A program made the translations under genes and the position numbers. Below, piece by piece: positions 1 through 64,000 of a stretch of DNA of 64,000 nt (position 1 is its first letter; each line of letters starts with the position of its first letter). This DNA is from Listeria innocua (GTDB lineage Bacteria; Bacillota; Bacilli; Lactobacillales; Listeriaceae), in NCBI RefSeq assembly GCF_028596125.1, contig NZ_CP117229.1, positions 418,001 to 482,000 of the forward strand, read 5' to 3'. The notes under the pieces were generated by a model, which was given only the letters and a program-made list of their open reading frames with translations, did no database searches and was not told where the DNA came from.

Positions 1-2190
1 ACTTTACTTGAGCATGCTGGCTTTGATAATGTGATTTTCTGGCGTGGGATTCATCTTGGTGAACATGTTGCGTCTCCGTATTTTAAATGGCAAGGACTTG
101 GCGAAGAAGCGTCTATCTATGCGATTAACATGCCACAAGGATACGGCACAGGGATGCTTCTGGAACCAACTTCGGCATACGTGGATGGGCGCCTTGATCC
201 AGCGATTGATTTTATCGAAAAATATAGTAAAACGACCGAAGTATTAATTCCATCTGGAAACGATCAGCTGAATATTATTAGCAATTTTGCCGAGAAATTA
301 GCAGAAATCAACAAGATGGGACGCCATGATTATCAACTTAGCACCTATCAAGATTTTATTCAATATGTAAAAGAGTTACCAGATTTAGAAGAATATCGCG
401 GCGAATTCAGAAGTCCGGTGCTTGCGCGAGTGCATAAAACCATTGGCTCCAGCCGAATGAATATTAAGCTAAAAAGCGCGTCACTCGAGCAAAAACTGCT
501 AACACGTATTGAGCCACTTCTTGTTATTGCTAAAGCATCTGGAATTGCCATTAGCGAACGGTTACTAATGCATACGTGGAAGAAACTCCTAGAAGGTCAA
601 GCGCACGATAGCTTGGCGGGCTGCGTTTCTGATCCAGTTGCCGAAGATATTTTGCACCGGATGAAAGAAGCTGACGAACTATGCGATAGTATTGAAAACA
701 CGATTGTGAAAAAAATTGCTGATGATTTGTCACTTGCCGCGAACGAAATTATCATTTTTAATACGGATTTACATGATTTTGACGGATATAAAGAAATACA
801 AGTAGTAACTGAGCATAAAAACATCCATTTCCCAGCGTTTCCGGACGCAACGATTGTCCAAGAAGAGTTCATTCCATCGCGCGAAAATGTGCTAGAAGAA
901 ACACCAGCCGGAAACCGGTTTATTGAAGAACCTGGCTACTATGTGCTTCAAGTGCGCGTCAAAGTGGAGCTTCCAGGCCTTGGTTACCGCGTGATTGCTT
1001 TTGAGGAGAATGACCGCGAACTGGATTCGATGATTGCTTCCAATGATGTGGCAATCACGAATGATTTCTACAAAATCACTTTTGAAAATGGCGAAATTGT
1101 TCTTGAAAAACCAAACGGCGAACGCCTGACTTCTTTCATTACGCTAGAGGATGACGTGAATGCAGGTGATACGTATGATTATTCACCACTAGCTGGGGAT
1201 GTTGCAGAGCTGTTCACTTTTTCCACAGCAAATACAGAGAAATCGAGTGAAGTCGAACGTTTAATTTTAACAGGAAAAAGCGATTTCCCGCTTGATCGTT
1301 TGACGAAAGAAGGGCACGGCGACCTGCAAATCAAACTCATTTTAGAGGTGAAAAAAGGTAGCGAACTGCTGGATGTTAAAGTTGAAGTAGATAACCAAAT
1401 TAAAAATCACCGTCTACGCTTAAAAGTAAACACAGGTGTGAAAACAGACTACAATATCGCCTCACTTCCATTCGGATATATCGAGAGAAAACCAGTTGTA
1501 CCAGCGAATTGGCAAGAAACATATAGCGAAATGCCAATCGACATCGAACCACTGGAACAAAGCGTGACGCTAACAAATGAAGCAGAAAGTTGTACCATTT
1601 TCACACAGGGCGTTAAAGAATACCAGCAATTGGATCAACATTTAGCGCTGACATTACTCGCAACAACCGGACAACTCGGAAAACCTGACTTAGCTTACCG
1701 TCCAGGCCGAGCATCAGGCGACACAACGAAAAAAGGTCACGTGCTCATCGAAACAGAAGGTGCGCAGTTACTTGGTAAACATGAATTCACACTAGCCATC
1801 TATCTTGGCGACGGAGCTTTCGATGAACATAAAACCGCTGAACGAACAAAAGCGTTCAACCAAGCAAACGTATCTTATCAACGCCAACCGTTCAATCACT
1901 TTTTACATCGCTTGGATAATAAAATCCAGAAAACAGAACGGAAATTAGGCGCGAAGCAAACATTAGGTATGTTGAATTTACCGAAAGAATACTTAGTTTC
2001 AGCGTGTCACCCGTCCTACTACACAGCAGATAAATACATCATCCGCTTGGAAAACCCAACTAACACACCACAAAAGTTGGTATTACCGGATGTGTCATTT
2101 GAGTATGTGAATGCTATCGAAGAAGTTGTCGCGAATGACAACAACACGATTCCAGCATACGGGGCTGTTACGTTGCGATTAGACTTATAA
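1..2190 (+). CDS. Glycoside hydrolase family 38 alpha-mannosidase (5' end missing)
   Basis: The reading frame is open from base 1, so the window cuts off the N-terminus, which holds most of the catalytic domain of the family. About 729 residues remain. What is visible is the end of the GH38 catalytic barrel, the helical middle domain (HTWKKLLEGQAHDSLAGC, about residue 190, a hallmark of the family's three-helix region) and the long beta-sandwich C-terminal half. The closest known type is the bacterial MngB/YbgG group, which hydrolyses mannosyl-glycerate or its 6-phosphate in the cytoplasm. No signal peptide can be judged. In Listeria this gene is normally the last of a fructose/mannose-type PTS operon, so a phosphorylated mannoside imported by that PTS is the probable substrate (inference). 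It ends in a bidirectional terminator shared with the convergent LysR gene. Confidence 0.9.
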   Translation, partial: TLLEHAGFDNVIFWRGIHLGEHVASPYFKWQGLGEEASIYAINMPQGYGTGMLLEPTSAYVDGRLDPAIDFIEKYSKTTEVLIPSGNDQLNIISNFAEKLAEINKMGRHDYQLSTYQDFIQYVKELPDLEEYRGEFRSPVLARVHKTIGSSRMNIKLKSASLEQKLLTRIEPLLVIAKASGIAISERLLMHTWKKLLEGQAHDSLAGCVSDPVAEDILHRMKEADELCDSIENTIVKKIADDLSLAANEIIIFNTDLHDFDGYKEIQVVTEHKNIHFPAFPDATIVQEEFIPSRENVLEETPAGNRFIEEPGYYVLQVRVKVELPGLGYRVIAFEENDRELDSMIASNDVAITNDFYKITFENGEIVLEKPNGERLTSFITLEDDVNAGDTYDYSPLAGDVAELFTFSTANTEKSSEVERLILTGKSDFPLDRLTKEGHGDLQIKLILEVKKGSELLDVKVEVDNQIKNHRLRLKVNTGVKTDYNIASLPFGYIERKPVVPANWQETYSEMPIDIEPLEQSVTLTNEAESCTIFTQGVKEYQQLDQHLALTLLATTGQLGKPDLAYRPGRASGDTTKKGHVLIETEGAQLLGKHEFTLAIYLGDGAFDEHKTAERTKAFNQANVSYQRQPFNHFLHRLDNKIQKTERKLGAKQTLGMLNLPKEYLVSACHPSYYTADKYIIRLENPTNTPQKLVLPDVSFEYVNAIEEVVANDNNTIPAYGAVTLRLDL

Positions 2191-2194
2191 AAAG

Positions 2195-2232
2195 AAAACT
2201 TGCTCAAAGCATTTATTTTGAGCAAGTTTTTT
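2195..2232. terminator. Bidirectional intrinsic terminator
   Basis: A 14-bp perfect inverted repeat (2195-2208 and 2217-2230) has an A-run on one side and a T-run on the other. It serves the mannosidase and also forms the 3' coding end of the convergent LysR gene, whose stop codon lies inside it. Confidence 0.85.
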
Positions 2233-3088
2233 GTATTAATCGTAAAAATTCCTTCGAAGCACTGGAGAAAGTTTGATTCTTTTTCCATACAATACTAATA
2301 CCAGCAGTTAGAGGCGGCGAAAAAGGGATAAACTTTAAGTTAGTATTTTCCGTATTGATAATACCGTCAATGCAAAGAATACTTGCGATGTTCTCCTTAG
2401 CGAGCAAAGAAGCGTTATACAGTAAATTATATCTCCCAATAACATTCAATTGTTCAAAATGCCCTCCAAGCCAACTAGCTAGCTGATTATCAATGAACGA
2501 CTGGTTTGAAACGACAATCGGATTAGCATCAATATCACTAGGAGTTACAACCACTTTTTCCGCTAAAGGATGTTTTGTATTGACTAAAATCCCCCAAGTA
2601 TCTTCTATAGTAAGTGGTAAATATTCATATTGTAGTTTTTCCGCAGGATTAATTACCAACCCAAAATCCAGTAATCCGTGCTCAATTTTTTCTAAAACAT
2701 CATCCGCATTGCCGCTATGCAATTGAAAAGTAATGTCGGGATGTTTCTCTCTCAGTTCATGTAACACGCTGCCGATAAATTCAAATCCTCTTGTTTCAGC
2801 AGCACCAATCATTATTTTTCCACTAATCGTCTCATTTTGCAGCAAATTCGAAGTAGTCAACTCCACTAAAGACAAAATTTCTTTTCCACGATTCGCTAAA
2901 TAAAGCCCATCCTCCGTCAACGTAATAGACCTATTTCCACGAATAAATAAAGTTACCCCTAGTTCTTCCTCAAGTTCCTTCAATTGTTTAGAAAGCGTTG
3001 GCTGAGAAAGATGAAGTACTTCCGCCGCTCTACTAATCGTTTTTTCACGTGCAACAGTTAAAAAATAATTCAACACACGAAGCTCCAT
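2213..3088 (-). CDS. LysR-family transcriptional regulator
   Basis: A 291-aa protein of normal LysR length. The N-terminal winged helix-turn-helix is clear (residues about 1-60: ELRVLNYFLTVAREKTISRAA..LHLSQPTLSKQLKELEEELG), followed by the periplasmic-binding-protein-like effector domain to the end. The ATG at 3088 is preferred over an in-frame GTG nine bases upstream because GGGTGG lies at proper distance before it. It is transcribed divergently from the acetyltransferase/SDR pair, which is the usual arrangement for a LysR protein and its target, so those two genes are its likely regulon (inference). The effector is unknown. Its last codons are part of the terminator hairpin shared with the mannosidase. 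Confidence 0.92.
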   Translation of the reverse strand: MELRVLNYFLTVAREKTISRAAEVLHLSQPTLSKQLKELEEELGVTLFIRGNRSITLTEDGLYLANRGKEILSLVELTTSNLLQNETISGKIMIGAAETRGFEFIGSVLHELREKHPDITFQLHSGNADDVLEKIEHGLLDFGLVINPAEKLQYEYLPLTIEDTWGILVNTKHPLAEKVVVTPSDIDANPIVVSNQSFIDNQLASWLGGHFEQLNVIGRYNLLYNASLLAKENIASILCIDGIINTENTNLKFIPFSPPLTAGISIVWKKNQTFSSASKEFLRLIQKTCSK

Positions 3089-3205
3089 TAAAACCACCCT
3101 TTCCCATAACTAAAATGAATAGTTGGATATGCTTTATAAGTATTATTCAATTATAACTTCTCCCGCTATAATTAAATAGTAAAAGGTTTTCGAGGGGGAA
3201 AGCGC

Positions 3206-3775
3206 ATGATAGAACAAGATTTACAGAAAAGACTAGTCGAACAAGAAATTCTCCAAGGGTCGGATTTGTTAGATGAAATTCACGAAGTAAAACAAAACAA
3301 TGAACAACTTATCATCGAACTAAACACCAAGTACCACACAAAAAAAGAAGTGACTAAATATCTCAGTGACATCACCGGAAAACCAGTCGATCCGTCAGTC
3401 GATGTCTCACTTCCTTTTTACAGCGACTTCGGGAAACACATTACTTTTGGGAAAAATATCTTTATCAATTTAAATGTAACTTTCGTGGATTTGGGTGGGA
3501 TTACGATTGAAGATAATGTCTTAATTGGTCCGGGAGCAAGACTTGTGACCGTCAACCATTTAGTCAGCCCTAAAAAGAGACGTGGACTGCGGGTAGCACC
3601 GATTTGTGTGAAGAAAAACGCCTGGATTGGTGCAAACGCAACGATATTGTCAGGTGTAACAATCGGCGAAAATGCCATCGTTGCTGCGGATGCTACCGTC
3701 ACAAAAGACGTCCCAGCAAACGTCATCGTCGCCGGAAGCCCAGCCAAACAAATCCGTAAAATTATCGAGGAATAA
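3206..3775 (+). CDS. Left-handed beta-helix (hexapeptide repeat) acetyltransferase
   Basis: 189 aa. A short helical N-terminal maltose-acetyltransferase-like segment (residues about 5-55) is followed by hexapeptide repeats from about residue 80 to 185 ([63 protein letters not shown]). The catalytic histidine of the family is probably in VNHLVSP. Such enzymes move an acetyl group from acetyl-CoA to a sugar or other small hydroxylated acceptor and work as trimers; the acceptor cannot be read from sequence. The start has a strong GAGGGGGA ribosome site. The gene is 13 bp ahead of the SDR gene and probably co-transcribed with it. Confidence 0.9.
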
Positions 3776-3788
3776 GGAGAGATAGCAA

Positions 3789-4535
3789 ATGACAATCAAA
3801 AATAAAGTAATTATTATAACCGGAGCATCATCCGGAATTGGTGAAGCAACAGCCATACTTTTAGCCGAAAAAGGGGCGAAGTTAGTTCTTGCTGCTCGTC
3901 GCGTGGAAAAACTGGAAAAAATTGTCCAAACCATTAAAGCGAGTTCAGGTGAAGCAATTTTTGCCAAAACGGATGTAACAAAACGCGAAGATAATAAGAA
4001 ATTAGTTGAATTAGCGATTGAAAGATACGGAAAAGTAGATGCAATCTTTTTAAATGCGGGAATCATGCCAAACTCGCCATTATCCGCTTTAAAAGAAGAC
4101 GAATGGGAGCAAATGATTGATATTAATATTAAAGGCGTACTGAATGGAATTGCGGCTGTTCTACCTTCTTTCATCGCCCAAAAATCAGGTCATATCATCG
4201 CTACTTCATCTGTTGCAGGATTAAAAGCATATCCCGGCGGTGCGGTTTATGGTGCGACTAAATGGGCAGTCCGCGATTTAATGGAAGTATTACGAATGGA
4301 GTCAGCCCAAGAAGGCACCAATATCCGCACAGCGACCATTTATCCAGCAGCTATCAATACGGAATTACTAGAAACAATCACGGATAAAGAAACCGAACAA
4401 GGAATGACGAACCTCTACAAACAATATGGCGTCACACCAGACCGAATCGCCAGCATCGTCGCCTATGCCATTGACCAACCCGAAGACATCAACGTAAACG
4501 AATTCACAGTCGGACCAACGACCCAGCCATGGTAA
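3789..4535 (+). CDS. Short-chain dehydrogenase/reductase (SDR)
   Basis: 248 aa, classical SDR length. The nucleotide-binding motif TGASSGIGE is at about residue 11, NAG at about 90 (LNAGIMPNS), and the catalytic Ser-Tyr-Lys set is in ATSSVAGL...YGATKWAV (about residues 138-160). AARR after the second strand suggests NADP(H) preference. It belongs to the YdfG/clavulanate-dehydrogenase-like oxidoreductases with unknown physiological substrate. It shares an operon with the acetyltransferase upstream and ends in an intrinsic terminator at once. In L. monocytogenes EGD-e the equivalent gene borders inlA (from memory), which makes its 3' end the left edge of the variable region in this genome. Confidence 0.92.
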   Translation: MTIKNKVIIITGASSGIGEATAILLAEKGAKLVLAARRVEKLEKIVQTIKASSGEAIFAKTDVTKREDNKKLVELAIERYGKVDAIFLNAGIMPNSPLSALKEDEWEQMIDINIKGVLNGIAAVLPSFIAQKSGHIIATSSVAGLKAYPGGAVYGATKWAVRDLMEVLRMESAQEGTNIRTATIYPAAINTELLETITDKETEQGMTNLYKQYGVTPDRIASIVAYAIDQPEDINVNEFTVGPTTQPW

Positions 4536-4540
4536 ATAGA

Positions 4541-4581
4541 AAAGCCTTGAACTGATTGATTATTCGTTCAAGGCTTTTTTT
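4541..4581 (+). terminator. Intrinsic terminator of the acetyltransferase-SDR unit
   Basis: Arms 4541-4552 and 4566-4577 are perfectly complementary over 12 bp and followed by a T-run. Confidence 0.85.
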
Positions 4582-4585
4582 GGTA

Positions 4586-4614
4586 TTGCAGGAGCTGGTT
4601 AAACATGGTATCTT
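4586..4614 (+). promoter_or_regulatory. Putative sigma-A promoter with a cre-like element just downstream
   Basis: TTGCAG (4586-4591) and TATCTT (4609-4614) are separated by 17 bp. Directly after it, 4618-4631 reads TGAAAGCGCTTAAA, one mismatch from the TGWAANCGNTNWCA catabolite-responsive element, at about the +5 to +20 position. This would suit CcpA road-block repression of the 169-aa gene. The promoter is weak in consensus terms. Confidence 0.4.
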
Positions 4615-4646
4615 AAATTGAAAGCGCTTAAAAAGGAGATGACCCA

Positions 4647-5156
4647 ATGAACCGTAAACAATTAGAACAATTAGACCAAAAGTGCCTTTATGAAGTATAT
4701 GATGACGAGCAAGAAACAAATGATTTTCGTGTGGGATATATCAGAGCTATTTTTGATTCGTTCATTATATTGGAAAAATACCATACTAGAGTGGGATTTG
4801 ATGGTTTTGCACTCGTAGCAAATGAAGCTATTTTTAAAGTTCAACAAGATACTCAATATCTGAAGCCATATCAAAATTTAAACCGCCCCCAGGAACAAAT
4901 ACCTGAATTAAGTGAGGACGGCGACACACTATTGAATTTTCTTGAATGGACGAAAAAGAACAACAAATTAGTGGAAATAATGACTGTCTGGGATGAGCTA
5001 ATTATCGGGACAATAGAAACGATTGAAGAGAATTTAGTGATGCTTAATACCGTTGCACCAGAAGAATTTCAATCTGACGGGAAATGCTTTATAGAATGCG
5101 ACAATATTGTTGATATTTGTATTGATACAGCGCGACTGAAATTTATTACTACTTAA
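4647..5156 (+). CDS. Small two-repeat protein, paralogue of the one downstream of wapA
   Basis: 169 aa, no signal peptide or membrane segment, acidic. Function not recognised. It aligns along its length with the 184-aa protein at 12526-13080: both have a first module with GYIxA(I/V), then GF/GY..G, then xIxxDTxxLK, and a second module with V/F.I...DE..IG.I...... ending in a DGxCxI...DI line. Each protein looks like two tandem copies of one about 60-residue beta-rich module. The two genes bracket wapA, so a role tied to that locus (immunity or accessory) is possible but unproven. It has its own promoter and an AAGGAG ribosome site. Confidence 0.75.
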   Translation: MNRKQLEQLDQKCLYEVYDDEQETNDFRVGYIRAIFDSFIILEKYHTRVGFDGFALVANEAIFKVQQDTQYLKPYQNLNRPQEQIPELSEDGDTLLNFLEWTKKNNKLVEIMTVWDELIIGTIETIEENLVMLNTVAPEEFQSDGKCFIECDNIVDICIDTARLKFITT

Positions 5157-5238
5157 CGTTAATTATAATTAAGAAAATTAATAATTCAAATAAAAAGTAA
5201 AAAAATTACAATTCTGTTCACCAAAAAAGAAAAATACA

Positions 5239-5303
5239 TGCTATAATAATTTTGTAATATTAAGAAAAGGACCAGTTTTATTTCAATTAAAACTGGTCCT
5301 TTT
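5239..5303 (+). promoter_or_regulatory. Extended -10 promoter followed at once by a 16-bp hairpin (wapA leader)
   Basis: TG-C-TATAAT (5239-5247) is an extended -10 element without an obvious -35. Transcription would begin near 5254. A perfect 16-bp inverted repeat, 5265-5280 and 5288-5303, begins about ten bases into the transcript and ends in TTTT, as in L-shaped intrinsic terminators. No second promoter is apparent between the hairpin and wapA at 5410, so the hairpin may attenuate wapA. Alternatively it is just the terminator of the 169-aa gene. Confidence 0.5.
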
Positions 5304-5409
5304 CTAGAAAGAGAGGGCAGTGAGGTAGATAACGGGAGATAGAAAAAGAAATAAAAGGTAAGGCATCGACATCGAATGAAATTACATTAAAAGAGGGAGA
5401 GCTTGACAC

Positions 5410-8400
5410 ATGAAAATACATGCAAAAGCAAAAAATGTACTAGTGAGCTTGATAGCATTTATGTTATTCTTTTCACTATTGCCTGGTTATGCACCATTAG
5501 CGGAAGATTCACCTGTAGGAGTGGATGCGCCAGACAAGAAAGCGGGAGAACAAGCACCAACAGAAGTTAAAGAAGAACGAACAGAAAATGAAGTGGTTTT
5601 TGATAACCACGACGGGAGCTTTACAAAACAAATCTTTGCGGATCCTATCAATATGGAAGTTGACGGGGATATGAAGCGCATCGATGCGAATGTGGAGAAA
5701 GAAGCAGATTCTGACATGATTGTTCCAAAACAAACCCCATTAGAATTAGGCTTCTTAGAAAAAATGGAAGACGGGGCATATCAGAAACTAACAAAAGCTG
5801 GCGCAGAAGTTACTTTTCGCTTAAAAGGAGCACGTACAGGCGAGAATGAACAAGCAGTAACAGACCAACCAGCGACCTACAAAGAAAATGAAGTTACTTA
5901 TGAAAACGTATTTCCTAAAACAGATCTAAGGCATTTAACTTTTCCACAATCAGTTAAAGAAGACTTAGTACTACAGGAACCAAATCAAGTAGATACGTAT
6001 GTTTATCAAATTGAAACAAAACTAGATTTAGAACTAGCGGAGAATGGCGATGTGCTATTCAAAAATAAATCCGACGAAACAATGTATACGCTTCCAAAAC
6101 CAGTCATGACAGATTCCAATGTCGGCACTGAAACCGGGGAAGCGGCACAATCCGAAAATGTTTCCTTTAAAGTGAAACAACTGACCAAAACAGTGTATGA
6201 ACTACAACTAAAAGTAGATACAGAATGGCTAAATGATGACGCTCGCGAGTACCCTGTCTATATTGATCCATCTGTTCGTTTAGATAAAATTTATAATGCC
6301 AATATTAATTCGGCTAAACCAACCGAAACAAATATTGGTAGTAAGCTATGGGATTCTGGTCAAAATGCTTATACGTTAAAACTCGGTAAATGGGACAATT
6401 CAACAGGAAATAATGCCGCTTTTTTAAAAATGGATACATCTACTTTAAATAAAGCGACTATTTCTAAAGCAACATTGAAAGTCTATAACATTTGGCATAT
6501 GTCCCCAACGGTTAAAAATGATCTTTGGTATTACGAGGCAAATGCAAAATGGTCTCCGTGGCAAGTGACTTGGAATACAGTGCCACCTGTAACGAGATTA
6601 GGGAGTGTTAACGTTGGTCGTGGTGAGTGGGCGAACTTAGACGTAACCAAAACTGTCCAAGCATGGGCAAGTGGCTCACGAGTGAACAACGGTTTTCGCT
6701 TAGGTACTAACATTAACAAAAACTATTGGAAAAAAGTTGTAGCAAGTGAAAACAATAAAAATTATCCCTATTTGGAAGTGAATTATACGTACGCACAACC
6801 AGAAAAACCAACCGTGAAAACAAGTTCAAACGGTGTTGGAACTGGAACAGGATACATGGATTTATCTTGGAAAGCGGTTCCTGGTGCGACTAGTTATAAT
6901 ATTGTTATTTCTAATGGATATAAATACGAATATTTTAATACAAAAAGTACAGCAACCACTTGGAGTACCAAAGGAAAGAAAATTTTCCCAACAAATGACG
7001 AAATTGCTAAAGGAGAATTTGAATTCCATCATGATGGCAAAGGAACCGACTTCGCTCTTGATCCGCGAGCGCAATATGAAAATGCCTTTCAAGCCGGAAG
7101 TACTTTTGGACTTCGTAATTTAACACGCTATTTATTCAGAGTACAAGCCGTTTTCCCGGGTGGAGAAAGTCCGAATTCCGACTTAGTATTCGCCTACATG
7201 CCAATCGAGAAACCACAAGCTCCTGTTGCAAAAGCGTATTCTAACTTGGCACATAAAGAAACAGGATACGTGGAACTTAACTGGGAAAAGAGCCCAATGG
7301 CAGATGGGTATAAAGTACTTGTCTTTAATGGGAAAGCCTACGAAGAATACGATGTCGGCGCAGAAACAAAGTGGACGACACAAAACAAAGGTATTTGGCC
7401 AACCAAAGAAGAAATTGCTGAAGGGAAATACGCTCTACACCATGACGGAAAAGGCGCAGAACTCGCAAAAGACCCTTCCCCAGTGTATACCAATTCTGGC
7501 GGAAATTATAAAGAGCGCACAAACTACTGGTTCCGCGTTATCGCTTATCAAAAAGCAGGAAATAACACAACTAGCGTGCAATCAGAACCAGCCACACCAT
7601 CTATTCCAGAGGCACTCAATAAACAACTAGGAATGGTTGATTACTGGACAAGTGTGCCAGTTCGTGGCGGCGAAGTGAATGCTACAAACGGAAACTTTTT
7701 ATTCCATGAAACAGATTTCAACTTAGAAGGGCGCGGTCCAAGCATTAATGTTAACCGTACATTTAATAGCCAAGATGATGCAACTGGCATTTTCGGTAAA
7801 GGCTGGACAAGTACGCTCGAAGAAAAACTCGTAGAAGAAGAAAACGGTAATATCGTTTGGGTGGAATCGGACAAGAAAATCCATCGTTTCACAAAAAAAG
7901 GCGATAAATACGAAGCTCCACCAGGCATTTACTCCGAGATTACTAAAAACGCAGATGGCTATTTGAAAATAGAAGAAGATAAGTCAGAAACACGCTTTTT
8001 AGTTGATGGACGATTAAAATCCGAAAAAGACACAAAAGGTAACGAATTAACATACGAATATACTGACGGCAAACTCACAAGCTTGCGCGACGCTTCCGGA
8101 CGTACCGTTACTCTCACGTATGAAGGCGAGCTCGTAAAAGAACTTGTCGGACCAGAAGACCGTAAAATCAGCTACACGTATAATGACAAACAGGAGCTAA
8201 TCAGTTCATCCACAGCCCGCGGAAAATTATATCGCTACGGCTACACAGATGGCTTATTAACCTCGATTTACGATCCAAAACATACAGAAGAAAAACCATA
8301 CGAAACAACTTTTGCCTATGAAGAAGAAAAATTAACAGAAATAACCGATCCAGTCGGCAAAAAAACAACACTTTCTTATGACAAAGCAGAACAACAAACT

Positions 8401-11400
8401 ACTTTAACAAACGAGAAAAAGAAGAAAACCATTTATTCCTACAATGATGCTGGAAATCCAAAGAAAGAAATTGTAGATGCAGATGGTCTCAAACTCACAA
8501 CGACCTACACGTATGAATCAAATAACTTAGTAAAAGAAGTGAATCCTAAGGGACAAGAAGAAACGTACGCTTACGATGCAGATGGTAATATTACGAAAGC
8601 GACAGATGCATACGGAACAGAATCATACACTTACAATGATAATAACGATGTAACGAGCTCAACCGATACAGAAGGACGAAAAACAACCGTTACTTATGAC
8701 GGAGCAGATGCGGTATCAGAAACACTTGCGACAGAATCCCAAGTATCCTCTGTAACACAGTATGATGCCTATGGAAACCCAATTCGCGGTAGTGGCGAAC
8801 TTTCTTCCGGCGGTAACTTACTTCAAAACAGCGGCTTTGAAAAAGGAGCAGGAGTTTCCAACTGGACACTGATTCAATCTGATGCAAAAGGAAGCATGAC
8901 ATTCGATAACACACAGTCAGCTCCAGGAGCACTTGGCGGCAGCGGTTCCGTTAAACTAACGAGTGAAGCAAATTCTACCGTAAAAGGCTATTCATCCGTT
9001 ACCCAACGCGTCGATGTAGAACCAGAAACCACGTATACATTTAGCGCCTGGATTAAAACATCCGGAATGACAAACGCCGATGCACTTCTCATTGGCCGTT
9101 TACAAGATGCGAATGCAAAAGACGTTACCGATGCCGGCGTATGGCAATCCAACCGCGCCACATCGATCAAAAAGAACGGCGACTGGGTAAAACGCCAACT
9201 AACCTTTAAAACATCTAAAAACACGCGCCAAGTCTTGCTTTATTTGGACAACGAACAACCAGCTCCACATAAAGGAAAAGGAACGATTTGGTACGATAAT
9301 GTTCAATTTGAAAAAGGCAGTGTTGCTTCCAGTTACAACCCAGTAGTCAATAACAGCTTTGAAAATCATAATGGAACACTTCCGACTGGCTGGATGCGTA
9401 CAGGCAATACCGCGCTGACACAAGCAAAAGTAGTCGATAATCAAAGCCACAGCGGTGATAGCGCCGTTTACTTCGAGCGAAAAGCAACAAGTGAAGCTTA
9501 CACGCATATTGTCCAAGATGTACCCGTAAATCAAAAAGAAGCCAAAGCATTAACAATTTCCGCACTATCCAAATCAGAAGACGCCAAAGCAAACGGTTCT
9601 GTTGCAACGATGTCGAACGATTATTCGGTATGGGGCACAGTATATTATCAAGATGGCACAACTTCTTCTGTACAAGGTCAATTCCCACTCGGAACGAACG
9701 ACTGGAACCGAAGTGCTGTAGTTGTTAAACCGACCAAGCCAGTCAAAATGATTAAAGTTTACACCATGTTCCGCAATGGTTTAACCGGAAAAGCTTGGTT
9801 TGACGATGTACGTGTCATAGAAGGCGAAGTATTAACAAAAAATGAATATGACGCTTCCGGAAACTATGTAACAGCTAGCTATGACGAAGAAGGCCGCAAA
9901 ATCAGCTTCACTTACGATATTTACGGCAATAAAACATCCGAAACAGACGAAAAAGGCAACAAAAAAACTTTAACTTATGATGCAGACAACGCACTTATAG
10001 ACACCAAACTAGCGAACGGCACATCCGTAGCCTATAAGTACGACGACAATGGCAACACCACCGAAAAAAATGTCACTGCATCTGGCAAAACGCAAAAAAA
10101 CATCTATGAATATGACGTAGATAACAAAATTACCGCATTTACCGACGCACTCAATCGCACAATCAAGTACGAATACGATGCAGCCGGTAATGAAACAAAA
10201 GCAATCATGCCAAATGGTCGCGTAACCGAAAGCACATACGATTCCGCTGACCGCATGGACGGGATTAAATGGAATGATAAACTAGCATTTAAATTCCAAT
10301 ACGATCCAAACGGCAACCAAACAAAAGTAACCGACGAAATTAACAGCATCGTAACCGACAAAACCTACGACGATGCCAACCGAATCACCAAAGTAGCCGA
10401 ACGAGGTGGCGACGTAAGCTACACTTACAAAGACAAACCAACAAAAGACAACAAAGGGAAAACAGACAAAGTCGGCGAAGTAGCCATTAACCACGGCGAC
10501 TACACAGCAAAAACAAGCTACACATACAACGACTTAGACCGGAATACCCGCGTAAACGACGGAAGCAAAAACGCCTATTTCGAGTTTGACGAATTTGGAA
10601 ACATCAACGTCTACACAGCAGGAAACGGCACCGCAGCCAACTACACCTACGATAGTACCCAAAAAGTCACCAACGCAGCTATTAGTAGCGCAAGCGGCAC
10701 CCAAATTTTAGACGAAAACTACACCTATGACGCAGCAAGCAACCGTACAAGCATCGACAACAAACAAGACGGAAAAACAACCTACGAATACGATGCAGTC
10801 AACCAACTAACCAAGGAAACACTACCAGACGGCACCGTAAAAGCATACACATACGATGGCTTCGGAAACCGCACACAAGTAGCAATCAGCGGAAGCGAGA
10901 CAAAAACAATTGCCGCAAGTTATAATGATGGTAATCAACTGGTTTCGTGGAACGGAGAAGCGCTGACGTATGACGCCAATGGTAACCGTACAAGCGATGG
11001 CAAGTACACGTATACATGGGATACCGGCGACCGTTTAAGCAGCATCACGAAAAAAGGTGAGAGCGAGCCGTTTACGAGTTATACGTACGATGATGATAAC
11101 CGCCGCTTGTCGAAAACAGTCGATGGCGTGACGACGAATTATCATTATGATGGCGATAGTATTGATGTTCTGTATGAAACTGATGGTGATGGAAAAGTAG
11201 TTCGTCAGTATGTTTATTCGGATGATAATGTTCGTTTAGCGATGAAGATGAATGGCAAAACCCTCTATTATCACTATAATGCGCATGGCGACGTAATTGC
11301 ACTCACAGATGAAGCAGGTAAAATTGTCGCGGAATATGCTTATGATGCTTGGGGAAATGTGCTGAAAAACACTGCCTCTACAGAAGAAGCCAAAGCGAAT

Positions 11401-11913
11401 CCTTATGGTTATGCAGGATACATGTATGACAAGGAAATCGAACAATATTACTTGATGGCGCGTTATTACGAACCAGAGCAAGGCGTGTTTACCGCTTACG
11501 ATCCGTACCCGGGCGATGAAGATGATCCGCAAACGATGAATGGGTATAATTATGCGAATAATAATCCTGTGATGATGTTTGATCCTGATGGTAATGTTGC
11601 ATGGTGGATTGCGGCAGCAGGTTATGGGGCATTCGAAGGTGGGGCAGAATATTTATTAACAACTAAGAAGAAGAATTGGAAGGGTTTTGGTAAAGCTGTT
11701 GTAAAAGGAGCTGTTTTAGGTCTTGGATTTGGTAAATTATACAAAGGTTTTAAGTTTTTAAAATCAACAAAAATTGTAAGAAAAAATTCAAAAAAATTCA
11801 AAAAAACAAAGATATATAAAAAATTTAGTAAGAAAAAAAAGGTTGTTAATAAGCCCTCAACTAAACGAAAAAAGGCTAAGAAAAAAAAGAAGAGCCGAAA
11901 AAAAGGGCATTAA
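5410..11913 (+). CDS. wapA: WapA/Rhs-type YD-repeat wall-associated toxin
   Basis: 2167 aa, secreted. A signal peptide covers about residues 1-31 (hydrophobic LVSLIAFMLFFSLLPG). Then come a DNRLRE-type beta domain (about 290-462), two tandem fibronectin-like modules (about 463-735, both with DGKG), a DUF6531 start-of-shell motif (about 745-810), YD repeats (about 850-1130), two carbohydrate-binding-like jelly rolls (about 1130-1475, each opening with NSGFE or NSFEN), more YD repeats, and the RHS-associated core ending in PVMMFDPDG (DPDG at 2058-2061). The last 106 residues are the variable tip: a short hydrophobic stretch, glycine-rich helix and a strongly lysine/arginine-rich end. The family is known for contact-dependent growth inhibition through released tips. 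The tip has no motif I recognise. A sortase signal is absent, so attachment is non-covalent. Base composition becomes much richer in A+T after the DPDG point. Confidence 0.93.
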   Translation: MKIHAKAKNVLVSLIAFMLFFSLLPGYAPLAEDSPVGVDAPDKKAGEQAPTEVKEERTENEVVFDNHDGSFTKQIFADPINMEVDGDMKRIDANVEKEADSDMIVPKQTPLELGFLEKMEDGAYQKLTKAGAEVTFRLKGARTGENEQAVTDQPATYKENEVTYENVFPKTDLRHLTFPQSVKEDLVLQEPNQVDTYVYQIETKLDLELAENGDVLFKNKSDETMYTLPKPVMTDSNVGTETGEAAQSENVSFKVKQLTKTVYELQLKVDTEWLNDDAREYPVYIDPSVRLDKIYNANINSAKPTETNIGSKLWDSGQNAYTLKLGKWDNSTGNNAAFLKMDTSTLNKATISKATLKVYNIWHMSPTVKNDLWYYEANAKWSPWQVTWNTVPPVTRLGSVNVGRGEWANLDVTKTVQAWASGSRVNNGFRLGTNINKNYWKKVVASENNKNYPYLEVNYTYAQPEKPTVKTSSNGVGTGTGYMDLSWKAVPGATSYNIVISNGYKYEYFNTKSTATTWSTKGKKIFPTNDEIAKGEFEFHHDGKGTDFALDPRAQYENAFQAGSTFGLRNLTRYLFRVQAVFPGGESPNSDLVFAYMPIEKPQAPVAKAYSNLAHKETGYVELNWEKSPMADGYKVLVFNGKAYEEYDVGAETKWTTQNKGIWPTKEEIAEGKYALHHDGKGAELAKDPSPVYTNSGGNYKERTNYWFRVIAYQKAGNNTTSVQSEPATPSIPEALNKQLGMVDYWTSVPVRGGEVNATNGNFLFHETDFNLEGRGPSINVNRTFNSQDDATGIFGKGWTSTLEEKLVEEENGNIVWVESDKKIHRFTKKGDKYEAPPGIYSEITKNADGYLKIEEDKSETRFLVDGRLKSEKDTKGNELTYEYTDGKLTSLRDASGRTVTLTYEGELVKELVGPEDRKISYTYNDKQELISSSTARGKLYRYGYTDGLLTSIYDPKHTEEKPYETTFAYEEEKLTEITDPVGKKTTLSYDKAEQQTTLTNEKKKKTIYSYNDAGNPKKEIVDADGLKLTTTYTYESNNLVKEVNPKGQEETYAYDADGNITKATDAYGTESYTYNDNNDVTSSTDTEGRKTTVTYDGADAVSETLATESQVSSVTQYDAYGNPIRGSGELSSGGNLLQNSGFEKGAGVSNWTLIQSDAKGSMTFDNTQSAPGALGGSGSVKLTSEANSTVKGYSSVTQRVDVEPETTYTFSAWIKTSGMTNADALLIGRLQDANAKDVTDAGVWQSNRATSIKKNGDWVKRQLTFKTSKNTRQVLLYLDNEQPAPHKGKGTIWYDNVQFEKGSVASSYNPVVNNSFENHNGTLPTGWMRTGNTALTQAKVVDNQSHSGDSAVYFERKATSEAYTHIVQDVPVNQKEAKALTISALSKSEDAKANGSVATMSNDYSVWGTVYYQDGTTSSVQGQFPLGTNDWNRSAVVVKPTKPVKMIKVYTMFRNGLTGKAWFDDVRVIEGEVLTKNEYDASGNYVTASYDEEGRKISFTYDIYGNKTSETDEKGNKKTLTYDADNALIDTKLANGTSVAYKYDDNGNTTEKNVTASGKTQKNIYEYDVDNKITAFTDALNRTIKYEYDAAGNETKAIMPNGRVTESTYDSADRMDGIKWNDKLAFKFQYDPNGNQTKVTDEINSIVTDKTYDDANRITKVAERGGDVSYTYKDKPTKDNKGKTDKVGEVAINHGDYTAKTSYTYNDLDRNTRVNDGSKNAYFEFDEFGNINVYTAGNGTAANYTYDSTQKVTNAAISSASGTQILDENYTYDAASNRTSIDNKQDGKTTYEYDAVNQLTKETLPDGTVKAYTYDGFGNRTQVAISGSETKTIAASYNDGNQLVSWNGEALTYDANGNRTSDGKYTYTWDTGDRLSSITKKGESEPFTSYTYDDDNRRLSKTVDGVTTNYHYDGDSIDVLYETDGDGKVVRQYVYSDDNVRLAMKMNGKTLYYHYNAHGDVIALTDEAGKIVAEYAYDAWGNVLKNTASTEEAKANPYGYAGYMYDKEIEQYYLMARYYEPEQGVFTAYDPYPGDEDDPQTMNGYNYANNNPVMMFDPDGNVAWWIAAAGYGAFEGGAEYLLTTKKKNWKGFGKAVVKGAVLGLGFGKLYKGFKFLKSTKIVRKNSKKFKKTKIYKKFSKKKKVVNKPSTKRKKAKKKKKSRKKGH

Positions 11914-11941
11914 AGATTGAAAAAGAGAGGAGTTTATTTTA

Positions 11942-12097
11942 TTGTTATTAACAATTTATATAGCCCTAGTGATTATTTGTCTATTAATTTGTCTTAGTTT
12001 AGAGTCGAAAAAACAAAAATGGAGTAAAATATTGTTCTGGTTAGTATTTGCTGTAGGGGTTTTTTTTACAATTCGGATAGGGGATTTATTTCTATAA
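11942..12097 (+). CDS. 51-aa two-helix membrane protein, candidate WapA-tip immunity protein
   Basis: A short gene beginning with TTG, 28 bp behind wapA, with GAGAGGAG at 11925-11932 nine bases before the start. The product has two hydrophobic stretches (residues about 3-19, LTIYIALVIICLLICLS, and about 31-47, LFWLVFAVGVFFTI) joined by a short basic hydrophilic turn (ESKKQKWSK). In wapA and rhs loci the gene immediately 3' of the toxin tip normally encodes the cognate immunity protein, and membrane immunity proteins are known for membrane-acting tips. Assignment rests on position, ribosome site and the clean reading frame; there is no family match. It could also be a chance frame. Confidence 0.6.
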   Translation: MLLTIYIALVIICLLICLSLESKKQKWSKILFWLVFAVGVFFTIRIGDLFL

Positions 12098-12177
12098 GAA
12101 ATGAAAATTTAGAAATTATCTTAGTAAACAACGAATCACGCTTATTTGGAATGTAATAAATTAAAAAGTAGAGAGCT

Positions 12178-12275
12178 TCTCTATTTTGGTGACAAAGTAG
12201 AACAAAATTTGATGAACAAACTAAAAATAAACTGAGAATAAGCCTTTCGCTTATGTAAGGAGAACTTATTCCGAA
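12178..12275 (+). pseudogene. Remnant of the 3' end of a paralogue of the 184-aa gene
   Basis: 12178-12245 closely matches the last coding bases and the post-stop sequence of the gene at 12526-13080: GTAGAACAA.ATTTGATGAAC, then AAACTAAAAA.TAAACT.AGAATAAGCC. The frame is broken by a TGA at 12190 and the terminator that follows is degraded. It shows that a second copy of this gene once stood here. Confidence 0.7.
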
Positions 12276-12525
12276 AATGAAAGTTAAGTGGATAGTTATA
12301 TTGTTAGATGTTCAGAAACAAAAATCCTTGATAAGGAAAAAATAATGCTAGACAAAACTAATAATGTACCACAAATAAAAATATTTAATAATATTTCGAA
12401 CTAAGCTCGGTTGCTAAAAAATTACACCCAGATTAGGAATGTAAGTAATTGAATAATATTTTTAGTTTAATCGTTTAGCCAAAAAATATAACTATTCTTT
12501 TTAAACTCCTAAGGAGGAACCAAAA
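12276..12525. other. A+T-rich gap, probably decayed sequence
   Basis: No frame, RNA motif or strong inverted repeat is seen, apart from the TAAGGAGGAA ribosome site (12509-12518) of the next gene. With the remnant before it and the broken wapA piece after the next gene, it reads as degraded toxin-locus DNA. Confidence 0.4.
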
Positions 12526-13080
12526 ATGTCCACAAAATTCATGTATGAAAGATTACTAAAATGCCAAGAAGCAAATAAACTAGTAGCCATCTATGCGTCA
12601 CGCGAAGACGAATATTTCGAGGCGGGCTACATTGAAGCAGTTACAGCGAGTGATGTTATGTTTCGCTCGAGACGTTCGGACGGTTACGAAGAGGGACATG
12701 TTGTTCTTCCGTTAGAATTAGTGTACCGAATAGAAATTGACACGGCACATTTAAAAACAGCCGAACTACTCGCAAAACATCTTAATCAACAAATCAGCTC
12801 AGGATTATTTGAGAAAGCACCAAACAAAAAGCATTCTCTTTTCGAAATTGCCGCTGATTATGTATACCAAAGTAAAGAGATAATCTTTATTGACATCATA
12901 GGCGACGAGACGCCAGTAATTGGAATGATCGCTGAAAATGAATATGAAGGATTAGAAATTACTTTAGTGGATGACGAAGGTCGATTAGATGGAACTTGTT
13001 GGATAAAGAAAGAAGATATTCTAGCCCTGCGTTTCGGCGGCAGTGTAGAACAAGATTTGATGAACAAACTAAAAAAATAA
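12526..13080 (+). CDS. Small two-repeat protein (paralogue of the 169-aa protein), possible immunity protein
   Basis: 184 aa, soluble, acidic, with a strong ribosome site. Not recognised as a named family. Two copies of one module are visible: residues about 10-68 (KLVAIYASREDEYFEAGYIEAV...GYEEGHVVLPLELVYRI) and about 107-168 (IIFIDIIGDETPVIGMIAE...GRLDGTCWIKKEDILAL), each a likely small beta-barrel. It is paralogous to the protein encoded at 4647-5156, and a fragment of a third copy lies at 12178. Repeated small paralogues behind a polymorphic toxin often are immunity genes kept against different tips. That is inference here. An intrinsic terminator follows. Confidence 0.75.
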   Translation: MSTKFMYERLLKCQEANKLVAIYASREDEYFEAGYIEAVTASDVMFRSRRSDGYEEGHVVLPLELVYRIEIDTAHLKTAELLAKHLNQQISSGLFEKAPNKKHSLFEIAADYVYQSKEIIFIDIIGDETPVIGMIAENEYEGLEITLVDDEGRLDGTCWIKKEDILALRFGGSVEQDLMNKLKK

Positions 13081-13086
13081 ACTAAG

Positions 13087-13122
13087 AATAAGCCCTCCAC
13101 TTTTACAGGGAGGGCTTATTAT
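13087..13122 (+). terminator. Intrinsic terminator after the 184-aa gene
   Basis: AATAAGCCCTCC (13087-13098) pairs with GGAGGGCTTATT (13109-13120). A degraded form of this same hairpin follows the remnant at 12178. Confidence 0.75.
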
Positions 13123-13265
13123 AAAAGTAAGAGATGTAAATAATACAAATCAGAAAAATAAACTTTACGGGAGCATATGATTAAATAATAAAAGAAATAC
13201 TTAACTTGAATTCGAATAATTTAAAAATAAAATGTATCCGCTATAAAACTTACATTTATTACGTT

Positions 13266-13460
13266 GGTGGTATTGAGGTTCTATATGAAGCGGATAGGAA
13301 AGTAGTTCGTCAGTATGTTTATTCGGATGATAATGAAGACGAATGGGAAAACACTATATTTATAATACACATAGTGATGTTAGTACTTTGATGAATGATG
13401 CTGGTAAGATTATCGCATAGTATGTGCATAATTCTAAGCTTATGTAGTGATTTTGGGTTG
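13266..13460 (+). pseudogene. Orphan, broken wapA core fragment
   Basis: This stretch is a diverged copy of wapA 11157-11358 (the conserved RHS core before the tip). AAAGTAGTTCGTCAGTATGT and the next TTATTCGGATGATAATG are identical in both, and similarity continues through CATGGCGACGTA/CATAGTGATGTT and GCAGGTAAAATTGTCGC/GCTGGTAAGATTATCGC. Small deletions break the frame and in-frame stops follow. No start or ribosome site belongs to it. It is what remains of a displaced wapA 3' cassette; the intact gene behind it (13477-14040) may be the immunity gene of that lost tip. Confidence 0.8.
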
Positions 13461-13476
13461 GAAAGAGGTTGGCCTT

Positions 13477-14040
13477 ATGAGCAAATTAACTAGTGATGAA
13501 GTCGAATTTAAAATAAAAAAACTTATCGATTTAGAAAAAAATTTACCGAAACAAATATTTTCTAATCCCTCAAAATACAATTTTTATTTTGAAGAACCAG
13601 AGGCTATTTATATGGATACGAATGAATTTGTCCATATGATTAAACAAATTGTGGAAATTACACAGGATGAGAAAGCATATATTAGTGAAATTTTGAAAGA
13701 AGATAAATTTTTACAAAAGAGCAAAACTATCTTTAATTTAAAGGAAGTAATAGACTTTACACAGGAAGAGGGTAGTATAGTAGAAAATTTGGATTTTGAA
13801 AATATAACCGAGACAACGATATTTTTATATTGCTATATGTATTTTCCTTCTGAGCAACTCTTTCTTTTCGTTAATGAATATTCAGACACAGCCCTTTTAG
13901 CGATTGATAAAAAACTTGATATTGATATTCCTTGGTATGATGTAGAAACATTTTTGACTGTGGAGAATCTGGGGATGAAAGATAGGCTATACAGGAAGTT
14001 CAGGAAGCGTTTAGTTAATAATTATAAAAAACATGAATAA
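13477..14040 (+). CDS. Hypothetical protein behind the orphan wapA fragment
   Basis: 187 aa from the ATG at 13477, which has GAAAGAGG upstream; an in-frame GTG at 13447 lies inside the wapA fragment and is less likely. Soluble, acidic, helical, A+T-rich codons, no recognised domain. The visible features are a WYDVETFL line near residue 158 and a basic C-terminus. Its position right after a displaced wapA core fragment suggests an orphan immunity protein, since orphan tip/immunity pairs are typical of Rhs loci. The assignment is by context only. Confidence 0.65.
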   Translation: MSKLTSDEVEFKIKKLIDLEKNLPKQIFSNPSKYNFYFEEPEAIYMDTNEFVHMIKQIVEITQDEKAYISEILKEDKFLQKSKTIFNLKEVIDFTQEEGSIVENLDFENITETTIFLYCYMYFPSEQLFLFVNEYSDTALLAIDKKLDIDIPWYDVETFLTVENLGMKDRLYRKFRKRLVNNYKKHE

Positions 14041-14074
14041 ATAAGTCTTTAAAAAATTAATAATTATTTTTAGT

Positions 14075-14107
14075 AAATCCAATCCTTTAAAAGGATTGGA
14101 TTTATTT
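14075..14107 (+). terminator. Intrinsic terminator
   Basis: AAATCCAATCCTTT and AAAGGATTGGATTT form a near-perfect palindrome followed by TATTT. It closes the wapA neighbourhood on the right. Confidence 0.6.
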
Positions 14108-14311
14108 GGCTATCAACAGATTTTTTACGACTCTTTGTAAAGTTAGCTCTAACAAGGTATATCGATTTTTATGATTCTCATTGTTCACTTTTTGTTCACA
14201 TTGTAGCTTTTTTTACGAATTTTGGATGAAACCGCATATATTTAATGACTAATTGGTTATTTATAATGAATAGTAGTCGACTTACAATATTTAGAACGGA
14301 GGAGAAATGAA

Positions 14312-17300
14312 TTGATCAGAAAAATCTTTATCGGGATTTTGTCATTTACTATCTTAATCCAAACTGTGATTGTTTCAAACTTTAATGTTGTTTATGCAAC
14401 TACTGAAGAGCAACAACAAAAAGTTATTAAGTTAGAAAAAAAATCAACTAATAATAATATAATTTTAATAAAAGATGCTGTTAAAGATAAAGAATATAAA
14501 TTATCTTTACCAAAATCTTTTAGTTTAGATGAGAAAAAGACAGGCAAAGAAGTTGAATATAACAAAGAAAAAAATGAACTAACAATTATAGGAACAGGGG
14601 AAGAAATAACGCTATATTTACTTGCTTCTCAAACAGGAAAATACGAACTTGAACTAAAAGAAGGGGACAAAGTACAAGCCAAGTTAGATTTAATTGTAAA
14701 AAATGTAGATGAAGAAGTCGCAAAAACAGTCGAAAAATCAAATAGACAGTTACTGCGTTCATCCATTTCGGATAAACTATTTCTTCAAGCTGATTCAAGT
14801 AAAGCCACATTAGCTAATTATACAGAACAAATAACTTTTAACTATTCTATTAATTTTCTAGATGGTTCTACGACATTGAAAAACGGTAAATTAGTAATAG
14901 ATTTTAATAACTCTAATCTTGAACTAGTGAATTATCCTAAAGATACAGCAGCAAATAGGAATATAAAATCAACATCTTATAGTGCGATTACAGGTAAATT
15001 AACCATTAACTTAGTGGATAATATATCTAGTGGTGCTCCATTTGATATTCCAATCGTTGTAAGAGCTGGTTATGGTGCAAAGCCAGGAGTACCAATGAAT
15101 CTAAAAGCTACACTGTCAGGAGAGAACAGTGCTGGTGCCACATATACACCAGCAGAAAAAACAACCACCGTTAATTTAGAAGAAAATAGCAGCAATCTAG
15201 ACTATAGCCCAATTACAGCAGGTGATAATAGCTGGGCTTTTAGTATGAAAGAACTCGCATTTTCACTTAAGCCAGGTGGATATACCATCCAATGGCCTGA
15301 AATCCAGAAGAAAAGTTCGGAAAATAAAAGTTTCAAAAATTTAAAATTAGAATTTCTTAAAGAAAATGGTGGGGATATTATATCTGTTAATACGGCAGAT
15401 CCTTACGTAATTAGATTCGGAGAGCCTTATTGGTCACAGCTTAGCACAGTTAATGGTAAAGCAAATGTACTTGTTAATGATGATGAGAAACAAGTAGTCG
15501 AATATGGACCCATTAACGCTAATATTTACCAAAGAATACAGGTATCAATGGCAGCGAAAATACCAGCAGATGCGGTTAAAGGAACAGAGTATACTGGTAC
15601 GGTAAATGTATATGATGAAGATATTTTGGTAACTTCCATTAAAATTAAGACCGAAGTGACTGACTCAGCGACTTCAATAGCTGTTGATAGCAAAGTTTCT
15701 AAAACAAGCATATCAGAAGGCGATGTACTGGAATGGGGATTCATGCCTAGAATATCTTCTGCGGCACCAGGTGTTAATGATTTAGAAATTGTAGCACCAA
15801 TTCCTAAAGGGATTAAAGTACTATCTTACATCCCGAACAATAACTCAATGGCAAGTATGAAAAAATTAGAGTACTATCAGAATGGTAAATGGGTATCAAT
15901 GGCTCCACAAACTTCTAGTGGTTGGGATTTTTCAAAGATTGACCAGTCTGTTAATCGTATTGAAAAGCTAAAACTTACTTCTAGAGACGGAATTATTAAT
16001 GATAAAGATATGCCGCCGTATACTCATGGAACAATACGAATGCAAAATACTGGTGTGAAAGCAGGAGAATCCTTTACACTCCAACCAGAATCTATCACTT
16101 ATACAGACTCTGATAAAACCAGTAAAGCAATTGATACAACTGCAAGTAGCTATGAAAAGAAAGTTCAAGTAGTAGAAAAAACTTCTACTCCAGCGAAAAT
16201 AAATGGCGATGTTTTCTTATCTTCAACTGCTGGTATTTATGGCAAAGGATTTGAAAGTACAATTTTTTTTAATGGCGACAAAATTGCACAGTCAGTTCGT
16301 TTAGGCTCATACGGAAGTAAACTAGAAAATCCATATATTTTTGTGGTAGTACCAAAGGGTATCGATGTAGAAACTATGAAAAATTTCATTCAACAACCGT
16401 ATAGAAGTATATTAAATTATACGTATGCTCCTGCTAATGGAACGAATACTCTTTACCCTAAATCCAGTGCAGATGTTAAGGGAAAAGAAACTTTATCAGA
16501 TGGTTCCACATTGTATTACTGGGAAGCGCCGGATACTGGTTTAGCACCAGGCATGGAAAATTGCGAAATGCTAGCCTTAGATTTAGTTTTTAAATTAAAT
16601 AAAGCAAACAGTGGCGCAAATAAAGTAGAATTTGGTATGGGATCAATGACAGATTCCAGTTGGAATTTATATGGTGCTGCTAATTCAGGATTTGAAACAA
16701 AAGAATTATCTGCCGAATTACAATCCAAACTTCCCGGAGTAACATCTACTAAATACTTGTCTAAATCGAAGACGGCAAATGTAGGTGCATCTAATAGTAT
16801 TGCAACTAAAATGAAAATTAAAGGAAGTCAAGATAACGACTTTGTTGATGTTAGTGCAAATACAGCTACTACAATTCCAGGTAAAAGAGTAGATTATAAT
16901 TTAACATTTGAAAATAATGGTACAAGAAGTATGAAGAACTTAGAAATTATCGATATACTTCCGCACAAGGATGATCAGTATGTTTTAGGCACTGGTCCAC
17001 GCGGATCGAAATTTTCGGTTATCCCAACTAGTGAAATTGAAGTTCTTGTTAATGGGAAGAAAAGTGATTCAGCAACTTTAGAATATTCAACAAGTAATAC
17101 ACCTGAACGTTTCGATGCAAACGGGGAGGATGTAGCAGGTGACCCTTGGCAAATCGTGGCACCAACAAGTATGGCAGATGTGAAAAGTTTCCGTATTAAG
17201 CTACCAAATACAGAATTCAAAGTAGGAGACGAAATCAGCCTAAACTTTGAAGCAATAGTGCCAACAGATGCTCCAAGAAATGGTGAAATAGCATATAACT

Positions 17301-20300
17301 CGATTGCTTACCGGATTGATAAGGAAACAAGTTCTGGTACAAGCAAATTAGCATCAGAACCCCCTCGTGGCGGAGTAAAAAGTACAAATCCATCAACAGA
17401 TTTAAACATAGCCGGTAACTCTTTTTCCGATCTTAACAAAAATGGTGTACAAGATGCAGACGAACTAGGTTTAAACGCTGTTAAATTAGATTTATACAAA
17501 AAAAATAACAATGAATTTGAGAAAGTGGAAACCGTTTATACTTCCTCGGACGCTTTGGATAAACAAAAAGGTTTATTTGATTTTAATGGCTTGAGTAATG
17601 GAACATATAAAATAGCTGCTCATCTACCAAATAAAAATGCAGACTTTATTACTACCGGTCCAAATAAAATCGTAAAAGACTCAAAAGATGATTCGATTGG
17701 CTGGATAACAGTCAATAACTCTACAGAATTCACAATTGATGATTTGGCTAACGGAAATCCTAAAAATCTAGTTGGGATTCAAATTCCTATTTATATGGCA
17801 ACACCTATAAAAGGCGCTGTTGTTTTTGTAAATAAAGACGGAGAACCAAAAATCACATCTTACGGTCAAGATTATGAAATAGCTTTATTTGATAAAGATG
17901 GAAATGAAGTACAATCAGCAATTAAAACGAATAGTAAGGGAGAATTTTCTTTTGATGATGTAGCCATTAAAAACCCAGCTGATTTTAAATTAAAAGTAAC
18001 TGCACCAACTGGAACGAATTTTGTCTACTCAGCAAAAAATCCTTTATTTAATATGTCTACAAAGGAATATACTTTAAATAGTGTAGTTCCAGGCGTGGGT
18101 GGGGTAGCAGAAATTTATATTACTGAAACTAGTAAACCAACTACAAAGATTATACTAGATAAAGCAGTTACTCCAAATGCAATTACAATTGAATCAAGTG
18201 ATGAAGCTACAGAAGTAACAAATGAATGGACAGTAGTAGATAGTAATGGAACAGTCGTTTATTCTGGAACCGGAAATACGATTCGTATTCCAAACGATGA
18301 AGGAACGTATATAGCTAAAAACACAGCAACAGATGAGGCTGGAAATACCGCTTCTGATGAAAAAACGTTTGATATAGATTATACAGTTCCGACATTAACA
18401 GTTAATCAAGATACATCAGCAGAAGTGAATAGTACTGAGGCAAATATTGATTGGATTAAGCCGTTAAATGTAGCAGCAACAGATACGCATGATGGAAATA
18501 TCACGCCAGTAGTAGATTATAGTAAAGTTAAATGGGATGTACTTGGAACATACCCAGTTACTGTTACAGCAACAGATGCAAGTGGCAACAAAGCTACTCA
18601 AACAGTAAATTTACGCATAGTAGATACTACTTCGCCTACAATTTTAATAACGAATAATCCATTAACGTATTCTATCGAAAACATGCGAAAATTAACTGAA
18701 CAAGAATTGTATAAAGCGGCAGGACTTATCGGTGGAGATAATTATGATTTAGCACCAGGTCAATCAGTCCAACCAAATAAACAGCCAATGGTATTTACTA
18801 GCAACTTTAGTACTATTTTTAGTGACATCGCTAGTGTGAAACCTGGACAATATCAAGTTCAAGTGAATTTAGCAGATTCTAGTGGAAATCAAGCTATTCC
18901 ACAAACAATTACTATTAATGTAGTAGATACCATGGGACCAGTGATTAAAGCAGATAATGTGTCTTACCACGTTAATACAACAAAAACAGAAGCAGAATTC
19001 TTCCAAGATGCTCGTTTAGATGTGACAGATAACAATGATGATACAACTAATTTAATTATTACTTCTAATTTTGCAGAAAAAGTGAATTTGAATAAGCCTG
19101 GTAAGTATGAAGTAACCATCAGTGCTACAGATACTAAAGGCAATCAAACAACAAAAGAAATAACAGTTCAAGTAAGCAAGGATAAACCAGTCATTACTGC
19201 AGGTCCAAAAATAAGCTACCAAGGAAAAACCGAAGTAACAGAAGCTACCTTTTTAAGCGATATCCACGGGGAAGTAACGGATGAATTAGATGGTGATGTT
19301 AAAATTACTAGTGATTTTGCTAAAAAAGTAGATTTTAATAAAGTAGGAACATATACGGTTACTTTAAATGCGAAAGATGAATATGGTAATACTGCAGAAC
19401 CTGTAAAAGTGTCAGTACGCATCTTTAATAAGATCGCACCAACTTTCAATAATGCTGATAATAAAACAATTGAAGCAGTAAACGAGTTACCATCATTAGA
19501 ATCTATATTTAACATTGAAGCAAAAGACTATCTTTCAGGTAATAAATTAAAAGTAACTTATACACCAGATCAAACAATTAAAGGCAATGTTTTAGGTGAG
19601 TATTCTATTAAAGTCACAACGAAAGATGATTCAGGCAACACAGCTGAAACAACTGTTACTTTAACAATTAAAGATACAACAGGACCAAGCATAAAAATGA
19701 CTAAATCAACAAACAAATTAGAAGTACAAAGCAAAGAACCGAATTGGATAACTTTCTTTGGAGTAAAAGCGACTGATATTGTTGATGGTGATGTAACAAA
19801 AAATATTAAAGTAGACAGTAGTGAAGTCAATCTTAATAAAGTAGGAACTTATCCTATCTACTTTACAGTTACAGATGCACTTGGAAATGAAGCTAGTAAA
19901 TCAAAAAGCACAGTGCAGATTGTAGATACAAGTAGTCCTGCGCTAACAATCGACAAACTAGAAATTAGTTATCCAACAGGAAAAACAGTTTCTGATAAGC
20001 AATTTCTACAAGATATTGGTACTAAAGTTACAAATAGTTATGGAACAGTAAAAGTAACTACTAATCTAAGTAAAATTGTTGATTGGGACAAAGCTGGACA
20101 GTATAAAGTAACTGTAACAGCGACAAATTCATCTGGAGGCGTTGCTGAGAAAACGATTCTATTAACGGTCAAAAAAGCTGATTCAGCGTTTATAGCAATA
20201 CCAAGTAAGAATGATAATAATAACAAACCAACAAAAAATATCCCAAAAACAGGAGATACTTTAAATACAGAGCTAATTGTCTTTGGTGTTATGTCGCTAC

Positions 20301-20353
20301 TTGTTGGAGGATGGTTGTTCTTAAGAAGAAAAACAAAAGTAAAAACAAAGTGA
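14312..20353 (+). CDS. bapL: BapL-like sortase-anchored surface protein
   Basis: 2013 aa. It starts at TTG (14312) with CGGAGGAG just upstream; the nearby ATG is out of frame. A signal peptide covers about residues 1-30. The N-terminal half holds beta-rich adhesin-like domains, including a DUF11-like conserved repeat near 857-1015 (VDYNLTFENNGTRSMKNLEIIDILP). An SdrD B-like calcium-binding type domain is near 1030-1140 (FSDLNKNGVQDADELG), then a second prealbumin-like domain, then Ig-like bacterial repeats (about 1273-1955, recurring KVGTYTVT...DxxGN). The C-terminus is a sorting signal: IPKTG (1977-1981), hydrophobic segment and basic tail. IPKTG deviates from LPXTG only by Ile for Leu. The location corresponds to lmo0435/bapL of L. 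monocytogenes (from memory), linked there to attachment. It is a single-gene unit with its own terminator. Confidence 0.88.
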   Translation: MIRKIFIGILSFTILIQTVIVSNFNVVYATTEEQQQKVIKLEKKSTNNNIILIKDAVKDKEYKLSLPKSFSLDEKKTGKEVEYNKEKNELTIIGTGEEITLYLLASQTGKYELELKEGDKVQAKLDLIVKNVDEEVAKTVEKSNRQLLRSSISDKLFLQADSSKATLANYTEQITFNYSINFLDGSTTLKNGKLVIDFNNSNLELVNYPKDTAANRNIKSTSYSAITGKLTINLVDNISSGAPFDIPIVVRAGYGAKPGVPMNLKATLSGENSAGATYTPAEKTTTVNLEENSSNLDYSPITAGDNSWAFSMKELAFSLKPGGYTIQWPEIQKKSSENKSFKNLKLEFLKENGGDIISVNTADPYVIRFGEPYWSQLSTVNGKANVLVNDDEKQVVEYGPINANIYQRIQVSMAAKIPADAVKGTEYTGTVNVYDEDILVTSIKIKTEVTDSATSIAVDSKVSKTSISEGDVLEWGFMPRISSAAPGVNDLEIVAPIPKGIKVLSYIPNNNSMASMKKLEYYQNGKWVSMAPQTSSGWDFSKIDQSVNRIEKLKLTSRDGIINDKDMPPYTHGTIRMQNTGVKAGESFTLQPESITYTDSDKTSKAIDTTASSYEKKVQVVEKTSTPAKINGDVFLSSTAGIYGKGFESTIFFNGDKIAQSVRLGSYGSKLENPYIFVVVPKGIDVETMKNFIQQPYRSILNYTYAPANGTNTLYPKSSADVKGKETLSDGSTLYYWEAPDTGLAPGMENCEMLALDLVFKLNKANSGANKVEFGMGSMTDSSWNLYGAANSGFETKELSAELQSKLPGVTSTKYLSKSKTANVGASNSIATKMKIKGSQDNDFVDVSANTATTIPGKRVDYNLTFENNGTRSMKNLEIIDILPHKDDQYVLGTGPRGSKFSVIPTSEIEVLVNGKKSDSATLEYSTSNTPERFDANGEDVAGDPWQIVAPTSMADVKSFRIKLPNTEFKVGDEISLNFEAIVPTDAPRNGEIAYNSIAYRIDKETSSGTSKLASEPPRGGVKSTNPSTDLNIAGNSFSDLNKNGVQDADELGLNAVKLDLYKKNNNEFEKVETVYTSSDALDKQKGLFDFNGLSNGTYKIAAHLPNKNADFITTGPNKIVKDSKDDSIGWITVNNSTEFTIDDLANGNPKNLVGIQIPIYMATPIKGAVVFVNKDGEPKITSYGQDYEIALFDKDGNEVQSAIKTNSKGEFSFDDVAIKNPADFKLKVTAPTGTNFVYSAKNPLFNMSTKEYTLNSVVPGVGGVAEIYITETSKPTTKIILDKAVTPNAITIESSDEATEVTNEWTVVDSNGTVVYSGTGNTIRIPNDEGTYIAKNTATDEAGNTASDEKTFDIDYTVPTLTVNQDTSAEVNSTEANIDWIKPLNVAATDTHDGNITPVVDYSKVKWDVLGTYPVTVTATDASGNKATQTVNLRIVDTTSPTILITNNPLTYSIENMRKLTEQELYKAAGLIGGDNYDLAPGQSVQPNKQPMVFTSNFSTIFSDIASVKPGQYQVQVNLADSSGNQAIPQTITINVVDTMGPVIKADNVSYHVNTTKTEAEFFQDARLDVTDNNDDTTNLIITSNFAEKVNLNKPGKYEVTISATDTKGNQTTKEITVQVSKDKPVITAGPKISYQGKTEVTEATFLSDIHGEVTDELDGDVKITSDFAKKVDFNKVGTYTVTLNAKDEYGNTAEPVKVSVRIFNKIAPTFNNADNKTIEAVNELPSLESIFNIEAKDYLSGNKLKVTYTPDQTIKGNVLGEYSIKVTTKDDSGNTAETTVTLTIKDTTGPSIKMTKSTNKLEVQSKEPNWITFFGVKATDIVDGDVTKNIKVDSSEVNLNKVGTYPIYFTVTDALGNEASKSKSTVQIVDTSSPALTIDKLEISYPTGKTVSDKQFLQDIGTKVTNSYGTVKVTTNLSKIVDWDKAGQYKVTVTATNSSGGVAEKTILLTVKKADSAFIAIPSKNDNNNKPTKNIPKTGDTLNTELIVFGVMSLLVGGWLFLRRKTKVKTK

Positions 20354-20397
20354 TTCATAATATTTGAAGAATGTTGTAAGACTCAAAAGTTAGACCT

Positions 20398-20430
20398 AAA
20401 ACCGCCCAGAGGAATCTGGTCGGTTTTTTA
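20398..20430 (+). terminator. Intrinsic terminator of the surface-protein gene
   Basis: AAAACCG.CCAGA pairs with TCTGG.CGGTTTT with a GGAA loop, followed by T-residues. Confidence 0.75.
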
Positions 20431-20461
20431 TTCGGCTTGCATTCTATATAACCAATAAAAA

Positions 20462-20512
20462 TACGCCCCAAGAGTTAGATTTTTTGGTCTAACTTTAGGA
20501 GGCGCACTAAAT
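20462..20512 (-). terminator. Hairpin downstream of the Rrf2 gene
   Basis: Imperfect inverted repeat: GCGCCTCC..AAAGTTAGA on the minus strand pairs with TCTAACTCTTGGGGCG. It lies 16 bases past the Rrf2 stop codon and is followed by TATTTTTATTGG, a usable but untidy terminator. Confidence 0.5.
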
Positions 20513-20527
20513 TGAGTCCGTTCTTTT

Positions 20528-20995
20528 TTACAAATATTTAGTAATAAACTCACTATTCTGCGGTCGATCTTTCATTTCCAGTACAGATATATCATGGACG
20601 ATACTATCCAGCTTAATTTGATCCATTTCAAGTTCTATTTTTTGTTGGAGAAGTTCATATTTACTTGAAAGTACTTGTTGGATATTGGCTCCGACGATGC
20701 AATCTGGGTTGGTTTTTGGATCGACATGGATTAAATTTGTGTTGCCTTCAATACTTTTATAAACATCTAGCAGCGATATTTCCTCGGGTGGCTTGGTGAG
20801 AATCGGATTCGCTTTACCAGTTTGTGTTGTAATAAGGTTTGCTTTTTTTAAATTGCTCATAATTCTTCTAATATTGGCAGGATTTGTTTTAACACTACTA
20901 GCGATAATTTCACTCGATAATAAATTCGTGTTTTTGAAAATCTCTATATAAGCCAAAATGTGGATAGCATCACTAAATTGGATGGAGTATTTCAT
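20528..20995 (-). CDS. Rrf2-family transcriptional regulator
   Basis: 155 aa from the ATG at 20995, which has AAAGGA nine bases upstream; an in-frame TTG 18 bases earlier has no such site. An N-terminal winged helix (residues about 1-75: SSEIIASSVKTNPANIRRIMSNLKKANLI) is followed by the dimer helix. Only one cysteine lies in the region where Fe-S Rrf2 proteins (IscR, NsrR) carry three, so this is a cluster-free member of the YwnA/YwgB kind. It is divergent from the NmrA-type reductase gene, its probable target. Such pairs often respond to quinones or electrophiles (inference). Confidence 0.88.
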   Translation of the reverse strand: MKYSIQFSDAIHILAYIEIFKNTNLLSSEIIASSVKTNPANIRRIMSNLKKANLITTQTGKANPILTKPPEEISLLDVYKSIEGNTNLIHVDPKTNPDCIVGANIQQVLSSKYELLQQKIELEMDQIKLDSIVHDISVLEMKDRPQNSEFITKYL

Positions 20996-21110
20996 TTTAT
21001 TCAATCCTTTCAATTTTTCTTCTTGACTTATCTTATCATAATGTTTATTATAAAGGTGTAAATTATAAATGTACAGCTTAAATAATTAAAATTTTGAAGG
21101 AGTGGTTTAA

Positions 21111-21956
21111 ATGACTTATTTAGTAACTGGTGCAACAGGTGGACTGGGTGGTTATGCCTTAAATTATTTGAAAGAATTGGTTCCAATGACAGATATTTAT
21201 GCTTTAGTTCGTAGTGAAGAAAAAGGTGCGGATTTGAAAGCAGCGGGATTTAATATCCGAATTGGTGATTATAGTGATGCAGAGTCAATGAAACAAGCAT
21301 TTGCAGGAATCGATCGTGTCTTGTTTGTCTCAGGTGCTCCAGGGAATCGGCAAGTAGAGCACGAAAATGTGGTGAATGCTGCAAAAGAAGCAGGCGTTTC
21401 TTACATTGCTTACACAAGTTTCGCAGACGCAGATAATTCCACAAGTGCTCTAGCGGCAGACCATATTTTTACAGAAAAAGTAATTGAAAAATCCGGAATT
21501 GAACATACATTCTTGCGCAATAACTGGTACTTCGAAAATGAAATGCCAATGATTGGTGGCGCTTTGAATGGTGGAAAATTTGTTTATGCAGCTGGAAATG
21601 GAAAAACTGGCTGGGCATTGAAACGAGAATACGCAGAAGTTGCTGCTAAAGCGGTGGCAGGAGCTCGTTTCCCTGAAATCTTAGAATTATCTGGCCCAGT
21701 AATGACATACGCAGAACTTACAGAAGCATTAAAAGAAGCTACTGGAAAAGATTTCGAAGTCATTTCTTCTGATGATAAAGGATTTGTCGAAAACCTGGTC
21801 AATGTTGGTATGCCACAACCAGTTGCAGAAATGTTCTTATCTTTCCAACATGATATAAAAAATAATCAACTAGATGTTACTTCTAGAGATTTCGAAAAAG
21901 CATTAGGAAAACCATTAACGAACCGTGTGGATGCGCTTCGGGAATTACTGCAATAA
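21111..21956 (+). CDS. NmrA/QorB-type NAD(P)H-dependent oxidoreductase
   Basis: 281 aa. Atypical SDR with the dinucleotide motif TGATGGLGG at residues 6-14. The SDR Tyr-x-x-x-Lys site is absent, as in the NmrA/NAD(P)H:quinone oxidoreductase 2 (QorB, YtfG) group, which it resembles throughout (RNNWYFEN, GKTGWALKREYAEVAAKA). It likely reduces quinones or binds NADP(H) as a redox sensor in the cytoplasm. A ribosome site GAAGGAG is present. It is divergent from the Rrf2 regulator, with a 115-bp shared promoter region, and ends in a terminator shared with the convergent acyltransferase-like gene. Confidence 0.88.
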   Translation: MTYLVTGATGGLGGYALNYLKELVPMTDIYALVRSEEKGADLKAAGFNIRIGDYSDAESMKQAFAGIDRVLFVSGAPGNRQVEHENVVNAAKEAGVSYIAYTSFADADNSTSALAADHIFTEKVIEKSGIEHTFLRNNWYFENEMPMIGGALNGGKFVYAAGNGKTGWALKREYAEVAAKAVAGARFPEILELSGPVMTYAELTEALKEATGKDFEVISSDDKGFVENLVNVGMPQPVAEMFLSFQHDIKNNQLDVTSRDFEKALGKPLTNRVDALRELLQ

Positions 21957-21960
21957 AATA

Positions 21961-21992
21961 AAAACGTCTATCTTCGCGATAGACGTTTTTTT
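21961..21992. terminator. Bidirectional intrinsic terminator
   Basis: AAAACGTCTATC pairs with GATAGACGTTTT with a short TTCGC loop; A- and T-runs flank it. It overlaps the stop codon of the convergent gene. Confidence 0.85.
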
Positions 21993-23274
21993 ATAGTTCA
22001 TCATGTGCAAGCAACGTAAATTCACGAGCTAATTGATCTAAAAAATGCTTCTGCCAATCATGATCTCGTGTGGTGCCGTGTAAGTTAGTACTAAGCGTCA
22101 ATTCACCGCGGAAAGTAGTAGCAGCGACTTGGAAAAACGGAGCATATTTTAAAGAGCCACAAATAAAACAATCCGTTAAAGTACTGCCTTCAAAAATAAG
22201 CTTCTCTTCATCAATAATACCGATGTTTGTAAAACTCGTTTTTGGAATAGAATACATTTTTTCAGAAGCTTTTTTCGCAAAAGAATAGCTTTTCTTCTTG
22301 AAAATCAGTTCCAACAAATAATAAATCCGTAAAGGAGTAAGACTGTTTTTTTGTGGATTAAGTGAATTTTTAACGGCTTGGAGGGTGCTCTCGAATGAAG
22401 TTAAGTCGTCATTTGCGTTAATTTGGCAGGTAATATTAGCTGTTAAGTTGGTAATTCCTTGGCTAGCTTTACCTGGCAAATATTTACGAAGATCTACTGG
22501 ACAATCAATCGATAATTCATTTTGGTGCGTCGTCTGCTGAACTATTCGTACCATTGCGGCAAAAAAAACATCATTTACAGTTGCATCGTTTTCTTTCGCA
22601 TAATGAACGATTCTGTCAAAAACCTCTTTTGGTAGCTTTGTCCAAATGATTTTCGGGTTTTTCGGGTCACCTTTGAGTGGAAATGGTGGGTTATAGACAG
22701 TTTTTCGATTTGTTTTTTCGGTAAAAATGGTTTTTATTTCTTTGCGTGAAAATTGATCGAAAACTTGTTTTAAATTTCTCGAGCCTAAACTCAAATTGGC
22801 TTGGTAGTTTGGGTTTTCCAATAGTTTCGAATAAAGTTCACTTAACAAATAAAGATATTCTTTAAAACCAGCACCATCAGCCAACATGTGATTCAAAATA
22901 ATGACAAGTTTATCAGCCGATTCCGTACGGACGACAGTTAAGCGAATTTGTGGACCGTTTTCTGTAGATAATTTCCTCACTAGCGCCCGATTTACTTCAG
23001 CTTCGGGTTCGGTGGTTTTAATAAGGAAAACCAAATCCTCCGCTGAAAAAACACTTTCTTGCCAAAAAGCGCCTTTGTTCGTTTCTTTAAAATGGCAAAG
23101 TAATAGCGGAAGTTTTTTAGTAGACTGCATAACTGCTTTTTTTAGAACGTCTATATTTAAATGATTATCAAATGTAAGAACCGTATGCAAATGATGGTCA
23201 TTTTTCATTTTTTCTCCAGAAATATAATGCTTAATATCAGAAGGTTCAGCGGGATAACTCGTGATTTTTACCAT
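21991..23274 (-). CDS. Stand-alone condensation-domain-like acyltransferase
   Basis: 427 aa, one domain. The HxxxDG catalytic motif of the chloramphenicol-acetyltransferase / NRPS condensation superfamily is present (HMLADG, about residue 139), together with the C-terminal half that closes the tunnel. No adenylation or carrier domain is in the same gene or next to it. It resembles the PapA/alcohol acetyltransferase-like proteins of Firmicutes and matches what was annotated in L. monocytogenes as similar to a peptide-synthetase module (from memory). A plausible role is esterification or amidation of a lipid or small metabolite with an acyl-CoA; donor and acceptor are unknown. It is monocistronic between two strong terminators. 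Confidence 0.8.
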   Translation of the reverse strand: MVKITSYPAEPSDIKHYISGEKMKNDHHLHTVLTFDNHLNIDVLKKAVMQSTKKLPLLLCHFKETNKGAFWQESVFSAEDLVFLIKTTEPEAEVNRALVRKLSTENGPQIRLTVVRTESADKLVIILNHMLADGAGFKEYLYLLSELYSKLLENPNYQANLSLGSRNLKQVFDQFSRKEIKTIFTEKTNRKTVYNPPFPLKGDPKNPKIIWTKLPKEVFDRIVHYAKENDATVNDVFFAAMVRIVQQTTHQNELSIDCPVDLRKYLPGKASQGITNLTANITCQINANDDLTSFESTLQAVKNSLNPQKNSLTPLRIYYLLELIFKKKSYSFAKKASEKMYSIPKTSFTNIGIIDEEKLIFEGSTLTDCFICGSLKYAPFFQVAATTFRGELTLSTNLHGTTRDHDWQKHFLDQLAREFTLLAHDEL

Positions 23275-23360
23275 GGGATTTCCTTCTTTCTTCGGTTTAA
23301 ATAGTTGTTAGTAGTTTCCCTGAAAGCCGGTTTGCGAAACTAAACCAAGTAACTCCAGTA

Positions 23361-23402
23361 AAAAAGAGCCATTCTGTTCGCGAACAGAATGGCTCTTTTT
23401 TT
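23361..23402. terminator. Perfect 20-bp palindromic terminator
   Basis: 23361-23380 and 23381-23400 are fully complementary (AAAAAGAGCCATTCTGTTCG and its reverse complement). The T-run on the minus strand lies towards the acyltransferase gene, so it terminates the penicillin-binding-protein transcript. Confidence 0.85.
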
Positions 23403-25437
23403 ATTTATACATACTTTCAATTACTGGTTTTAGCTTATCGATTACAAGTCCGCTACCGCCGCGACCTTTGACGTTTTCGATCATTCCTACCATGAGGTAA
23501 TTGGGATTGTCGGCATCGAAGGCATAAACAAAGCCATTTTCAAGGCCATCTTCGCCTTGTTTTTCTTTTAGTTCGGCTGTACCGGTTTTGGCTGCGATAT
23601 TGTGACCTTGAATTTGTAGGGCGTGCGCTGTGCCTGCTGGGTCAGAAACAGTTTTGACTAAAGCTGCTTTGACTTGGTTAGCAGATGCGGCTTCGGTTGC
23701 TTGTGTTTCCTTGCCAGCTTTTTCTTTTGTATCTAGTTTTGGATAAGGCATTTTTCCGTCGTTGGCAATGGCCGAGTAAGCAATCGCTTGTTGAATTGGC
23801 GACATCAGTAATTCGCCTTGTCCGTAAGACGTATCAGCTAGTAAGATTTCTGAGTTCAGCCCGTCATTTGAAATTTGTGCTGGTTTCATTGTGAAAGGTA
23901 AGTTATATTCCTTATCAAAATCGAATTTTTTCAAGCCAGCAGTTAGTTTATCTTTGCCAATCTCTAGACCTTCTTGGGCGAAATAAATGTTATCAGAGTG
24001 TACAAGCGCGTCCGTCATATTTACTTTTGGAACATCATGGACACGAGTAACAAAGTATTTGCCCCATGAAGCATCTTTTTGCCACTGTAATCCAGAAATT
24101 TCACGGACTTTGTCGGGTTTGGTAATTCCAGTATCCAGCCCAATCGTTGCAGTAATCGTTTTAAAAGTAGATCCCGGTGCGTAACGATTTGCGTATCTTG
24201 CTAAGAAAGGAAGGCGTTTATCGTCATTATATTTTGCGTAATCTTCGGAAGTAATTCCTAGCACCATTTGATTTGCATCATAAGAAGGTGTGCTCACTAA
24301 TGCTAATAGTTCGCCGTTTGTTGGGTTAATCATTGTCACTGCGCCAGTTTCAGAGCCAAGACTATCAAATGCTTTCTTCTGAACATCAGCATCAATAGTT
24401 AGTTTAATTTCTTCGCCGTCTTTTTTATCGATTTTTTGTAAAGTATCTTCTTGTTTGGTTTGATCATTGATAATTTTGATTGCGCCACCATTTTTACCGC
24501 GCAATTGTTTGTCATAGTAACGTTCTAAGCCACTTTTCCCAATGACATCGCCAACGCTGAGTTTTGGATTTTTTTCAATGTCTTCGGCGCTAACTTCACC
24601 GACATAACCAATCAAATGCGAGGTTGCTTCATTTAATGGATACGTCCGCATTTCTTTTTGAGCGTAAGTAAGCCCTGTTGCTTCTGGAAGTTTATCTTTA
24701 TTTAAAGTAACTAGTGGCACAAAGCTATCTGCTTGAACCCATTTTTGATCGAGTTGTTTGTTGATGTAATCAGTTGAGACTTCTAGTTTTTTGCTAATAT
24801 CAGCAATGTTTTTCACTTTTTCATCGCCTTCACCAAGCTTTGAAGGAACAACTCCAGCTTCGGCAAATTGGCCTGTAGTTGCAAGCGGTTTTCCATTTCT
24901 GTCAACGATTTGACCACGTTCTGCATCATCTTCTGTCATTCGAACTTTATCTGTTTTCACCATTCCTGGGAAAATTAGTGCCGGTTTCCAGTCGATTTTC
25001 CAGTCGTCATCTTGCTTGGAAATAGTTGTTTTATATTTTTGCGTAGCGAGTTTTCCAAGGCTTGTCCGCATTTCTAGTTCATATGTTAAGTTGAATTTGT
25101 TTTCTTTGTCATCATAGACTGACTTTAAATTTTTGACTTTAATATCTTTCGCACCAATTCCGTCGTAAACAGCTTGATACTTTTCTTCCATTTCTTTCTT
25201 TGTGAACTCTACTTTTTTCAGAGATTCACTTGAGACGCTATTTCCTAGTTTATCGTACTTTTCTTTAGCGATATTTGATGTAAAAGTTTCTGCGGCTGCT
25301 AAAGCGTTTTTTTCATCTTTATGTTGATTTTGGATGAAAAAATAAATGGCAATACCTGCGAGGACGACAACAGCAACAATACTTCCAATGATAATTGCTT
25401 TCTTGTTGTTACCTTTTTTCCCATTTAAATTAGCCAT
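23401..25437 (-). CDS. Class B penicillin-binding protein, MecA/PBP2a-like (PBPB3 type)
   Basis: 678 aa. One N-terminal membrane anchor (about residues 14-33), a MecA_N NTF2-like domain (about 40-155), a PBP dimer domain (about 160-330) and the transpeptidase domain with SxxK (STFK, about 421), SxN (SDN, about 480) and KTGT (about 616). All catalytic residues are present. It cross-links peptidoglycan outside the membrane. In L. monocytogenes the equivalent lmo0441 (PBPB3) is a determinant of intrinsic cephalosporin tolerance (established for that species, from memory). It is monocistronic and no regulator is beside it, unlike mecA of staphylococci. Confidence 0.93.
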   Translation of the reverse strand: MANLNGKKGNNKKAIIIGSIVAVVVLAGIAIYFFIQNQHKDEKNALAAAETFTSNIAKEKYDKLGNSVSSESLKKVEFTKKEMEEKYQAVYDGIGAKDIKVKNLKSVYDDKENKFNLTYELEMRTSLGKLATQKYKTTISKQDDDWKIDWKPALIFPGMVKTDKVRMTEDDAERGQIVDRNGKPLATTGQFAEAGVVPSKLGEGDEKVKNIADISKKLEVSTDYINKQLDQKWVQADSFVPLVTLNKDKLPEATGLTYAQKEMRTYPLNEATSHLIGYVGEVSAEDIEKNPKLSVGDVIGKSGLERYYDKQLRGKNGGAIKIINDQTKQEDTLQKIDKKDGEEIKLTIDADVQKKAFDSLGSETGAVTMINPTNGELLALVSTPSYDANQMVLGITSEDYAKYNDDKRLPFLARYANRYAPGSTFKTITATIGLDTGITKPDKVREISGLQWQKDASWGKYFVTRVHDVPKVNMTDALVHSDNIYFAQEGLEIGKDKLTAGLKKFDFDKEYNLPFTMKPAQISNDGLNSEILLADTSYGQGELLMSPIQQAIAYSAIANDGKMPYPKLDTKEKAGKETQATEAASANQVKAALVKTVSDPAGTAHALQIQGHNIAAKTGTAELKEKQGEDGLENGFVYAFDADNPNYLMVGMIENVKGRGGSGLVIDKLKPVIESMYK

Positions 25438-25608
25438 AATACACCCCTTAATTTCATGTTATATTCAATTAATTATACCAAACACTTCTAAAAAAGTTGA
25501 AAAAATTAAAGAAAACTTTAGATTTGCCCGACATATTTTTTTCTAATTCATGTCATAATTTGTTCTTATTTGCTTGGTAAAGTAGTGGTAACGAAAGGAT
25601 GATGTTGG

Positions 25609-25911
25609 ATGGAAGAGATGGAACAACCAGAAAAGAAGGTCATTATTCGTGGGAAAGGCATCCACAATAAATGGAAGTGGAGCACGATTATTGTTAGTAT
25701 TCTTTCTGTCATAATTATTAGTGTTTTAAGTTATCAGCTGTATTCAGTTAGTCAAAATACCCCGGAAAATAATAATGGAACGATGCAAGGCCCTGGAGGA
25801 AACGGTGCGCCGAGTGGAACGCCGCCATCTGGTGAGCCAGGTCAGGCACCTTCAGACGATAGTTCGGATTCTGGAACAAGTGATAGTACTAATAGCGGCA
25901 GTACGCTTTAG
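25609..25911 (+). CDS. Small single-span membrane protein with a Pro/Gly/Ser-rich tail
   Basis: 100 aa. A basic cytoplasmic start, one transmembrane helix (about residues 24-46, STIIVSILSVIIISVLSYQLY), then an extracytoplasmic low-complexity tail of Gly, Pro, Ser, Asp and Asn. No catalytic motif. A second ATG six bases on is an alternative start. It stands between a PBP gene (divergent) and an LCP gene, so an envelope role is likely, but nothing more can be said. Own terminator downstream. Confidence 0.75.
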   Translation: MEEMEQPEKKVIIRGKGIHNKWKWSTIIVSILSVIIISVLSYQLYSVSQNTPENNNGTMQGPGGNGAPSGTPPSGEPGQAPSDDSSDSGTSDSTNSGSTL

Positions 25912-25921
25912 AATACGCTAG

Positions 25922-25957
25922 AAGCCCTCTAAAATCATGTTTTTAGAGGGCTTATTC
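25922..25957 (+). terminator. Intrinsic terminator
   Basis: AAGCCCTCTAAAA (25922-25934) and TTTTAGAGGGCTT (25941-25953) are perfectly complementary. Confidence 0.85.
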
Positions 25958-26049
25958 CAATCTTTAAAAAATCTTATGGAATTATCGCTCTCTTTTTTTG
26001 TCATTTTATTGTAATATGGAGGTAAGTTACAATAAATGAGGTGTGAAAA

Positions 26050-26979
26050 ATGGCAAGACATGCACAAAAAAGAAAGGCACGTAAAGGTAGAATTTTTGGT
26101 ACGATTCTTGTAGCCCTATTAATTTTAGTTGGTGTAGTTGCAGTTATAGGTTATTTTCAATATCAATCGAGCTTAAAAGAAGCGCAAAATGATAGTAAAT
26201 TAAAAGAATACAAATTTAACGGTGCAAAAGCAGTTGGCGATGAGATTAATGTTTTACTTATCGGTAGTGACTCTCGTGGCGAAGACCAAGGGCGTTCAGA
26301 CAGCTTGATGATTGCTCATTATAATACGAAAACAAATACGCCAAAATTAGTATCAATCATGCGTGATACTTATGTAGATATTCCAGGTCATGGCAAAAAT
26401 AAAATCAACGCAGCTTATTCATACGGTGGTCCAGAACTTGTCCGCCAAACGATTAAAGAAAATTTTGGTGTAGATGTGCAGTATTATGTAGTAGCAAATT
26501 TCGAAGGTTTCCCTAAGATTGTTGATACAGTAGCACCAGAAGGCATCAAGATCAATGCAGAAAAAGATATGTCGAAAAATATTGATGCAAACATTAAAAA
26601 AGGCGAACAAGTAATGGATGGTAAAACATTATTACAATATGCCCGTTTCCGTAAAGATGCTGAAGGAGACTTCGGTCGAATTCGCCGTCAACAGCAGGTT
26701 TTAGAAGCGCTGAAAGAACAAGCTATTGATGTTGGAGATGTTACTAAAATTCCAGATGTCATCGGAAAATTACAAGGTTATTCTTCTACCAATATCCCGA
26801 CTGGCACATTAATGTCAATTGGCGCAGATTTCCTACTAGGAAAAACAGAAACAATGGAAAAATTCGCGATTCCTGTAGAAGGAAAATGGCACAATGAAAG
26901 AATTGACGGAGCAGGAGCAGTTCTTCGTTTAGACGATATGGCTGCAAACGCGAAAGCACTACAAGATTTTCTTAAATAA
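26050..26979 (+). CDS. lytR: LytR-CpsA-Psr (LCP) family cell-wall glycopolymer transferase
   Basis: 309 aa. A short basic cytoplasmic start and one membrane helix (about residues 19-39) precede the LCP domain (about 60-235) with its typical lines LLIGSDSR, RSDSLMIAHYN, SIMRDTYVDIPG, KINAAYSYGG and QYARFRKDAEGDFGRIRRQQQ; the arginines and aspartates that hold the pyrophosphate lipid are in place. LCP enzymes attach teichoic acids or other glycopolymers to peptidoglycan. Annotated as LytR in Listeria, but as known for this family it acts as an enzyme rather than a transcription factor. Monocistronic. Confidence 0.92.
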   Translation: MARHAQKRKARKGRIFGTILVALLILVGVVAVIGYFQYQSSLKEAQNDSKLKEYKFNGAKAVGDEINVLLIGSDSRGEDQGRSDSLMIAHYNTKTNTPKLVSIMRDTYVDIPGHGKNKINAAYSYGGPELVRQTIKENFGVDVQYYVVANFEGFPKIVDTVAPEGIKINAEKDMSKNIDANIKKGEQVMDGKTLLQYARFRKDAEGDFGRIRRQQQVLEALKEQAIDVGDVTKIPDVIGKLQGYSSTNIPTGTLMSIGADFLLGKTETMEKFAIPVEGKWHNERIDGAGAVLRLDDMAANAKALQDFLK

Positions 26980-26989
26980 ATAAAGCAAA

Positions 26990-27026
26990 ACACGGAAATC
27001 CATTCTTCGGATTTCCGTGTTTTTTT
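26990..27026. terminator. Intrinsic terminator between lytR and the WYL regulator
   Basis: ACACGGAAATCC (26990-27001) and GGATTTCCGTGT (27009-27020) pair perfectly, with a T-run behind on the plus strand and several As on the other side. Confidence 0.85.
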
Positions 27027-27041
27027 AGATGAAAATAAGCA

Positions 27042-27974
27042 TTAACTTTCGTAGATTGAGACTATATCATAAATTCTACGCTTCATTTTTTCACGAACAT
27101 GTAATGGCTCTAAACATTCGCATTTATCGCCAAAACTCAAGAGAATATCATAGTGATACTCGTTTTCTATAAAAGGAAAACTGACAATGTAATGCTCCTC
27201 ACCATCGGGATGAAAATTTTCATAAGAGCAATAATCAAGCACTCTATCGATAATGGATTGATGAATACGAATTTTAATTTCTATCTGCATAATTGCTACA
27301 ATATCTTCCATTTCTAACTGTGGCTTTTGAAAATCTCGCAGTGTAAAAGTGTCCTCAAGTATTTGCAGACCAGACATACGAGATAACCTGAATAAACGAA
27401 AATCATTCCTATTTTGGCAATACCCATACAAATACCAGTGGCTGCTTTTCATTACAAGCTGATATGGTTCAACTATTCTTACGGTCTTATTTCCTTGGTG
27501 AGCTATATATTCAAAGGTTAGTAACTTGTTTTCCTGCAAAGCCACTTTGATAATTTCTACATGTGGTTGTATGTTGTTATTTCCCGTCCACTGGCTTAAA
27601 TCTATATAAATTTGGTTCGCTTTTAGCTCGATTTCTTTTGCTCTATCAGCTGGGATAAAACTTTTTATTTTTGCAAGAGCATTTATCAGTTCATCTCCGC
27701 GTACCATGTTAGAAAGACTTGAAAGGCCCATAAGAATAGCGGAAAGGTCTGCTGTTGAAAAAACCTTGCTATCCATCTTGTAGTCAGGCATAATTTCAAA
27801 CCCGCCACCTACGCCCGGAGTTGAACGAATAGGTACACCAGCCAAGTCAATCGCGTCTATGTCACGATAAATTGTACGAAGCGAAACTTCAAATCTATCA
27901 GCTAACTCTTGTGCGCTAATACGTTCTTTATCAAGGAGAATTAAAACAATGCTCATAAGTCTATCAACTTTCAT
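27042..27974 (-). CDS. WYL-domain transcriptional regulator (YafY/DeoR type), SSI-2 regulator
   Basis: 310 aa from the ATG at 27974, with AAAGGTGG seven bases before it; an upstream in-frame ATG (28028) has no such site. An N-terminal HTH_11 winged helix (residues about 5-60: RISAQELADRFEVSLRTIYRDIDAI), a middle linker and the WYL domain with SSHWYLYGYCQ near residue 190, then a WCX extension. It is divergent from the PfpI-like gene and separated by about 140 bp, so it probably controls that gene and itself. This pair occupies the lytR-adjacent site and matches the lin0464/lin0465 islet SSI-2 known from L. innocua and ST121 L. monocytogenes (from memory). Confidence 0.9.
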   Translation of the reverse strand: MKVDRLMSIVLILLDKERISAQELADRFEVSLRTIYRDIDAIDLAGVPIRSTPGVGGGFEIMPDYKMDSKVFSTADLSAILMGLSSLSNMVRGDELINALAKIKSFIPADRAKEIELKANQIYIDLSQWTGNNNIQPHVEIIKVALQENKLLTFEYIAHQGNKTVRIVEPYQLVMKSSHWYLYGYCQNRNDFRLFRLSRMSGLQILEDTFTLRDFQKPQLEMEDIVAIMQIEIKIRIHQSIIDRVLDYCSYENFHPDGEEHYIVSFPFIENEYHYDILLSFGDKCECLEPLHVREKMKRRIYDIVSIYES

Positions 27975-28112
27975 ATAATAGCCACCTTTCAAAATTACTA
28001 TATATTGTTGCCATAATGGTGTCAACAATCGGGAGCTATACTGAAAAGTAAGGAAAGGAGATTAACATAGTAATCATTGATATAAAAAATTAATAGAAAA
28101 TGGAGGAAATAT

Positions 28113-28751
28113 ATGTTTACAATTTATGTTTACGTTCTTGATACTCTAGCCGATTGGGAGATAGGCTATGTAACTTCGGAGCTTAATTCTCATCGGTTTT
28201 TTAAAAAAGACGCAAATCGCGTATTGCTCAAAACAGTTAGTTATTCGAAAGAGCCTATTAAAACAATGGGTGGGATGACGATAGTGCCTGATTGTGTAAT
28301 TGATGACATTGTTATGAGTGAAACAAGTGTATTGTTATTGCCAGGAGCTGACACATGGAACAACCTAGAGCATAAAGCTATTATCGAAAAAGCAAGTGAG
28401 CTTCTCGCTTTAAATGCTACAGTGGCTGCAATTTGTGGAGCTACAGTTGCACTTGCGAATCATGGATTATTGGATAATCGTCCACATACAAGTAATGGAG
28501 CAGGATTTTTAGAAATGTTCTCTTCTAGTTATAAAGGGCAAAGTTCATATATAAATGAGCTTTCTGTATGGGATAACAATCTGATTACAGCGAGTTCTGC
28601 TGGAGCCTTGTTATGGGCCAAGCAAATTATTGCGCATTTGGACGTTTTTGAGTCAAACACACTTGAGTCTTGGTATGCCTATTTCAATACTGGTGACCCT
28701 AAACACTTCTATGCACTCATGGAAAGTTTGCCAGATAACAATGATCACTAA
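28113..28751 (+). CDS. DJ-1/PfpI-family protein, SSI-2
   Basis: 212 aa. The DJ-1/PfpI fold is shown by the nucleophile elbow AAICGAT (cysteine at about residue 110) and the preceding LLLPGADTW line, with a TAS.AG motif near 155. Members act as deglycases, chaperones or proteases against oxidative and carbonyl damage; specific activity cannot be read from sequence. As partner of the divergent WYL regulator it forms stress survival islet 2, reported to help in alkaline and oxidative stress (established for ST121 L. monocytogenes, from memory). Strong GGAGGAAA ribosome site. Confidence 0.9.
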   Translation: MFTIYVYVLDTLADWEIGYVTSELNSHRFFKKDANRVLLKTVSYSKEPIKTMGGMTIVPDCVIDDIVMSETSVLLLPGADTWNNLEHKAIIEKASELLALNATVAAICGATVALANHGLLDNRPHTSNGAGFLEMFSSSYKGQSSYINELSVWDNNLITASSAGALLWAKQIIAHLDVFESNTLESWYAYFNTGDPKHFYALMESLPDNNDH

Positions 28752-28930
28752 TTAAGTGGAGCGGCTAATCTACAATATTAAAGCAGATTGGTCGTTTGCT
28801 GTGTGGCTAACTTTAGGTGGAAAATTGTCACAAAGTACAGGGAGAGAATTGACAGGCTGGTTTTAAATTTCTTTTTTCGCGTCACATAGCTTATAATGAA
28901 TACATATTTTAAAAAGGGGTGAGGCGCTTC

Positions 28931-29656
28931 ATGAAAGATAAAACGAAAAAACGGAAATGGAACTGGGCACAGATTCTTGCAATTTTTGTATTAATAACGC
29001 TCGTGATTTCTATGGTTTATGCAATAGTTAACTTAATTACAGCACCATCTGGCAATGTACCAGAAGGACAGCAAACAAAAGGCGATTACTCACTTATGCT
29101 TATGCAGTGTGTTCTTGGTGTGGTAGTTCTATTTCTACCATCAATTATTAGTAAAAAAATGAAATTCGTCATTCCGAATGCGATGTATATTGTTTTTATC
29201 GTTTTCTTATATTGCGCGATTTATCTTGGGGAAGTTCGTAGTTTCTATTATTTGATTCCTAACTGGGATACGATTTTACATACATTTAGTGGGGCTATGC
29301 TCGGGGGACTTGGCTTTTCGATTGTAAGTTTACTGAATAATGATGAACGGGTTACACTTTCTATGAGCCCGGTTTTTGTAGCATTATTTGCTTGTAGTTT
29401 TGCTGTATTTTTAGGCGTTTTCTGGGAGTTCTATGAATTTGCAGCAGATAGCTTTGGAATGAACATGCAAAAAACGATGCTAGAAGATGGTACAATGCTA
29501 CAAGGTCATGCAGCAGTTGCAGATACAATGGGCGATCTGTTCGTAGATTTCCTCGGCGCATTTGTCATCTCGGTTGTCGGTTACTTCTCCATTCGTAAAA
29601 ATAAAAAATGGATGAAGAACTTCGAATTTAAAAAAGTAGAAGAAGACGCGAAATAA
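28931..29656 (+). CDS. DUF2238-like (YjdF-type) integral membrane protein
   Basis: 241 aa from the ATG at 28931 (GGGGTGAGG upstream; a GTG twelve bases earlier lies inside that site). Five or six membrane helices. Conserved polar residues sit in the helices: DTILHTFSGAMLGG (about residue 115), FWEFYEFAAD (about 165) and DTMGDLFVDFLGA (about 200), a pattern of Asp, His and Glu that suggests a metal or proton site, as in the DUF2238/YjdF family. Function unknown. Monocistronic with a bidirectional terminator. Confidence 0.8.
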   Translation: MKDKTKKRKWNWAQILAIFVLITLVISMVYAIVNLITAPSGNVPEGQQTKGDYSLMLMQCVLGVVVLFLPSIISKKMKFVIPNAMYIVFIVFLYCAIYLGEVRSFYYLIPNWDTILHTFSGAMLGGLGFSIVSLLNNDERVTLSMSPVFVALFACSFAVFLGVFWEFYEFAADSFGMNMQKTMLEDGTMLQGHAAVADTMGDLFVDFLGAFVISVVGYFSIRKNKKWMKNFEFKKVEEDAK

Positions 29657-29659
29657 AAA

Positions 29660-29704
29660 AATGCCAGCAAAGTGAGAAATCATTTTGTTGGCAGTTTTTT
29701 TATA
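29660..29704. terminator. Bidirectional intrinsic terminator
   Basis: ATGCCAGCAAA and TTTTGTTGGCAG form the stem, with A- and T-runs on both sides. It serves two convergent genes. Confidence 0.8.
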
Positions 29705-30365
29705 TTATTTTACTTTCTCTATCAATAAACATCATTAAAAATGCGATGAACTGTAAAAACGCACAAACAAGAATAGCATATTGGCTGAAAAGCTGAATAA
29801 AGAAATTACCAACGACCGCACCAACGATAAAACTAAGAATAACCGTGAAATATAGCCCACTATTACGAAGGTATTGCTTTTCCTTGTACTCAAAATAATC
29901 ACATAAGTTTTGTGTAGCACTTCTTAGATTTCCGATACACATCGTCGTTGCAACACCTCTACCATGCATTTTTCGAAAACTTTCTACTTGAATACCACAT
30001 ACAAAAGATATGAGCGAATTAGCAATTAGATTATGATCAAGTGGAATAAATGCAACAGCGACCAAAATAATAGCCTCTATCATTACGGAAAGCTGTCTCC
30101 AGTGTAAACGTCTAATATCACGTCGATGAATTACTTCTGATATCGCAATCCCGACCGTAAAAGAGACAACCGGCCAAAAATACTGAATTGCGATAGCCCA
30201 GTTCCCCTCTGAAAGATTAATTCCGAATAAAAGTATGTTCCCTGTCTGTGCATTTGCGAATACTTGTCCTCTTTCAATATAAGAGTAAGCATCCATAAAT
30301 CCGCCAGCTAGAGCTAACAAGAGCCCTAGCCCTATTGATTCTGAAATTTGCCTTGAACGTACCAT
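29700..30365 (-). CDS. DUF1275 (YoaK-type) membrane protein
   Basis: 221 aa, six predicted membrane helices. The family signature is present: LALAGGFMDAYSYIERGQVFANAQTGNILLFG in the first helices, then FVCGIQVESFRKMHG and TTMCIGNLRSATQNL. DUF1275 proteins are widespread and uncharacterised; transport has been proposed. It is 19 bp behind the 254-aa gene and probably in one operon with it. Confidence 0.88.
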   Translation of the reverse strand: MVRSRQISESIGLGLLLALAGGFMDAYSYIERGQVFANAQTGNILLFGINLSEGNWAIAIQYFWPVVSFTVGIAISEVIHRRDIRRLHWRQLSVMIEAIILVAVAFIPLDHNLIANSLISFVCGIQVESFRKMHGRGVATTMCIGNLRSATQNLCDYFEYKEKQYLRNSGLYFTVILSFIVGAVVGNFFIQLFSQYAILVCAFLQFIAFLMMFIDRESKII

Positions 30366-30384
30366 AACTTTTCATCCTTTTTTC

Positions 30385-31149
30385 TTATTTATTAAGCAAT
30401 TGCGCGCGAATCGTACTAATTAAGTGATTTACTTGATCGATATTTTGCAACATTTTCTTTTCAAAATGGTGAATTGGCAGGAATACGCAAAGTTCGTCTG
30501 CATTATCCGCAGTTTCTTGGCCATAAAAAATCCTGCTTGATGGAATGATTTCTTGAATTTTTAAGAACGTTTCCCAAATATCAGCATAAACTTGAGCTTC
30601 TGTCATTCCAAGCTTAAGCGTGCTAGGAAGAGAATATAAAACAAGTATCCCACGTTTCTTATTTATTGTTTTGGTCGATATAGTAAAATCAGACTCATAG
30701 GAATGAACAATATCCTCATCGTCTACTAAATAAATTGCAGTTTCCGAATTAGAAAGCTCCGAATGAAAAATTTCTTGAAACTTTTCGAATTCGCGGTTAG
30801 AAACTTCTTCATTACTCGCGGTCAAAGTGCCTTGTTGATCTGTTAAAAACAAAGGAGAATGGCTGGTTTTTCCAGTCAGCTTTTTAGGAATTAGAAAAGC
30901 CTGTCTAAGAAGTTCGAATAAAGTCCTTCCGCAAATACCTAACAATAGCGCACTTACATCACTTTGTTGGTAGGCGGATAAAATAATTTTAGCAAAAAGC
31001 GAATCCTCTTTTTCAAAACCACGCGTTTCTTGGTAGCTCTCTAAATTATCTAGAAATACATCTTTAAAACGTCTACACGCTGTTGGATTAGCTAAAATCT
31101 GCGCAAATAATTTAGTTGTATTTTCTTCTCTAGGAAAAATAGTTGTCAT
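30385..31149 (-). CDS. Hypothetical soluble protein
   Basis: 254 aa, no signal peptide or membrane helix, mostly helical in the first half and mixed in the second. The N-terminal part (FAQILANPTACRRFKDVFLDNLESY, residues about 14-40) resembles the C-terminal helical region of some TetR-like or effector proteins, but no helix-turn-helix is visible. I do not recognise a family. AAGGAGAG ribosome site. The DUF1275 membrane protein follows within 19 bp, which suggests a shared unit. Confidence 0.7.
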   Translation of the reverse strand: MTTIFPREENTTKLFAQILANPTACRRFKDVFLDNLESYQETRGFEKEDSLFAKIILSAYQQSDVSALLLGICGRTLFELLRQAFLIPKKLTGKTSHSPLFLTDQQGTLTASNEEVSNREFEKFQEIFHSELSNSETAIYLVDDEDIVHSYESDFTISTKTINKKRGILVLYSLPSTLKLGMTEAQVYADIWETFLKIQEIIPSSRIFYGQETADNADELCVFLPIHHFEKKMLQNIDQVNHLISTIRAQLLNK

Positions 31150-31252
31150 TTTTTTGCTCTCCTTTGTTTTTTATAGTACACCAAATCAACTCATTTAAAA
31201 GCAATTCGAATATATTATCTCATATTTACCAAGAAATAATAAAAAATTCATA

Positions 31253-31287
31253 GAAACAAGCCCATAATAATTCATGGGCTCGTTTCA
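31253..31287 (-). terminator. Intrinsic terminator of the MoxR-DUF58-transglutaminase operon
   Basis: On the minus strand AACGAGCCCAT pairs with ATGGGCTTGTT around a short A+T loop, just after the transglutaminase stop. Confidence 0.75.
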
Positions 31288-33453
31288 TTATTTATCGTGT
31301 TTGTTTAAAAGCGCGATAATTCTCTCAGTAAGCTCGATTTCATTTTGCTTCATTCCTTTTTCCGCGTCATTATTACTATAAACCTGAGCCTCATAAATTT
31401 TTGTTAGCTCGGTAAAGTCGGCGGTTTTCAGCTCATTATCAACACGTATTGCAAAGTGGCGTAACGTTTCACTTGGCTCGCGAACATAACCATAAACTGC
31501 AAGAGATTTCATTAATTTATGATATGTTTTACTGAATTCAGGTGCTTTTGATAGTGATCGAAGTAATAAATAACTACGAATTCTGCGTCTAAATAGAACG
31601 ACGAGAACAAGTAAAACAGCAACTAAGCCAGTAGGAATCCACCAGAACCATGAAGGTAGTTTGAAGCTTGAAGTTGAGTCGGTTTTTGGTTGTTCTTGTT
31701 TTGGCGTTTCCCCAGTAGAGCTACTTCCAGCTTCTTGCTCAGGTGTTTTATCTGGTTGAGCTGGTGTTTCTGGAGTACTCGTGCTGTCATTTGGTGTTTC
31801 TGGTTTATTGGCAGTTTCGGTAGTTGGCTCTTGGAAGTCTTCCGGATTTGTAAAGGTAGCTGTTGGCTCAAATGGAACCCATCCAGTTCCAGGGAAAAAC
31901 ACTTCTGGCCAAGAATGTGCATCGTTATTTGTAATGGTATACGTTGATTTAGAGTCGTTTCCTTTTTTCTCGCCTTCACCTGGAGTGTAACCTTTCGCCC
32001 ATCTTGCTGGGATACCAAGCGAACGAAGCATTACCACCATGGAAGTAGAAAAATTATCGCAATAACCAATTTGTGTTTCAAATAAAAATTGATCGACATA
32101 ATCGGCTCCATTAGGCGTTTCTTTCGCATCCTCAGTACTATATGTGAACGTACCTGAAGAACTTAAGTAGCTTTCGATAGCTTTTGCTTTATCGTAAATT
32201 GAATCAGCATCTTTAGTTACTTTATTGGCGAGTTTTGTAACTCGGTCAGGCAGTTCTTTTGGCATTTGCGTATATTTTGAAACAAATGCGCTGGATAAAG
32301 TGCTGAAATCAGCTTTTTGCATTTTTTCGATGTCGTAAACAGGTGATTTCATTTGAATCGTGTAATTTTTGATTGTATCTACAGGATTAATTTTTTCAGT
32401 CGTTAAATTGGCACTAAATGAATCAACCGCACTATTAATTGTTTGCGTTCCATATGGATATGGAATGTAATCACTTGATGAAGCAAAACTGATTTCGGCT
32501 GTTTTGGTATCTCCAGTTGTTTGTTCTGTAAGTTGGATAGGAAAGTCATCACCAGAAGAGAAAGACGTTATGTCTGCTGATTTTTCGTTCGCCCAGCCAG
32601 TTCCAGTATAAACACGTTTTGACTCAACGCGCCAGTAGTGCCCTTTTTCCGTACGAGCGGTAAATACGGTAGCATTATCTTTTTGGAGTGCGCCACCAAG
32701 CGTTGTATCGTCTTCGCTGTAACCGACTGTGCGAGTAGTATTGATTCCAAGCGCATTTTTAATCGTCGGTACTGGATCAGGGAAAACGGGCGCTTTTTTA
32801 GGTAACATTAGCGAACTAAAAACAAATACTGCAAGCAATAGGACTATAAAGACATGATAAAATAGGCCATTTCGTTTGAGTGAATCCGCGCTAATTCGAT
32901 TTGGAGACGCAATTCGGCTCGAAAGCGCAAGATGTAGCAATAAAAATCCTTCTAAAACAGTTCGAACAATTGCCCAATTACTATTATAATCTGTAAAAGT
33001 ATTAATAACTGCCAAATAACTGACCGTTAAAACTAACACACTCATAATCCGTTGTTTTCGCAAAATACTATAAGTTGTAATATAGCTAAGCAGCCACAAT
33101 GCAATTAAAAAGACGATTAAAATAAAGTTCATGGCAATATCCGATGAACGGAATTGAACCATATCTCTAAAACCATTAAATGTGATTTGGAAAAAAGAAC
33201 TAAACCAATTCATGGAAAAAATACTATCTTTAGCATAATAAATTCCCGAAACCACGAAAATCATGATTAAATGAAGGGGAATCGTCCAATAATATTTCAA
33301 ACGAAGGAAAAAACTACCGAGTGAAATAGTTATAAATAAAATAATCCAATTTGGAGTAGATAGTTCTGTTAGCTCAGAAAATGGGTAAATCCACTCTGAA
33401 ATTAGCAAAACAGATAAGATAAATAGCAATACGAGAGATAAATATCTTTTCAT
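31288..33453 (-). CDS. TgpA-like membrane transglutaminase
   Basis: 721 aa. About six N-terminal membrane helices (residues 1-215), a long extracytoplasmic region, a transglutaminase-like domain (about 400-530) with the catalytic triad Cys in QIGYCDNFST, His in NNDAHSWPEVFF and Asp/Glu in the following strand (WVPFEPT), then a Thr/Pro/Glu-rich linker, one more membrane helix (about 600-620) and a C-terminal DUF4129-like cytoplasmic part. It overlaps the DUF58 gene by four bases (ATGA type), so translation is coupled. In this widespread trio the ATPase, the DUF58 protein and the transglutaminase are thought to work together on envelope proteins. Substrate unknown. Confidence 0.9.
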   Translation of the reverse strand: MKRYLSLVLLFILSVLLISEWIYPFSELTELSTPNWIILFITISLGSFFLRLKYYWTIPLHLIMIFVVSGIYYAKDSIFSMNWFSSFFQITFNGFRDMVQFRSSDIAMNFILIVFLIALWLLSYITTYSILRKQRIMSVLVLTVSYLAVINTFTDYNSNWAIVRTVLEGFLLLHLALSSRIASPNRISADSLKRNGLFYHVFIVLLLAVFVFSSLMLPKKAPVFPDPVPTIKNALGINTTRTVGYSEDDTTLGGALQKDNATVFTARTEKGHYWRVESKRVYTGTGWANEKSADITSFSSGDDFPIQLTEQTTGDTKTAEISFASSSDYIPYPYGTQTINSAVDSFSANLTTEKINPVDTIKNYTIQMKSPVYDIEKMQKADFSTLSSAFVSKYTQMPKELPDRVTKLANKVTKDADSIYDKAKAIESYLSSSGTFTYSTEDAKETPNGADYVDQFLFETQIGYCDNFSTSMVVMLRSLGIPARWAKGYTPGEGEKKGNDSKSTYTITNNDAHSWPEVFFPGTGWVPFEPTATFTNPEDFQEPTTETANKPETPNDSTSTPETPAQPDKTPEQEAGSSSTGETPKQEQPKTDSTSSFKLPSWFWWIPTGLVAVLLVLVVLFRRRIRSYLLLRSLSKAPEFSKTYHKLMKSLAVYGYVREPSETLRHFAIRVDNELKTADFTELTKIYEAQVYSNNDAEKGMKQNEIELTERIIALLNKHDK

Positions 33454-34598
33454 CGATTTTCACGCTCCCATCTGCTTTCAAGGCTAGCGGGCTCAAGGTA
33501 AATCGCTGGAATATCAATAGCTTTAGCATGTTCTGATTGAAAAGTAATAATCTGTAATTGCTTATTATCCGTTAACCGTGTTACTTTTTGCATTAACATT
33601 GTATCTATACATGGTGTGAAAAGAAGAATTTTTTCTCCAGCATGTAGATTGCTATCAAGTGATTCTTGGAGCGACAAACTATCGACAGGTGCAATTTCGG
33701 CAAATGCTGTCGAAATGTCTTGAAGTCGATTTGTACCTTTTGAAGGAGCGAATTTACTTATTTGATCGCCTAAAAGAGTAACACGAATTTCTCCATTATC
33801 TTCGGAGATTTTGCGAATAAACGAGTAAGACGCCCGAAGTGATAATTCAAAATTGGGATGGCTCGCTCCGTAAAAAATAACCGACAAACGCGATGTCGCA
33901 CTATTTTCAAATTCTCGAGTCATTAGTTGATCGCTTTTCGCAGAAGATTTCCAGTCAATAAGGGAAATCCGGTCACCAGAAGAAAATTCGCGCAAACTGT
34001 GCAAATTGCTGTTTTTCTTAAGCGTCCAGTAAGCGGCGTTGCGTTCGTTTTCTGGAGAAGATTCACTGATTTTTTCTAGTACGTCCGGAAAATAGGTTGG
34101 ATAAATAGTGAGCGTTTTTTCGGAAGATAGTTGGCGCGAACGCTCTAATAAGCCAAAAGCATCGCTAGTTTCTACATCAACAGGTGGAAATGAATGAATC
34201 CCACGAACACCTACAAATCCAGCCAATGTGACCGTGAAATGCTTTTTAAAAAGCGGATAAACCACTTGTTGGCGGGCGCTCACATTGCCAAAACTAGCGG
34301 GTATTTTTTGTTGGAATAGCAAATAACCCACCGGATAACGCGATTTTCGAGTGAATGATACTTGCATATCAATTAAATCGCCATCATGATAGGTATTTTT
34401 AACAAAACTCCGATTCACTTTCCACGCTTTTAGTGGATAAATCGAGGATAAAAACAAAAATAACAAGATAAAACTGAAAAAGTAGGTTAAAAACCAGCTA
34501 GCTGTATCACCTTGAAATAACGTATAAGCCCAAAGTCCAGCGTAAATAATTAGCATAATAATCCACCGAGATGCTAATAAGAGACGTTTTTTTAACAT
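33450..34598 (-). CDS. DUF58 (vWA-like) membrane protein
   Basis: 382 aa. Two N-terminal membrane helices (about residues 10-55), then a DUF58 domain with the signature LREFSSGDRISLIDWKSSAKSDQLMTREFE (about 205-235) and a von Willebrand A-like fold behind it. The MIDAS-type metal residues are not well conserved. Middle gene of the MoxR trio: four bases after MoxR, overlapping the transglutaminase by four bases. It probably links the ATPase to the membrane enzyme. Confidence 0.9.
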   Translation of the reverse strand: MLKKRLLLASRWIIMLIIYAGLWAYTLFQGDTASWFLTYFFSFILLFLFLSSIYPLKAWKVNRSFVKNTYHDGDLIDMQVSFTRKSRYPVGYLLFQQKIPASFGNVSARQQVVYPLFKKHFTVTLAGFVGVRGIHSFPPVDVETSDAFGLLERSRQLSSEKTLTIYPTYFPDVLEKISESSPENERNAAYWTLKKNSNLHSLREFSSGDRISLIDWKSSAKSDQLMTREFENSATSRLSVIFYGASHPNFELSLRASYSFIRKISEDNGEIRVTLLGDQISKFAPSKGTNRLQDISTAFAEIAPVDSLSLQESLDSNLHAGEKILLFTPCIDTMLMQKVTRLTDNKQLQIITFQSEHAKAIDIPAIYLEPASLESRWERENR

Positions 34599-34602
34599 CT
34601 TG

Positions 34603-35550
34603 TTACCTCTTCTCTACCGGGACTGACGTGTTTTTCAGAATGGAAGCAATAATGGATTCGGCTGTTTCTTCATTATAATAAGCTTCAGACTTCAAAATGA
34701 GACGGTGGGTGAAAATATAAGGCGCTAAATACTGAATGTCATCAGGAATAACGTAGTCTCTGCCTTCAATAAGTGCAAAAGCTTGAGCTGCTTGCATAAA
34801 TGCGAGCGAGCCACGTGGACTAATCCCTAGCGCAACAGACGGATGTTTACGGCTCGCATCTACTAAGCGAATAATATAATTTTTTAAAACATCATCAATA
34901 AAGACTTGTTTTGCTTTATTTTTTAGCGTTACTAATTCTTCTAAGGTTACTACTTGTTTCGTTTGATCAAGTGGGTCTTGGTATTGTTTTAAAGTAAGTA
35001 GTTGCATTTCTTCTTCCACAGTCGGATAACCAATGTTGATTTTAAGTAAAAAACGGTCTAATTGGGCTTCTGGCAGTGCATAAGTTCCTTCATACTCAAT
35101 CGGATTTTGTGTCGCCATAACGAAAAAAGGGTCAGCAAGTTTGCGCGTAATACCGTCAACAGTCACGCTGCTTTCCGCCATACCTTCAAGTAGAGCTGCC
35201 TGAGTGCGCGGTGCTGTACGGTTAATTTCATCGGCCAGCACAATATTACCCATGACTGGACCTGGACGGAACTCAAATTCACGAGTTTCTGGGTTAAAAA
35301 TCGAAACTCCAGTTACATCTGCCGGTAATAAATCTGGTGTAAACTGAATTCGTTTAAAGGAAACACCAATTGTTTTTGCTAATGTACGGACCATCATTGT
35401 TTTACCAACACCAGGAACATCTTCTAGTAATACATGACCTCCCGCAAGTAGGGCAGTTAAGCTTAATTTAACAACATGTCGTTTACCGACGATAACTTTT
35501 TCAACTTCATTAATAATCTCATTTATTTTAATGGATGGCTCTGTAGACAT
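34603..35550 (-). CDS. MoxR-family AAA+ ATPase
   Basis: 315 aa. Walker A GVGKT (about residue 46, in EDVPGVGKTMMVRTLA), Walker B LADEINR (about 108), sensor ATQNP (about 150) and sensor 2 SPRGSLA (about 243). MoxR ATPases act as chaperones for vWA-domain proteins; the partner here is the DUF58 protein encoded next. First gene of a three-gene operon, GGAGG ribosome site, divergent from the PucR regulator. Confidence 0.94.
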   Translation of the reverse strand: MSTEPSIKINEIINEVEKVIVGKRHVVKLSLTALLAGGHVLLEDVPGVGKTMMVRTLAKTIGVSFKRIQFTPDLLPADVTGVSIFNPETREFEFRPGPVMGNIVLADEINRTAPRTQAALLEGMAESSVTVDGITRKLADPFFVMATQNPIEYEGTYALPEAQLDRFLLKINIGYPTVEEEMQLLTLKQYQDPLDQTKQVVTLEELVTLKNKAKQVFIDDVLKNYIIRLVDASRKHPSVALGISPRGSLAFMQAAQAFALIEGRDYVIPDDIQYLAPYIFTHRLILKSEAYYNEETAESIIASILKNTSVPVEKR

Positions 35551-35705
35551 AATTTGCCTCCGTTTCTTTTCATGTGTTTTTAGTCAGAATATGTTTATTC
35601 ATGGTTTAATGCTACTATAATCAACCTGGAATGTAAAAGATTTAAGGTGGCATGGACTTTTCTAAGGAGATTGTTTACACTTAGAATAACTGGAGGTGGC
35701 GAACT

Positions 35706-37301
35706 TTGAGCGTAAAATTAGCAGATTTAATGAAACTACCATCTTTAAAAGAAGCGAAAGTAGTCTCTGGGAAATCAGGATTATCTAAGCTTGTTTCGTC
35801 TATTTCTGTTTTAGAATATACAGAGGTAGCTCTTTTAGAAGATGATTTATTTGATAATGATGAATTTTATGGCAGTGAAATAGTTGTATCGGCTTTTGTG
35901 AATATTAGGGATGATGTCGAGGCGCAGTGTCGCACGATTGAACGATTACATAAGGTCGGAGAAGTTGCTTTAATACTTTACTATGTTGGAATATTTGTCC
36001 CGAAAATTGACCAAAAGCTAGTGGATTTTGCAAATGAACTCGATTTTACCATTATTGTTATGCCAGAAAATGAAATGTCGCTTAGGTATAGTGAAGTTAT
36101 TTATGAAGTAGTTGAGGCCATTGTGAAACAGGAAATGACAGACACTAATTTTGTAACCGAGTCACTAGAACAAATTTCAAGCGTAAGACCGCCGCAACGT
36201 AACATTGATACGACACTGAAAATCCTATCTGATAGAACGCATGTCTCGCTTGTTTTAACGGACAATTCCTTCCAAGTCATTAATTCCATCACTTGGCCAC
36301 GGACCCGGCACTGGGATTTTGAAAGAGTAATTGAAGCATCAAAACATATAAACGAGCACGAACTTGTCCAGCTGACCCTAGACGAACGAGATTTTTATAC
36401 AGCTAAAAGACCGATTTTTCAAGATGGTATGCAGGCAATGCACTTATTTATGATGAAAGAAAAAGGAGCATTAACTATCGACGTAGCTATGCAAATTAGC
36501 GAGGTTGTCCAAGTATTTATGAATTTATGGGGCAAAAATTATGTCGAAATTAGTACAACCGAACTAATGAAGGCTATTTTGAATGATGAAAGTGTCAAGA
36601 TGCGCCGACTTGGAAAAATTCTAAATGTCGATGTTTCTTCTATTAAATGGATGTGGCTTGTAAAACCTGAAGCTGTTCGTGACAATGAACTAGTATTAAA
36701 GGAACTGAAAAGCTATGTTTCTAGTCATTTCAATGTTTCGCTGATTGATTTATTTGAAGATAATATCGTCGTCCTTTTAGATAATTCCGTTGCGCAACGA
36801 GACAGGACGCATACGGCTCAAGCATTTTCTGAAATGATGCAGGAAATCGGGATAGCTTTAAAAATCACCGTCTGCCAAGGTATGGAACAAACCTCAGATG
36901 TCCAAAACGCGTATTCGTTAGTAAATGAATACAAAAATGCAGCGAATGCAATTTATGCTAATAAGTCGATATATTCGCTCCAAGAATTCGATTTTGCAAC
37001 GAAATGCGTCGAAATAGTCGGTCGAGGGGAACTCGCAATTGCGGAACAAATGAAACCTTTAAAACCGTTGGAAGAAAATGCTGAGTTGATTGAGACGCTT
37101 TCGGTATTTTTACTAGAAGGGGAATCGAATTATAACCAAGCAGCAGACATACTATTTCTCCACAAAAATACGATTAAATACCGAATTCAGCGGATAAATG
37201 AGTTATTGCAATACCCAGCAACGAAAATTCCCGAGTCTTATAACCTTTATTTAGCAGTAGCAATTCGGCGTTTACTTGGCGAAACAAACAATAATAAATG
37301 A
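35706..37301 (+). CDS. PucR-type transcriptional regulator
   Basis: 531 aa, starting at TTG (35706) with GGAGGTGG upstream. An N-terminal PucR domain (residues about 1-125) is followed by a GGDEF-like degenerate middle (about 290-400) and the C-terminal PucR helix-turn-helix (about 465-525: NYNQAADILFLHKNTIKYRIQRINELL). The founding member activates purine catabolism in Bacillus. Here it precedes a permease and two hydantoinase-like genes, most likely its targets, responding to their substrate (inference). It has its own terminator, so the operon starts at a separate promoter. Confidence 0.9.
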   Translation: MSVKLADLMKLPSLKEAKVVSGKSGLSKLVSSISVLEYTEVALLEDDLFDNDEFYGSEIVVSAFVNIRDDVEAQCRTIERLHKVGEVALILYYVGIFVPKIDQKLVDFANELDFTIIVMPENEMSLRYSEVIYEVVEAIVKQEMTDTNFVTESLEQISSVRPPQRNIDTTLKILSDRTHVSLVLTDNSFQVINSITWPRTRHWDFERVIEASKHINEHELVQLTLDERDFYTAKRPIFQDGMQAMHLFMMKEKGALTIDVAMQISEVVQVFMNLWGKNYVEISTTELMKAILNDESVKMRRLGKILNVDVSSIKWMWLVKPEAVRDNELVLKELKSYVSSHFNVSLIDLFEDNIVVLLDNSVAQRDRTHTAQAFSEMMQEIGIALKITVCQGMEQTSDVQNAYSLVNEYKNAANAIYANKSIYSLQEFDFATKCVEIVGRGELAIAEQMKPLKPLEENAELIETLSVFLLEGESNYNQAADILFLHKNTIKYRIQRINELLQYPATKIPESYNLYLAVAIRRLLGETNNNK

Positions 37302-37304
37302 AAA

Positions 37305-37350
37305 CAGCGCGATTTTTGTCCAAAATGACAAAGATTGCGCTGTTTTTTTT
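37305..37350 (+). terminator. Intrinsic terminator after the PucR gene
   Basis: AAACAGCGC.ATTTTTGTC pairs with GACAAA.ATTGCGCTGTTT, with a long T-run. Confidence 0.85.
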
Positions 37351-37433
37351 CAATTCTGATAAATACAAATGCTAGCTAGTTCTTATATAATTAGTCATTA
37401 ATACAACTATTTCAAGAAAAGGGGCGAAACAAA

Positions 37434-38717
37434 ATGACAGAGAAGAAAACAGAAGAGCAAACACAATCCTGGCAGAGTTTGGCATTTGTATGGACCGGCG
37501 CAATGATATGCGTTCCGAGTCTTCTTGTAGGAGGAACACTTATTTCAGGCATGCCTTTATGGGAAGCCATTTTAATAGCACTTTTAGGATACGGCGTTAT
37601 TGTCTTATTTATGATATATCAAGGAATGCAAAGTAGTGACTTAGGGATTCCAGCAGTTAGCGTAGCCTCACAGGTTTTTGGGGAACAAGGATCTAAAAAG
37701 ATTATTTCGATTCTACTGGCGATTGCTTGTCTTGGTTGGTTTGGGATTCAAGCCAATGTTTGCGGGGCCGCATTTTCACAGTTTTTAGGAATTTATGGTA
37801 TTAATCTTCCAGTTCCAATTTCTTCCTTGATTTGGGGAGTTATCATGTTACTTTCAGCTATTTATGGTATTCGAATTTTGAGTATTTTAAATTATGTTGC
37901 AGTTCCGATTTTACTTTTCGTATGTATTTATGGGTTAATAGTTTCTTTAAACAATGGCGGAATTGCGGTTGTGGAAAATTACAAACCAGCAAGTAGTATG
38001 TCGTTTATGACGGGTCTTGCTATTACAATTGGCTCGTTTGCTTTAGGAGCAGTTATTGCGGGTGATTATTCGCAGTATACGAAATCACGTAAAGACGTTG
38101 TAAAAGCAGCTATTGTTGGGATTTTGCCATCAGGTGTTTTAATGATTGCGGTAGGCGCGGTTCTTGCTTTAACAGCAGGTACAGCAGATATTTCTGTCGT
38201 ATTTACTAATCTAGGGTTACCAGTTCTTGGAATTATCGGCTTGATCCTTGCCGCTTGGACTACCAATGCAGTAAATGCTTTCTCAGGCGGAATTGCAATC
38301 ATCAATGTATTCAATATCTCAGAAAAATATCATAAAGTAGCAGTTGCGATTGCTGGTGGACTTGGTACTATTCTAGCAGTTATTGGAATCTTGAACCACT
38401 TTGTTCCGATTATGTCGGTACTTTCGGCGATGGTTCCACCCGTTGCAGGAGTTATGATTGCATCTTACTGGATTGTTCAAAAAGGTGATAAAACCAAATG
38501 GGCACCAGTATCAGGTGTCAACTGGCTTGGTGTAACTTCTTGGTTAGTTGGTGCAGTCATCGCGGGAATTCCAGTTATTTTAACATTTTTCCCGACGCTA
38601 CCACAATTACCAAACCAACCACTTATCGGCATTATCTTGTCACTAGCTGTTTACTTAGTTGGGGCAAAAGTGCTGAGCGGGAAGACGAACAATGTAGAAA
38701 ACTTGGAGGGAAAATAA
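37434..38717 (+). CDS. NCS1-family (CodB-like) permease
   Basis: 427 aa, about twelve membrane helices, the size and line pattern of cytosine/purine permeases (PSLLVGGTLISG near residue 27, GWFGIQANVCG near 100, GDYSQYTKSRKD near 210, TTNAVNAFSGGIA near 275). It should bring a nucleobase, hydantoin or related cyclic amide into the cell with a cation. First gene of the operon permease, DUF917, HyuA; the next gene starts at the base after its stop codon. AAAAGGGGC ribosome site. Confidence 0.9.
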   Translation: MTEKKTEEQTQSWQSLAFVWTGAMICVPSLLVGGTLISGMPLWEAILIALLGYGVIVLFMIYQGMQSSDLGIPAVSVASQVFGEQGSKKIISILLAIACLGWFGIQANVCGAAFSQFLGIYGINLPVPISSLIWGVIMLLSAIYGIRILSILNYVAVPILLFVCIYGLIVSLNNGGIAVVENYKPASSMSFMTGLAITIGSFALGAVIAGDYSQYTKSRKDVVKAAIVGILPSGVLMIAVGAVLALTAGTADISVVFTNLGLPVLGIIGLILAAWTTNAVNAFSGGIAIINVFNISEKYHKVAVAIAGGLGTILAVIGILNHFVPIMSVLSAMVPPVAGVMIASYWIVQKGDKTKWAPVSGVNWLGVTSWLVGAVIAGIPVILTFFPTLPQLPNQPLIGIILSLAVYLVGAKVLSGKTNNVENLEGK

Positions 38718-39818
38718 ATGCGTTATTTAGATGAACAAGCTATTGAAAATATCGCGATTGGTGCCGCGTTTCTTGGCACTGGCGGCGGCGGAGATCCATA
38801 TATAGGCAAGATGATGGCATTAACTGCAATTAAAAAACATGGACCAATTAAACTTTTATCCCCAGAAGAAATTGCAGATGATGATTATTTCATTCCAGCT
38901 GCGATGATGGGGGCGCCGTCTGTACTCATTGAAAAATTTCCTAAAGGCGACGAGTTCGTTCGTGTATTTGAAAAGTTAGGTAGATATGTAGGCAAAGAAG
39001 TAAAAGGAACATTTCCAATGGAAGCTGGCGGAGTAAATTCAATGATTCCAATCGTTGTGGCAGCTCAACTAGGTTTGCCAATGGTAGACTGTGACGGCAT
39101 GGGCCGAGCTTTTCCAGAACTACAAATGGTGACGTTCCATCTAGACGGGATTTCCGCAACACCAATGGCTATCACCGATGAAAAAGGCAATATTGGCATC
39201 ATGGAAACAATTGATAATAAATGGACCGAACGACTTGCACGTGTGACAACGGTCGAAATGGGCGCGAGTTCTCTTGTGAGCCTGTACCCGTGTAACGGCG
39301 CGCAAATCAAGCAAAGCAGTATTAAAAATATCGTGACACTATCTGAAGAAATCGGTAAAGTAATCCGCGAAACTTCGATGGACGAAGCAGAAAAACTACA
39401 AAAACTATTAGATGTAACGCACGGTTATCATTTATTCGAAGGGAAAATTACCGATGTTGTTCGGGAAACGCGCGCAGGCTTTAACTTTGGTCGCGTGAAA
39501 ATCGACGGGCTAAACAAAGACACTGGTAGCGAAGTCATCGTCCATTTCCAAAACGAAAATCTTGTCGCGGAGAAAAATGGAGAACCGATAGCAATTACAC
39601 CAGATTTAATTTGCATGGTAGACCTTGAAACGCTGATGCCGGTAACGACGGAAGCGCTCAAATACGGTAAACGTGTCCGCGTGATGGCACTACCAGCTGA
39701 TGATGCTTGGAGAACGGACAAAGGTATCGAAACAGTTGGGCCGCGCTATTTCGGCTACGATGTCGATTTTGAACCACTAGAAGAACTTGTCAAAAAGGAG
39801 GAACGCCGTCATGTATAA
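38718..39818 (+). CDS. DUF917 family protein (hydantoinase-operon partner)
   Basis: 366 aa, usual family length. Conserved lines are LGTGGGGDPYIGK (about residue 18-30), AAMMGAPSVLIEKFP (about 58-72), PMEAGGVNS (about 97) and DCDGMGRAFPELQM (about 124). DUF917 proteins are encoded beside hydantoinase/oxoprolinase-like subunits in many bacteria, but their reaction is not settled. Its start directly follows the permease stop, with GGAGGG before the ATG; its stop overlaps the HyuA start by eight bases, so translation is coupled. Confidence 0.9.
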   Translation: MRYLDEQAIENIAIGAAFLGTGGGGDPYIGKMMALTAIKKHGPIKLLSPEEIADDDYFIPAAMMGAPSVLIEKFPKGDEFVRVFEKLGRYVGKEVKGTFPMEAGGVNSMIPIVVAAQLGLPMVDCDGMGRAFPELQMVTFHLDGISATPMAITDEKGNIGIMETIDNKWTERLARVTTVEMGASSLVSLYPCNGAQIKQSSIKNIVTLSEEIGKVIRETSMDEAEKLQKLLDVTHGYHLFEGKITDVVRETRAGFNFGRVKIDGLNKDTGSEVIVHFQNENLVAEKNGEPIAITPDLICMVDLETLMPVTTEALKYGKRVRVMALPADDAWRTDKGIETVGPRYFGYDVDFEPLEELVKKEERRHV

Positions 39819-41361
39819 AATTGGAATTGACGTTGGTGGTACAAACACCGATGCCGTTATTTTAGATGAAAATCAACAACTCATTCATAGTGTAAAAATG
39901 CCAACGAGTGAAGATATTGAAACAGGAATTACTGAGTCACTTCATCGCGTATTGAGCGAAACGGGCATTGATCGCTCGAAAGTAACGCACGCCATGCTTG
40001 GAACAACGCAGTGTACGAACGCGATTGTGGAACGTAAAAAATTAGCAAAAGTTGGCGTTCTTCGTTTAGGCTATCCTGCAACAGCATCCGTTTTACCATA
40101 TACAGCTTGGCCGGAAGACATGGTTGGCTTTTTATCTGGAAAATATAAATTAACTGGTGGCGGCTATGAGTACGATGGTCAGGTGTTATCAGAAATCAAC
40201 GAAGCAGAAATCCGTGAAACCTTAGCTAGTTGGAAAGGTGAAGTGGAATCCGTCGCAGTTGTTGGCGTCTTTTCTTCCTTGAAAAACGATCAGGAATTAG
40301 CTGTTCAAAAAATAATTGAAGAAGAACTAGGCGCAGATATTCCGGTTTCGATTTCCTCTTCCGTAGGTTCTGTTGGACTGATTGAACGCGAAAATGCGAC
40401 GATTTTAAACGCAGCCCTTTTCAAAGTTATTGCGGCAACGAGTGATGGTTTTGAAAAAGCACTAGAACAAGAAGGAATTGAGCACGCTGAAATCTATCTT
40501 TGCCAAAACGACGGGACTTTAATGTCACTAAACTATGCAAGACAATTCCCGATTTTGACGATTGCCTGTGGACCAACGAACAGTATCCGCGGCGCATCCT
40601 ACTTGGCGGGACTTAAAGACGCGATGGTTCTCGATGTTGGTGGCACGACTTCTGATATTGGAGTACTGACGGATGGTTTCCCTAGAGAGTCCTCGCTTGC
40701 GGTTGATGTTGGCGGAGTGCGTACGAACTTTAGAATGCCAGATATTATTTCCATCGGGCTTGGTGGAGGAAGTATCGTTCGCGAAAAAGATGGCGATATA
40801 ACAATCGGACCAGATAGCGTTGGCTACCGTATTTCCGAAGAAGCACTAGTTTTTGGCGGTAAAACGATGACCACTACCGACATCGCGGTTCGTCTAGGTA
40901 TGGCAGAAATCGGTAACCCTGAATTAGTCGCACACATCCCAACCGATTTTGCCGAAAAAGCCTATAAAAAAATCGCTGACATGACCGAAGATGCCATTGA
41001 TAAAATGAAAACTAGTTCGGGTAGTGTAAGCCTAGTGCTTGTTGGCGGTGGTAGCGTGATTATTCCAGACGAAATCTCTGGTGTCGCACAAATTTTCCGC
41101 GACAAAAACGGCCCAGTCGCCAACGCTATCGGTGCATCCATTTCCCAAATCAGCGGACAATATGAACAAATCTACATCTATTCTCAAATCGAGCGGGAAG
41201 AAGCGCTCCAAGATGCCGAGCAAAAAGCAAGAGAACAAGCAACTCTAGCCGGCGCAGTGACTGACTCGATTGAAGTGGTGGAAGTGGAAGAAATCCCATT
41301 GGCGTATCATCCGGGCAATGCGACCAGATTGCGCGTGAAAGTTGTGGGGAATTTGGTTTAG
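39811..41361 (+). CDS. Hydantoinase/oxoprolinase A-type protein
   Basis: 516 aa from the ATG at 39811, with AGGAGG nine bases before; a TTG at 39787 in the same frame lies upstream of that site. N-terminal Hydant_A_N and hydantoinase_A domains of the ASKHA ATPase fold: phosphate loops GIDVGGTNTDAV (about residue 4) and VLDVGGTTSDIG (about 273), then GLGGGSIV (about 313). It is a single-subunit form without the HyuB part, so with DUF917 it may make an ATP-dependent ring-opening enzyme for a hydantoin- or oxoproline-like substrate (inference). The last gene of the PucR-linked operon. Confidence 0.9.
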   Translation: MYKIGIDVGGTNTDAVILDENQQLIHSVKMPTSEDIETGITESLHRVLSETGIDRSKVTHAMLGTTQCTNAIVERKKLAKVGVLRLGYPATASVLPYTAWPEDMVGFLSGKYKLTGGGYEYDGQVLSEINEAEIRETLASWKGEVESVAVVGVFSSLKNDQELAVQKIIEEELGADIPVSISSSVGSVGLIERENATILNAALFKVIAATSDGFEKALEQEGIEHAEIYLCQNDGTLMSLNYARQFPILTIACGPTNSIRGASYLAGLKDAMVLDVGGTTSDIGVLTDGFPRESSLAVDVGGVRTNFRMPDIISIGLGGGSIVREKDGDITIGPDSVGYRISEEALVFGGKTMTTTDIAVRLGMAEIGNPELVAHIPTDFAEKAYKKIADMTEDAIDKMKTSSGSVSLVLVGGGSVIIPDEISGVAQIFRDKNGPVANAIGASISQISGQYEQIYIYSQIEREEALQDAEQKAREQATLAGAVTDSIEVVEVEEIPLAYHPGNATRLRVKVVGNLV

Positions 41362-41389
41362 GGGAAGAAATAGTGAGTATTGCTCATTT

Positions 41390-41436
41390 CAGGCTGGAGA
41401 TAAAGTGAGAAGTTACTTTATTTCCAGTCTGTTTTT
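41390..41436 (+). terminator. Intrinsic terminator of the permease-hydantoinase operon
   Basis: CAGGCTGGAGATAAAGT pairs, with some G-T pairs, with ACTTTATTTCCAGTCTG, followed by TTTTT. Confidence 0.8.
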
Positions 41437-41443
41437 ATAATGT

Positions 41444-41484
41444 AATCCCATGTGTATAAAAATGTATTTTATACACATGGGATT
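41444..41484. repeat. 18-bp perfect inverted repeat with 5-base loop
   Basis: Arms 41444-41461 and 41467-41484 are exactly complementary. It lies seven bases after the previous terminator and has no G+C-rich stem. It may be a second terminator, a protein-binding palindrome or a relic of a small mobile element; no transposase is near. Confidence 0.7.
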
Positions 41485-41650
41485 TTAGTTCTGTTTGAAA
41501 TAGATTATTTATTTGAACGATTTAATGGCTTAGTTTATTTTTTTATGTATAAAATTATGTATATTGACACAATTTGTGTTATTTTGAACATGTATTCAAA
41601 TGAATCAATTCTTAATGTATTGATTTTAGCCTAAAATAGGTCGTTCATGA
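41485..41650. other. A+T-rich gap without a supported gene
   Basis: A 60-codon frame beginning inside the inverted repeat (41452-41634) has no ribosome site and looks accidental. Nothing else is seen. Confidence 0.4.
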
Positions 41651-41842
41651 CAAGAATCGGACATTTCATTACATTTTTGGTTATACATTCATTTTCTATG
41701 CTATGGTTTTAGTGGGAACAACTATTTTGGTACAGGAAATAGGCCTGTTGTGCAAGTATTTCCGTCCTTAGTTACTGTGTACGATTTACCAAACTATTTT
41801 TCAAAATCATATATGCCCCAACAAGTGAAATACTTTAAATAA
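41651..41842 (+). pseudogene. Possible remnant of a lost gene (C-terminal part)
   Basis: An open frame of 63 codons runs from just after a TGA (41648) to TAA at 41842, with no start codon and no ribosome site. The end of the product is protein-like (FGTGNRPVVQVFPSLVTVYD...MPQQVKYFK) and its codon use is normal for the region. It may be the tail of a deleted gene. Family not recognised. Confidence 0.3.
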
Positions 41843-41869
41843 ATCTCATGTCTTAGGAAGTGTAACTAA

Positions 41870-42247
41870 ATGAAAAAGTATAAAAAATGGTGGATAACAA
41901 TAGGTATAATATTCATTCTTAGTGTTATTGGATATGTTTATTGGTTTGCAATTCCCAAACATACGGCGAATAAAGCTGTGGATAATTATCTAGCAGAACA
42001 AAAAATCAAATCCAATCAAATTGAAACTAGGGTGATAAAGAAAGATTGGAAAATGGGTGGTTATCTTACAAAAATAGTTTTTAATGATGATTCAAAACTA
42101 AAGTATGAATATAGCTATGATGAAAGAATAGACTTACCTTACCATATTTTTGTGGATGCTTATAAAGATGGTTCGGGACAAACAGAAGGTGAGATGAAAC
42201 ACCCACCATTACAAGAACAATTGGAAGAGGTGAATAAATCGAAGTAG
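41870..42247 (+). CDS. DUF3139-like small membrane-anchored protein
   Basis: 125 aa. Basic start, one membrane helix (about residues 9-29, WITIGIIFILSVIGYVYWFAI), then a small extracytoplasmic alpha/beta domain of the DUF3139 kind (AVDNYLAEQKI..., KDWKMGGYLTKIVFNDDSKLKYEYSY). The family is common in Listeria and Bacillus, uncharacterised. Ribosome site AGGAAGTG. No partner gene nearby except the possible remnant upstream. Confidence 0.75.
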   Translation: MKKYKKWWITIGIIFILSVIGYVYWFAIPKHTANKAVDNYLAEQKIKSNQIETRVIKKDWKMGGYLTKIVFNDDSKLKYEYSYDERIDLPYHIFVDAYKDGSGQTEGEMKHPPLQEQLEEVNKSK

Positions 42248-42323
42248 CAGTAAATTAAGCGGAGTTAAAAACTCGCTAATTTAGTCTGATAGCAATTGTG
42301 GATTATTAATAACAATAAGCTTT

Positions 42324-42357
42324 AGAAGAGGAGGCACATTTTCGCCTCCTCTTTTTA
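42324..42357 (+). terminator. Intrinsic terminator
   Basis: AGAGGAGGC and GCCTCCTCT around ACATTTTC, followed by TTTTT. Confidence 0.85.
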
Positions 42358-42547
42358 TATGTCTATAATAAATTACATTTTATTTTGATACGAATCAATA
42401 GGGGATTTTTTATTGTCTAAATAGGATATACTTCATAAAACTCGTTCAAGTATATAATAAAGCACCAACCTCTCCCATGTTTTCCCTAGCAATTCCAACC
42501 CCACCTGAGATACAATTAACCCAAACAAACGAAACGGGGCGGATGCC

Positions 42548-43108
42548 ATGGCGGAATCACTCATTACTAAAAAAGCGATTGCTGGTGGGCTGATGGAGCT
42601 TTGTCAGCATAAGCGGTTTGAAAAGATTAGTATTGCGGATATTACAAATATTTGTGGGCTTAATCGGCAAACTTTTTATTACCATTTTACAGATAAATAC
42701 GATTTGCTTACTTGGACCTATGAAAATGACTTTTTCCATTGTTTGGCGGATGGGATTACGCTTGAAAATTGGGATAAGCATGTGCTGAAAATGCTGGAAT
42801 CGATTAAAGAAAATGCTGATTTCTATAAAAATACGGTTTCGGCGGATGCGAGTATTCTTTCTTTTTGCTTTTCTAAATTAACGAATTCGCTGTTTATGGA
42901 TTTATTTGAGAAAATTGATACGAATGGAGCCGTGAACGAGGCAGACCGTGTGTTTTATGCGGAATTCTTCTCTTACGGATGCTCGGGTGTACTGATTAAA
43001 TGGATTACGCGCGGCTTTAAAGAGGCTCCGGAAACGATTGCGAACCAGCTATTTCGACTTGCGAAGGATACGGAATTTTTGGCAAACAGCATGTACCGCG
43101 AAAACTAG
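42548..43108 (+). CDS. TetR-family regulator (DhaS-like C-terminal domain)
   Basis: 186 aa. The N-terminal helix-turn-helix (residues about 5-50: KKAIAGGLMELCQHKRFEKISIADITNICGLNRQTFYYHFTDKYDLL) is the TetR type, and the C-terminal half (ENWDKHVLKMLESIKENADFYKN...) is the TetR_C_8 fold found in DhaS-like regulators. It is directly upstream of the oleate hydratase gene in the same direction, and a palindrome lies between them at 43106-43129, so hydratase expression is its likely target, possibly sensing a fatty acid (inference). Confidence 0.88.
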   Translation: MAESLITKKAIAGGLMELCQHKRFEKISIADITNICGLNRQTFYYHFTDKYDLLTWTYENDFFHCLADGITLENWDKHVLKMLESIKENADFYKNTVSADASILSFCFSKLTNSLFMDLFEKIDTNGAVNEADRVFYAEFFSYGCSGVLIKWITRGFKEAPETIANQLFRLAKDTEFLANSMYREN

Positions 43109-43129
43109 ACAATATGGCTAATTTGTCTA
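43106..43129 (+). promoter_or_regulatory. Putative TetR operator
   Basis: TAGACAA (43106-43112) and TTGTCTA (43123-43129) form a 7-10-7 inverted repeat beginning at the TetR stop codon and lying ahead of the oleate hydratase gene; CCAGACATA follows. Size and place suit a TetR dimer site. Confidence 0.45.
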
Positions 43130-43217
43130 AAAACCAGACATAAGCGTTCTTTTGCCCAGATTAAAAGCAAACAAGGCGAGGTATACTATCTGTATCAAGA
43201 AATTGGAGGAGATAGTG

Positions 43218-44918
43218 ATGAAAAATAAAAAACGTACGCTAGTCGCTCTAACTGGGGCTGCAATTGGAACAGGTATTGCCGCAAAGAAAATTTCTGAACA
43301 AAAGGCCGCTGAAAAAGAACGGGTAGTGGATGAAGCAATTAAAGCGCGCTATTATGGTGACAAACAAGTGTATTTCGTCGGTGGTGGGATTGCTAGTTTG
43401 GCGGGGGCTGTTTATTTAATTCGCGATGCCAATTTTGATGGGAAAAATATTCATATTATTGAAGGTATGCATATTTTAGGCGGAAGTAATGACGGAGCCG
43501 GAAGCGTGGAACATGGCTTTGTTTGTCGCGGTGGTCGGATGTTAAATGAAGAAACCTATGAAAATTTCTGGGATTTATTTAGTAGTATTCCGTCGCTTGA
43601 TATGCCGAACTTTAGTGTGACTGAAGAGATTTTGAATTTTGACCATTTACATCCAACCCATGCGCAAGCGAGATTAGTTGATAAAGATCGCAATATCCTT
43701 GATGCGCATTCGATGGGATTTAATAATAATGACCGGATGTTGATGACGAAACTGCTCGCTACTCCGGAAGAAAAACTCGATAATTTAATGATACGTGATT
43801 GGTTTGACGAACACTTTTTCGAAACGAATTTTTGGTATATGTGGCAAACCACTTTTGCTTTCCAAAAATGGAGCAGCTTGTTTGAATTTAGACGTTATAT
43901 GAATCGGATGATGTTAGAATTTAGTCGGATTGATACGCTGGAAGGTGTAACGAGAACACCGCTAAACCAATACGAAAGCTTGATTTTACCGTTAAAAACA
44001 TTTTTAGATAAACACCATGTTGATTTTACGATTAATCAAACGGTAGAAGATATTGATTTTAAAGATGCTCCTGGAATTACAGCGACAGCACTTCATTTAT
44101 CGGATGGATCCACTATCGAACTTGGACCGGACGATGATGTGATTATGACGAATGCTTGTATGACAGATAGCGCGACTCTTGGCGATATGAATACACCAGC
44201 ACCAAAACCAGAAGAAAAACCAATTTCAGGGGAGCTTTGGTATAAAGTCGCGCAAAAGAAACCAAATTTGGGCAATCCAGAGCCATTCTTCGGTCATGAG
44301 GAAGAAACAAACTGGCAAAGCTTTACCGTCACTTGTCATGGTGATAAATTATTAAAACGCATTGAACGCTTCACAGGGAACATTCCAGGAAGTGGCGCAC
44401 TCATGACTTTCAAAGATTCTAATTGGTTAATGAGTACTGTTATTGCCGCACAACCTCATTTTAAAGCGCAAGATGCAAATACTACGATTTTCTGGGGTTA
44501 CGGATTATATCCAGACCGCGTGGGTGATTTCGTGAAAAAACCGATGAAAGAATGTACTGGGGAAGAAATTTTATATGAATTAATGTGTCATTTGAACTGG
44601 CAAGACGATTTTGAAGAAATTAAAGCGGATATTATCAATGTAATTCCGTGCTATATGCCATACATTGATGCGCAATTTGAACCACGGGCAATGAGTGATC
44701 GTCCGGCCGTTGTTCCAGAAGGTAGTACAAACTTTGCGATGATTAGCCAATTTGTGGAAATTCCAAAAGATATGGTTTTCACCGAAGAATATTCCGTTCG
44801 CGCTGCTAGAATCGCCGTGTACACGTTGCTTGATATTGACAAAAAAATCTGCCCAGTAACACCACACAATCGTGATCCAAAAGTGCTAGCGAAAGCAACC
44901 CAAACCATGTTTAGATAA
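43218..44918 (+). CDS. ohyA: Oleate hydratase (myosin-cross-reactive antigen family)
   Basis: 566 aa from the ATG at 43218, preceded by TTGGAGGAG; a frame extension upstream has no site. FAD-binding Rossmann motif VGGGIASLAGAVYLI (about residue 54) and family lines GGSNDGAGS (about 90), CRGGRMLNEETYENFWDL (about 105) and NACMTDSATLGDMN (about 310). The enzyme adds water to the 9,10 double bond of oleic and related acids, which detoxifies host or dietary unsaturated fatty acids. The N-terminus (about residues 7-22) has a short hydrophobic segment before the FAD motif, typical of a peripheral membrane protein. Downstream of a TetR regulator; own terminator. Confidence 0.93.
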   Translation: MKNKKRTLVALTGAAIGTGIAAKKISEQKAAEKERVVDEAIKARYYGDKQVYFVGGGIASLAGAVYLIRDANFDGKNIHIIEGMHILGGSNDGAGSVEHGFVCRGGRMLNEETYENFWDLFSSIPSLDMPNFSVTEEILNFDHLHPTHAQARLVDKDRNILDAHSMGFNNNDRMLMTKLLATPEEKLDNLMIRDWFDEHFFETNFWYMWQTTFAFQKWSSLFEFRRYMNRMMLEFSRIDTLEGVTRTPLNQYESLILPLKTFLDKHHVDFTINQTVEDIDFKDAPGITATALHLSDGSTIELGPDDDVIMTNACMTDSATLGDMNTPAPKPEEKPISGELWYKVAQKKPNLGNPEPFFGHEEETNWQSFTVTCHGDKLLKRIERFTGNIPGSGALMTFKDSNWLMSTVIAAQPHFKAQDANTTIFWGYGLYPDRVGDFVKKPMKECTGEEILYELMCHLNWQDDFEEIKADIINVIPCYMPYIDAQFEPRAMSDRPAVVPEGSTNFAMISQFVEIPKDMVFTEEYSVRAARIAVYTLLDIDKKICPVTPHNRDPKVLAKATQTMFR

Positions 44919-44923
44919 AGTTG

Positions 44924-44960
44924 AAAAGTAGCTATTTGTTACAGAATAGCTACTTTTTTT
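44924..44960 (+). terminator. Intrinsic terminator of the oleate hydratase gene
   Basis: AAAAGTAGCTATT and AATAGCTACTTTT with a TGTTACAG loop and T-run. Confidence 0.85.
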
Positions 44961-45068
44961 GTGCGAGACAGGACAAACGACTGATATTTACGAAATAGCA
45001 TTGCTTGTGAACCATAAAACAGCTATAATCTTTATAGACGAAAACAAGACCTGAAAAGAGGCTGAACA

Positions 45069-46172
45069 ATGGAAAAGAGCTCCATTTACGGATTAACATG
45101 GACAAAATTAACAGAATGGCTAGAGGCACACGGTCAAAAGAAATTCCGCGCGACACAAGTGTGGGACTGGCTTTATAGAAAACGTGTCAAAACTTTTGAA
45201 GAAATGAGTAACGTTCCAAAAGAAACAATTGAACTTTTAACAGCGAATTTTGTAATGAACACTTTAGAAGAACAAGTGGTACAAGAATCGACAGACGGCA
45301 CGACGAAATATTTATTTAAGCTGAGTGACGGGAACTTAATTGAAACCGTAATGATGAAGCAAGAATATGGCTTGTCGGTTTGTGTAACGACCCAAGTTGG
45401 CTGTAATATCGGCTGTACTTTTTGTGCGAGTGGGCTTTTGAAAAAAAGTCGCGACTTAACTGCTGGCGAAATCGTGGAACAAATTATGAATGTACAGCAT
45501 TATCTGGATGGACGTAATTTGGAAGAGCGCGTGAGTCACGTAGTTGTAATGGGAATCGGGGAGCCGTTTGATAATTACGATAATGTGATGGATTTCTTGC
45601 GTGTGATTAATCATGACAAAGGTCTAGCAATCGGCGCGCGCCATATCACTGTTTCGACAAGTGGTCTTGCACCGCGCATTATTGATTTCGCGAATGAGGA
45701 TTTCCAAGTCAACTTAGCGATTTCCCTTCATGCGCCGAACAATGAACTGCGGACGAGCATTATGCGTATTAACAAGACCTATTCAATTGAGAAATTGATG
45801 GAAGCAATCCATTATTATGTTAACAAAACTAACCGCCGAATCACGTTTGAATACATTATGCTAAAAGGTGTAAATGACCACAAAAAAGAAGCGCTCGAAC
45901 TTGCGGCGCTTCTCGGCGAACATCGTCATTTAGCTTATGTTAACTTGATTCCTTATAACCCGGTGGACGAGCATATCGATTATGAACGTAGTACAAAAGA
46001 AGACGTACTCGCTTTCTATGATACCCTTAAGAAAAATGGAATTAATTGTGTTATTCGCCGCGAACATGGGACGGATATTGATGCCGCGTGTGGGCAACTT
46101 CGTAGTAAACAAATCAAACGAGTTGGCGTGCGCGAACGGATGAAACAAAAACAAGCAGCAGCGGAAGAATAG
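45069..46172 (+). CDS. rlmN: 23S rRNA (A2503-C2)/tRNA (A37-C2) methyltransferase RlmN
   Basis: 367 aa. Radical-SAM cluster cysteines C112, C116 and C119 (CNIGCTFC), SAM-binding lines [15 protein letters not shown] and ISLHAPN, and the second reactive cysteine near the end ([10 protein letters not shown]). It methylates A2503 of 23S rRNA by a double-SAM mechanism. It is RlmN rather than the resistance enzyme Cfr: length, N-terminal accessory domain ([17 protein letters not shown]) and neighbours are housekeeping-like. In Bacillus rlmN lies beside prpC; here it stands alone between unrelated genes. Confidence 0.94.
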
Positions 46173-46175
46173 TAT

Positions 46176-46218
46176 GTAAACTATCTGGTTTCCATTTGGA
46201 GATTGGATAGTTTTTGTT
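46176..46218 (+). terminator. Weak intrinsic terminator after rlmN
   Basis: AAACTATC and GGATAGTTT with a long loop, followed by TTG. Confidence 0.5.
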
Positions 46219-46260
46219 TATACTTAAAGTACCGAAAGCAATTGAAGGAGGACAAAAATC

Positions 46261-46740
46261 ATGGAAGTAGAAATTGTCGAACGAAATGCTTTTACAGCGG
46301 TCGGAAAAAAACGAACTTTTTCGGTTGAAAATGATGCGCAAAAAGAAAAAATCAGCCAATTTTGGCAAGAAGCAAACGCAAATGGCGATGCTGAACGAAT
46401 CAACGAATTAGCTGAATTCGCAACAATTGACGGTATTTTAGGCGTTTGCCAAATGAACGGAGACAAAATGGACTATTATATCGCGATTGAATCCGAACTC
46501 ACTCCGCCAGAAGACATGGAAAAACTAACCATCCCAGCAAGCAAATGGGCCATCTTCAAATCAGTCGGCCCACTACCAAGCTCCATTCAAAAAGTGTGGG
46601 AATACATTTACGGCGAATGGTTCCACACAAGTAATTACAACCACGGAAACGCTCCAGAACTAGAAGTCTACACAGAAGGCGACACAACTGCCGCTGATTA
46701 TTATTCCGAAGTTTGGATTCCGGTGGTTGAAAAAGAATAA
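46261..46740 (+). CDS. GyrI-like effector-binding domain protein
   Basis: 159 aa, the effector-binding fold of AraC/MerR activators (as in Rob and BmrR C-termini, SbmC/GyrI) without a DNA-binding domain. Lines: VEIVERNAFTAVGKKRTF at the start, DYYIAIESE near residue 75, IPASKWAIFKSVGPLPSSIQKVWEYIYGEWF near 95-125, ELEVYTEGDT near 135. Stand-alone members bind small hydrophobic molecules; some hydrolyse cyclopropanone-type toxins. Role here unknown. GGAGGAC ribosome site, monocistronic. Confidence 0.85.
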   Translation: MEVEIVERNAFTAVGKKRTFSVENDAQKEKISQFWQEANANGDAERINELAEFATIDGILGVCQMNGDKMDYYIAIESELTPPEDMEKLTIPASKWAIFKSVGPLPSSIQKVWEYIYGEWFHTSNYNHGNAPELEVYTEGDTTAADYYSEVWIPVVEKE

Positions 46741-46820
46741 TCATTAACAAGAACAAATTTGCGGATACTCAAATTTGTTCTTTGTGCTATTTTTACATCA
46801 TGATAAACAGAGGTGATTTA

Positions 46821-47366
46821 ATGACCACAATTCCACTCTCAATCCCAATGACCATCTTATTTGTAGTTGTTTTTGAACTAGTATACTTAGGCTTTAAAAA
46901 ATTCAATATTTCAAAATCTACTTTGGGTACCTACATGTTTGTAGCGTACTTGGCTATTTTAACAGAAGTAGTTTTATTGCCGTTTAATCTAACAGCTGCC
47001 GGAGAAACCTATCCATTAGAGGCTTACTTACAAATAATTCCCTTCCAAACCATACTATTTTATCTTAAAAACATCCCAAATCTACACCTAATGATCCAGT
47101 TTTTAGGTAATGTAGTCCTACTTGTTCCATTTGCTATTTATATTAATCGGTTTAAAAATATTTCTGTTTTAAAAAATATAGTTTTAGCTTTGGGAATTTC
47201 TTTAATTATCGAAATTAGTCAAGGAATCTTAAATTTAATCACACAATATCCGAATAATATTACTGATATAGATGATGTTATTTTAAACGTTTCAGGGTAT
47301 GTACTCGCTTGGCTCATTTTTTCATCATTTAAATCGGATAATAACCGCCCTAAACCTGTTTCCTAA
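46821..47366 (+). CDS. VanZ-like membrane protein
   Basis: 181 aa from the ATG at 46821 with AGAGGTGA before it. Four or five membrane helices; VanZ family lines VVLLPFNL, IIPFQTI, QFLGNVVLLVPFAIYI and EISQGILN....NITDIDDVILNVSGYVLAW. VanZ raises teicoplanin resistance in enterococci, and most family members have no known role. No other van gene is near. The next gene has its own Fur-type promoter. Confidence 0.88.
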   Translation: MTTIPLSIPMTILFVVVFELVYLGFKKFNISKSTLGTYMFVAYLAILTEVVLLPFNLTAAGETYPLEAYLQIIPFQTILFYLKNIPNLHLMIQFLGNVVLLVPFAIYINRFKNISVLKNIVLALGISLIIEISQGILNLITQYPNNITDIDDVILNVSGYVLAWLIFSSFKSDNNRPKPVS

Positions 47367-47368
47367 AA

Positions 47369-47397
47369 TTGACATTGAGAATCATTATCAATATAAT
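47369..47397 (+). promoter_or_regulatory. isdG promoter overlapped by a Fur box
   Basis: TTGACA (47369-47374) and TATAAT (47392-47397) with a 17-bp spacer. The spacer contains TGAGAATCATTATCA (47376-47390), matching the 7-1-7 Fur consensus TGATAATNATTATCA at 13 of 15 positions. Iron-dependent repression of the next gene follows from this. Confidence 0.8.
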
Positions 47398-47451
47398 GGA
47401 AGGAACTAGCCTATTATACATACAATACAATTATCCAAGGGGGATTTAAGA

Positions 47452-47817
47452 ATGATTATTGTAACTAATACGATTAAGGTAGAAAAAGGCGCAGCAGAGC
47501 ACGTTATCCGTCAGTTCACAGGCGCAAATGGCGACGGACATCCAACAAAAGATATCGCAGAAGTAGAAGGTTTCCTAGGCTTTGAACTATGGCACAGCAA
47601 ACCAGAAGACAAAGACTATGAAGAAGTAGTCGTAACAAGCAAATGGGAAAGCGAAGAAGCCCAACGCAATTGGGTGAAAAGCGATTCCTTCAAAAAAGCA
47701 CATGGCAGAACTAAAGACACTAGAGAACAAAGAGAAGACCGCAAAGGCATCGTAGGAAATGCAATCGCTCGTTTTGAAGTGGTTCATGTGCAAAACCCTG
47801 TGATTGTTGAAAAATAA
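47452..47817 (+). CDS. isdG: IsdG-type haem-degrading monooxygenase
   Basis: 121 aa, ABM ferredoxin-like fold. The haem-pocket residues of the IsdG family are present: Asn in IVTNTIKV (residue 6), Trp in RNWVKSD and His in KKAHGRT. It opens haem to release iron in the cytoplasm. Expression should be iron-repressed through the Fur box in its promoter. Monocistronic, away from the main isd-like surface and transport genes. Residues after about 85 carry a charged helix (TKDTREQREDRKG) as in the Listeria and Bacillus proteins. Confidence 0.92.
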   Translation: MIIVTNTIKVEKGAAEHVIRQFTGANGDGHPTKDIAEVEGFLGFELWHSKPEDKDYEEVVVTSKWESEEAQRNWVKSDSFKKAHGRTKDTREQREDRKGIVGNAIARFEVVHVQNPVIVEK

Positions 47818-47823
47818 GAAGTG

Positions 47824-47860
47824 AGTGAACAAGCCGTTTCGAGGTAGATGGCTTGTTTTT
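47824..47860 (+). terminator. Intrinsic terminator of isdG
   Basis: AACAAGCC and GGCTTGTT around a GTTTCGAGGTAGAT loop, T-run behind. Confidence 0.75.
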
Positions 47861-47950
47861 TTGTTTTCAGATGAGAAAATAAATACAGTGTTTTTCTTTC
47901 CAAAAGCCCCTTTACTAGCAACCCACAATCCAATCATGCTATAATTCTCT

Positions 47951-47971
47951 AAATGATAACGTTTATCATTT
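47951..47971 (+). promoter_or_regulatory. Metalloregulator (Fur-like) palindrome
   Basis: AAATGATAA-CGT-TTATCATTT is a perfect 9-3-9 inverted repeat 16 bases before the nitroreductase start. It resembles Fur/PerR/Zur sites, closest to Fur (TGATAAC.TTATCA core), and lies where it would block transcription or translation start. Confidence 0.55.
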
Positions 47972-47986
47972 AAGGGGGAATTAAAC

Positions 47987-48562
47987 ATGATTGAAAAAAC
48001 AATTATGGAACGTCGTAGCATTAAAAAAGCGAACGATGCGCCAATTTCAAGAGAAACTGTGAACACTATTTTAGAGCAAGCTGCCTTTGCGCCTTTTCAT
48101 AGCAAAGTAGAGCCGTGGAATGTATACGTATTGCACACACTTGGTGAAAAAGAACGTTACATCGAGAAAATCATCGAATTTAATGAGCGCGAACAAGGGG
48201 TTAGTTTTTCTGAAGCAGAGGTTGCGGATTTAAAAGCAGGCTATGCGAAGAAAATTATTACGCCGCCTTACTTACTCATTGTGACGACGAATATTATTGG
48301 TCACGGGAAAAAGGATTTCGAATCAATCGGGGCAACTAGTGCATTTATCCAAAATATCCAATTGCTTGGCTGGGAAGCGGGAATTGGGATGATTTGGCGT
48401 TCAAATAGATTTATTTTTGATGCGAAGTTTGCGGATGATTTAGGTATCCCTGCTGAGCAAAAAATTGTCGGAACTTTGCACTTAACTAGCTTAGCCGAAG
48501 TTCCTGAAGCAAAACCGCGCCGTCCTTTGAATGAATGGGTGAAGGATTTAGCGGATTTGTAA
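47987..48562 (+). CDS. Nitroreductase-family FMN oxidoreductase
   Basis: 191 aa, nitroreductase fold: IMERRSIKKANDAPISRETVNTILEQAAFAPFHSKVEPWNVYVL at the start (FMN phosphate and ring contacts), LGWEAGIGMIWRSNRF (about 125-140), then the terminal helix. The YdjA/RutE-like small subgroup uses NAD(P)H to reduce nitro compounds, quinones or ferric/flavin substrates. The Fur-like palindrome right before the start and the isdG gene upstream suggest a link with iron, for example flavin or haem-related reduction (inference). GGGGGAA ribosome site. Confidence 0.88.
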   Translation: MIEKTIMERRSIKKANDAPISRETVNTILEQAAFAPFHSKVEPWNVYVLHTLGEKERYIEKIIEFNEREQGVSFSEAEVADLKAGYAKKIITPPYLLIVTTNIIGHGKKDFESIGATSAFIQNIQLLGWEAGIGMIWRSNRFIFDAKFADDLGIPAEQKIVGTLHLTSLAEVPEAKPRRPLNEWVKDLADL

Positions 48563-48626
48563 GATTGATGTTTCGTGTGATTAGCGTTACAATGGTACAA
48601 GTGTAAGAAATAAGGAGGCGAGCAAG

Positions 48627-48797
48627 ATGGCAGTTCCAGCTAGACGTACGTCCAAAGCGAAGAAAAACAAGCGCCGTACGCATAAAGGCTTAACAGCACC
48701 AGGTTTGAGTCGCGATAGTGAAACAGGCGAATACCGTATGTCACACCGCATCTCACCAGACGGCACTTATAAAGGTCGCACAATTATCGAAAAATAA
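48627..48797 (+). CDS. rpmF: Ribosomal protein bL32, cysteine-free paralogue
   Basis: 56 aa, start with AAGGAGG upstream. The N-terminus [20 protein letters not shown] is the bL32 signature. The four zinc-binding cysteines of the usual form are absent ([19 protein letters not shown] instead of CxxC...), so this is the C-minus paralogue that in other bacteria is used when zinc is scarce. No clear Zur box is visible in the 60-bp space before it. A strong terminator follows. Confidence 0.92.
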
Positions 48798-48799
48798 GA

Positions 48800-48836
48800 G
48801 GATTTGTTCCAGCGATTGGAACAAATTCTTTTTTTT
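48800..48836 (+). terminator. Intrinsic terminator of rpmF
   Basis: ATTTGTTCC and GGAACAAAT around AGCGATT, with a run of Ts. Confidence 0.85.
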
Positions 48837-48888
48837 GTGATACTATAATGGAAAGAGCTAAATACACAAAAAGGAGTCTGATTTTGAC

Positions 48889-49617
48889 ATGACAGAAGAA
48901 TTTGTGAACAAAGAAGATGCGCTGAAAAATTATAATGCAAAAGAATTTCGTACACCAGATGGCTATACGAGTGATATGATTTTAACTACAGTAAAAGAGT
49001 TGAACGGGAAACCAACATTACATATTTTATTAATTAAACGAAGCCTTACAAACGCGGAAGGAAAACCAAATATGGAAGGCGGAAAATGGGCAGTTCCCGG
49101 CGGTTTTGTCGATGAAAATGAGTCAGCTGAACAAGCTGCTGAACGTGAACTAGAAGAAGAAACAAGTTTGACTGATATTCCGTTGATTCCGTTTGGTGTC
49201 TTTGATAAGCCTGGTCGTGATCCGCGTGGTTGGATTATTTCACGGGCATTTTACGCAATTGTGCCACCGGAAGCTTTGGAAAAACGAGCGGCTGGCGATG
49301 ATGCAGCCGAAATCGGGCTTTTTCCAATGACAGAAGCGCTCGAATTGCCACTTGCTTTTGACCATTTAGACATGCTGAAAAAAGCGTTTAGTGCAATTAC
49401 AGAAGAATTTTTACTGACAACGGCGATTCGCGATTTCTTGCCGGAAACTTTCTCAGCAGAGCTACTTTACCAAACGTTGGAAGGCTGTACGAAGCCAGGG
49501 ATTTTACCGGATGAAGTAGAATTTATGGAGAATATCGAGTATTTACCCTATTTAGAAAAAGTGGGCGATCTGTACAGATTTAACGCAGATGCTGAAGCGG
49601 GAAGTATTTATTTTTAA
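48889..49617 (+). CDS. Nudix protein, NrtR-like (Nudix plus winged helix)
   Basis: 242 aa. An N-terminal Nudix domain (residues about 30-150) has the complete Nudix box GGFVDENESAEQAAERELEEET (Gly-x5-Glu-x7-Arg-Glu-x2-Glu-Glu, about 71-92), so hydrolysis, for example of ADP-ribose, is possible. The C-terminal 80 residues (IRDFLPETFSAELLYQTLEG....EKVGDLYRFN) have the winged-helix pattern of NrtR, the ADP-ribose-responsive regulator of NAD metabolism. No NAD genes adjoin. Hydrolase, regulator or both cannot be told from sequence. Monocistronic. Confidence 0.82.
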   Translation: MTEEFVNKEDALKNYNAKEFRTPDGYTSDMILTTVKELNGKPTLHILLIKRSLTNAEGKPNMEGGKWAVPGGFVDENESAEQAAERELEEETSLTDIPLIPFGVFDKPGRDPRGWIISRAFYAIVPPEALEKRAAGDDAAEIGLFPMTEALELPLAFDHLDMLKKAFSAITEEFLLTTAIRDFLPETFSAELLYQTLEGCTKPGILPDEVEFMENIEYLPYLEKVGDLYRFNADAEAGSIYF

Positions 49618-49623
49618 ATAGAA

Positions 49624-49658
49624 AAGGAGCCACCGATTTGGTTGGCTCCTTTTTTTTA
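49624..49658. terminator. Bidirectional intrinsic terminator
   Basis: AAGGAGCCA and TGGCTCCTT with flanking A- and T-runs, between the convergent Nudix and LysR genes. Confidence 0.85.
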
Positions 49659-50549
49659 TAGGAAATGTTTTTCGCCGTAGCGTAATGCGAAATCTTTAAA
49701 AGCTTTGGATGCGGGTGAAATGTAGTGATTTTTCAAGCTTGCTAAGTAAATGAAACGCTCATGTTTTGGCTCATTGATAGAGAGTACTTTGACGTTATAA
49801 TGCGCGAGAGAGGAGATTTTTGGCATGATAGAAATACCGTAATCAACACTCACAAGGCCAACCATTGCGGTATCTTCCTCTACATAACAGCCGATTTTAG
49901 GTTGAATATTTATTTCAGCAAAAAGAGAATCAATTAGAGGTCTGAGGCCACTTGTGTCAGAAAAGAAGATATACGAATAATCTGCGGTATCTTTTAAATC
50001 GATTGAATCATATTTGGCAAGTGGATGGTTTTCAGCAACCACAATCACCAGTTCTTGTTTCGTTAATGGCAAAAATTCAATATCGGGTTCATTTTCGACG
50101 TAGGAGCAGATTGCTAGGTCGAATTTTTCATTTTTTAGATCAGGGATAATTGATTTTGTCGCCCCTTGGTAAAAGGAAAACGTGATGTCTTTATGATTTT
50201 CAGCTTTGGTGAAATTTTGGACGAGTTCTGGAACTGTGTGTGCGCCCATTGTATAGATAAAGCCTAAATCAATATTTCCGTGCGATGGGCTCGTTAATTC
50301 GTGTAAAAGTTTTTCGCCCTTTTCTAGTTCGGCGAGGGATTTTTCCACATAAGTTAAATAAAAGCGACCGTATTTAGTTAAACGAATATTGCGGCCTTGT
50401 TTTTCAAATAAGTAGACACCAAGTTCGCGCTCAAGTTCTGCGATAGAGTGGCTTAAGCTAGGCTGGGTAATGGATAATTCGGCAGCTGCAATAGTGTAAT
50501 GCTCTTTTTCAGCCAGTTTTTTAAAATAGTATAATTGACGCAAATTCAT
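49656..50549 (-). CDS. LysR-family regulator of the oxidoreductase/aroE/aroD cluster
   Basis: 297 aa. The N-terminal helix-turn-helix (MNLRQLYYFKKLAEKEHYTIAAAELSITQPSLSHSIAELEREL) and the effector domain are complete. CynR/CatR-like in style. Divergent from the Fe-S flavoenzyme gene at 50747, with a symmetrical ATAGA-N5-TCTAT site between them at 50599-50613. It probably activates the divergent genes when a cyclic acid such as quinate or shikimate is present (inference). AAGGAGGT ribosome site. Confidence 0.92.
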   Translation of the reverse strand: MNLRQLYYFKKLAEKEHYTIAAAELSITQPSLSHSIAELERELGVYLFEKQGRNIRLTKYGRFYLTYVEKSLAELEKGEKLLHELTSPSHGNIDLGFIYTMGAHTVPELVQNFTKAENHKDITFSFYQGATKSIIPDLKNEKFDLAICSYVENEPDIEFLPLTKQELVIVVAENHPLAKYDSIDLKDTADYSYIFFSDTSGLRPLIDSLFAEINIQPKIGCYVEEDTAMVGLVSVDYGISIMPKISSLAHYNVKVLSINEPKHERFIYLASLKNHYISPASKAFKDFALRYGEKHFL

Positions 50550-50596
50550 GAAACTACCTCCTTGAAATGCCTTGATAACTCTATTGTAAGCGATTA

Positions 50597-50613
50597 TATA
50601 GAAAAAATCTATG
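50597..50613 (+). promoter_or_regulatory. Putative LysR-type operator
   Basis: ATAGA-AAAAA-TCTAT gives the T-N11-A type dyad in the 197-bp space between divergent genes, near the LysR start, where LysR proteins usually bind. Confidence 0.5.
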
Positions 50614-50746
50614 AATAAATCGAAAAATATACATTAGATTAATAATTATTCCTGACTTATAATGAAAGAGAAATAAGATTGTGCATTATTGAACGTGAAT
50701 AATGTAACAAATCATTTGCTGAGATTATAGTCGCAGGAGGCTTATT

Positions 50747-52741
50747 ATGACAGATTATCCGAGTATTTTTGAACCATTAACTGTAAAAAGAATGACCATT
50801 AAAAACCGTGTGATAATGCCACCAATGGGGACAAACCTAGCTGGATTAAATGGCGAATTTTTAGAAGAACATATGAATTACTACGAACAACGCGCAAAAG
50901 GTGGAACAGGTCTAATCACTATTGAAAACGCTTGTGTAGATTTTCCTTATGGTACAAACGGAACAACGCAACTTAGAATCGATAATGACCAATACATTCC
51001 TGGGTTTTACAAATTAACAGAACGTCTTCATAAACACGGAACTTGTGTATCCATCCAAATTAACCATGCTGGGGCATCAGCTTATCCAGCTCGTTTAAAC
51101 GGACTTCAACCAGTTTCCGCATCTGATATTCCATCTAAAAAAGGCGGAACTGTACCGCGCCCGCTTACAGTAGAAGAAATTTATGAAATCGTAAATAAAT
51201 ATGGTGATGCTGCAAGACGCGCCCAACAAGCCGGCTTCGATGCAGTCGAAATCCACGGCGGACACTCGTACTTACTATGCCAATTCTTATCGCCACTTTA
51301 TAACAAACGTACAGATGAATTTGGTGGCTCGCCAGAAAATCGCGCCCGTATTGTCAAACTGATTTTAGAAAAAGTACGCGCAGAAGTTGGTCCGTTTTTC
51401 CCTATCGTGCTGCGTTTTAGTGCAGATGAATTTACAGAAGGCGGCAACCATTTAGAAGATATTTTGGAACTGCTAGATTATTGCCAAGAAGAAGCGGATA
51501 TTTTGAATGTATCAGCGGCAATTAATGACAACCTATACTTGCAAATTGACCAAATGAACTTGGAAGATGGCTGGAGAAGCTACCTTGCAAAAGCGGTGAA
51601 AGATAAATTTAACAAACCAACGATTACTTCTGGTAACATTCGTAGTCCAAAAGCGGCAGAGAAAATTTTGTCAGAAGGATACGCGGACTTGCTTGCAATG
51701 GGACGTGGCTTAATCGCTGAGCCTAACTGGGTGAACAAAGTGGCAACTGGTCAAGAAGACATGCTTCGAAAATGTATTTCTTGTAATATCGGTTGCGCGG
51801 ATCACCGGATTTCGAAGTCGAAGCCAATCCGTTGTACGGTAAATCCAGATATTATTTATGAAGATAAATACAAAGAAACAAAAGTGACTCGTCCTACCAA
51901 TGTTGTCGTAATTGGCGGCGGAACAGCGGGACTTGAAGCAGCTTGTACGGCGGCCGAAGTTGGCTGTAACACAACGCTAATTGAAGCGAATGAACAAACT
52001 GGTGGCTTGGCGCGAGCTATTGCCAACCTTCCAGATAAAAGTAGAATTGCCGATTTCCCTAATTATTTAGCGAACCGAGCAGAAAAATTAACCAATTTAA
52101 AAGTTATTACAGGCACTAAAGCTGATACTGCGCTTATTGATACATTTAATCCTGATGTGGTTGTAAATGCCACAGGATCCAAACCATTACTTCCACCAAT
52201 TAAAGGTTTGCTTGATGTGATTGACAAAGAAGGCAGTAAGGTTCATTCGATTTTTGGACTTATTTCAAATATCGATGACTTTACCGAATTTAGTAACAAA
52301 AAAGTTGCAGTTATCGGCGGTGGTGCAGTTGGACTTGATGTGGTCGAGTACTTCTCAGAACGCGGCTCGAATGTTACAATTGTAGAAATGATGCCACTTC
52401 TTGGAAAAGACTTAGATATGATTACACGACTTTCGATGATGGATATTATCGAGAAAAATCATGTCGTTGTGCAAACAGAAACGGCATTAACAGAAGTAGC
52501 AGCCGATCATTTCAAAGTGAAGCATGACGGAGTAGACGCCGAGATTCCATTTGATTACGGCTTTGTCTGCCTAGGAATGCGACCAGAACGCCCGCTCATG
52601 GAAGAACTTGCGGCTTATGGCAAAGAAAAACAAATTGAAATCGTCAATATTGGCGATAGCGCAGCAACAAGAAAAATCTTGGAAGGCGTTCGCGAAGGAA
52701 GAAATATTTTAACTACATTAGAAAAAATAGGCTCTTTGTAA
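50747..52741 (+). CDS. FMN/FAD/4Fe-4S enoate (NADH:flavin) oxidoreductase
   Basis: 664 aa. An N-terminal old-yellow-enzyme barrel (residues 1-330: KNRVIMPPMGTN, INHAGASAYPA, EIHGGHSYLLCQFLSP, catalytic His and Tyr-like residues), the Fe-S motif CISCNIGC...RCTVNP (about 345-365) and the C-terminal FAD/NAD domains (VVVIGGGTAGLEAA, about 386; VAVIGGGAVGLDVVEYF, about 522). It is built like 2,4-dienoyl-CoA reductase and the BaiCD/BaiH enoate reductases. Beside aroE and aroD it may reduce an alpha,beta-unsaturated cyclic acid from the quinate/shikimate family (inference). GCAGGAGG ribosome site. Confidence 0.92.
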   Translation: MTDYPSIFEPLTVKRMTIKNRVIMPPMGTNLAGLNGEFLEEHMNYYEQRAKGGTGLITIENACVDFPYGTNGTTQLRIDNDQYIPGFYKLTERLHKHGTCVSIQINHAGASAYPARLNGLQPVSASDIPSKKGGTVPRPLTVEEIYEIVNKYGDAARRAQQAGFDAVEIHGGHSYLLCQFLSPLYNKRTDEFGGSPENRARIVKLILEKVRAEVGPFFPIVLRFSADEFTEGGNHLEDILELLDYCQEEADILNVSAAINDNLYLQIDQMNLEDGWRSYLAKAVKDKFNKPTITSGNIRSPKAAEKILSEGYADLLAMGRGLIAEPNWVNKVATGQEDMLRKCISCNIGCADHRISKSKPIRCTVNPDIIYEDKYKETKVTRPTNVVVIGGGTAGLEAACTAAEVGCNTTLIEANEQTGGLARAIANLPDKSRIADFPNYLANRAEKLTNLKVITGTKADTALIDTFNPDVVVNATGSKPLLPPIKGLLDVIDKEGSKVHSIFGLISNIDDFTEFSNKKVAVIGGGAVGLDVVEYFSERGSNVTIVEMMPLLGKDLDMITRLSMMDIIEKNHVVVQTETALTEVAADHFKVKHDGVDAEIPFDYGFVCLGMRPERPLMEELAAYGKEKQIEIVNIGDSAATRKILEGVREGRNILTTLEKIGSL

Positions 52742-52840
52742 GCCGAACTGGCAAGGCGGATTCCGTTTTGCCAGATTCGCTCTTTATATAAGTTCATATT
52801 TTCACAAATAAACTTTAACTTGGAAAGGAACGATGTTATT

Positions 52841-53716
52841 ATGACAAACAAAATCACTGAAAGAATCACAGGACACACAGAATTAATCGGGTTAATCGCC
52901 ACTCCAATCAGACACAGTTTATCACCAACAATGCACAATGAAGCTTTTGCAAAACTAGGGCTTGATTATGTATACCTTGCTTTTGAAGTTGGAGACAAAG
53001 AACTGAAAGATGTTGTACAAGGGTTCCGAGCAATGAACTTACGCGGCTGGAATGTTTCTATGCCAAATAAAACAAATATCCATAAATACTTAGATAAACT
53101 TTCTCCAGCGGCTGAACTTGTAGGAGCAGTAAACACAGTTGTTAATGATGACGGCGTGTTAACTGGACACATCACGGACGGCACTGGCTATATGCGTGCG
53201 TTAAAAGAAGCCGGTCATGATATTATCGGTAAAAAAATGACAATTTGTGGTGCTGGTGGTGCCGCAACAGCTATCTGCATCCAAGCAGCTCTTGATGGCG
53301 TGAAAGAAATCTCGATTTTCAACAGAAAAGATGATTTTTATGCCAATGCTGAAAAAACAGTAGAAAAAATCAATACAAAAACAAATTGTAAAGCACAATT
53401 ATTTGATATGGAAGACCACGAACAATTACGTAAAGAAATCGCAGAAAGTGTGATTTTCACGAATGCGACTGGCGTTGGGATGAAACCTTTCGAAGGCGAA
53501 ACACTTCTACCAAGTGCAGATATGCTTCGTCCAGAATTAATCGTTTCGGATGTTGTTTACAAACCAACTAAAACTAGATTGCTTGAAATCGCTGAAGAAC
53601 AAGGCTGTCAAACACTTAATGGTCTAGGCATGATGCTTTGGCAAGGTGCGAAAGCTTTCGAAATTTGGACACACAAAGAAATGCCAGTTGATTACATTAA
53701 AGAAATCCTATTTTAA
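52841..53716 (+). CDS. aroE: Shikimate/quinate dehydrogenase (AroE family)
   Basis: 291 aa from the ATG at 52841 with GGAAAGGA before it. Substrate site SLSPTMHNEAF (about 27), catalytic Lys and Asp (MPNKTNI, about 70; HITDGTGY, about 107), dinucleotide motif GAGGAATAI (about 133). TDG.GY and NRK after the strand fit NAD-using quinate/shikimate dehydrogenases (YdiB-like), rather than strict NADP-AroE. Likely co-transcribed with the flavoenzyme upstream (no strong terminator in the 99-bp gap) and aroD downstream. Neighbours argue for a catabolic function. Confidence 0.9.
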   Translation: MTNKITERITGHTELIGLIATPIRHSLSPTMHNEAFAKLGLDYVYLAFEVGDKELKDVVQGFRAMNLRGWNVSMPNKTNIHKYLDKLSPAAELVGAVNTVVNDDGVLTGHITDGTGYMRALKEAGHDIIGKKMTICGAGGAATAICIQAALDGVKEISIFNRKDDFYANAEKTVEKINTKTNCKAQLFDMEDHEQLRKEIAESVIFTNATGVGMKPFEGETLLPSADMLRPELIVSDVVYKPTKTRLLEIAEEQGCQTLNGLGMMLWQGAKAFEIWTHKEMPVDYIKEILF

Positions 53717-53781
53717 AAACTTGCAAAAGAACAAGGTTATCGCTAATCTTAAGACATAATATCGAATGAGGAGAATTATAC

Positions 53782-54540
53782 ATGAATAAAGTAGTCGTAA
53801 AGAATGTTACGTTTGGTGAAGGTGCGCCAAAAATTTGTGTACCAATGGTCGGTAAAACGGTTGCTGCTCTTAAAGAAGAAGCAGAAATGTTAAAAACAAT
53901 CGATTTGGACGTTGTCGAATGGCGCGTTGACTTTTTTGAGGACGTAAAAGATTTAGTTAAAGTGGAAGCTGCGCTAGATGAGATTCGCGCAATTTTGCCA
54001 GAAACACCGATTTTATTCACTTTCCGCAGTGCAAAAGAAGGCGGCGAGTTAGCTGTTAGTGATGAATTTTATTTTGAATTAAATGAAACACTAGCTGGCA
54101 CTGGCAAAATTGATTTAGTTGACGTGGAACTTTTCAATGAAGAAGCGGATGTTTTACGCTTAATCGAAACAGCCCACAAAAACAATGTAAAAGTAGTGAT
54201 GTCGAATCATGATTTTGATAAAACACCTGCGAAGGAAGAAATCGTTTCTCGTTTAACTCGCATGGAAGCACTTGGCGCGGACCTTCCGAAAATCGCCGTA
54301 ATGCCAAAATCTGCTGGAGACGTACTAACTTTATTAGATGCAACGAATAACGTATCTGAAAAAGCTAATCAACCAATCATTACGATGTCGATGGCGGGAA
54401 CTGGTGTCATCAGCCGTCTTGCTGGAGAAGTATTTGGCTCCGCAATGACATTTGGAGCTGCGAAAAAAGCATCCGCTCCTGGTCAAATTGATGTTAATGA
54501 GTTACGTCATGTCCTTGATTTACTGCATAAACAATTTTAA
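53782..54540 (+). CDS. aroD: Type I 3-dehydroquinate dehydratase
   Basis: 252 aa, type I (class I aldolase-like) enzyme. The Schiff-base lysine is in PKIAVMPKS (about residue 170), the catalytic His in MSNHDFDKTP (about 143), the substrate-binding lines are VEWRVDFFED (about 46) and FTFRSAKEGGE (about 80). It interconverts dehydroquinate and dehydroshikimate. Directly after aroE. Good AGGAGAA ribosome site and strong terminator. Confidence 0.93.
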   Translation: MNKVVVKNVTFGEGAPKICVPMVGKTVAALKEEAEMLKTIDLDVVEWRVDFFEDVKDLVKVEAALDEIRAILPETPILFTFRSAKEGGELAVSDEFYFELNETLAGTGKIDLVDVELFNEEADVLRLIETAHKNNVKVVMSNHDFDKTPAKEEIVSRLTRMEALGADLPKIAVMPKSAGDVLTLLDATNNVSEKANQPIITMSMAGTGVISRLAGEVFGSAMTFGAAKKASAPGQIDVNELRHVLDLLHKQF

Positions 54541-54550
54541 TTGAAGTTCG

Positions 54551-54596
54551 AAAAACCTTAAATTTAGATTAATCGTCTAAGTTTAAGGTTTTTTTG
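54551..54596 (+). terminator. Intrinsic terminator of the aroE-aroD unit
   Basis: AAACCTTAAA..TAGA pairs with TCTA..TTTAAGGTTT, with a T-run. Confidence 0.85.
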
Positions 54597-54637
54597 TTAT
54601 AATAAGGCATCAGGAATTTTAAAGGAGACGGAACTAA

Positions 54638-55231
54638 ATGAAGAAGTTACTTTTTTTAGGTGATAGTGTGACAGATGCAGGGCGCGATTTTGAAAATGAC
54701 CGCGAATTAGGACATGGTTATGTGAAAATGATTGCAGAACAGCTTGAGAAAGAAGATGTAACGGTTATAAATCGTGGCGTTAGTGCGAACCGGGTGGCGG
54801 ATTTGCATCGTCGTATTGAGGCGGATGCGATTTCACTTCAACCAGATGTAGTTACGATTATGATTGGGATAAATGATACGTGGTTTAGTTTTAGCAGATG
54901 GGAAGATACTTCTGTGACGGCGTTTAAAGAAGTATATCGCGTGATTTTGAGCCGATTGAAAGAAGAAACAAATGCGGAACTGATTTTGATGGAGCCGTTT
55001 GTATTACCATATCCGGAAGACCGGAAAGAGTGGCGCGGCGATTTAGATCCGAAAATTGGAGCTGTGCGCGAACTTGCGGCAGAATTTGGCGCGACGCTTA
55101 TTCCGCTTGATGGGCTAATGAATGCGCTCGCTATCAAACATGGGCCGACTTATTTAGCTGAGGACGGTGTACATCCCACCGAAGCAGGACATGAAGCTAT
55201 TGCCTCCATTTGGCTAGAGTTTACAAAATAA
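54638..55231 (+). CDS. SGNH/GDSL-family hydrolase
   Basis: 197 aa, cytoplasmic (no signal peptide). Block I FLGDSVTDAGR (nucleophile Ser at about residue 9), block II Gly in VINRGVSANRV, block III GIND (about 77), and block V DGVHPTEAGH (Asp/His, about 178-181): all four catalytic residues present. Such enzymes deacylate small esters or acetylated sugars. The substrate is not predictable. Monocistronic; no clear terminator hairpin before the promoter at 55235. Confidence 0.9.
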   Translation: MKKLLFLGDSVTDAGRDFENDRELGHGYVKMIAEQLEKEDVTVINRGVSANRVADLHRRIEADAISLQPDVVTIMIGINDTWFSFSRWEDTSVTAFKEVYRVILSRLKEETNAELILMEPFVLPYPEDRKEWRGDLDPKIGAVRELAAEFGATLIPLDGLMNALAIKHGPTYLAEDGVHPTEAGHEAIASIWLEFTK

Positions 55232-55234
55232 CGC

Positions 55235-55263
55235 TTTACAGAAAAATTTATCCATGCTATAGT
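55235..55263 (+). promoter_or_regulatory. Strong sigma-A promoter
   Basis: TTTACA (55235-55240), 17-bp spacer, TATAGT (55258-55263). Transcription should start near 55270 and read into the structured leader. Confidence 0.75.
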
Positions 55264-55269
55264 TGGGTC

Positions 55270-55396
55270 TATGCGATGAGCCTACAAGCAGTGACTTAAG
55301 TATCACTGCCCCATTTTCCGCGTTATAGCTTTGTGGAAGGCTGCGGAAGATGACGCTATGAAATGCCCCTTAAAGTAATTTAAGGGGCATTTTTCT
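55270..55396 (+). ncRNA. Structured leader ending in an intrinsic terminator (riboswitch candidate)
   Basis: About 125 bases between a strong promoter and the EamA gene. Elements: hairpin GCAGTGA/TCACTGC (55288-55294, 55303-55309), hairpin TTCCGC/GCGGAA (55316-55321, 55343-55348) with a 21-base loop, and a terminator stem ATGCCCCTTAAA/TTTAAGGGGCAT (55363-55374, 55379-55390) with T-tail. TGCCCC at 55307-55312 could pair with GGGGCA in the terminator's 3' arm, giving an exclusive antiterminator. It matches no riboswitch class I know by consensus. It could also be a small RNA with its own terminator. Confidence 0.6.
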
Positions 55397-55416
55397 ATAA
55401 AAAAGGAGTGTTTGTT

Positions 55417-56376
55417 TTGCAGAAAGAAAAAGCACCAATAGGACTTTATTTTTTATTAATTGCAGTGATGGCGAGTTGGGGTTTTAACGTAACGATGACG
55501 AAAGTATTAGTTAGCTATTTTCCGACAGTTACGATGACATCTTTCCGGATTTTCACAGCAGCGATTACCGTTATTATTATTTTATTTATCACCAAAAAAT
55601 TACGTCTGCCTACAAAGCGGGAATTTGGCTTAATTTTCCTCGCTAGTATTTTTAATATTGTTATTCATCATTTTTTCTTGTCGAACGGGTTGAAGCTAAC
55701 GACTGGGACGAATGCAGGACTTATTCTTGGTTCTGCGCCGATTGTGGTAGCGATTTTTTCTGTGGTTTTTCTCCATGAACGAATTGGGGCATGGCGTGCG
55801 CTCGGCTTTTTAGCAGGGATTTTTGGCGTGAGTTTGGTTGTTCTTTCTAATGGGACGGGGATAAGCGGGATTTCACTGGGAGATATCGACATCTTTATCG
55901 CGATGGCTTCTCAGGCATTTAGTTTTATTATTATTAAAAAGCTCGCTGGATCAATGGACACGGGGCTGATGACGGGATATATGTTATTTCTTGGTTCGGT
56001 TATGTTGTTTGTTTTAAGTCGCTTCATGGAGCCGGGGGGCGTGTCAGAATTAGTGGCCGTTCATTCGTGGAAGCTATGGCTCTTGTTTGTCGTTTCAGCT
56101 GTGGTCGCAACGGCCTTTGGTAATTTCGTTTATAATTATGCGGTTGGGAAAATTGGTCCGTCGCGCTCGGCTATTTTTATGAATTTCAATCCATTATTTT
56201 CGCTTATTGGCGCATTGCTTTTCCTTGGCGAAGCTATTAAAATCCCACAACTAGTCGGGTTTGTTTTTATCATTATTGGCGTCCTGCTTGGTTCGGGCGC
56301 ATTAATGGATCTTATTTATGAACGCAAAAAAACAAAAGTACGCGATCCTGAAAAACTGCTCGAAAAAGAAGTTTGA
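55417..56376 (+). CDS. EamA/DMT-family transporter
   Basis: 319 aa from the TTG at 55417, with AAAAGGAG at 55401-55407; a GTG inside that site (55408) is too close. Ten membrane helices in two EamA repeats (about residues 10-140 and 155-300), with the typical GLKLTTGTNAGLILGSAPI and GKIGPSRSAIFMNFNPLFSLIGA lines. An exporter for an amino acid, metabolite or cation; the substrate may be whatever the leader in front senses (inference). Charged cytoplasmic C-terminal tail. Confidence 0.9.
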   Translation: MQKEKAPIGLYFLLIAVMASWGFNVTMTKVLVSYFPTVTMTSFRIFTAAITVIIILFITKKLRLPTKREFGLIFLASIFNIVIHHFFLSNGLKLTTGTNAGLILGSAPIVVAIFSVVFLHERIGAWRALGFLAGIFGVSLVVLSNGTGISGISLGDIDIFIAMASQAFSFIIIKKLAGSMDTGLMTGYMLFLGSVMLFVLSRFMEPGGVSELVAVHSWKLWLLFVVSAVVATAFGNFVYNYAVGKIGPSRSAIFMNFNPLFSLIGALLFLGEAIKIPQLVGFVFIIIGVLLGSGALMDLIYERKKTKVRDPEKLLEKEV

Positions 56377-56401
56377 CTTTTATTGACCTTTATATTATAA
56401 T
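56373..56401 (+). promoter_or_regulatory. Sigma-A promoter of the DUF896 gene
   Basis: TTGACT (56373-56378), 17-bp spacer, TATAAT (56396-56401), overlapping the EamA stop codon. A small hairpin AGTTACTT/AAGTAACT lies in the short 5' untranslated part. Confidence 0.7.
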
Positions 56402-56450
56402 TTGGTTAGTTACTTATTAAAAGTAACTCGATAATGATAGGAGGGATAGC

Positions 56451-56675
56451 ATGAAATTATTATTAAAAAATATTAATGAACTTGCTGCAAAACAAAAAAG
56501 TGAAGGATTAACTGCTTTTGAAAAAGAAAGACAAGCTGCCCTTCGTCAAGAATATTTGAAGAAAATTAGAGGAACTGTTCAAGATAATTTGCATCACGTA
56601 ACAATCATTGATCCACTTGGAGACGATGTAACTCCTAAAAAACTAAAAGAAATCCAAGCCGAATTAAGAGGCTGA
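56451..56675 (+). CDS. DUF896 (YnzC-type) small protein
   Basis: 74 aa, helical hairpin of the UPF0291 family (INELAAKQKSEGLTAFEKERQAALRQEYLKKIRG). YnzC of Bacillus is part of an SOS-induced operon, but no LexA box is visible here. Function unknown. Ribosome site GGAGGGA, own promoter and terminator. Confidence 0.9.
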   Translation: MKLLLKNINELAAKQKSEGLTAFEKERQAALRQEYLKKIRGTVQDNLHHVTIIDPLGDDVTPKKLKEIQAELRG

Positions 56676-56682
56676 TATAAAT

Positions 56683-56724
56683 CAAAAGGTTGAAAGAGCT
56701 CATTGCTTTTTCAGCCTTTTTTTG
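56683..56724 (+). terminator. Intrinsic terminator of the DUF896 gene
   Basis: AAAAGGTTGAAA and TTTCAGCCTTTT, one G-T pair, then a T-run. Confidence 0.75.
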
Positions 56725-56838
56725 TTGACAGAGCTAATTTACCATCTTGCGGAGTCAAGTAGAGAAAAATGGTGACGAACAGTTTAACATTTTCGGAAAT
56801 ACTGGTGCTACAATCAAAATGAGAAAGGAGAGGATAAC

Positions 56839-57288
56839 ATGGAAATTGCAATCGCAGCTGACCATGGTGGGTTTCAGTTAAAGGAAAAAGTTCGCGCACA
56901 TTTAATTGAAAGCGGCTACAAGGTGAAAGATTTTGGTTGTTATTCATTAGAGAGCGTGGATTTTCCAGAGTACGCCGCTAAAGTAGGGCACTTCGTTGCA
57001 ACCGAAAATAGTTTAGGTGTACTTTGTTGCGGAACAGGAATTGGGATGTCCATCGCAGCCAACAAAATAAAAGGCGTGCGTGCTGCTGTCGTTTCAGACA
57101 CATTTTCAGCAATGATGACGAGGCGACATAATAACAGTAATGTTCTTTGTCTTGGTGAACGTGTTCTTGGCGATAGTCTGGCGTTACTCTTACTTGATAC
57201 CTGGCTTGCGGCGGAATTTGAAGGTGGAAGACATATGACAAGGCTCGCAAAATTGGCAGAGCTTGAGGAACAGGAGGAAGTAGAATGA
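56839..57288 (+). CDS. rpiB: Ribose-5-phosphate isomerase B (RpiB/LacAB family)
   Basis: 149 aa. Lines IAADHGGFQLKE (residues 5-16) and CCGTGIGMSIAANKIKGVRAA (about 65-85, catalytic Cys and the anion hole), RRHNNSNVLCLGERV (about 95-110). It isomerises ribose 5-phosphate and ribulose 5-phosphate, or a related aldose phosphate. First gene of a long operon; overlaps the epimerase gene by four bases. In a PTS-linked operon it is likely catabolic. Confidence 0.92.
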   Translation: MEIAIAADHGGFQLKEKVRAHLIESGYKVKDFGCYSLESVDFPEYAAKVGHFVATENSLGVLCCGTGIGMSIAANKIKGVRAAVVSDTFSAMMTRRHNNSNVLCLGERVLGDSLALLLLDTWLAAEFEGGRHMTRLAKLAELEEQEEVE

Positions 57289-57953
57289 AAATGATTGCGG
57301 CTTCCATTATGTGCGCAGACTCGCTTCATCTCGCTGACGAACTTCGCGCCCTCGAACAAGCAAACGTAAAGATGCTCCATTGTGATGTGATGGATGGTGT
57401 GTTTGTAAAAAATGCAGCGATGGGCGCCTATGTCCTTCAAGATATAAAAAATAATACAGATATGTTGCTTGATATTCATTTAGCTACAGTGAATCCTGAT
57501 AAATTTGTGGATTTGTATGCGGCGATAAAGCCAGCTTATATGTCCTTCCACGTAGAAGCTTCACCTGATGTCGATGCGACTATAAACCACATTCGGGAGC
57601 TAGGAATCAAACCGTCCATCGCCATCAGCCCGGATACAGAAATTGAACAGATTTATCCATTTTTAGAGAAAGTCGATATGGTTTTAATGATGACCGTTAA
57701 CCCAGGATTCGCCGGGCAAAAATTCCAGCATCATGTACTAGAAAAAATCAAAAAACTTCAAAAAGAGCTTGAAAGCCACACCAATAAACCATTAATTGAA
57801 GTAGATGGCAACATTTTTGAAGAAACAGTCCGGTTGCTTGAACCAATTGGCGCAGATGTCTATGTCGTTGGAACAGCCGCATTATTTAACGACAAGGCAG
57901 GTAGTTATACAGAAAAACTAGCGCCACTTAGAGAAATTATCCAAGAAAGGTGA
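57285..57953 (+). CDS. Ribulose-phosphate 3-epimerase family protein, first copy
   Basis: 222 aa TIM barrel. Metal and phosphate sites are those of the family (LHCDVMDGVFVKN, DIHLATVNP, MTVNPGFAGQKF, EVDGNIFEETV). The usual HM.VE...Y line is changed to HLATVNPDKF, and the last metal Asp region reads EVDGNI, so it may use an epimer such as allulose 6-phosphate instead of ribulose 5-phosphate (inference). A second, more canonical epimerase is encoded at 62306. ATGA-type overlap with rpiB, transaldolase six bases on. Confidence 0.88.
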   Translation: MKMIAASIMCADSLHLADELRALEQANVKMLHCDVMDGVFVKNAAMGAYVLQDIKNNTDMLLDIHLATVNPDKFVDLYAAIKPAYMSFHVEASPDVDATINHIRELGIKPSIAISPDTEIEQIYPFLEKVDMVLMMTVNPGFAGQKFQHHVLEKIKKLQKELESHTNKPLIEVDGNIFEETVRLLEPIGADVYVVGTAALFNDKAGSYTEKLAPLREIIQER

Positions 57954-57959
57954 GGGAAA

Positions 57960-58610
57960 ATGCATTTAGATTCAGCTAATTTAGAAGACGTGAAAAAAAT
58001 TCAAACCAGCTCCATTTTTAAAGGAATTACAACGAACCCAACCATTTTATTAAAAGAAAAATGTAATCGAGAAACAGCGATTAAGCGTATTTTAGAACTA
58101 ACAGATAAACAAGTTTTTGTACAGACAGTTGGTTTTACCTATGAGGAAATTTTGGCAGATGCGCGCATGTTACTAGCTACATTTGGGAAAGACAAAATAG
58201 CTATTAAGATTCCGGCACATGAGGCTGGTACTAATGTGATTGATACGCTCAAAAAAGAGGATAAAGCCATTCAAATCTTAGGAACTGCTATTTATTCGGC
58301 TGATCAAGCAATCGCGGCTGCCTTGGCTGGTGCAGATTTTGTTGCCCCATATGTGAATAGGATGAGCGCAGCGAACATCGATCCTTTTAAAGAAATTGCT
58401 GGGATGCGTCGTTTTTTTGATACAAAGGCACTTAAAACACAAATTATGGCAGCGAGCTTTAAACATAGCGGGCAAGTAATGCAAGCCTACGAAAGTGGTG
58501 CAGATACGGTAACTATTCCTTATGAAATTTATTTGCAAATGACCAATAAAGTTTTAGCAGTAGAAGCAATTCGTGTCTTTAATAAAGATGCTACATTGTA
58601 CGAAAATTAA
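57960..58610 (+). CDS. tal: Transaldolase / fructose-6-phosphate aldolase-like protein
   Basis: 216 aa, the short (TalC/FsaA-type) transaldolase. Motifs: DSANLEDVKK, GITTNPTILLKE, the Schiff-base Lys in KIPAH (about residue 83), APYVNRM (about 132-138) and MAASFKH (about 165). It moves dihydroxyacetone units between sugar phosphates. Co-operonic with rpiB and the epimerase, giving a small non-oxidative pentose-phosphate module. AAGGTGAGG ribosome site. Confidence 0.9.
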   Translation: MHLDSANLEDVKKIQTSSIFKGITTNPTILLKEKCNRETAIKRILELTDKQVFVQTVGFTYEEILADARMLLATFGKDKIAIKIPAHEAGTNVIDTLKKEDKAIQILGTAIYSADQAIAAALAGADFVAPYVNRMSAANIDPFKEIAGMRRFFDTKALKTQIMAASFKHSGQVMQAYESGADTVTIPYEIYLQMTNKVLAVEAIRVFNKDATLYEN

Positions 58611-58654
58611 CAATCTCCTTCTCATGTTGTGGAAGTGTGTGGAGAAAACTTGTG

Positions 58655-58694
58655 ATGAAAGCGCATTCTTAAGCGCCAAACCCTATGCTATAAT
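58655..58694 (+). promoter_or_regulatory. cre-like site overlapping a promoter for the PRD regulator
   Basis: ATGAAAGCGCATTCT (58655-58669) fits the WTGNAANCGNWNNCW cre consensus at every position. It overlaps a weak -35 (TTCTTA, 58666-58671) with TATAAT at 58689-58694, 17 bases away. CcpA repression of the downstream genes is inferred. Confidence 0.6.
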
Positions 58695-58718
58695 TAGGCT
58701 ATCAAAGGGGGGAGACGC

Positions 58719-60779
58719 ATGTATCTGGATAACAGAAGTAAAACACTATTTCAAGAAGTCATAAAAAATCCGAACATTACAAATAAACAACTCGAAGTAA
58801 AGTATAAATTATCGCGTTACCAAATCAGCTATAGTTTTCAGAAAGTAAACGAATGGCTCAAGTGGAAAAATTATCCAGAAGTAAAGCGTTCCAAAAACGG
58901 CAGATTTATATTAGAACCAGAGCTTACAGCGCTATTTTCTGAGAAAGAAACTCGAGATCCGAGCGTAGAATACTTACCTTCTGAAAATGAACGTGCCAAT
59001 TTAATTTTGCTGATGCTTTTAACAGCAAAAGAAGAACTATCCCTCGCCCATTTTACAACGAAGATTCAAGTAAGCAAAAACACCATTCTTCGTGATTTAA
59101 AAGTAGCGCAAAAATTACTTCCTAAAGAAACTACGGTCACTTATAGTAGAGCATCGGGTTATCAGTTGGCAGGCAGTGAGTGGGAACTGCGCAAGGTTCT
59201 GACACAAGTTGTTAGTAGCGTTAAAGAGATGTTTCGAGGAGAGCACTATTTCCTATCGTATTCAGGGATTGAAAAAGTCCAACTAATGGAAATTCGCCGC
59301 ACACTCGAAGAAGCAGAAGCGATGATGCAAATAAAATTCACCTATGAACAAATCGAATTACTACCCTATTTGCTATCCGTGATGTTCTTAAGAATCAGAG
59401 ACCGGCGCTTAATCGACACTGCTTTTCATATTGACGAGAAATCACTTTCAGACACGAGAGAATACCACATTACCGATATTTTGCTCGAAAAAACTGGCCC
59501 AGTTCCAGAACAAGAGCGACTTTTCATCACATTACAACTTCTTACAACAAACATTTTTTCCGGCGAAATCTTAACTGAAAAATTAACAGAAGACTTGGAA
59601 AAAGTTGTCCTCACATGCTTAGATCTATTCGAGAAAAAAGCACTTGTTTCACTTAAAAACAAACATATCTTAATTGAAAAATTACTCTTACATCTAAAAC
59701 CAGCCTATTACCGGATTAAATACCAAATGAACTTAGAAGATACACTTTATGAAAAATTCAATCAAGAATTCGAGGCGCTTAACTTTATTGTTAAAGAAGC
59801 TTTTGACCCACTTGCGAAATTTATTGGTCGCGAAATTCCGGCAGGTGAAATATTCTTCATTTCGTTATTCATTGGCAGCGATATGATTCCGCAAAATGAT
59901 ATTTATCATAAACAAAAACGCGCGATTGTTCTTTGCCCGAGCGGGGTTACTTTTTCAAAAATTATGGAAAATATTTTAGTAAAACTATTCCCGGAAATTC
60001 ATTTTTATCCAACTATATCTGTTCGTGAATACGCCTTTTTCAAAGCAGAAGTTGATATTGTTTTTTCTTCTATTCCATTAAAAGATGGCGAAAATGTTTT
60101 TGTTGTTCAACCGTTTATGAACGATATTGAAAAAACACAACTAAGGCAACAAGTGCTACAAAATCTTTTCGGGATGGGAAATCAGCTCACAAACATTGAT
60201 AAAATCATGGAAGTCGTAGAACGTAACGCCGATATAAATGATCCGAATGCAATACGAGATGGAATCATTGATATTTTGTCAGCGAATACAGCTACAAATG
60301 AAAATAAACGTGTGAAAAAAGTCTATTTACATGATTTAATCACCGAAGATAACATCATGATTTGTGAGGATGTTAAAAACTATCAAGAATCGATTCGTCT
60401 AGCGAGTCAGCCGCTGTTACTGCAACAAGCAATTACAGCGAACTATGTAAAGACCATGATTGATAACCATAAATTCCACGATCCGTACATTATTATCGGT
60501 GAAGATATTGCCATTCCACACGCAATGCCTAATGCAGGGGTAAATCGACTCGCTATGTCTCTTTTAGTCGTGAAAAATGGTGTATATTTTTCAGAAACAG
60601 AACAAGTTCATTTCGTAATAGTCATCGCGCCCGTGGATAAAGAGCAACACATTGAAGCTCTTTACCAAATCGTTCATTTAGCAGAGAATCACCAAATTTT
60701 AGATGATTTGCTCGAAAATGTAACGAAAGAAAAAATCATGCAAACAATCAACCAATTAGTAATTAGAGAGGATGAATAA
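58719..60779 (+). CDS. PRD-containing PTS-regulated activator (BglG/MtlR/LicR type)
   Basis: 686 aa. N-terminal helix-turn-helix domains (residues about 5-50, NKQLEVKYKLSRYQISYSF, and about 95-150, VSKNTILRDLKVAQKLLP), two PTS regulation domains (about 185-290 and 300-400; second with LLLHLKPAYYRIKY), a GatB-like EIIB domain with a cysteine in ALCPSGVTFS (about 410) and a C-terminal EIIA-2 domain with its histidine in AIPHAMPN (about 605). Such proteins activate a PTS/sugar operon according to the phosphorylation of PRD, EIIB-like and EIIA-like parts. Targets are probably the genes that surround it. GGGGGGAG ribosome site. Confidence 0.92.
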   Translation: MYLDNRSKTLFQEVIKNPNITNKQLEVKYKLSRYQISYSFQKVNEWLKWKNYPEVKRSKNGRFILEPELTALFSEKETRDPSVEYLPSENERANLILLMLLTAKEELSLAHFTTKIQVSKNTILRDLKVAQKLLPKETTVTYSRASGYQLAGSEWELRKVLTQVVSSVKEMFRGEHYFLSYSGIEKVQLMEIRRTLEEAEAMMQIKFTYEQIELLPYLLSVMFLRIRDRRLIDTAFHIDEKSLSDTREYHITDILLEKTGPVPEQERLFITLQLLTTNIFSGEILTEKLTEDLEKVVLTCLDLFEKKALVSLKNKHILIEKLLLHLKPAYYRIKYQMNLEDTLYEKFNQEFEALNFIVKEAFDPLAKFIGREIPAGEIFFISLFIGSDMIPQNDIYHKQKRAIVLCPSGVTFSKIMENILVKLFPEIHFYPTISVREYAFFKAEVDIVFSSIPLKDGENVFVVQPFMNDIEKTQLRQQVLQNLFGMGNQLTNIDKIMEVVERNADINDPNAIRDGIIDILSANTATNENKRVKKVYLHDLITEDNIMICEDVKNYQESIRLASQPLLLQQAITANYVKTMIDNHKFHDPYIIIGEDIAIPHAMPNAGVNRLAMSLLVVKNGVYFSETEQVHFVIVIAPVDKEQHIEALYQIVHLAENHQILDDLLENVTKEKIMQTINQLVIREDE

Positions 60780-60782
60780 ATT

Positions 60783-61385
60783 TTGGATAAACAAGCTATT
60801 TTAGATAATATTCACCAAACATGGCAAGAAGAAGCAAATGCAATTTCTCGTTTGCCGGAAGTAACGAGTGAAGAGGCTCTCGTTAAAACGGTTGAAACAA
60901 TCGCCGAGTGCACAGGAAAAATTGTCGTAGCTGGTTGTGGAACATCCGGCGTCGCTGCGAAAAAATTAGTACACTCTTTCAACTGTATCGAACGTCCAGC
61001 AGTCTTTTTAACCCCATCAGATGCTGTGCATGGAACTCTTGGTGTACTTCAAAAAGAAGATATATTGATTCTCATTTCAAAAGGTGGGAATACAGGCGAA
61101 TTACTTAATTTAATTCCTGCTTGTAAAACAAAAGGGAGTACATTGATTGGTGTAACAGAAAACCCAGAATCTGTTATCGCCAACGAAGCAGATATCTTTT
61201 TCCCAGTAAGTGTAAAGAAAGAACCAGATCCTTTTAATATGTTAGCAACGGCAAGTACAATGGCTGTTATTGCAAGCTTTGATGCAATAATTGTTTGCTT
61301 AATGACCTATATGAATTACACAAAAGAGCAGTTTTCCGTCATCCATCCTGGTGGTGCCGTTGGAAACAAATTATTAAATAAATAA
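60783..61385 (+). CDS. SIS-domain sugar-phosphate isomerase
   Basis: 200 aa from TTG at 60783 with GAGAGGAT upstream inside the regulator gene. SIS domain throughout: VVAGCGTSGVAAKKLVHSFNC (about 45-65) and LISKGGNTGELLNLIPACK (about 100-120). It resembles the KdsD N-terminal half and 6-phospho-3-hexuloisomerases. Together with the operon's epimerases and RpiB it probably converts a polyol- or ketose-derived phosphate. It is translated three bases after the regulator's stop. Confidence 0.88.
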   Translation: MDKQAILDNIHQTWQEEANAISRLPEVTSEEALVKTVETIAECTGKIVVAGCGTSGVAAKKLVHSFNCIERPAVFLTPSDAVHGTLGVLQKEDILILISKGGNTGELLNLIPACKTKGSTLIGVTENPESVIANEADIFFPVSVKKEPDPFNMLATASTMAVIASFDAIIVCLMTYMNYTKEQFSVIHPGGAVGNKLLNK

Positions 61386-61412
61386 ACAAGCAGCCAGTCG
61401 GAGGGATGCAAT

Positions 61413-61880
61413 TTGGATGTATTAGAATATTTTAAAGAAGAAATGGTTCGCTTTTCAAACGAACAAAATAAAGAAAAATTACTTACGGAAATGGCTGAAC
61501 AGTTGTGTGAAGTAGGCGCTGTAAAGCCAAGTTTCAAAGACGCAGTAATTAAACGGGAAAAAGTTTTTCCAACGGGATTACTAACCGCTCATGCTGGAGT
61601 TGCCATTCCACATACAGATAGCGAACACGTCATTCGTCCAGTAATTGCTGTGCGGATACTTAAGGAACCAGTTTCTTTTATCGAAATGGCCTCTGATAAC
61701 GAAGCAATTGATGTGAGAATTGTCTTTATGATGGCGCTGAGGAGTGCTGACGAACAACTAGATATGCTACAAACACTTATTCAACTTATTCAAGACGAGG
61801 AGGTGATGACGACCTTACTTAAAGCGCAAGAAACGGGAGATGTTCTCTCAGTAATAGAACATTTTTCTAAGAATAATTAA
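61413..61880 (+). CDS. PTS EIIA component, fructose/mannitol (EIIA-2) type
   Basis: 155 aa, starting at TTG (61413) behind CGGAGGGA. Active-site histidine in GVAIPHTDSEHV (about residue 68), flanked by the family lines FPTGLLTAHAG and VFMMALRSADEQLDMLQTLIQLIQD. It accepts phosphate from HPr and donates it to an EIIB. No EIIB or EIIC lies inside the window; in EGD-e the galactitol-type EIIB and EIIC genes follow just beyond the dehydrogenase (from memory). Confidence 0.92.
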   Translation: MDVLEYFKEEMVRFSNEQNKEKLLTEMAEQLCEVGAVKPSFKDAVIKREKVFPTGLLTAHAGVAIPHTDSEHVIRPVIAVRILKEPVSFIEMASDNEAIDVRIVFMMALRSADEQLDMLQTLIQLIQDEEVMTTLLKAQETGDVLSVIEHFSKNN

Positions 61881-61896
61881 GGGAGGTCGGGAATAA

Positions 61897-62295
61897 ATGG
61901 GGAGTTTTTTTGCAAGTTTTGTAGACTGGCTAATAGGAAGTCCAGGTAGATTTGTCGTTAACTTAATTGAAGATAATATGTTAATTTTCATGTTCGTAGT
62001 AATGATTTACGCCACCACCATTTTATACGCCAAGTGGACACTCGCATACTACTTACCGAAAAAAATGAATCAGTTAGCAGAAATGAAAACGTGGGAGCTG
62101 GACGAATTATATGCAGCGTGGCAAACAGAGAAAAAAGCTCTACCGTGGTACATTCTCGTGCCAAGTCGAAATGAATTTTGGGTAAAATCAGCCCGAAATG
62201 CACCAGAATCAACTAAATTACTCCATTTTAGTCAGCAAAAATTAAAACTAAGTGACAAAGAAAAGTTACAAAAAATCATAGAAATTCAATCTTGA
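61897..62295 (+). CDS. Hypothetical membrane protein of the polyol operon
   Basis: 132 aa. One or two hydrophobic stretches at the start (residues about 28-50, MLIFMFVVMIYATTILYAKWTLA), then a soluble tail rich in Trp, Lys and Glu (AAWQTEKKALPWYILVPSRNEFWV). Not a PTS EIIC by size. I do not recognise the family. Placed between EIIA and the second epimerase and in step with them, so it belongs to the pathway, possibly helping assembly of the permease (inference). GGGAGG ribosome site. Confidence 0.75.
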   Translation: MGSFFASFVDWLIGSPGRFVVNLIEDNMLIFMFVVMIYATTILYAKWTLAYYLPKKMNQLAEMKTWELDELYAAWQTEKKALPWYILVPSRNEFWVKSARNAPESTKLLHFSQQKLKLSDKEKLQKIIEIQS

Positions 62296-62305
62296 GGTGA
62301 TAATA

Positions 62306-62956
62306 GTGGCAAAAATAGTTCCGTCTGTTTTTGGAGCAGACATCGGCAGAATTAATGAACAGTTACAAGTCTTAGAGAAAAATGGCATCGATTTATTACA
62401 TGTAGATATGATGGATGGCTCGTTCGTTCCGAATATTGCTTTTGGTCCTGATCAAATCAAAATGATGAAAAAAGGCACAAAACTTCAATTTGATGTGCAT
62501 ATGATGGTGTATGAACCAGATCGTTATATTCCAAGATTAGTGGAAGCTGGTGCCCATATGATTACAGTCCACCAAGAAGCGACAACCCATTTACATCGTA
62601 CAATTCAACTAATTAAAAGTTACGGAGTTCGCGCTGGAGTTGTGTTAAATCCAGGTACACCACCAAGCACTCTAGAATACGTGTTAGATGATATTGACTG
62701 TATTTTGCTTATGACTGTAAATCCAGGCTTAGGTGGTCAAAAATTCTTCCAATCAAGTTTAGAAAAAATCAGAAAAACCAAAGCGTATATTGGAAATCGT
62801 CCTATTCAAATTGAAGTAGATGGCGGAGTAAATGACGAACTTGCGAAAGAATGTACACTTGCAGGCGCAGATTTAATCGTTGTAGGATCTTATTTATTTG
62901 AAGGCGATATCGAAGCGAATTTGGAAAAGTTATCGAAGGGAGTTTTAACAGAATGA
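62306..62956 (+). CDS. rpe: Ribulose-phosphate 3-epimerase, second copy
   Basis: 216 aa from the GTG at 62306 with GAGGTGAT before it. Canonical Rpe lines: LLHVDMMDGSFVPNIAFGP, FDVHMMVYEPDRYI, TVHQEATTHLHR, LMTVNPGLGGQKF, IEVDGGVND, VVGSYLF. Metal ligands (two His, two Asp) are in place. It converts ribulose 5-phosphate to xylulose 5-phosphate. The window therefore has two epimerases in one operon, this one closer to the housekeeping type. It overlaps the next gene by four bases. Confidence 0.92.
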   Translation: MAKIVPSVFGADIGRINEQLQVLEKNGIDLLHVDMMDGSFVPNIAFGPDQIKMMKKGTKLQFDVHMMVYEPDRYIPRLVEAGAHMITVHQEATTHLHRTIQLIKSYGVRAGVVLNPGTPPSTLEYVLDDIDCILLMTVNPGLGGQKFFQSSLEKIRKTKAYIGNRPIQIEVDGGVNDELAKECTLAGADLIVVGSYLFEGDIEANLEKLSKGVLTE

Positions 62957-64000
62957 AAGCTTTAAAATTATATGGGAAAAGAGATTTGCGTTATGAAGAA
63001 GCAGATATGCCAACAATCGAACAACCTGATGATGTTATTTTGAAAGTAAAAACGGTTGGAATTTGCGGATCAGATATTTCGAGATACAGTAAACTTGGTC
63101 CGTATGTACCGGGAATGGTGTGGGGACACGAATTTTCAGGAGAAGTGATTGAGGTTGGTAGTGCGGTAACTGATATTGAAATTGGTGATAGGGCTGCCGG
63201 ATGCCCAGCACTCTATTGCGGAGAGTGTGAATACTGTAAAAAAGGCGAATTCGCCCGCTGTCGGAAGCTAACAGTAATCGGAGCAAGACATCCCGGAGCC
63301 TATGCTGAGTATATCAAACTTCCAGCAGAAAATGTAGTAAAAATACCAGACGAATTAGATTATGAAGCGGCTGCACTTGTCGAGCCTTCTGCAGTGGTCG
63401 TTCATGGATTTTATCATACGAAATTACAAGCAGGCGATGATGTCGTCGTTGTCGGAAGCGGCAATATCGGTTTGCTAGCAATTCAATGGGCAAAAGTTTT
63501 TGGCGCAAGAAGAGTTATTGCGATTGATGTAGACGATAAAAAGTTAGCTCTTGCGAAAGAAGTGGGAGCAGACGTAGTTATTAATTCATTAAAAGAAGAT
63601 CCATTAGAAGTAGTCGCAGCACATACAGATGGTCTAAATGCTGATTTAGTTGTAGAAGCCGCGGGATCACCTATTACATCCGCTCAAGTTTTTGCCTATG
63701 CGAAAAAAGGTGGAGGCGTCGTGTTCCTAGGAATTCCATATGCCGATGTAACAATCGAACGTTTCTATTTTGAAAAAATTGTGCGGAGTGAGCTTACTGT
63801 TTTGGGTTCATGGAACGCAATTTCCGCACCATTTCCAGGAAAAGAGTGGCAAACAACCATTCACTTCCTAGCTAACAAACAAATCAACATTGAGCCAATG
63901 ATTACACATCGTCTTTCACTTGCAGAAGGACCAGAAGTTTTTGAGCGAATCTATGAAAGAAATGAATTTTTCGGGAAAGTACTATTTTTCCCAGAAAGAT
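62953..64000 (+). CDS. Zinc-dependent polyol (sorbitol-type) dehydrogenase, cut at the window end
   Basis: 349 codons are visible and the frame is still open at base 64000; the usual family length of about 350 suggests the stop lies just outside. Medium-chain dehydrogenase: catalytic zinc residues Cys in ICGSD (about 38) and His-Glu in WGHEFSG (about 58), structural zinc cysteines in CPALYCGECEYCKKGEFARC (about 80-101), NAD motif GSGNIGLLA (about 167) and Asp after the second strand (AIDVDD), which favours NAD. It oxidises a sugar alcohol or its phosphate to a ketose. Start overlaps the epimerase stop (ATGA). Confidence 0.9.
   Translation, partial: MKALKLYGKRDLRYEEADMPTIEQPDDVILKVKTVGICGSDISRYSKLGPYVPGMVWGHEFSGEVIEVGSAVTDIEIGDRAAGCPALYCGECEYCKKGEFARCRKLTVIGARHPGAYAEYIKLPAENVVKIPDELDYEAAALVEPSAVVVHGFYHTKLQAGDDVVVVGSGNIGLLAIQWAKVFGARRVIAIDVDDKKLALAKEVGADVVINSLKEDPLEVVAAHTDGLNADLVVEAAGSPITSAQVFAYAKKGGGVVFLGIPYADVTIERFYFEKIVRSELTVLGSWNAISAPFPGKEWQTTIHFLANKQINIEPMITHRLSLAEGPEVFERIYERNEFFGKVLFFPER

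Follow-up and report, generated by a model that had tools for sequence, protein, structure and literature searches.

The window, by which we mean the whole 64-kb stretch of DNA analyzed here, carries a wapA gene whose product ends in a variable tip and, behind it, a small gene that we call imm51. It is likely that this tip is an exchangeable membrane-disrupting toxin, the cargo of a polymorphic-toxin system, and that imm51 is its cognate immunity gene. The larger finding is probably a group of Listeriaceae WapA tips that act on membranes and are accompanied by small membrane immunity genes. We lean slightly toward an extended form of this reading, in which Listeriaceae would own an unnamed family of membrane-damaging WapA tips, built of two glycine-zipper helices and a polycationic tail; this one toxin scaffold would be matched to a number of seemingly unrelated membrane-protein immunity families (50-120 aa), many being tiny hairpins that gene tables overlook, and neighbors would gather the hairpins in orphan antitoxin islands, even in a genome that lacks a detectable WapA core.

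The wapA gene (5410..11913, forward strand) encodes 2167 aa, with an N-terminus that by eye resembles a signal peptide, DNRLRE, DUF6531, many RHS/YD repeats, an RHS core ending in DPDG, and the variable tip. DPDG occupies residues 2058-2061, its last nucleotide being 11592, and the 106-aa tip, a candidate membrane-acting toxin domain, follows at 11593..11910 (+; stop codon at 11911-11913); the coordinates and the translation thus bear out the first-pass annotation, which had placed a 106-residue tip after this motif. The hydrophobic helix of the tip contains a first glycine-zipper pattern at 11614..11640 (+; tip residues 8-16); a second, extended pattern lies at 11695..11733 (+; tip residues 35-47), and in our 14-tip alignment A2 the column of residue 39 is invariant and that of residue 43 nearly so. 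The C-terminal half (11749..11910, +) is basic, with 29 K/R among its 54 residues out of 37 (35%) in the whole tip, and the intact relative in genome G006 likewise has a basic tail. The same annotation had called this end extremely Lys/Arg-rich; the feature is not distinctive, since nearly all intact WapA tips of 36 Listeriaceae genomes contain approximately 25-35% Lys/Arg, including those with soluble ORFs behind them, and the window tip stands at the upper end. Basic composition was therefore rejected as a class marker.

imm51 (11942..12097, +) starts 28 nt behind the wapA stop codon with a TTG, which is replaced by ATG at the equivalent codon in three relatives, and a Shine-Dalgarno sequence, GAGAGGAG, lies at 11925-11932 (+), nine bases 5' of the start. 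The gene encodes a 51-aa membrane protein with two predicted helices, our proposed cognate immunity protein, and in its start, ribosome site, spacing and helices it is the gene that had been described from the sequence at first pass. Directly 3' of it, at 12101..12227 (+), lies a relic corresponding to the 3' end of a downstream gene (12526-13080), probably a footprint of cassette recombination, and a relic of the WapA core is found downstream at 13286-13335. The gene at 12526-13080 was itself ruled out for the immunity role; one of its relatives also stands behind imm55, a different hairpin gene, at loci L023 and L029. The last 90 aa of the WapA core have matches in 30 of the 36 Listeriaceae genomes and are followed by many unrelated tips; a conserved core with a variable C-terminal domain past a DPxG-like junction is the architecture of Rhs/WapA-type polymorphic toxins.

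To judge from comparison of its copies, imm51 is a real gene, because relatives occur in several genomes, dN/dS is approximately 0.1, and its length changes by whole codons. Nine of the 25 Listeria genomes proved to have relatives (the G001 match, which is weak and stop-containing, being left out of this count), and others were detected in one genome of a sister genus within the Listeriaceae (G188, which holds a second, weaker copy at E 9e-5), and in one 476-kb L. innocua plasmid record (PLSDB). The dN/dS values were 0.09-0.13 for six close copies, each compared pairwise with the window and hence not independent; against four distant copies they were 0.17 and 0.32, with dS saturated in two. 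The first-pass annotation would have taken a small gene with neither translation nor conservation as evidence against the pair; values near 0.1 in six close copies indicate purifying selection. Length variation was confined to deletions of 3 and 4 codons, and eight copies start with TTG, three with ATG; the G006 copy is disturbed near its end, where similarity of the last residues resumes in another frame after a T run. The hydropathy profile of imm51 contains two hydrophobic stretches, the second barely over the cut-off (1.62 vs 1.6), and an AlphaFold2 model based on four sequences is a two-helix hairpin (helices 2-22 and 26-50; mean pLDDT 73.8). On both strands of the 64-kb window, imm51 was the sole 45-80-aa ORF that combined two predicted membrane helices with at least 5/6 Shine-Dalgarno matches.

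Close copies of the tip and imm51 occur together. At E <= 1e-8, the 36 Listeriaceae genomes contain four close tip copies including that of the window, two of them decayed, and an imm51 relative lies directly behind all four, so that a tip without the small gene, which the first-pass annotation had named as evidence against the pair, was not found. The G006 tip is intact, fused to WapA, and 61% identical to the window tip over 107 alignment columns; the G011 tip has one stop (76% identity over 68 residues) and the G188 tip three (40% over 53 residues), and each of these decayed tips lies downstream of its own genome's WapA gene, the adjoining imm51 copy remaining intact. Tip matches beyond these copies belong to other subtypes, at E 1e-4 and above. 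Among the 25 Listeria genomes, six carry imm51 while lacking a close tip, and in three of the six it lies approximately 11-13 kb downstream of a WapA core, although several of the surveyed genomes are drafts in which the absence of a tip is uncertain. Genome G012, one of the six, holds an imm51 relative yet gave no match to the WapA core at E <= 1e-6; within 3 kb it carries six two-helix ORFs of 53-74 aa, relatives of imm51 and imm55 among them, and two of the six pass a stricter ribosome-site rule (at least 5/6 Shine-Dalgarno). The persistence of imm51 without the tip, and even without the WapA core, would be the usual signature of an immunity gene, and the decaying tips beside surviving small genes resemble the usual picture of displaced toxin/immunity cassettes. 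Standing directly behind the tip and also occurring as displaced and orphan copies, imm51 has the position and distribution by which immunity genes of polymorphic toxins are recognized.

The window tip is, on sequence similarity, a member of an unnamed Listeriaceae WapA-tip family. Our survey of the 36 genomes gave 70 RHS-core matches, of which 60 core ends were examined; the 10 excluded were partial, relic or weaker matches, one of them being the relic core that precedes the decayed tip of G011, visible in L023. Nine of the 60 loci were dropped before tips were counted, namely seven with tips shorter than 60 aa, one that was masked (L065), and L087, for which the extracted stretch was anchored on the neighboring core and overran its end; the tip intended for L087, visible in L029, does not belong to the family, is followed by a soluble ORF, and lies outside the count. 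All-against-all BLAST of the remaining 51 tips yielded a 15-member single-linkage cluster that includes the window tip, and we took as the family this cluster plus L072, which was added by eye once its neighbor was known. In alignment A2 the tips share a hydrophobic helix rich in Trp that carries GA...G...Y, followed by W(K)GAGKAA..GA..G and lastly by the basic tail. A family profile matched 17 of the 36 Listeriaceae genomes (E <= 1e-4) and, among 398 sampled Bacilli genomes, the window's own genome alone at E <= 1e-6.

Neither the window tip nor imm51 had a match above the curated cut-off in Pfam or NCBIfam, and their best E values in PHROGs were 0.083 and 0.26, respectively. The tip, which the first-pass annotation did not assign to a recognized class, is not a one-off but one of a Listeriaceae family. 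Among the A2 tips, the 11 of 14 scanned against Pfam gave nothing above cut-off, and all 14 scanned against NCBIfam (E to 0.01) gave one match in one member, to chlorophyll synthase (E = 0.0066). For imm51, DUF2304 (PF10066) reached 17.1 bits, below the Pfam gathering cut-off of 25.5; of 10 imm51 relatives, DUF2304 matched two (E <= 0.01) and Ac110_PIF one, with best E values of 0.0045 and 0.0036. A pattern-based scan of genome contigs, from which the window's own genome was possibly excluded, confirmed 0 of 587 candidates for the tip; 0 of 76 candidates for imm51 were confirmed in viral contigs, and plasmid records yielded no tip. An imm51 profile gave 31 matches at E <= 0.01 in 198 genomes of the order, of which only nine appear genuine, all from Listeriaceae and all with E < 1e-18; the others are short, have E values of 0.001-0.01, and lie mostly inside longer frames.

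The association of the family with membrane proteins was apparent from the ORFs that follow the tips. Under a next-ORF rule fixed for all 51 tips, 49 had a following ORF, the exceptions being L070 (contig end) and L088, and helices were counted by a plain hydropathy rule. An ORF of 51-118 aa with at least two helices stood behind 13 of the 15 evaluable family tips versus 1 of the 34 others (Fisher 5e-9), which is a count rather than an independent test, the association having been first spotted on some of the counted loci and then tallied. The corresponding values were 9/10 versus 1/20 with one tip per 60%-identity cluster (7e-6), 9/10 versus 1/15 for WapA-type cores only (5e-5), and 12/14 versus 2/35 with L072 excluded (Fisher 8e-8). 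The family exceptions were L068, the G006 copy with its disturbed end, and L099, both with one predicted helix in the following ORF; at L094, a family locus, the following ORF lies 195 nt downstream, and the single outside exception was L095, where a two-helix ORF stands behind a non-family tip. The net charge of the following ORF was positive behind 14 of 15 family tips and negative behind 32 of 34 others, as expected if only the non-family neighbors are soluble proteins that neutralize a basic tip by binding it directly. An hhalign comparison detected no homology of imm51 with imm55 (probability 0.2 percent, from small alignments with little power), and small membrane proteins of unrelated families seem, on these comparisons, to serve one tip family. 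The suggestion at first pass that a membrane immunity protein points to a membrane-acting tip gains support at the level of the family, from which we infer membrane action.

Glycine-zipper patterns, scored as (G/A/S)xxxGxxxG, are enriched in the family, with a mean of 2.6 per tip compared with 0.92 in 25 other WapA tips. The window tip has three (shuffle P 0.01), and shuffles of single family tips gave P values from 0.003 to 0.29; at least one pattern was present in 16 of 16 family tips, yet also in 19 of 25 other WapA tips. The AlphaFold2 model of the tip, based on two sequences, has low confidence (pTM 0.28) and consists of helices throughout. We propose that WapA is exported by Sec, as its signal-peptide-like start suggests, and that the tip would be carried inside the WapA shell until delivery, as in other Rhs proteins. 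The two glycine-zipper helices would then insert into the cytoplasmic membrane of a neighboring cell, aided by the polycationic C-terminal half, which may bind anionic envelope polymers or lipids, and the tip would oligomerize and depolarize the target membrane. In kin cells, the imm51 hairpin would sit in the membrane and block insertion or assembly of the tip. Under the positive-inside rule, a basic loop between membrane helices faces the cytoplasm; because the loop between the imm51 helices is basic, both ends of the protein are predicted to lie outside and the loop inside.

It is also conceivable, though unlikely, that the tip acts in the cytoplasm, its hydrophobic half ferrying the polycationic half to nucleic acid or ribosomes while imm51 blocks entry. 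The 29 K/R in the last 54 residues would suit such a target; however, basic tips are the rule and membrane ORFs stand mainly behind this tip family. Zhang et al. (2012; PMC3482391), in the portion of their survey drawn on here, raise the idea that immunity proteins with two helices may block uptake, but a general entry blocker should serve many tips, and the tip subtypes have different hairpins, apparently unrelated ones as far as the comparison of imm51 with imm55 (of little power) can tell. The hydrophobic half shows partial similarity to the stretch preceding nuclease-like tips, a point in favor of cytoplasmic action, and because of this similarity its function may be delivery instead of toxicity, or delivery in addition. 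We ruled out that this half is merely a universal linker, since the BLAST cluster tracks membrane ORFs; the partial similarity to the linkers of nuclease-like tips remains. The tip also lacks a match to any enzyme family in the libraries searched, and its model, albeit of low confidence, is all helical.

Action like that of a cationic bacteriocin, at the outer leaflet or on a wall precursor (lipid II or lipoteichoic acid, for instance), with imm51 shielding the target, appears improbable to us. A helical domain that is short and cationic and has its partner in the membrane is compatible with it, and the sole PDB profile lead for the tip was the antimicrobial peptide Gaegurin-4 (E = 0.13, not significant); the window tip nevertheless has no bacteriocin family match, and a protein that shields a receptor would have no need to follow a single tip subtype. 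We give very little weight to the idea that truncation of a longer nuclease tip left the present one as an inert remnant, with a Lys-rich end that arose by drift in A-rich DNA. At 106 aa, the tip is one of the shorter ones among intact WapA tips (118-158 aa for most others) and relics lie in the DNA behind it, but it is still in frame with a full-length WapA, its partner gene is intact, and G006 conserves nearly the whole of it, the Lys-rich end too (pN 0.23, pS 0.75; for the tail alone, pN 0.29, pS 0.82).

The tRNase tip of B. subtilis-type WapA has a soluble immunity protein behind it, whereas the window tip is followed by a two-helix membrane ORF; no nuclease family in Pfam, NCBIfam or PHROGs matched the window tip, this comparison being with family libraries. 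A membrane-disrupting tip with a membrane immunity protein would have a counterpart in Tse5/Tsi5 of Pseudomonas aeruginosa, described in the sections consulted as a pore-forming toxin at the C-terminus of an Rhs shell protein and a membrane-bound immunity protein (PMC10684867, PMC12744356). Both pairs would share the Rhs-type carrier, the membrane target and the membrane immunity; Tse5, however, is a Gram-negative T6SS effector with a 149-residue toxin fragment rather than a 106-residue Lys-rich tip. Glycine-zipper helices link the WapA tip to the T7SS toxins EsxX (with ExiCD), TspA (with TsaI) and TelE (with TipE); the excerpted accounts describe EsxX and TspA as membrane-depolarizing glycine-zipper toxins and TelE as membrane-destabilizing (PMC12744356, PMC10434224). 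In the same accounts, membrane proteins confer immunity to TspA (TsaI) and to EsxX arriving from outside (ExiCD), antitoxin islands can contain exiCD in orphan form, the cytoplasmic form of EsxX calls for an additional soluble pair, and TelE is neutralized by a soluble protein (PMC12744356, PMC10434224); the rule that zipper toxins have membrane immunity is therefore not strict, because of TelE. EsxX and TelE differ from WapA in their T7SS delivery and LXG domain, and full-length WapA had no LXG match.

Tiny immunity families with two membrane helices, Imm17 and Imm-CdiI, are on record, Imm17 also in polyimmunity loci, in the part of the survey cited (Zhang et al. 2012, PMC3482391). imm51 resembles Imm17 in its two membrane helices but lacks the WxW motif given there for Imm17, a family that also has an Arg in the inter-helix region, and Imm17 was absent among the Pfam matches of imm51 up to E = 1. 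WapA of Streptococcus suis has, in the passages used, variable C-terminal toxins, adjacent immunity genes and older pairs displaced downstream, and two of its toxins inhibited E. coli from the periplasm, not from the cytoplasm; those passages, in contrast to the Listeriaceae family, describe no membrane-active tip family with hairpin immunity (PMC12704120). In Listeria, the Rhs toxin LrhA has a candidate immunity protein with a transmembrane helix, LrhI, and an envelope target was suggested; LrhA is, unlike the window WapA, a T7SS-linked protein of 1656 residues, and LrhI, at 261 aa, consists of one helix and a globular part, according to the excerpts at hand (PMC10327511). The word WapA is absent from the text on LrhA in that paper. 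Among the open-licence papers listed in searches on Listeria WapA/Rhs and on WapA immunity, none has a title or opening of the abstract that describes this tip family.

WapA is often labelled a tRNA nuclease. If the membrane-acting reading of the tip family is true, many Listeria WapA proteins would be membrane toxins, with their specificity residing in hairpin genes of 50-60 aa. The natural set of toxin and immunity variants could then be used to learn how a 51-residue hairpin recognizes a helical membrane toxin, and the genes might serve as markers of competitive outcome among Listeria. In the extracts considered, one Listeria genome paper labels a WapA module as a tRNA nuclease (PMC6768887), and another Listeria paper likens an RHS protein of L. 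monocytogenes to B. subtilis WapA. In the PLSDB gene table, which is incomplete, no gene is annotated under the L. innocua copy of imm51, and a 20-kb stretch of the L. innocua record contains four small two-helix ORFs, three of them without a gene in that table.

The wapA gene is flanked by two distant paralogues, one on each side (4647-5156 and 12526-13080), which share 24% identity with an E-value of 1e-5 in a two-sequence comparison. Relatives of the 12526-13080 gene were also found behind imm55, a small hairpin gene that follows other tips, at loci L023 and L029. In the window, positions 12101-12227 behind imm51 hold a remnant of this gene's 3' end. Farther downstream, a decayed piece of WapA core sequence (13286-13335, within the stretch 13206-13391) precedes an orphan 197-aa ORF (13447-14040), for which scans of the family libraries (Pfam, NCBIfam and PHROGs) returned no matches above the cut-off.

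When the profile of the 14 aligned family tips was compared with PDB sequences, the sole lead, at profile positions 31-57, was Gaegurin-4, an antimicrobial peptide from a frog; the match was not significant (E = 0.13).

Further small ORFs with two predicted membrane helices occur in the wapA arrays of L030 (7899-10864, genome G012), L034, L026, L027, L025, and L051, and are apparently orphan immunity genes for other tips. No WapA core match was obtained in G012 at E <= 1e-6. A displaced WapA tip was observed in genome G006 (L090:271-741); by eye it appears GIY-YIG-like, and it is followed by an acidic 236-aa ORF without a predicted helix.

Loci L103-L112 represent a second Listeria Rhs family, with a core approximately 40% identical, in which DPSG is followed by a long Lys/Ala/Val repeat stretch and then by the toxin part. 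Where intact, the tips of this family are 377-450 aa long, and the ORFs adjoining them are acidic and contain no predicted helices.
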